From a virus: 20,096 nucleotides of DNA. The translations under genes and the position numbers were made by a program. This document shows, piece by piece, positions 1 to 20,096 of the stretch. The stretch lies in IMG/VR virus record IMGVR_UViG_3300000930_000116, positions 1-20,096 of that record; one strand, written 5' to 3'. The notes under the pieces are model-generated. The model saw only the letters and a list, made by a program, of their open reading frames with translations, did not search any database and was not told where the DNA came from. The stretch's first letter is position 1, and each line of letters starts with the position of its first letter.

Positions 1-135
1 GAAGGCATGCAACTACCAGGTGGCGTTACGTTAAATGGTCGGGAAATTTATTCTGATGCTACCCAGGAAATACAACAACTCAAAGAGAATTTGAGACTTG
101 AGCAAGAACTACCACCCAGCTTTTATGTAGGTTAA
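1..135 (+). CDS. 13: gp13 neck protein, C-terminal end (partial)
   Basis: Only the last 44 codons are in the window, open at the left edge and ending in TAA at 133-135. The tail of the protein, with LPGGVTLNGREIY and the ending ELPPSFYVG, resembles the C-terminus of T4-like gp13 as I remember it. The position immediately before gp14 fits, because genes 13 and 14 are adjacent in T4-like phages. Gp13 and gp14 form the neck that joins the portal vertex to the finished tail. The gene stops 3 nt before the gp14 start, so the two are co-transcribed. Most of the protein lies outside the window, so the identity rests on synteny and a short C-terminal match. Confidence 0.75.
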   Translation, partial: EGMQLPGGVTLNGREIYSDATQEIQQLKENLRLEQELPPSFYVG

Positions 136-138
136 ACC

Positions 139-1017
139 ATGGCAAGAAATCTTTATTTTTCTGACGCGGTTAGATCCGAGCAGAGACTTTACGAAGACAT
201 AATAATTGAATCACTTAAAATGTATGGGCAGGACCTGTACTATCTGCCACGGACTATTGTTAATGAAAATAAAGTTTTCGGTGAGGATGTATCTTCTCAA
301 TTTAACAACAGCTATAAAATCGAAATGTACATTGATAACGCCGAAGGCTTTGACGGCGAAGGCGATCTGTTTACAAAGTTTGGTGTAGAGATCAGAGATG
401 AAGCTACATTCACTGTTGCAAAGAAGCGGTGGAATCAAACAGTGGGACGCGCTAACAATGAAATTCAAGGCGAACGCCCACGTGAAGGCGATTTAATCTA
501 TTTACCTATGTCTAATTCCATGTTTGAAATTACACACGTTGAGCATGAATCGCCGTTTTATCAGTTGGCCAATCTGCCTACATTTAAGATGCGTTGTCAG
601 CTGTTTGAATACGCAGACGAAGATCTTGATACAGGTCTTGGTACGATTGACGGTATAGAACAAGATCACGCCTATGAGTTTGATCTAATGCTATCAGGCA
701 CAAGCGGCGATTACATTGTCGGTGAACGCGTAACTCAGACAACTCCTAGCGGCGTGGTGTTAGGCGGCGAAGTATCAAGTTGGGTATCAAGTACTAATAC
801 GTTATCGATTATTCATTTTGGCGGAAGCGACGGCAAATTTCATTTGCCTGTTACATCGCTTGTCGTCACTGGTGCCGAGTCAAATGCAACAGGCACGCTT
901 GCATCATATACTGAAGACAATAAATTATCTGACAATGAGCAAAACACTACGTTTGATACCATTGGTGCTGATTTCTTAGACTTTAGTGAAAGTAATCCGT
1001 TTGGAGATCCTAGCTAA
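139..1017 (+). CDS. 14: gp14 neck protein
   Basis: 292 aa, against 256 aa in T4. It is recognisable from the N-terminal half: residues 22-50 (IIESLKMYGQDLYYLPRTIV, then FGED) parallel T4 gp14, which has YYVPREYV and FGEDL there. The segment around 117-141 (EGDLIYLPMSNSMFEITHVE, FYQL) matches the T4 stretch with GDLIYFPMDNSLFEI and PFYQLG. It is a structural neck protein that completes the head and joins it to the tail. Residues about 185-255 form a Gly/Ser/Thr/Val-rich, apparently all-beta stretch (GDYIVGERVTQ, then two small-residue strands) with no clear counterpart in T4 gp14. It accounts for most of the extra length. The C-terminus ends in FSESNPFGDPS, similar to the end of T4 gp14. The stop TAA and the ATG of gp15 share one base (TAATG). 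Confidence 0.93.
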   Translation: MARNLYFSDAVRSEQRLYEDIIIESLKMYGQDLYYLPRTIVNENKVFGEDVSSQFNNSYKIEMYIDNAEGFDGEGDLFTKFGVEIRDEATFTVAKKRWNQTVGRANNEIQGERPREGDLIYLPMSNSMFEITHVEHESPFYQLANLPTFKMRCQLFEYADEDLDTGLGTIDGIEQDHAYEFDLMLSGTSGDYIVGERVTQTTPSGVVLGGEVSSWVSSTNTLSIIHFGGSDGKFHLPVTSLVVTGAESNATGTLASYTEDNKLSDNEQNTTFDTIGADFLDFSESNPFGDPS

Positions 1018-1799
1018 TGTTTGGCACTTATTTTTATCATCAACGTATACGTAAGGCTGTTGCCACTTTTGGTGCAATGTTTAATAATTTGTATGTTCTT
1101 CGAAAAGATTCTGGCGGCGGCGTTATTAGCACACAAAAAGTACCGTTAGCCTATGGCCCAAGAGCTAAGTTTCTTGATCGTATTCGTGAAATGCCAGATC
1201 TGCAGACAGATACAAAAGTTGCTATTAAACTGCCGCGCATGTCGTTTGAAATTACTAATGTCTCGTACGATCCTTCTCGCCAGCTGCCTAAAACTAATAA
1301 TTATGCAAAAGCAGTATCAGGTTCAATTTTAAGCCGGCAGAAAATATATGCCGGAGCTCCTTATATTGTTAGCTTTCAGTTAAGCTGTTATGCCAAGAAT
1401 CAAGATGATGCTTTACAGTTAGTCGAACAAATAATTCCTTACTTCAATCCACAATATACATTGTCGATTAAGCCGTTCGAAGATTTTGAAGATATAAAAG
1501 AAGACGTCCCTATTATTTTGACTGGCGTCGTGTTAAATGACGATTACGAAGGACCAATGGAAGGTCGCCGCACTATCATCTACACACTAGATTTTGATAT
1601 GCATATAACATTCCACGGTCCGACCTCGTCCAGTGGCATAATCACTAAGTCTATCACAAATATTCTTGATATTGGTGCCGGACTAAATGATAGTGATAAT
1701 CCACTTGAAAGAATAACAGTAACTCCAACACCTGCCGGTGTAGGTGCTGATAGTGATTTTGGTTTCCTTGAAGTAATAGAAGAGATAGATAGTGCGTGA
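1017..1799 (+). CDS. 15: gp15 tail sheath stabilizer / tail terminator
   Basis: 260 aa, against 272 aa in T4. The N-terminus (MFGTYFYHQRIRKAVATFG) parallels T4 gp15 (MFGYFYNSSFRRYATLMG). The central segment with SFQLSCYAKNQDDALQLVEQ followed by IIPYFNP matches T4 gp15, which has YELSIFTRYEDDMFQIVEQ and ILPYFQP. In T4, gp15 forms a hexameric ring on the last tube and sheath rings, stops tail growth and provides the interface for the neck. The start codon overlaps the gp14 stop by one base, and the end overlaps the gp16 start (TGATG), so gp14-15-16 are probably translationally coupled. I see no unusual insertions. The C-terminal 30 residues are acidic and poorly conserved. Confidence 0.95.
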   Translation: MFGTYFYHQRIRKAVATFGAMFNNLYVLRKDSGGGVISTQKVPLAYGPRAKFLDRIREMPDLQTDTKVAIKLPRMSFEITNVSYDPSRQLPKTNNYAKAVSGSILSRQKIYAGAPYIVSFQLSCYAKNQDDALQLVEQIIPYFNPQYTLSIKPFEDFEDIKEDVPIILTGVVLNDDYEGPMEGRRTIIYTLDFDMHITFHGPTSSSGIITKSITNILDIGAGLNDSDNPLERITVTPTPAGVGADSDFGFLEVIEEIDSA

Positions 1800-2149
1800 T
1801 GGATTCAAATAATGCAGAAGATGATTTTGAAATGGTTCGACAAACTTATCATGATTTGTTAGCCAAGGGTGGATCATCACTTGAAGATATGATGGAAGTA
1901 GCTCGAGCTACCGAACACCCTAGGGCTTTTGAAGTTTTATCTGGCATGATGAAAAATATGGCAGATATTAGTGGCAACCTTATGGACATGCATAAGAAAC
2001 GTAAAGAATTTCACACCACTTATAAACCTGCAGCTATTGCTGGCACAACAAATAATAATGTATTTGTAGGATCTACTACAGAACTACAGCGTATGCTACA
2101 AGACGCGAGTGAGGAAATGATAGATGTATCTCCAACCGAAGAGCAATGA
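1799..2149 (+). CDS. 16: gp16 small terminase subunit
   Basis: 116 aa from the ATG at 1799. An in-frame GTG at 1796 would add one residue, but the ATG overlapping the gp15 stop (TGATG) is the more likely start. The assignment comes mainly from position, between gp15 and the large terminase gp17, and from size and character: a short, Met/Asp/Glu-rich, largely helical protein with the segment AFEVLSGMMKNMADISGNLM. T4 gp16 is 164 aa. In the family it forms a ring that recognises concatemeric DNA and regulates the ATPase and nuclease of gp17. The last 26 nt overlap the gp17 start, an arrangement also known for 16/17 in T4. The sequence alone would not give a firm identification. Confidence 0.85.
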   Translation: MDSNNAEDDFEMVRQTYHDLLAKGGSSLEDMMEVARATEHPRAFEVLSGMMKNMADISGNLMDMHKKRKEFHTTYKPAAIAGTTNNNVFVGSTTELQRMLQDASEEMIDVSPTEEQ

Positions 2150-3728
2150 AACATATCTTGGTAATGTAAATGTTAAACGTGATGGAGTAGTCCAGCAATG
2201 GGCCACTGAGCAAGTAGCAGAGTATGCTAAATGCATGAAAGATCCGGCATATTTTACTAAGACATATTGTAAAGTTATTTCATTAGACGACGGCCTAGTG
2301 GATTTTAATTTATACCCATATCAAGAAAAAATGTTTAAACATTTTAACGATCATCGTTTCAATATCGTTTTAGCATGCAGACAGTCTGGCAAATCAATTA
2401 GCTCAGTTGCATATCTGCTCTGGTACGCTTTATTTCACTCAGAAAAAGTTATTGCCGTTATGGCAAATAAGGGTGCGACCGCGCGTGAGATGCTTGGACG
2501 CATTACACTCATGCTAGAAAATCTACCTTTCTTTTTACAGCCGGGTTGTAAGGCTTTAAATAAAGGATCGATTGAATTTTCAAACAACTCACGAATAATT
2601 GCTGCAGCGACATCAGGATCTTCAATTCGGGGTATGTCAGTTTCACTACTTTATTTAGACGAGTTTGCATTTGTCGAAAATGATGCTCAGTTTTACACGT
2701 CGACATATCCTGTTATTTCATCTGGTAAGAACACTAAAGTTATTATTACTTCGACTGCAAATGGCATTGGCAACGTATTTCAAAAAATATGGGAGTCGGC
2801 TCTGCAAGGCGTCAGCGAGTTTAAACCTATGCGAGTTGATTGGTGGGATGTTCCTGGCAGAGACGAAGCGTGGAAGCAACAAACTATAGGTAATACATCT
2901 CAACTGCAGTTTGACCAGGAATTTGGTAATACATTTTTAGGAACAGGTGATACACTTATTAATGGCGAAACACTCTTAGGCCTGAGAGCCAAGCCGCATG
3001 TAGGTTTAAGAGAAAACGGAGATTTGAAAATATACGAAGAGCCTAGGAAAGGGCACGAGTATATTATGCTAGTAGATGTTAGTAAGGGAAGAGGACAGGA
3101 CTATAGCACTTTTAATGTAATCGACATTAGCGGACGCCCGTTTAGACAGGTTGCTGTATATCGCAATAATATTATTTCTCCATTACTCTTCCCCGATATT
3201 ATTTATAAATGGGCGAATTCCTACAATACAGCATATGTCGTAATTGAATCAAACGATCAAGGCACTTTAGTTTGTAATGGCCTATATCAAGACTGGGAAT
3301 ATGAAAATATGCATGTCGAATCTGCGGTACGGGCTGACGGACTAGGCGTAGAAATGACACGAAAGGTTAAACGTCTAGGATGCTCGGCATTTAAAGACGT
3401 GCTTGAAGAAAACAAATTAGAGTTAGTTGACGATCAGACAATTATTGAATGCTCTACCTTTGTCGCCAAAGGACAGTCATACGAAGCTTCTCCTGGTAAT
3501 CATGACGATTTAGTTATGAATTTAGTGTTGTTTGGATATTTCATGTCGACATCATATTTCGCAGATATGACTGACATCAACATAAAAGAAATGATGTTTA
3601 AAAAGAAAATGCAAGAAATCGAAAACGATTTGCCTGGATTTGGCTACGTTGATAATGGTCTGCCTGACCACGAAGCGGCTGAAGCAGATCAGCCATGGGC
3701 TATAGAGTACTCTACTACAGACTTTTAA
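2124..3728 (+). CDS. 17: gp17 large terminase, DNA packaging ATPase/nuclease
   Basis: 534 aa, against 610 aa in T4. The N-terminal ATPase domain has a Walker A-like motif CRQSGKS at residues 85-91, Walker B LLYLDE at 175-180 with the catalytic Glu at 180, and the coupling motif ITSTANG at 208-214. The C-terminal RNase H-fold nuclease has its acidic residues in MLVDVSKGRGQDYS (D318), VIESNDQG (E375) and NHDDLVMNL (D461/D462), matching the three metal ligands of T4 gp17. It cuts concatemers and pumps DNA through the portal (gp20) into the prohead. The start is the ATG at 2124, preceded by GAGG at 2111-2114 and inside the end of gp16. A later start would remove the conserved N-terminal adenine-binding region. 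No motif is missing. Confidence 0.98.
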   Translation: MYLQPKSNETYLGNVNVKRDGVVQQWATEQVAEYAKCMKDPAYFTKTYCKVISLDDGLVDFNLYPYQEKMFKHFNDHRFNIVLACRQSGKSISSVAYLLWYALFHSEKVIAVMANKGATAREMLGRITLMLENLPFFLQPGCKALNKGSIEFSNNSRIIAAATSGSSIRGMSVSLLYLDEFAFVENDAQFYTSTYPVISSGKNTKVIITSTANGIGNVFQKIWESALQGVSEFKPMRVDWWDVPGRDEAWKQQTIGNTSQLQFDQEFGNTFLGTGDTLINGETLLGLRAKPHVGLRENGDLKIYEEPRKGHEYIMLVDVSKGRGQDYSTFNVIDISGRPFRQVAVYRNNIISPLLFPDIIYKWANSYNTAYVVIESNDQGTLVCNGLYQDWEYENMHVESAVRADGLGVEMTRKVKRLGCSAFKDVLEENKLELVDDQTIIECSTFVAKGQSYEASPGNHDDLVMNLVLFGYFMSTSYFADMTDINIKEMMFKKKMQEIENDLPGFGYVDNGLPDHEAAEADQPWAIEYSTTDF

Positions 3729-3733
3729 AAAAT

Positions 3734-3741
3734 TATAAATA
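3734..3741 (+). promoter_or_regulatory. T4-type late promoter upstream of gp18
   Basis: An exact TATAAATA, the -10 element recognised by gp55-containing RNA polymerase in T4. It starts 5 nt after the gp17 stop and lies 65 nt before the gp18 ATG, so it would give a leader of roughly 60 nt. A Shine-Dalgarno AGAGGA at 3794-3799 serves gp18. The phage encodes gp55 in this window, which supports use of the element. The assignment is by consensus and placement only. Confidence 0.8.
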
Positions 3742-3806
3742 GTCATAAGTGAAAAATAATCGTATTATGAACCCGCATATAATTTAATTTTCGAGAGGAA
3801 CGAAAA

Positions 3807-5546
3807 ATGGCATTTTCAGAATCTCCGGCAATTACCGTTAGAGAAGTCGACGCGTCTGGCACAGTGCCTGCAGTATCTTCCTCGACCGGTGGCTTTGTCG
3901 GTAACTTTCGTTGGGGTCCAGTAAATACACCTACACTCATTTCAAATGAAGCAGGTCTAGTTACAACCTTTGGCGCGCCCAACGCAACATCTACTGTCGA
4001 TTTCCATTCGGCAGCGTACTTTCTTAAGTACACTAACGCATTACAAGTTGTCCGTGTCTTAGGTGACTCCGACGGCTTTAATGCTTATAGCGTCGAATCA
4101 GGCGAAGCAGTAGCTGGTAAAAATGTACGCATCACAGATGTGAACCAGTTTGACGCTGCTAAAGCTGGACTTGACAGCGATAAGCATACATTTATTGCTA
4201 AGTGGCCAGGAACACTAGGCAACAGCCTTAAAATTTCTGTATGCCCACAAGCATCAAGTGCCAGTGTCTTTACTGGATGGACATACGCAAATAACTTTGA
4301 TGCTGCCCCTGGCACATCTAACTTTGCTGAAGGCCTAAACGCAACTAACGATGAATTACACGTCGCAGTTGTCGACGAAGACGGAGCCTTCACAGGCACA
4401 CGTGGTACTGTTCTTGAAACTTTCCCGTTTGTATCAGTTGCTAAAAACGCAAAAACATCTGACGGATCTACAAACTTCGTTAAAGACGTAATCAACCGGA
4501 CATCAAACTACATTTGGTGTGGCGGATTTGATTCTGATTATAGCGTTGCTCTTGCTGGTCAAGATGCTGTATCATCTCGCGACTTCCAAAAATCTTCAGC
4601 CGCTCAGGTTGTTAAAGAATATTCTTTGACCGAAGGCGACGAGTCAGAAAACATGGATGTTGGTGATTACATCAATGGTTACGATAAGTTTGAAGATAAA
4701 GACAATATACAAGTAGATTTGTTGATTGCTCCTCAAATGGCTTCACGTACAGACACAACAACAATTGTTAACGATCTAGTGAGTATTGCACAAGGCACTC
4801 GTAAAGATTGCGTCGTAGTTACTTCGCCTGCGCGTACAGACGTTGTTGGCGCAACAACGCCGGTCACTAACACAACCGACACATCTGCGACTTTCACATC
4901 GTCTTCATACCTTGTTATGGATAATAACTACCTTAAAGTGTATGACAAATACAACGATGAGTTTATTCATATTCCGGCTGCGTCTTCGACTGCTGGTATT
5001 ATGGCAGCAACTGACGTAAGTGCAGCTGCTTGGTACTCACCTGCTGGTCCACGTCGTGGTCAGTATCTTGGTGTGACAGGTATTGCATACTCTCCAAACA
5101 AAGCAGAGCGTGACGTACTATATCGCAACGGTGTTAACCCAATTGCTAATATTCCTGGTCAAGGTCTATTGCTCTTTGGCGATAAAACTAAACTGGCCCG
5201 ACCTTCGGCATTTGATCGTATTAACGTACGTCGTTTGTTCTTGGTCATTGAGCGCGCGATTGCTTTGGCTGCCCGTAACGTTATGTTCGAATTCAATGAT
5301 GAATTTACCCGAGCAGAATTTACAGGCGTCGTCGAACCGTTCTTGCGTGATATTAAAGGTCGTCGTGGTATTACAGACTTCCGCGTTATTTGTGACGAAA
5401 CAAACAACACTGGTGCTGTGATAGATAGAAATGAATTCGTCGCTACTGTCTTAGTCAAACCTGCTCGTTCCATCAACTTTGTTACCCTTAACTTTGTTGC
5501 TGTACGTACTGGCGTAGACTTCTCAGAAGTCGCTGGCGCGGTATAA
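3807..5546 (+). CDS. 18: gp18 contractile tail sheath protein
   Basis: 579 aa, against 659 aa in T4. The N-terminus has the family pattern SPAITVREVD, followed by GGFVGNFRWGPVNTP and the LVTTFGAP segment. The C-terminal third (RRLFLVIERAIALAARNVMF, then FNDEFTRAEFTGVVEPFL and GRRGITDFRVICD) is the conserved sheath core that carries the inter-subunit strand exchange. It ends in NFVAVRTGVDFSEV. Sheath hexamers stack around the gp19 tube and contract on infection. The region between about residues 90 and 390 is variable and surface-exposed in the family, and here it is shorter than in T4. The start is set by AGAGGA 7 nt upstream. The gene sits behind an exact late promoter and 13 nt before gp19. 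Confidence 0.97.
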   Translation: MAFSESPAITVREVDASGTVPAVSSSTGGFVGNFRWGPVNTPTLISNEAGLVTTFGAPNATSTVDFHSAAYFLKYTNALQVVRVLGDSDGFNAYSVESGEAVAGKNVRITDVNQFDAAKAGLDSDKHTFIAKWPGTLGNSLKISVCPQASSASVFTGWTYANNFDAAPGTSNFAEGLNATNDELHVAVVDEDGAFTGTRGTVLETFPFVSVAKNAKTSDGSTNFVKDVINRTSNYIWCGGFDSDYSVALAGQDAVSSRDFQKSSAAQVVKEYSLTEGDESENMDVGDYINGYDKFEDKDNIQVDLLIAPQMASRTDTTTIVNDLVSIAQGTRKDCVVVTSPARTDVVGATTPVTNTTDTSATFTSSSYLVMDNNYLKVYDKYNDEFIHIPAASSTAGIMAATDVSAAAWYSPAGPRRGQYLGVTGIAYSPNKAERDVLYRNGVNPIANIPGQGLLLFGDKTKLARPSAFDRINVRRLFLVIERAIALAARNVMFEFNDEFTRAEFTGVVEPFLRDIKGRRGITDFRVICDETNNTGAVIDRNEFVATVLVKPARSINFVTLNFVAVRTGVDFSEVAGAV

Positions 5547-5559
5547 GGAGGAGATACAA

Positions 5560-6087
5560 ATGGCTATTTTAGGCGTAGACGATTTTAAAGCAAAACTAGC
5601 AGGTGGCGGCGCACGCCCAAATCTGTTTAAAGTAACGCTAAACTTTCCAGCATATGCTGGCGGTGATGTTGAATTAACATCATTCATGTGCAGAACAGGT
5701 CAGTTACCTGGATCGACCGTACCGGCCGTGCCAGTTGCTTTCCGCGGTCGCCAATTGCAAATTGCAGGCGATCGTACATTTGAGCCCTGGTCTGTAACAA
5801 TTATCAATGACACGAACTTTACGGTTCGTGACTCAATGGAACGTTGGATGAACGGTATTAATGCACACGCTGCAAATACTGGTCTTGTAAACCCGACAGA
5901 CTATCAAGCAGATCTAAAAGTTGACCAATTGGATAAAGACGAAACAGTCTTAAAAACCTACAACTTTGTGGCTGCGTTTCCAACATCAGTGTCTCCTATC
6001 GAGCTAGCATATGATGCTAACGATCAGCTCGAAGAATTTACTACTGAGTTTACATACCAATACTGGACATCAAATACCACTTCCTAA
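5560..6087 (+). CDS. 19: gp19 tail tube protein
   Basis: 175 aa, against 163 aa in T4. Conserved features are ARPNLFKVTLNF at residues 18-29, a PG in the first strand pair (GQLPGSTVPAVPVAFRGR), IAGDRTFEPWSVTIINDTNF (compare T4, which has VAGDRTFDDWTVTVMND), and the C-terminal FTTEFTYQYWTS (compare T4 LALDYWE). It polymerises into the inner tube of the contractile tail. It has a very strong ribosome binding site, AAGGAGGAG, just after the gp18 stop, in keeping with the high copy number of the tube protein. A factor-independent terminator follows at 6106-6134. A divergent paralogue lies at 12019-12558. Confidence 0.97.
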   Translation: MAILGVDDFKAKLAGGGARPNLFKVTLNFPAYAGGDVELTSFMCRTGQLPGSTVPAVPVAFRGRQLQIAGDRTFEPWSVTIINDTNFTVRDSMERWMNGINAHAANTGLVNPTDYQADLKVDQLDKDETVLKTYNFVAAFPTSVSPIELAYDANDQLEEFTTEFTYQYWTSNTTS

Positions 6088-6094
6088 GTATTGG

Positions 6095-6102
6095 CATAAA
6101 TA
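6095..6102 (+). promoter_or_regulatory. variant late promoter (CATAAATA) upstream of gp20
   Basis: CATAAATA differs from the T4 late consensus TATAAATA at the first base only. It lies 8 nt after the gp19 stop and 46 nt before gp20. T4 late transcripts start about 5-7 nt after this element, which here would be near 6108, inside the left arm of the hairpin at 6106-6128. It is weaker evidence than the three exact matches, but it is placed correctly to start the portal gene. Confidence 0.55.
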
Positions 6103-6105
6103 GTG

Positions 6106-6134
6106 GGTCGGCGGTTGTTCCGCCGACCTATTTT
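6106..6134 (+). terminator. intrinsic terminator after gp19
   Basis: A perfect 9-bp stem, GGTCGGCGG at 6106-6114 and CCGCCGACC at 6120-6128, with a TTGTT loop and a following TATTTT. It would stop transcripts coming from the gp18-gp19 operon. It overlaps the expected start point of the late promoter box at 6095-6102, so portal transcripts would begin with most of this hairpin at their 5' end. Confidence 0.8.
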
Positions 6135-6148
6135 AATAGGACGTAATC

Positions 6149-7645
6149 ATGGCAGAAAATGATAGCTTAAAAATATTCGGATTTGAGATTCGTCGCAAGA
6201 GACAAAAAGAAGAAGATAAAAAACTTCCTTCTATTGTACCTGCACAAGACGACGATGGCGCTGGTTATGTTACTGCGTCAGGTATGCACTATGGCCAATA
6301 CATCAATATGGATGGCGATGAGTCAAAAGATAACGCGCAACTAATTATGAAGTACCGCGGCGTATCTGGTCATCCTGAAGTTGATGCAGCTATCGAAGAT
6401 ATTACCAACGAAGCTATATCAGCTTCAGAGGGAGAATCAGCATTAACGCTGACCCTTGATAAGGTCGAAGTGTCAGACCAGATTAAAAAAGGCATTACCG
6501 AAGAATTCGAAAATATTGTATCGATGTTAAACTTCAATGAAGTTGGGCACGATCTATTTAAACGCTGGTATATTGACGGACGTCTATACCACCACCTTGT
6601 CGTAAATGAATCTAATCTTAAAGCCGGCGTACAAGAAATTCGTCCTATCGATGCTTCTAAGATTCGCAAAATCAAACAAGTTAAAAAGAAAAAAGATCCT
6701 GTCACAGGCGCGCAGATAGTTGAAAAGGTAGACGAGTATTACCTTTATCAAGAAAAACCTGGTAGCCAAACATCAGGTATTAAGTTGTCTAACGACTCAG
6801 TCAGTTATGTGACATCAGGGCTGCTTGATGCTAGCCGTAAAAAAATTGTATCGCATTTGCATAAGGCACTGAAGCCAATCAATCAGCTTCGCATGATGGA
6901 AGATTCTCTGGTCATCTATCGACTTGCACGAGCGCCTGAGCGTAGAATATTCTATATCGATGTAGGTAACTTGCCGCGGGGTAAGTCTGAACAGTATATG
7001 AAAGATATTATGGCTCGGTATCGAAACAAGTTGGTTTATGATGCAGACACAGGAGCAGTTAAAGATGATCGCAAACATATGTCAATGCTTGAAGATTTTT
7101 GGCTGCCACGTCGCGAAGGTGGTCGTGGTACAGAGATCTCAACTTTACCAGGTGGTGAAAACCTCGGACAAATAGATGATATCTTATATTTCCAGAAGCG
7201 TCTATATAAATCGCTTAACGTTCCTATAAGTAGGCTGGAACAGGAAGCACAATTTTCGCTTGGTCGATCTACCGAAATATCAAGAGACGAACTTAAATTT
7301 CAAAAGTTTATTGATAGACTGCGCAAGCGGTTTGGACACTTGTTCCAGGGTATTCTCAAAAAACAATTGATAATGAAAGGCCTCATCACAGAGGAAGATT
7401 GGGATACGTGGAAAAACGATATTGTTATCGACTATTCACGGGACAATCACTTCACTGAGTTAAAAGATGCAGAGTTACTTAGAGAACGACTAACAACGCT
7501 TGACCAAGCATCTCAGTACGTTGGTGACTATTTCTCAAAAGAGTATGTGATGAAGAAAATTCTTATGATGACTGACGATGACATTAAAGATATTCAGAAG
7601 CAACAAGGTGAAGAAGGACCTCCAGAAGGCCAAGAAGAAGAATAA
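6149..7645 (+). CDS. 20: gp20 portal vertex protein
   Basis: 498 aa, against 524 aa in T4. The middle of the protein carries the highly conserved gp20 block used as a marker for marine T4-like phages: APERRIFYIDVGNLPRGKSE at residues 262-281, YRNKLVYDADTG at 291-302, MLEDFWLPRREGGRGTEI at 313-330 and STLPGGENLGQIDDILYFQK at 331-350. A dodecameric portal nucleates prohead assembly, serves as the packaging channel for gp17, and later binds the neck. The start at 6149 has TAGGA at 6136-6140 as ribosome binding site. The C-terminus is Glu-rich (EEGPPEGQEEE). The gene follows a terminator hairpin and a late-like promoter box and is followed by a further late promoter, so it may be transcribed largely on its own. 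Confidence 0.98.
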   Translation: MAENDSLKIFGFEIRRKRQKEEDKKLPSIVPAQDDDGAGYVTASGMHYGQYINMDGDESKDNAQLIMKYRGVSGHPEVDAAIEDITNEAISASEGESALTLTLDKVEVSDQIKKGITEEFENIVSMLNFNEVGHDLFKRWYIDGRLYHHLVVNESNLKAGVQEIRPIDASKIRKIKQVKKKKDPVTGAQIVEKVDEYYLYQEKPGSQTSGIKLSNDSVSYVTSGLLDASRKKIVSHLHKALKPINQLRMMEDSLVIYRLARAPERRIFYIDVGNLPRGKSEQYMKDIMARYRNKLVYDADTGAVKDDRKHMSMLEDFWLPRREGGRGTEISTLPGGENLGQIDDILYFQKRLYKSLNVPISRLEQEAQFSLGRSTEISRDELKFQKFIDRLRKRFGHLFQGILKKQLIMKGLITEEDWDTWKNDIVIDYSRDNHFTELKDAELLRERLTTLDQASQYVGDYFSKEYVMKKILMMTDDDIKDIQKQQGEEGPPEGQEEE

Positions 7646-7662
7646 ACGAAAAGTTTAAAACA

Positions 7663-7670
7663 TATAAATA
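7663..7670 (+). promoter_or_regulatory. T4-type late promoter upstream of gp67/21/22/23
   Basis: An exact TATAAATA, 17 nt after the gp20 stop. The predicted start point, about 6 nt beyond the element, falls near 7676. This is only a few bases before an in-frame ATG at 7681 and about 20 nt before the better-supported gp67 start at 7696. It probably drives the whole head-assembly cluster up to the terminators after gp23, because I see no other exact late box before gp22 or gp23. Confidence 0.8.
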
Positions 7671-7695
7671 ATAGAAAATTATGGAGAAATTTATT

Positions 7696-7950
7696 ATGGA
7701 AGAAATTGAAACATTAATTCATCAATCAAGCGAGCAAGATTTTAATGCTGCCAATCAGACATTTGCTCAGATCATGGCCGATAAAATGGAAACTGCGCTT
7801 GACCAAGAAAGAGTTAAAATTTCAGCCACCATATATAACGATGTAGATCCTGAGCAGTTAGAGCTCGATCTTGGCGATGATGACGCCGAAGAAGTGGCTG
7901 ATGAAGATTTTGTTGAAGATGAAGAACCGGAAGATGAAGACGACGTATAA
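7696..7950 (+). CDS. 67: gp67-like prohead core protein
   Basis: 84 aa from the ATG at 7696. The longer reading from 7681 would add five residues, but 7681 lies only about 5 nt from the expected late transcription start and has no ribosome binding site. The ATG at 7696 has GGAG at 7683-7686. The protein has a short helical N-terminal part and ends in a long acidic run (LDLGDDDAEEVADEDFVEDE and onward), as does T4 gp67 (80 aa, with an Asp/Glu-only tail). It sits between portal and protease, where T4 has gp67. In the family it is an internal core component needed for shape and is cleaved by gp21. Identification rests on position, size and the acidic tail. Confidence 0.75.
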   Translation: MEEIETLIHQSSEQDFNAANQTFAQIMADKMETALDQERVKISATIYNDVDPEQLELDLGDDDAEEVADEDFVEDEEPEDEDDV

Positions 7951-8149
7951 AGAACTTACACGTGATTTGGGCGAAGCAATCAAAAAGCAGCGCACAGTGT
8001 ATAATCGTAAACTAAACGGCTATAAAGTTCAAATTATACAGAATCATGATAAATTTACGACTTATGTCGACGGTGATAAACTAGATACATATGACACAAA
8101 AGCTCATGCGCAGAAAATGCTCATGCAGTTTATAAGAGAACTGGACTAA
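7934..8149 (+). CDS. small prohead core-region protein (gp68 position)
   Basis: 71 aa from the ATG at 7934. The frame is open further upstream to 7871, but that part lies out of frame inside the acidic tail of gp67 and encodes a Lys/Met-rich shadow. The ATG at 7934 has GGAAG immediately before it and gives a sensible 17-nt overlap with gp67. The product is basic and soluble, with an N-terminal helix (YKELTRDLGEAIKKQRTVYN), a predicted beta section (YKVQIIQNHDKFTTYVDG) and a final helix (AHAQKMLMQFIRELD). It occupies the gp68 locus between gp67 and gp21, but it is half the length of T4 gp68 (141 aa) and I cannot show homology. It may be a gp68 equivalent or a small modulator such as a prohead or protease cofactor. 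Confidence 0.65.
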   Translation: MKTTYKELTRDLGEAIKKQRTVYNRKLNGYKVQIIQNHDKFTTYVDGDKLDTYDTKAHAQKMLMQFIRELD

Positions 8150-8153
8150 TTAG

Positions 8154-8813
8154 ATGAAGCTAATCACAGAATACGTTGAAAACGATATTGCAATGATTGT
8201 TGAAGCCAAAGAAGGCGGAGGCAAGAATTACGCTATCGAAGGCGTATTTGCACAGGCTGAATCAAAAAACCGTAACGGCCGCATTTATCCAAAAGCAATT
8301 ATGGAAAAGGCTGTAAACAAATATGTTACGGATCAAGTAAATACTAAGCGTGCAGTTGGTGAGTTAAACCATCCAGATGGTCCCACTGTAAACTTAGATA
8401 AAGTATCCCACCTCATCACAGATCTTAAAATCGAGAACAATGATGTGGTAGGTAAGGCACAAATATTAGATACTCCGATGGGTAAAGTTGTTAAAGGCTT
8501 GCTTGATGGTGGTGTTCAACTAGGTGTGTCAACTCGTGGTATGGGTAGCATTGAGCAACGTGGTGGAACCATGTATGTAAAGGATGACTTTCTTCTTAAT
8601 ACGATTGACATCGTACAAGACCCATCTGCACCAAATGCATTTGTTAATGGAATTATGGAAGGTGTAGACTGGATCTGGAATAACGGAATCCTGGAAGCTC
8701 AAGATATTGAAAAAATGGAGACTGAAATTAAAACAGCTCCACGTGCTGATCTTTATGAGACGCAGACACGTGAGTTTAAAAATTTCCTCTCGTTAATGAA
8801 AAATCAAATATAA
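8154..8813 (+). CDS. 21: gp21 prohead core protease
   Basis: 219 aa, against 212 aa in T4. The family signature is present: YAIEGVFAQAESKNRNGRIY at residues 26-45 (T4 has YIEGIFMQAEVVNRNKRLYP), AVGELNHPDGP at 67-77 with catalytic His73, GVSTRGMGS at 124-132 with the nucleophile Ser126, and IVQDPSAPNAFV at 153-164 (T4 has VWGPSAPDAWV). This serine protease of the herpesvirus-assemblin type is carried inside the prohead. It cleaves scaffold, core proteins and the gp23 propeptide after Glu in sites like [LI]-x-E, then destroys itself. Its C-terminus ends with a helical tail expected to be autocleaved. The gene begins 4 nt after the upstream small ORF, with only a weak Shine-Dalgarno, so coupling to the upstream ORF is likely. 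Confidence 0.97.
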   Translation: MKLITEYVENDIAMIVEAKEGGGKNYAIEGVFAQAESKNRNGRIYPKAIMEKAVNKYVTDQVNTKRAVGELNHPDGPTVNLDKVSHLITDLKIENNDVVGKAQILDTPMGKVVKGLLDGGVQLGVSTRGMGSIEQRGGTMYVKDDFLLNTIDIVQDPSAPNAFVNGIMEGVDWIWNNGILEAQDIEKMETEIKTAPRADLYETQTREFKNFLSLMKNQI

Positions 8814-8828
8814 TATAGGAGTCAAGAC

Positions 8829-9866
8829 ATGACTGACCAAATCCAAGATCAGGATGTTGAGCTCGACGAGAATGAAATCGAAGAAGCTCACGATCCGAAG
8901 AATGCAGAAGCGCAGTCAATCGCGTCTGTATCTTCTGCAGAAGACAAGGGACCTAAAGCGAAAGCTCGCAAGGGTGACAAGTCTAATTCAGAAAAAATGC
9001 CTAAAACAAAAGCTGGTATGATTAATGCAGCGTACACCAAAATGGCTGGCATGAAAAAAGAAGAACTAGCCGGTGCGCTAACACAATTAATGGGCGAAGA
9101 TGTTGACCTTGATGATATTGAAGTAATGGCAGAAGCCAGCGCTGATATTGATTTCTCGGAAGACCTGAACGCATTAGTCGAGTCTGAGGCAACTCTTTCT
9201 GAAGAGTTTAAAGCCAAAACAGCCGTTATTTTTGAAGCAGCTATCAAATCGAAGCTTGCTGAAGAAACTACACGTTTGGAAGCACAATACCGTGAGGAGT
9301 TAGAAGAGGAAGTATCCACTACTAAAGCCGAGCTGGTAGAAAAAGTTGACAGCTATCTTAACTATGTTGTTGAGAACTGGATGACCGACAATCAGTTAGC
9401 AGTACAAAATGGTCTGCGCACTGAAATCGCTGAAAAATTCATGAACAGCCTGAAAGATCTGTTTACTGAATCTTACATCGAAGTTCCAGAATCTAAAGTT
9501 GACCTTGTTGACGAATTGGCAGAAGAAGTTGAAGAGCTGGAAGCAGCCCTAAACGAAACAACTGCTAAAGCTATCGAAGTTTCAGAAGAGCTAGAAATCA
9601 TGAAGCGTACCGCGGTACTTTACGAAGCATCACGTGACCTTGCTGATACCCAAGCAGAGAAACTTGTAAAGCTATGTGAAGATGTAGACTTTGAAGACGA
9701 TGCAACTTTCCTTGCGAAAGTTAATACGATCAAAGAATCATATTTCACAAAAACAATTGTTGAGTCCAACATTGACGAAGAAGTAGATACCGACGATGAA
9801 GTCGCTGCACCTTCAGACACAATGGCTCAGTACATCACAGCTATTAGACAGTCGTCTAAAAATTAA
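8829..9866 (+). CDS. 22: gp22 prohead scaffolding protein
   Basis: 345 aa, longer than T4 gp22 (269 aa). It is very acidic and almost entirely helical. The segment LSEEFKAKTAVIFEAAIKSK at residues 123-142 is the diagnostic gp22 core motif. A Lys-rich patch with KAKARKGDK lies near 43-51, and long Glu-rich coiled-coil-like stretches run through about 141-175 and 223-262. It forms the internal core around which gp23 assembles and is degraded by gp21 during maturation. The start at 8829 follows AGGAG at 8817-8821, 16 nt after gp21. The extra length lies in the N-terminal acidic leader and the coiled-coil section. Several [LI]-x-E triplets could serve as gp21 sites, but I cannot say which are used. 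Confidence 0.95.
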   Translation: MTDQIQDQDVELDENEIEEAHDPKNAEAQSIASVSSAEDKGPKAKARKGDKSNSEKMPKTKAGMINAAYTKMAGMKKEELAGALTQLMGEDVDLDDIEVMAEASADIDFSEDLNALVESEATLSEEFKAKTAVIFEAAIKSKLAEETTRLEAQYREELEEEVSTTKAELVEKVDSYLNYVVENWMTDNQLAVQNGLRTEIAEKFMNSLKDLFTESYIEVPESKVDLVDELAEEVEELEAALNETTAKAIEVSEELEIMKRTAVLYEASRDLADTQAEKLVKLCEDVDFEDDATFLAKVNTIKESYFTKTIVESNIDEEVDTDDEVAAPSDTMAQYITAIRQSSKN

Positions 9867-9884
9867 TACCTAGGAGTTATTAAA

Positions 9885-11213
9885 ATGCAATCATACGATA
9901 AATTGGTTGAAAAGTGGGCACCGGTTCTGAACGAAGAATCTGCCGGTACTATTTCTGACAACCACAAGCGTAGCGTAACAGCTATGGTTCTTGAAAACCA
10001 AGAAGCAGCTCTTCGCGAAGAGCGCGCACAACACAACGGTTTCCTCACAGAAGCCGCACCCGGCAACGCAACGTCATCAATTGGCACATGGGATCCAGTA
10101 CTTATTTCCCTCGTACGTCGTTCAATGCCAAACCTGATGGCCTATGATGTTGCTGGCGTTCAGCCAATGACTGGTCCAACTGGTTTGATCTTTGCGATGA
10201 AAGCACGTTACGGCGCTGGTGCAACTAGCTCTGCTGAAGCTCTCTTCAACGAAGCTAACACAGAATTCTCTGGTTCACAAGCCGCTAATGGTTTCACACA
10301 ACCTGCTGATGGTTCTGGCCTTAACGATTCTTCTGGTGCCGCAAACGGTATTGACGGTGAGCGTACAACTGCTCTCTTTGGTAACCCAATGGACACTGAC
10401 TCAGCTGAAGCTCTTGGTTCTGCAAGCAACGCTGCGTTTGCTGAAATGGGTTTCACCATTGAAAAAGCAACTGTGACCGCCAAGTCACGTGCACTGAAAG
10501 CTGAATACAGCTTAGAGCTTGCACAAGACTTGAAAGCGATTCATGGTCTTGACGCAGAAACTGAATTGGCAAATATCTTGTCAACTGAGATTCTTGCTGA
10601 AATCAACCGCGAAGTAATTCGTACAATCAACTCACAAGCCAAAACTGGTGCACTACAAGCTAACACAGCTGTAAACGGTATCTTTAACTTGTCTTCTGAT
10701 GCTGATGGTCGTTGGTCTGCTGAAAAGTTCAAAGGTCTGGTAATTCAGATCGAGCGTGAAGCAAACGTAATCGCCAAAGAAACTCGTCGCGGTAAAGGTA
10801 ACTTCATCATCTGTAGCTCAGACGTAGCATCTGCTCTGTCCGCTTCAGGCATGTTGGATTACACTCCTGCGATGTCTACTAGCTTGAACGTTGACGACAC
10901 AGGTTCAACATTTGCTGGTGTTCTTAATGGTCGTACAAAAGTATACATCGATCCGTATGCAACTGTTGACTATATCACTGTTGGTTATAAGGGTACAAAC
11001 CCATATGACGCAGGTCTCTTCTATTGTCCATACGTACCGCTCACAATGGTGCGCGCGGTTGGTGAAGACACCTTCCAGCCAAAAATTGGTTTCAAAACCC
11101 GTTACGGCATGGCTTCAAACCCATTTGTTGGTGCTACACCTGCAAGTGGTCTTGCTGCGGTCAAAACAAACCAATACTACCGTATCTTCCGTGTGGACAA
11201 CATCCTCACATAA
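9885..11213 (+). CDS. 23: gp23 major capsid protein (precursor)
   Basis: 442 aa, against 521 aa in T4, so this is a compact gp23. The conserved block SMPNLMAYDVAGVQPMTGPT, followed by GLIFAMKARYG, begins at about residue 78 and is the classic gp23 marker. Downstream are SLELAQDLKAIHGLDAETEL, FIICSSDVASALSASGMLDY and GRTKVYIDPYA. The N-terminal 56 residues look like the delta propeptide. A gp21-type site LTE|AAPG ends it at Glu56, giving a mature subunit of about 386 aa. It forms the HK97-fold hexamers. The coding sequence is unusually GC-balanced and codon-regular for the window, as expected for the most highly expressed gene. AGGAG at 9873-9877 is the ribosome binding site. A terminator pair follows. 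No gp24-like vertex gene follows. Confidence 0.98.
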   Translation: MQSYDKLVEKWAPVLNEESAGTISDNHKRSVTAMVLENQEAALREERAQHNGFLTEAAPGNATSSIGTWDPVLISLVRRSMPNLMAYDVAGVQPMTGPTGLIFAMKARYGAGATSSAEALFNEANTEFSGSQAANGFTQPADGSGLNDSSGAANGIDGERTTALFGNPMDTDSAEALGSASNAAFAEMGFTIEKATVTAKSRALKAEYSLELAQDLKAIHGLDAETELANILSTEILAEINREVIRTINSQAKTGALQANTAVNGIFNLSSDADGRWSAEKFKGLVIQIEREANVIAKETRRGKGNFIICSSDVASALSASGMLDYTPAMSTSLNVDDTGSTFAGVLNGRTKVYIDPYATVDYITVGYKGTNPYDAGLFYCPYVPLTMVRAVGEDTFQPKIGFKTRYGMASNPFVGATPASGLAAVKTNQYYRIFRVDNILT

Positions 11214-11229
11214 GTTACTCATAAAAAAA

Positions 11230-11251
11230 GGGACCGGCTTTTGCCGGTCCC
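11230..11251 (-). terminator. intrinsic terminator for the minus-strand operon
   Basis: A perfect 9-bp GC-rich stem, GGGACCGGC at 11230-11238 and GCCGGTCCC at 11243-11251, with a TTTT loop. Read on the minus strand it is followed by seven T's (complement of the A-run at 11223-11229), a textbook intrinsic terminator for transcripts coming from 11901 leftward. On the plus strand it has no U-tract and would only be an auxiliary hairpin behind gp23. Confidence 0.88.
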
Positions 11252-11255
11252 AACT

Positions 11256-11284
11256 AAAAGGTTCGCTTTGGCGGACCTTTTTTT
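11256..11284 (+). terminator. intrinsic terminator after gp23
   Basis: The stem AAAAGGTTCGC (11256-11266) pairs with GCGGACCTTTT (11271-11281), with one G-U wobble and loop TTTG. It is followed by a T-run through 11284. It ends plus-strand transcription from the capsid operon. On the minus strand it also forms a hairpin followed by TTTT, so it may act as a first, weaker stop for the opposing small operon. The minus-strand stop codon at 11283-11285 touches its tail. Confidence 0.85.
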
Positions 11285-11486
11285 AATCCATATCACAATT
11301 CCAGTTATGGCCATCATATAGAGCTTTAAGCGAACCGAGCGGAAAATCTGGGTGGGAAAATATAATATATGGCGCGCCTGTGTAATCCATGCTAAGCGAT
11401 TCTACAGTAACATCACTTACTTCAATTTCACGAACTGCGCGGTTTTTATCGTGAGACCACGTTCCTGAGTTAAAAATTCTAATCAT
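11283..11486 (-). CDS. hypothetical protein, 67 aa (minus-strand operon gene 3)
   Basis: 67 aa; I do not recognise it. The ATG at 11486 shares its A with the stop of the upstream 53-aa gene (TAATG) and has AAGGAG seven bases before it, so it is a real translated member of the operon. The sequence begins MIRIFNSGTWSHDKNRAVRE, continues with a beta-like section (IEVSDVTVESLSMDYTGAPY), then HPDFPLGSLKALYDG, and ends NWNCDMD. No signal peptide, membrane segment or coiled coil is visible. It looks like a small soluble alpha/beta protein with a single Cys. Its stop lies in the A/T tail of the gp23 terminator. As an early-promoter-driven small gene embedded among late genes, it could be a host-interaction factor, but nothing in the sequence proves a function. 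Confidence 0.75.
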   Translation of the reverse strand: MIRIFNSGTWSHDKNRAVREIEVSDVTVESLSMDYTGAPYIIFSHPDFPLGSLKALYDGHNWNCDMD

Positions 11487-11647
11487 TACGAAACTCCTTG
11501 ATCTGCCATCATAGCTTGTTCCATATTGTCAAGCTTATTGTGAAGTGACTGAATCTGAGCTTCAAACTGCCAATTGCGAAGCTCGCCTTCATTATAGTCA
11601 CGTTGCATGTCGCGAAGCGTTTTAATCATTTCATACATTTCTAACAT
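11486..11647 (-). CDS. hypothetical protein, 53 aa, coiled-coil-like (minus-strand operon gene 2)
   Basis: 53 aa, found by reading the gap between the two longer minus-strand ORFs. It begins MLEMYEMIKTLRDMQRDYNE and ends DNMEQAMMADQGVS. Its ATG at 11647 shares a base with the upstream stop (TAATG), and its stop at 11486-11488 shares a base with the next ATG. AGGAG at 11658-11662 precedes it. The product is Met-, Glu- and Gln-rich and almost entirely helical. Hydrophobic residues recur with heptad-like spacing (L, M, I, L, M in the first half; F, I, L, L, M in the second), so it probably forms a short coiled coil and oligomerises. I do not recognise a family. The exact start/stop interleaving makes it a convincing gene despite its size. 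Confidence 0.75.
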   Translation of the reverse strand: MLEMYEMIKTLRDMQRDYNEGELRNWQFEAQIQSLHNKLDNMEQAMMADQGVS

Positions 11648-11901
11648 TAAGCATAATCTCCTGCGTTAGTTGCAAAGTTAACGGCGTCAAGTATTTCGCC
11701 TAACATCATTTTAGCGCCGTCTTCGGTGTCAAAACCTTCATCGATAGCAAAGTCCATCGATGATGAAAGCATCAGTGACTGTGCAAAGTCTTGTTCAGCA
11801 AAAACTCGTACACCTTGTTCTACACTGTGAATAGCAATGACTTCATCATTGCTGGTCAAAAGCTCAAGGCCCTTGTTTGCTGCTGCGACGAAATTAATCA
11901 T
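11647..11901 (-). CDS. hypothetical protein, 84 aa (minus-strand operon gene 1)
   Basis: 84 aa, the first gene of a three-gene minus-strand operon. The ATG at 11901 has AAGGAG at 11907-11912 and lies about 20 nt below the predicted start of a sigma70-type promoter. The protein is acidic and soluble. An N-terminal helix (INFVAAANKGLELLTSNDEV) is followed by a short strand (IAIHSVEQGVRVFAEQ) and a helical C-terminus with FDTEDGAKMMLGEILDAVNF. No known motif, signal peptide or membrane helix is visible. Its stop overlaps the start of the 53-aa gene. It is the only type of gene here that opposes the surrounding late genes, so expression time probably differs from theirs. Function unknown. Confidence 0.78.
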   Translation of the reverse strand: MINFVAAANKGLELLTSNDEVIAIHSVEQGVRVFAEQDFAQSLMLSSSMDFAIDEGFDTEDGAKMMLGEILDAVNFATNAGDYA

Positions 11902-11928
11902 GATGTCTCCTTAATTAGCTTATGATCC

Positions 11929-11957
11929 TTTGTACCATAGCTAAAAGGCTTTGTAAA
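11929..11957 (-). promoter_or_regulatory. sigma70-type promoter of the minus-strand operon
   Basis: Read on the minus strand: -35 TTTACA (11952-11957), exactly 17 bp, then -10 TACAAA (11929-11934). Transcription would start near 11922, just above the ribosome binding site of the 84-aa gene. Directly upstream of the -35 is TTAGGGGG, shared with the minus-strand promoter at 15201-15229. Beyond that are two A-tracts (A7 and A8, 11 bp apart) that could act as an UP element or intrinsic bend. The -10 is only a 4/6 match, so confidence comes from spacing, placement and the shared upstream block. Confidence 0.65.
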
Positions 11958-11990
11958 CCCCCTAAATGCATTTTTTTACATTTTTTTTCA

Positions 11991-11998
11991 TATAAATA
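11991..11998 (+). promoter_or_regulatory. T4-type late promoter upstream of the gp19-like gene
   Basis: An exact TATAAATA. The expected start is near 12004 and the ATG is at 12019, with AGGAG at 12007-12011. It is divergent from the sigma70-type promoter at 11929-11957, so this 117-bp gap separates an early-type leftward unit from a late rightward one. The T7 and T8 tracts at 11971-11977 and 11981-11988 lie just upstream. Confidence 0.8.
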
Positions 11999-12018
11999 GA
12001 GACATGAGGAGATACTAA

Positions 12019-12558
12019 ATGGCAACTGAATCAGCAACTATTTCAACAGGTTTACTTGAGTCATCACTAACAACTAATACTAATTTCTTACAGCCAACTG
12101 GTTTTAAGTTGTCTATTAGTCGTAAGTATTTACCAAACCTAGAATACTTTGCACAATCAGTGCAACATCCTGGCGCGTCAATCAATACTATTGAAGTGCC
12201 GTACAAACGCATTGGATCTTTACCGTTTACTGGTGGAACAATGGTATTTGGTGAAGCTAGTGCTATGATTGTTCTTGACGAAGATATGAGCACATATACT
12301 GAAATGTATAATTGGATTAACAGTTTTGTTGATAGGCCCGATGTTAAATCGGCAGATGGCGGAAGTAAGCTTGGACCGTCAGTTGCTGACATAACTGTAT
12401 CAATACTTACAAGTTCGAACGTAGTCAAGAAGAAGCTTATATATAGAGATGCTATCCCAACGTTACTAGGCGATATTAATTTCGAAGCGGCGACCGGTGA
12501 TGTACAATATATGACATTTCCAATATCATTTAGGTTTTCGTATTTTGATTTAGTTTAA
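12019..12558 (+). CDS. gp19/gp54-family tail tube-like structural protein
   Basis: 179 aa, and apparently a paralogue of the tube protein gp19 in this window. Shared layout: PTGFKLSISR against RPNLFKVTLNF; FAQSVQHPGASINTIEVPYK against FMCRTGQLPGSTVPAVPVAF; FTGGTMVF against IAGDRTF; and MYNWINSF against MERWMNGI. The C-terminal beta strand FPISFRFSYFDLV corresponds to FTTEFTYQYW. The tube fold is also used by the baseplate tube initiator gp54 and related tail proteins. In marine T4-like phages the gene between gp23 and uvsY is often annotated, as I recall, as tail completion protein gp3, so this is the main alternative. It has an exact late promoter and a strong ribosome binding site, consistent with a virion component. 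The exact role (initiator, connector or terminator ring) is undecided. Confidence 0.72.
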   Translation: MATESATISTGLLESSLTTNTNFLQPTGFKLSISRKYLPNLEYFAQSVQHPGASINTIEVPYKRIGSLPFTGGTMVFGEASAMIVLDEDMSTYTEMYNWINSFVDRPDVKSADGGSKLGPSVADITVSILTSSNVVKKKLIYRDAIPTLLGDINFEAATGDVQYMTFPISFRFSYFDLV

Positions 12559-12575
12559 CAACTAAAGGTTATATT

Positions 12576-13019
12576 ATGGATTTAAAAACTATACTCGACA
12601 TGTGGTCGGCTGACTCAGTTATTTCTGAAACAAGCCTTGACGAAGCCTCACGGCAAACCCCTATCCTTCACGCAAAATATCTTGAACTTCATTCGCTAAC
12701 TAAATTGCGTTTGAAAAAGGCAGAACAGAACCAGAAAGTTTTACTTAAAAACAAATGGCTGTATTACAATGGCAAGATGGATGAAGATTCAATTATTGCT
12801 TTTGGCTGGGATCCAGATCCTTTTGACGGATTAAAAGTTATGAAGGGTGACATGGAATATTATTATGACGCTGATCCAGAAATCCAACAGTCAGTAGAGC
12901 GTATTGAGTATCTTAAAACAATAATGGATACACTGAAAGAAATTATAGATAATGTCAAATGGCGGCACCAGACTATTGGCAATATGATTAAGTGGAGAGT
13001 GTTTCAAAGTGGCGGTTAA
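12576..13019 (+). CDS. uvsY: UvsY recombination mediator
   Basis: 147 aa, against 137 aa in T4. The pattern of T4 UvsY is retained: an early ILHAKYLELHSLTKLRLKKA (T4 has MLYSKWLNKHSSIKKEMLRI), then LLKNKWLYYNGKMDED (T4 has ALKARLDYYSGRGDGD), and a C-terminal helix pair ending IGNMIKWRVFQSGG (T4 IKHIQDMRAFEAGK). UvsY helps load the UvsX recombinase onto gp32-covered single-stranded DNA during recombination-dependent replication and repair. UvsX itself is not in the window. AAAGG about 7 nt upstream is the ribosome binding site. The end overlaps the GTG start of the following 73-aa gene by 11 nt. Confidence 0.93.
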   Translation: MDLKTILDMWSADSVISETSLDEASRQTPILHAKYLELHSLTKLRLKKAEQNQKVLLKNKWLYYNGKMDEDSIIAFGWDPDPFDGLKVMKGDMEYYYDADPEIQQSVERIEYLKTIMDTLKEIIDNVKWRHQTIGNMIKWRVFQSGG

Positions 13020-13230
13020 ACCTAATACGAAATTTGAACTAGATATCAGGGATATAGAAATTATTGAATCTGCATTAAGAGCTAAGGCTGGCCGTAGGGG
13101 ATTAGCGATAGCTCAGGGCGAAACAAGTGAAAAGCTCAAAGCCGAGATGCTTGAAATTAATGATCTGATGGGAAGAATACATAACCAAAAAGTATGGTTT
13201 AGGCCAAAGGGAAAATTTGTAAGTGGCTGA
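13009..13230 (+). CDS. conserved small protein between uvsY and uvsW, 73 aa
   Basis: 73 aa with a GTG start at 13009, supported by GGAGAG at 12994-12999. No ATG is available upstream without running through uvsY. It overlaps uvsY by 11 nt and uvsW by 8 nt, so the three are probably translationally coupled. The protein has an N-terminal helix (DIRDIEIIESALRAKAGR), a charged middle and the C-terminal motif DLMGRIHNQKVWFRPKGKF. I recall small proteins with a similar L-G-R-I-H-N-Q-K and aromatic-R-P ending at this place in other marine T4-like phages, but their function is unknown to me. The location suggests a link with UvsY/UvsW-dependent recombination. The basic C-terminus could bind nucleic acid or a partner. 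Confidence 0.82.
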   Translation: MAVKPNTKFELDIRDIEIIESALRAKAGRRGLAIAQGETSEKLKAEMLEINDLMGRIHNQKVWFRPKGKFVSG

Positions 13231-14755
13231 TGTTACATTATGGAAGAAGAACGAAAGCATAGCACAAGTAGATACTGATGATGGCATCGCTCATGCGCTA
13301 AGCGAATATTTTTCGTTTTTTGTTCCTGGATACAAATACATGAAAATGTATAAGATAAAGGTCTGGGATGGTAAAATTAGATTATTTAATTTGCAGACAA
13401 GAGAACTGCCTGCGGGTTTATATCCATTTGTCGAAGAGTTTTGTAAACGAAATAACTATACAATAGAAACTAGTGACAGTGATTATGGTTCACCAGAAGA
13501 TGCTACTGAGATTAATCCACAGGATTTGCTAAACTATATAAAGTCACTTAATATACGCAACAACGGTAATCCTATTGATGTTCGAGATTATCAGTTTGAT
13601 GCAATTGCTAGAGCCTTGTCCATGCATAGATGTGTGCTGCTAAGTCCTACAGGCTCAGGTAAATCACTTATAATCTATATCTTAGCCAAGTATTTTTTAA
13701 ACTTACTCAACGGCCATCGTGGTGAGGATAAAGTTCTTATCGTTGTTCCTACTACTAGTCTGGTAGAGCAGATGTATAAAGATTTTGAAAACTATGGCAT
13801 GCTAGTAGAAAATGGCGTGCATAAGATTTACAGCGGTAAGGATAAGGATAATATTCGCGGTGGTATAGTAATATCAACATGGCAGTCAATATATAAGCTA
13901 GATGTCGAGTGGTTTGAACAATTTGGTATGGTTATTGGCGATGAGTGCCATGGATTTAAATCTAAGTCGTTAACTGACATAATGAATAAGTGCGTGAACG
14001 CTAAGTATAGATATGGTACAACAGGTACACTAGATAATGCGCAGGTCCACCATTTAGTGTTGCAAGGTTTATTTGGTAAGATACATAGGGTTACAACAAC
14101 CAAGAAACTTCAAGACAATAAAACGTTAGCTGCACTTGATATAAATATATTAGTACTGAAATATGATGAACACACACGTAAGAAATTTGGCAAGCCTGAC
14201 TACAGGGATGAAATTGATTGGATTGTCAGTAGCTCAGCGCGTAATAACTTTATAAGAAATCTTGCAGTAGATCAAACAGGTAATACGTTAGTGCTGTTTA
14301 ATTACGTAGAGAAACACGGTAAGCCGTTATATGATATGATAAAGGATAAAGCCGACAATAGCCGAAAGGTATTCTATGTTTCAGGTGAGGTTGAGACGTC
14401 AGATCGAGAAGACATTCGGCAAATAACAGAAGGAGAAGATAATGCCATTATTGTTGCATCTCTTGGTACCTTTAGTACTGGTATCAACATTCGAAATTTG
14501 CATAATATTATATTTGCTTCGCCATCGAAGTCCCAAATAAAAGTATTGCAATCAATCGGTCGCGGGTTGCGACAATCAGATGACGGAAGAACAACTACTC
14601 TGTACGATATATCTGATGATCTTCATTGGAAGAGTCACCAGAATTATGCTATGTTACACTCTATTGAACGAGTTAAAATTTACAAAAAAGAAAACTTTAA
14701 ATTTAAAATTATTGAGGTAGCGATTAATGGACATCAGACAATTCAAACTAGCTAA
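13223..14755 (+). CDS. uvsW: UvsW recombination helicase
   Basis: 510 aa, against 503 aa in T4. It is an SF2 helicase. The N-terminal substrate-recognition domain has YKIKVWDGKIRLF (T4 has FRYGNWDGRIRLL). Helicase motifs are SPTGSGKS at 141-148 (I), STWQSI at 218-223, GDECHGF at 239-245 (II), TGTL at 267-270 (III), FSTGINIRNL at 417-426 (V) and QSIGRGLRQ at 443-451 (VI). UvsW unwinds D-loops, Holliday junctions and R-loops. In T4 it shuts off origin replication late and promotes branch migration. The start is GTG at 13223. The next ATG, at residue 40, would cut into the conserved N-terminal domain. It overlaps its upstream neighbour by 8 nt and its downstream neighbour by 29 nt. Confidence 0.97.
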   Translation: MADVTLWKKNESIAQVDTDDGIAHALSEYFSFFVPGYKYMKMYKIKVWDGKIRLFNLQTRELPAGLYPFVEEFCKRNNYTIETSDSDYGSPEDATEINPQDLLNYIKSLNIRNNGNPIDVRDYQFDAIARALSMHRCVLLSPTGSGKSLIIYILAKYFLNLLNGHRGEDKVLIVVPTTSLVEQMYKDFENYGMLVENGVHKIYSGKDKDNIRGGIVISTWQSIYKLDVEWFEQFGMVIGDECHGFKSKSLTDIMNKCVNAKYRYGTTGTLDNAQVHHLVLQGLFGKIHRVTTTKKLQDNKTLAALDINILVLKYDEHTRKKFGKPDYRDEIDWIVSSSARNNFIRNLAVDQTGNTLVLFNYVEKHGKPLYDMIKDKADNSRKVFYVSGEVETSDREDIRQITEGEDNAIIVASLGTFSTGINIRNLHNIIFASPSKSQIKVLQSIGRGLRQSDDGRTTTLYDISDDLHWKSHQNYAMLHSIERVKIYKKENFKFKIIEVAINGHQTIQTS

Positions 14756-15170
14756 TGATGAAGAGATCATTTGCGAAATCGTCGAGTATCACGACGAAGG
14801 CGATGCTATAGTTATTCGAAAATCGCTCAGATTAGTTAGCATGGATAATCTTGCTCAAGGTACTCGCTATTACGCATTTCGGCCGTTTATGATGTTTCAA
14901 ATGAAACCTGGTGCATTTCAAGTATTGAGTGGTGCTCATATTGTGGCCGAGTGTGAGCCACACGACGAAATGGTAAACGAATATTTCAAATCACTAGAAC
15001 AATTCATGAAAGAAGAAGACGATATAGATAATGTATCTGTTGACGAAATGAGAGCTGAGATGAAAGCTCATTTGAATAGCCTACAAGAAGGCGTAGAGTA
15101 TCTTGGAAAAGATTCAGGCGACCAATTAAGTAATATTCTAAAATTCAAACCTAAGTCGACGATTCATTAG
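14727..15170 (+). CDS. hypothetical protein, 147 aa, possible Sm/LSm-like fold
   Basis: 147 aa, starting inside uvsW (29-nt overlap) with GAGG at 14714-14717. The first 95 residues read as a small beta-barrel. The opening strand pair is FKLANDEEIICEIVEYHDEG followed by DAIVIRKSLRLVS, then a loop, YYAFRPFMMFQMKPGAFQVL, and IVAECEPHDEMVNEYFKSLE. This order (short helix or strand, curved strand with a conserved Glu/Gly turn, then aliphatic strands and an aromatic-Pro turn) resembles LSm/Sm1-type RNA-binding folds annotated in some marine phages. The C-terminal 50 residues are acidic and helical. I cannot show homology to Hfq by sequence. It is the last gene before a divergent-promoter region, and one of those promoters points into it on the opposite strand. 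Alternative: a structural or accessory protein of unknown role. Confidence 0.75.
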   Translation: MDIRQFKLANDEEIICEIVEYHDEGDAIVIRKSLRLVSMDNLAQGTRYYAFRPFMMFQMKPGAFQVLSGAHIVAECEPHDEMVNEYFKSLEQFMKEEDDIDNVSVDEMRAEMKAHLNSLQEGVEYLGKDSGDQLSNILKFKPKSTIH

Positions 15171-15200
15171 GATCTATCTACCCTCAGAAGTAACTCTTTT

Positions 15201-15229
15201 ATTATAACATGGTTTGCGCATATTGCAAA
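15201..15229 (-). promoter_or_regulatory. sigma70-type promoter facing left, antisense to the 147-aa gene
   Basis: Read on the minus strand: -35 TTTGCA (15224-15229), exactly 17 bp, then a perfect -10 TATAAT (15201-15206). Transcription would start near 15194 and run into the 3' end of the 147-aa gene on the opposite strand. It shares TTAGGGGGTTT upstream and at the -35 with the minus-strand promoter at 11929-11957. No ORF of useful size lies downstream on the minus strand, so the product would be an antisense or small RNA. Confidence 0.6.
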
Positions 15230-15231
15230 CC
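15211..15231. repeat. 7-bp inverted repeat inside the leftward promoter
   Basis: GGTTTGC (15211-15217) and GCAAACC (15225-15231) are perfect inverted arms around a 7-bp centre. The repeat spans the spacer and -35 of the minus-strand promoter at 15201-15229, a usual place for an operator. It could also form a hairpin at the 3' end of the 147-aa gene transcript, but no U-tract follows on the plus strand. Function is inferred from position only. Confidence 0.45.
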
Positions 15232-15267
15232 CCCTAATATAAAGAATACCGTAATTAATTTTTAGTG

Positions 15268-15296
15268 TTTACATTTGAGTAAATACGCGGTATAAT
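15268..15296 (+). promoter_or_regulatory. sigma70-type promoter of gp55-gp47-gp46
   Basis: -35 TTTACA (15268-15273), exactly 17 bp, and a perfect -10 TATAAT (15291-15296). The transcript would start near 15303, leaving a leader of about 20 nt with AAGGA at 15311-15315 before the gp55 ATG. Host-type recognition makes sense because gp55, the late sigma factor, must be made before late promoters can fire. Confidence 0.88.
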
Positions 15297-15321
15297 ATAA
15301 CCATATGTTAAGGAATATATT

Positions 15322-15900
15322 ATGAAACCTCAGGACAAACCACACTACGTCAACAACGCTATGTTTTCAAACGCGGTAGTTGAATATGTCACTACACTCA
15401 ACGAGGCCCGAATCGCCGAAGCAAAATTGCCTGTTGTGACTAACTATATTGCAACGTGCTTTCTCAAAATTGCAGAAGGATTATCTCACAAATCTAATTT
15501 TATCAGGTACACTTACCGTGAAGAAATGGTGATGGATGCTGTTGAGAACTGTCTTAAAGCTATTGAGAATTATAACTTAGAAGCAGCTACGCGCACAGGT
15601 CGACCAAACGCATTTGCGTATTTCACGCAGATCTCATGGTACGCATTTCTACGTCGTATTGCTAAAGAAAAGAAACAACAAGAAATCAAGTTTAAATACC
15701 TGTCTCAGTCTGGTGTCGAAGCTTTCTTATTAGATGATACTGATAACTCAGTAGCAGCTCATTTTGTTGATACACTCAAAGATCGTATTGATAAAGTAAA
15801 AGAGTATGACACAGAGATTAAAGTGTTTGCTAAAAAAGAGAAAAAGCGCAAACGACCTATACAAAAAGTAGACTCGGATTTGACTGGTTTCTTTAAATGA
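15322..15900 (+). CDS. 55: gp55 late-transcription sigma factor
   Basis: 192 aa, against 185 aa in T4. The N-terminal part YVNNAMFSNAVVEYVTTLNE matches T4 gp55 ([20 protein letters not shown]). IAEGLSHKSNFIRYTYREEM parallels T4's [21 protein letters not shown]. The helix with GRPNAFAYFTQISWYAFLRR corresponds to the sigma region 2-like core. The extreme C-terminus, SDLTGFFK, is a short acidic-hydrophobic tail like the T4 gp55 tail that binds the sliding clamp gp45. Gp55 replaces host sigma to recognise TATAAATA late promoters. Four such elements, one a variant, occur in this window. It is the first gene after a strong sigma70-type promoter, and its stop overlaps the gp47 start (ATGA). Confidence 0.95.
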   Translation: MKPQDKPHYVNNAMFSNAVVEYVTTLNEARIAEAKLPVVTNYIATCFLKIAEGLSHKSNFIRYTYREEMVMDAVENCLKAIENYNLEAATRTGRPNAFAYFTQISWYAFLRRIAKEKKQQEIKFKYLSQSGVEAFLLDDTDNSVAAHFVDTLKDRIDKVKEYDTEIKVFAKKEKKRKRPIQKVDSDLTGFFK

Positions 15901-16958
15901 AGATAGCGATAATCAATGACACTCATGCAGGCGTTCGTAACAGCTCTGATATTTTTCTTGATAATGCCGAGAATTTTTATGGGAACACTTTTTTTCCTTA
16001 TCTCTTGCGCAATGGCATTAGCCATATCGTACATCTTGGTGACTTCTATGATGTAAGAAAGTTCGTTAATTTTAAAGTGCTAAATCGCACACGTGATATG
16101 TTTTTATCAAAGTTACGTGAGCATAAGATTACTATGGATATTATTCCAGGCAATCATGACGTATTTTATAAGAACACAAACGAACTCAATTCACTTAAAG
16201 AGCTACTTGGCCACTATATGAACGAAGTCCATATTATTATGGAACCTACCGTTATGGAATATGGTTCACTTAAAATGGCACTTGTTCCATGGATCAATAA
16301 AGAAAATTATGACACTAGCGTAAACTTTATTAAAAACTGTAAAGCAGATATACTTGGCGGCCACTTAGAGCTACAAGGCTTTGACGTTTTAAAAGGTGTG
16401 GCGTCTCATGTAGGTATGGATCATAAACTATTTTCAAGATTTGAACATGTTTACTCTGGTCATTTTCACACAAAATCACATAAAGATAATATCACCTACT
16501 TAGGCACACAGATGGAGTTTACTTGGTCTGACGCCCATGATCCAAAACACTTTCACATATTAGATACAGAGTCGCGCGAGCTCACAGCTGTGCCGAACAC
16601 TGATACATTATTCCAACGTATTAGATACGATGATCGTGAAACAGATTATAATGATTTTGACCTAAGTTGTGTTGATAATAAATTTGTAAAAATAGTTGTA
16701 ATAAACAAGTCTGACCTATTTACATTTGACTCATTTGTTGATAGAATACAAGAAAGGCCTATTCATGAACTGAAAATTGCTGAAGACTTCAAAGAGTTTA
16801 TGGGTGACAATGTAGAAGATACTGGCATTGATGTAGAAGATACTACAGCTTTGCTAGACGCATATGTTGAAGGCGTCGATACAAATTTAGACAAAGAGCG
16901 GTTAAAGCTAAACATGCGTAACCTACTCATTGAAGCACAGGCTATGGAAACTGCATGA
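15897..16958 (+). CDS. 47: gp47 recombination nuclease subunit (Mre11/SbcD family)
   Basis: 353 aa, against 339 aa in T4. Metallophosphoesterase motifs in order: INDTHAG with D8 and H10, HLGDFYD with D49, IPGNHDVF with N86 and H87, GGHLELQG with H156, and YSGHFHTKS with H189 and H191. All metal ligands expected for Mre11-type nucleases are present. With gp46 it forms the complex that resects double-strand ends to give 3' single strands for UvsX/UvsY-dependent replication and degrades host DNA. The start ATG overlaps the gp55 stop by four bases, and its stop overlaps the gp46 start in the same way, so the three proteins should be coupled in expression. The C-terminal 100 residues are acidic and likely contact gp46. 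Confidence 0.97.
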   Translation: MKIAIINDTHAGVRNSSDIFLDNAENFYGNTFFPYLLRNGISHIVHLGDFYDVRKFVNFKVLNRTRDMFLSKLREHKITMDIIPGNHDVFYKNTNELNSLKELLGHYMNEVHIIMEPTVMEYGSLKMALVPWINKENYDTSVNFIKNCKADILGGHLELQGFDVLKGVASHVGMDHKLFSRFEHVYSGHFHTKSHKDNITYLGTQMEFTWSDAHDPKHFHILDTESRELTAVPNTDTLFQRIRYDDRETDYNDFDLSCVDNKFVKIVVINKSDLFTFDSFVDRIQERPIHELKIAEDFKEFMGDNVEDTGIDVEDTTALLDAYVEGVDTNLDKERLKLNMRNLLIEAQAMETA

Positions 16959-18697
16959 TTGTTTTTAAACAAATAAAATATAAGAACTTTTTGTCCACTG
17001 GTAACAGCTGGACAACAATTCAGCTAGATAAATCTAAATCTACTCTTATTGTCGGTGCGAACGGAGCTGGCAAATCTACTATATTAGATGCGCTATCTTT
17101 TGCATTGTTTGGTAAACCACATCGCAACATCAATAAGCCACAACTGGTTAATACGATTAATAACAAAGACTGCCGTGTAGAGTTGCAATTTGGCAATGGT
17201 TCTGCTAGCTATAAAGTCGTGCGTGGTATTAAACCAGCTGTATTCGAAATATGGAAAAACGGTGTGATGATTAATGAAAATGCACATGCCACTGAGTATC
17301 AAAAGATACTTGAGCAGAACATCATTAAGTTAAATCATAAATCTTTTCATCAGATTGTAGTTCTTGGTAGTAGCTCATTTGTGCCGTTTATGCAGTTGAC
17401 TGGTGGTAACCGCCGTGAGGTAATTGAAGACTTATTGGATATTAATGTATTCTCTAAAATGAGCAGCATTGTAAAAGAGAAGACTTCTATACTCAAAGAC
17501 AGATTAAAAGATAATGGTTATAATCTTGATATATTAAAAAATAAAATTGAAGCCCAGCAAAAATATATTCGCGATATTGCGCAGATCAATGAAACAGAGA
17601 TCAATGAAAAGAAAATCAAAATCGAATCTGTACAAAAAGAGATCGGTGCATTACAGCATAGTAATCAAGAATTGTCAGAGTTTATTCAAGCAAATGCCGA
17701 TGAGGTCAAAAAGCAGCTCAGAATCGGCAACAACGAAAAGCAGGTCATTTTACACACTCAGGCTGAACAGTCGCAGCGTATTAAAGCTATTGTTAAAGAT
17801 TCAAAATTCTATGCCGACAACGATGAATGCCCGACGTGCACTCAAAAAATCGAAGTTAACTTTAAAGAAAAAAAGGTCGCCGACCTCAAAGAGCAAGCGC
17901 GGCTTTTAGCAGCAGACGGTGAAACACTTTCGTCTAAGGCACAAGTAGTACAAGATATGTTAGATGCTACAGGCGCAATAGCCGAAGAGCTTAGAACAAA
18001 TCAGAGTAAAATTAACGGCAACAACCAAGCAATAAAAACCTTGCAAGATCAAATTAAGTCACTGACTAATGACATATTAAGGCTGCAGGGTCGCGAAGGT
18101 GATCTTAGCGGTGCCAATGCAGACTTGATTGACATGCACTCTAAAAAAGAAGAGTTAGTAGAAACCAAAGCATCTATTAGTGACGACTGGGCATACAATA
18201 CCGTTATGTCTGAAATGTTAAAGGACACTGGAATTAAGACTAAGATAATCAAGCAATATATTCCGGTTATCAATCAATTAGTAAATCAATACTTACAAGT
18301 GTTAGACTTTTATGTGAGCTTTGATCTTGACGAGAGTTTTAAAGAAACAATTAAATCTCGCCATCGTGATACTTTCTCGTATGACTCGTTTTCTGAAGGC
18401 GAAAAGCAACGCATCGATTTGGCACTCTTATTTACTTGGCGGATGATTGCTAAGATGAAGAATTCAGTTGCAACAAATCTATTAATATTGGACGAGACGT
18501 TTGATTCTAGTTTAGATCATGATGGTGTAGATAATCTGACTAAAATCTTGTACACATTGGATGAAGCAACTAATACATTTATCATCTCACACAAAGGTGA
18601 GATTTTAGACGGCAAATTTAAAGAGAAAATTGAGTTTGCAAAAGAAAAGAACTTTAGCAAAATTAGCAGTGTACAACTTGAAACAGCTATGGTATAA
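16955..18697 (+). CDS. 46: gp46 recombination nuclease subunit (Rad50/SbcC family)
   Basis: 580 aa, against 560 aa in T4. The N-terminal ABC half has Walker A GANGAGKST at 34-42 and the Q-loop region VVLGSSSFVPFMQL. Long coiled-coil arms occupy about 165-280 and 305-410. Between them is a zinc-hook CPTC at 292-295, which dimerises Rad50-type molecules. The C-terminal half has the ABC signature SFSEGEKQR at 478-486, Walker B LLILDE at 509-514 and the switch His in FIISHKGE. It powers and regulates the gp47 nuclease. Start and stop contexts show four-base overlap with gp47. The last codons (ATG GTA TAA) contain the -10 box of the gp45 promoter. Confidence 0.97.
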   Translation: MIVFKQIKYKNFLSTGNSWTTIQLDKSKSTLIVGANGAGKSTILDALSFALFGKPHRNINKPQLVNTINNKDCRVELQFGNGSASYKVVRGIKPAVFEIWKNGVMINENAHATEYQKILEQNIIKLNHKSFHQIVVLGSSSFVPFMQLTGGNRREVIEDLLDINVFSKMSSIVKEKTSILKDRLKDNGYNLDILKNKIEAQQKYIRDIAQINETEINEKKIKIESVQKEIGALQHSNQELSEFIQANADEVKKQLRIGNNEKQVILHTQAEQSQRIKAIVKDSKFYADNDECPTCTQKIEVNFKEKKVADLKEQARLLAADGETLSSKAQVVQDMLDATGAIAEELRTNQSKINGNNQAIKTLQDQIKSLTNDILRLQGREGDLSGANADLIDMHSKKEELVETKASISDDWAYNTVMSEMLKDTGIKTKIIKQYIPVINQLVNQYLQVLDFYVSFDLDESFKETIKSRHRDTFSYDSFSEGEKQRIDLALLFTWRMIAKMKNSVATNLLILDETFDSSLDHDGVDNLTKILYTLDEATNTFIISHKGEILDGKFKEKIEFAKEKNFSKISSVQLETAMV

Positions 18698-18698
18698 T
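18670..18698 (+). promoter_or_regulatory. sigma70-type promoter of gp45, overlapping the gp46 stop
   Basis: -35 TGTACA (18670-18675), exactly 17 bp, and a perfect -10 TATAAT (18693-18698). The -10 includes the TAA stop of gp46. The transcript would start near 18705, leaving a leader of about 19 nt with CGGAG before the gp45 ATG. It matches the other sigma70-type promoters in the window in spacing and -10 sequence. Confidence 0.78.
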
Positions 18699-18723
18699 AG
18701 ACCATATAACAACGGAGTATATT

Positions 18724-19398
18724 ATGGAACTGAAAGAGTCAACTATTTCTGTCCTAAAAAATTACGCAGGCATTAATCCTAACATCGTAATTGAGGCAGG
18801 TAATAAAATTAAGACTATGACTGAAGCACGCAATGTCATGTCTTCAGCTACCCTTGATAATGATTTTCCACAGCGGTTTGGCATCTATGACCTCAATGAG
18901 TTTCTTGGTGTAGTTTCGCTTGTGAATGATCCAACGCTTACCTTCACTGAAGACTATGTTTTAGTGAGTAACAATCAAGCTACATCGCGCATTAAGTATT
19001 TCTTCTCAGATACTGAAATGCTAACTACGCCAAAGAAAGAGGTAGTCATGCCGTCGGCAGATGTTAATTTCTCGCTTGACAATGATACATTAAACCGAAT
19101 TAAACGAGCGGCATCAACATTAGGCCACACAGAACTTTCCATCACTGGAAATGGAGGTAAGCTTTCAATGACTGTTATAGATAGTCAGAACGCAACCTCT
19201 AACGCCTTCTCTATTGATTTAGATGGGGACTTCGCCGATGAAAAATTTAATTTTATTATGAACATTGGTAATCTAAAAATGGTACCAGGTGATTATAATG
19301 TAAGTATTTCGTCTAAACTTATTTCACATTTTGTTAACAAAGAATCAGGCATCCAATACTGGATTGCTCTTGAAAAAACATCAACATACGGAGCTTAA
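18724..19398 (+). CDS. 45: gp45 sliding clamp
   Basis: 224 aa, against 228 aa in T4. The N-terminus STISVLKNYAGINPNIVIEA parallels T4 gp45 (TTALLKNFATINSGIMLKSG). IYDLNEFLGVVSLVNDP is nearly the T4 segment (IYDLNGFLGILSLVNDD). FNFIMNIGNLKMVPGDYNVS matches T4's FNFIINMANMKMQPGNYKLL, and the end YWIALEKTSTYGA corresponds to YVVALEADSTHDF. It forms a trimeric ring that tethers DNA polymerase gp43, and in T4-like phages it also acts as the mobile enhancer of late transcription through gp55 and gp33. It has its own promoter in the end of gp46 and a GGAG ribosome binding site. A 3-nt gap separates it from the next small gene. Confidence 0.97.
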   Translation: MELKESTISVLKNYAGINPNIVIEAGNKIKTMTEARNVMSSATLDNDFPQRFGIYDLNEFLGVVSLVNDPTLTFTEDYVLVSNNQATSRIKYFFSDTEMLTTPKKEVVMPSADVNFSLDNDTLNRIKRAASTLGHTELSITGNGGKLSMTVIDSQNATSNAFSIDLDGDFADEKFNFIMNIGNLKMVPGDYNVSISSKLISHFVNKESGIQYWIALEKTSTYGA

Positions 19399-19401
19399 AT
19401 A

Positions 19402-19632
19402 ATGGTCGATGCACCAGCAGCAACTGAAACCGAGGCAGTAGAAGATCCTAACGCCGAAATTTATGAAACAAGCAATCGAGCCTCTCGAAGCATGATTGCA
19501 GTCATTGATACTATGACACAGCGCGGTGCCTTCAAAGGCGAAGAGCTTTCAACTATTGGTCAGCTACGCGACCAATGTGTGTCTATTATCCAAATGGCCG
19601 AAAATTACCAGCAAGAGCAGGCTCAAGCATAG
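19402..19632 (+). CDS. conserved small protein between gp45 and gp44, 76 aa
   Basis: 76 aa, starting 3 nt after gp45 with CGGAG upstream, so it is co-transcribed with the clamp. The N-terminal 20 residues are an Ala/Glu/Thr-rich acidic leader, probably disordered. The rest is two or three helices: a segment with ASRSMIAVIDTMTQRGAFKG, then EELSTIGQLRDQCVSIIQMA. The R-G-A-F-x-G-x-E-L turn between helices recalls small hypothetical proteins found in several marine T4-like phages, by memory only. Its place between clamp and clamp loader suggests a partner of the replication or late-transcription machinery, but T4 has nothing of this type between 45 and 44. No motif proves a function. The gene is well supported by spacing, ribosome binding site and codon use. 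Confidence 0.8.
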   Translation: MVDAPAATETEAVEDPNAEIYETSNRASRSMIAVIDTMTQRGAFKGEELSTIGQLRDQCVSIIQMAENYQQEQAQA

Positions 19633-19661
19633 TTTACAAACCCACCCAACCGTGATACAAT
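19633..19661 (+). promoter_or_regulatory. sigma70-type promoter of gp44
   Basis: -35 TTTACA (19633-19638), beginning one base after the stop of the 76-aa gene, then exactly 17 bp, then -10 TACAAT (19656-19661). The transcript would start near 19668, with AGGG before the gp44 ATG at 19687. It matches the other promoters in spacing and -35 sequence, and gives the clamp loader its own transcription unit separate from gp45. Confidence 0.78.
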
Positions 19662-19686
19662 TACTTTATATAATGAGGGTTAAACT

Positions 19687-20096
19687 ATGTCTAATGAATA
19701 TCTCTGGGTCGAAAAGTATCGGCCCACAAAAATATCTCAATGTATCTTACCTAAAGATATTAAAACAACCTTCCAAGCTATTGTTGATACTGGTGAGCTG
19801 CCTAATATGCTTCTCACTGGTACAGCAGGCTTAGGTAAAACAACTGTTGCAAAGGCTCTGTGCAAAGAGCTTGAGCTTGATTACATTATAATCAATGGTT
19901 CTGAAGACGGAAACATTGACACACTTCGTGGTAAGATAAAACAATTTGCATCGACTGTTTCTTTGCAAGGTGGTTATAAAGTAGTGATACTTGATGAAGC
20001 CGATTATCTAAATCCACAATCAACACAACCTGCGCTGCGTGGCTTTATAGAAGAGTTTAGCAGCAATTGCCGGTTTATTCTTACTTGTAATTTTAA
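19687..20096 (+). CDS. 44: gp44 clamp loader ATPase subunit (partial, 5' part)
   Basis: The first 136 residues are present, open at the window's right edge (T4 gp44 is 319 aa). The start at 19687 has AGGG 7 nt upstream. The sequence YLWVEKYRPTKISQCILP is the typical AAA+ clamp-loader opening (T4 has LEQKYRPSTIDECILPA). Walker A GTAGLGKTT is at 45-53, followed by VAKALCKELELDYIIINGSE (T4 has VAKALCHDVNADMMFVNGSD). Walker B is VVILDEAD at 99-106, where T4 has DEFD, and SSNCRFILTCN is the sensor 1 strand (T4 has SSNCSIIITAN). With gp62 it opens and loads the gp45 ring at primer-template junctions and, for late transcription, at nicks. Gp62 is not in the window. Confidence 0.96.
   Translation, partial: MSNEYLWVEKYRPTKISQCILPKDIKTTFQAIVDTGELPNMLLTGTAGLGKTTVAKALCKELELDYIIINGSEDGNIDTLRGKIKQFASTVSLQGGYKVVILDEADYLNPQSTQPALRGFIEEFSSNCRFILTCNF

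Follow-up and report, generated by a model that had tools for sequence, protein, structure and literature searches.

The three small minus-strand genes located between the major capsid gene gp23 and the tail completion gene gp3 of this virus fragment are best explained as a small early-type accessory operon, carried in reverse orientation in a gp23-gp3 insertion slot that recurs among marine T4-like phages. We assign this reading a probability of about three in four. The window, meaning the whole stretch of DNA that was analysed, is a 20,096-base IMG/VR virus record and represents a 20-kb fragment. Its gene order is that of marine T4-like phages and includes genes, named by homology and position, for portal, prohead protease, scaffold, gp23, gp3, uvsY, uvsW, gp55, gp47 and gp46. 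All of these genes are found on the plus strand, and the single exception in the window is the block at positions 11283-11901, as a preliminary description of this DNA had stated.

The left border of the slot is formed by gp23 (9885-11213, plus strand) and the right border by gp3 (12019-12558, plus strand). The same description had called the right-hand gene gp19-like, which is wrong, because its matches in the cyanophages S-RSM4, S-SM2 and P-SSM2 are annotated as gp3, the tail completion or sheath stabiliser protein. Judging from position, the gene at 5560-6087 is a better candidate for gp19. A 73-amino-acid gene of unknown family with a GTG start codon is located further downstream (13009-13230), between uvsY and uvsW.

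The minus-strand block and its regulatory elements

There are three open reading frames in the block, all on the minus strand: ORF84 (11647-11901, 84 amino acids) is the first gene of the operon, ORF53 (11486-11647, 53 amino acids) the second and ORF67 (11283-11486, 67 amino acids) the third. They are chained by TAATG overlaps and each is preceded by a Shine-Dalgarno sequence (AAGGAGA, CAGGAGA and AAGGAG, respectively), exactly as first claimed. The stop codon of ORF67 arises within the A-tract of the plus-facing gp23 terminator. A three-ORF chain of this type appeared in none of 5000 order-2 Markov sequences, and no comparable minus-strand chain is present in 89 further 805-bp segments taken from the contig. 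Codon usage is coding-like, with in-frame scores of 0.54, 0.53 and 0.23 bits per codon for ORF84, ORF53 and ORF67, compared with 0.12-0.59 for the plus-strand genes, while the antisense frames of the other genes in the window score negative or near zero. Among the slot genes of relatives and the relatives of ORF84, dN/dS values of 0.04-0.51 indicate purifying selection, and broken ORFs on otherwise conserved DNA were not seen. An independent metagenome contig from the same species (L003) overlaps window positions 11810-16613 with 4 mismatches in 4804 bp. Since this contig spans the junction between the cassette and gp3, the junction was not created by misassembly. Neither an Rfam family nor a tRNA was found in the window or in the slots tested, and no repeats were found at the borders of the minus-strand block.

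A sigma70-like promoter (TTTACA-17-TACAAA, with an extended-minus-10 TG) is located in front of the operon at 11929-11957 on the minus strand, with a predicted start near position 11922. Its presence had been proposed at the outset. This promoter is moderate by itself (shuffle p 0.03) and was not picked up by a strict promoter scan. Similar promoters with a 17-bp spacer are found 24-49 nucleotides upstream of the first gene in eight of the nine other minus units scored. In L005, the script detected no good promoter, and TGTACA-17-TATTCT is readable by eye.

At the other end, the minus-facing intrinsic terminator of the operon (11230-11251, minus strand) stands back to back with the plus-facing terminator of gp23 (about 11258-11285, plus strand). 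This two-hairpin stretch folds far better than shuffled sequences (z of -5.9 and -7.2, one for each strand), in agreement with the strong terminator originally noted behind the operon. The right border of the slot also carries the T4-type late promoter of gp3, TATAAATA (11991-11998, plus strand), which is divergent from the operon promoter. The insert in the window is thereby placed between the terminator of gp23 and this late promoter.

This architecture suggests how the operon might be expressed. Soon after infection, host RNA polymerase with sigma70 would make one leftward tricistronic mRNA of about 700 nucleotides, extending from about 11922 to about 11225, and the minus-facing terminator would halt this transcript before it could run antisense into gp23. 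Later, gp55-directed transcription would proceed through gp23 and gp3 on the other strand, and the second terminator, together with the late promoter beyond the operon, would keep the two apart. Support for the proposal that the unit is made early is indirect, and comes from the similar promoters in other minus units, from the presence of ORF84 relatives in small-gene clusters, and from one T4-like contig in which such a cluster is opposed in strand to the structural genes.

Variation of the gp23-gp3 interval among related phages

Loci were collected with gp3 and gp23 as baits, and the 133 loci having both genes were compared. The gap between the two genes is no longer than 200 bp in 88 of these loci, and inserts are found in the other 45. 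In the nearest relatives with a near-empty gap, the interval contains nothing beyond the terminator of gp23 and the late promoter of gp3. The order gp23 - gp3 - uvsY - uvsW - gp55 is kept in the fetched loci. Compared for presence or absence of the block, most relatives are nearly empty at this place and the closest ones carry different sets of genes. A conserved core-gene order, combined with content that varies among close relatives and includes empty sites, is what characterizes a plastic region.

Small-gene units on the minus strand are found in eight loci (L105, L123, L125, L128, L135, L160, L162 and L169), larger minus units in four (L076, L126, L154 and L158), and one large minus ORF in L117. 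Orientation classes were assigned by a combination of codon scores and manual judgement. In a gp23 tree with 107 rows, minus units occur in 15 rows (window included) and the minus state needs 11 changes, at least seven of which are forced by starred branches of this single-gene tree. Of 13 minus-unit loci, 8 yielded a minus-facing terminator and 5 did not, compared with 5 of the 121 other loci that yielded one (Fisher p 7e-7, ignoring shared ancestry). Inserts occur in both orientations, and one methyltransferase family is found on the plus strand in L031 and L035 and on the minus strand in L158. Thus, the reverse orientation is not obligatory.

The most informative comparison is with a sister phage (L165) whose gp23 is 94% identical to that of the window. 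Its slot has the same orientation as that of the window and the same twin terminators with the linker AGTTGGGA, and the promoter is also part of the frame that the two phages have in common. The genes within this frame are different, and comprise a member of a 113-amino-acid family and ORFs of 37 and 80 amino acids. Another locus, L005 (gp3 85% identical), also has this frame and carries the first two of the L165-type slot genes before its contig ends. A similar frame recurs among the minus units, with early-like and late promoters diverging at one end and, in many of the units, twin convergent terminators at the other. Judged from these sequences, the frame stays and the contents are swapped between sister phages, amounting to complete replacement. 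The earlier suggestion of a transferable cassette therefore stands in so far as the unit is self-contained and is replaced between relatives, but it is mostly the contents of a conserved frame that seem to move, rather than one cassette.

Such exchange could proceed through homologous recombination in the conserved flanks, which are the end of gp23 with the terminators on one side and the late promoter with gp3 on the other. It may be aided by homing endonucleases that insert at this site, as exemplified by the HNH/NUMOD3 endonuclease of L125 and by segD of phage T4. In L169, the last slot ORF (2175-2417) contains about 33 nucleotides nearly identical to the antisense of the adjacent 3' end of gp23, which is perhaps a trace of local recombination.

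The ORF84 family and other occupants of the slot

A homologue of ORF84 with 37% identity is encoded in L171. A two-row profile made from these two proteins was run on IMG/VR and recovered a new phage family with the motif SSSMDFA..EGF..DGA. Invariant or nearly invariant positions are A7, G11, S47, S48, the MDFA segment, A/I53, G56, F57, G62 and A63. The AlphaFold2 model of ORF84 is a confident alpha/beta structure (pLDDT 90, pTM 0.80). There is no match to it in the PDB by profile or fold and no structural match in BFVD, where the best hit had an E-value of 0.045 and was not used. Likewise, ORF84 and one relative gave no match in phage records, and ORF84 gave none in GTDB genomes. For the first gene of the operon there is now a family with a defined motif, as well as a confident model, and these are open to testing.

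Members of the ORF84 family elsewhere sit in small-gene clusters. In contig G016 (gp23 65% identical), the member is part of a long run of genes encoded on the other strand from gp23, protease and portal, and it adjoins both a gene of the 113-amino-acid family and a DUF932 gene. In L047 the slot is nearly empty and an ORF84 relative is found elsewhere on the contig. Other slot genes have similar connections: the second slot gene of L105 has an 85% match to a gene near the 113-amino-acid family in L170; a slot gene of L162 matches a gene that is located close to the ORF84 homologue of L180-L184; and the 113-amino-acid gene of L005 and L165 matches genes in L170 and L171. Because they recur in small-gene clusters elsewhere, ORF84 and several other slot genes belong, on this sequence evidence, to a small-gene pool of T4-like phages. 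This assignment does not apply contig by contig, since the majority of the contigs that carry ORF84 relatives are fragments lacking gp23. Judged by their strand, promoters and neighbours, the genes of this pool are probably early genes.

Among the genes of the window, membership of the shared pool holds for ORF84 only, because ORF53 and ORF67 are without relatives. Neither gave anything credible in IMG/VR, phage records, Pfam or PHROGs. A lone match of ORF53 was dismissed because it covers 15 residues within an unrelated 407-amino-acid protein, and a likeness of ORF67 to a sequence in L169 was too weak and too short to be taken as homology. The single-sequence structure model of ORF67 is poor (pLDDT 64).

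There are also slot occupants with known domains. These include a D12 adenine methyltransferase (L076), a DNA methylase-like protein that falls below the Pfam cut-off (L158), a DruA-like protein accompanied by PhyH (L126), a reprolysin-like protease (L117), an HNH/NUMOD3 endonuclease (L125) and tail-fibre-like cargo. This mixture makes a function in host interaction plausible.

Several of these loci are worth describing individually. The methylase-like protein of L158 (5754-7088) and those of L031 and L035 form one family of 444-447 amino acids with opposite slot orientations in related phages. In L125, the endonuclease is encoded on the plus strand (5470-5868) within the gp23-gp3 slot, beside a three-gene minus unit. 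The minus-strand slot ORF of L117 (3820-4806) combines a signal-like N-terminus with a metalloprotease domain of reprolysin-like (M12B) type, which is odd cargo for a phage. A minus-strand slot block in L126 (5933-8866) and L154 encodes the DruA-like protein (PF14236) and the PhyH dioxygenase, and also a 324-amino-acid protein that has no Pfam match and looks ParB-like by eye only. Finally, about 500 nucleotides without long ORFs separate two minus-strand slot genes in L160 (5545-6050); this stretch has no Rfam or tRNA match, and its folding z-score is only -1.75.

Possible functions and relationship to known systems

The three proteins would most likely act early on the host, in takeover or counter-defence, a role that is plausible but unproven. 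It had been suggested at the outset as a possibility, and for these three genes it is not supported as it was stated; no homology to a known inhibitor was found in PHROGs, Pfam, PADLOC, PDB or BFVD. A stronger form of this idea holds that the three proteins act together to disable a host defence or to redirect the machinery of the host, and that the slot is an anti-defence island. The early-type promoter, the small size of the genes, the fast turnover of slot contents between sister phages and the DNA methyltransferases and DruA-like protein among other occupants are all consistent with such a module. However, the three ORFs lack matches in the databases just named, and the slot also receives protease, dioxygenase, tail-fibre-like and endonuclease genes. 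Location alone therefore does not imply anti-defence, and we regard this as a possible but doubtful specialization. Nothing in the family searches favours a toxin-antitoxin system. Similarly tentative is the broader proposal that the gp23-gp3 interval is a dedicated, often strand-inverted accessory island whose conserved regulatory frame serves to exchange small host-interaction genes, with the ORF84 (SSSMDFA) family as a new early phage effector of unseen fold.

It is unlikely that the block is instead a mobile element whose genes travel together as one cassette, either bounded by promoter-early stem-loop (PeSL) elements or inserted by a homing endonuclease. Its precise placement between a terminator and a late promoter, its recurrent gain or loss, and the presence of endonucleases at this site in both L125 and T4 would fit this proposal. 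Yet the block has no endonuclease, integrase or border repeats, its promoter and stem-loops are at opposite ends, and the finding of other genes in the same frame of a sister phage fits content replacement better. Very improbable is the idea that the main product is an antisense or regulatory RNA, in which case the leftward transcript would adjust the expression of gp23 or gp3 and the ORFs would be incidental. The operon is convergent with gp23, and an antisense RNA has been reported in cyanophage S-PM2 (PMC2984593), but the ORFs carry coding signatures, ORF84 represents a conserved protein family, purifying selection acts on the slot genes of relatives and the minus-facing terminator ends the transcript short of gp23. 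The small size of the ORFs and the lack of relatives for ORF53 and ORF67 might point to chance antisense-strand ORFs in spacer DNA or to an assembly artefact. This is refuted by the random-sequence test, codon usage, the ORF84 family and the second metagenome contig across the junction, leaving it a negligible probability. The accessory operon in a recurrent slot is the reading that we prefer.

T4-like genomes consist of conserved modules parted by hyperplastic regions, such as the g15-g18 region of cyanomyoviruses (PMC2984593). The gp23-gp3 slot resembles these regions in having variable small genes between conserved core genes and turnover among close relatives. It differs in that it is at another place, is often reversed, and is framed by twin convergent terminators and divergent early-like and late promoters. 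No earlier description of this site and frame was found in the open-access literature searched. The slot is thus a variant of the T4-like hyperplastic region at a site that we did not find described.

PeSL elements, which reportedly mediate shuffling (Arbiol 2010 and Comeau 2014, as cited in PMC4503421), are similar, as presented in that citing paper, in that a short promoter and a stem-loop are found next to small genes that are exchanged in T4-like phages. The operon in the window differs because its promoter (11957-11929) and its stem-loops (11230-11285) are at opposite operon ends and form no composite element, and it was rejected as a PeSL on this basis. A stem-loop directly before an internal promoter was seen, by eye, in L169 only.

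In T4 itself, the corresponding region reads gene 23 - segD - 24 - rnlB/24.2/24.3/hoc/inh - segE - uvsW, with segD following gene 23 directly on the minus strand. As in the window, genes downstream of gene 23 are oriented against the late head genes. In contrast, the genes are others, gene 24 rather than gp3 comes next, and there is no homology to the three ORFs. The homing endonuclease insertions, segD in T4 and HNH/NUMOD3 in L125, share with the block its interval, its intergenic position and its location beside a late gene. The three ORFs of the window differ from them in having no endonuclease match in Pfam or PHROGs, and a homing-endonuclease origin for the block was set aside.

What began as an odd three-gene block is now a defined and searchable docking site in ocean T4-like phages, and its variable genes can be read from metagenomes. 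Because such sites may accumulate genes used in combat with the host or in its takeover, the slot is a place to seek new small effectors. The interval between gp3 and uvsY is a second variable site, and ranges in length from near zero to about 3 kb (L037, L041, L058, L067 and L075).
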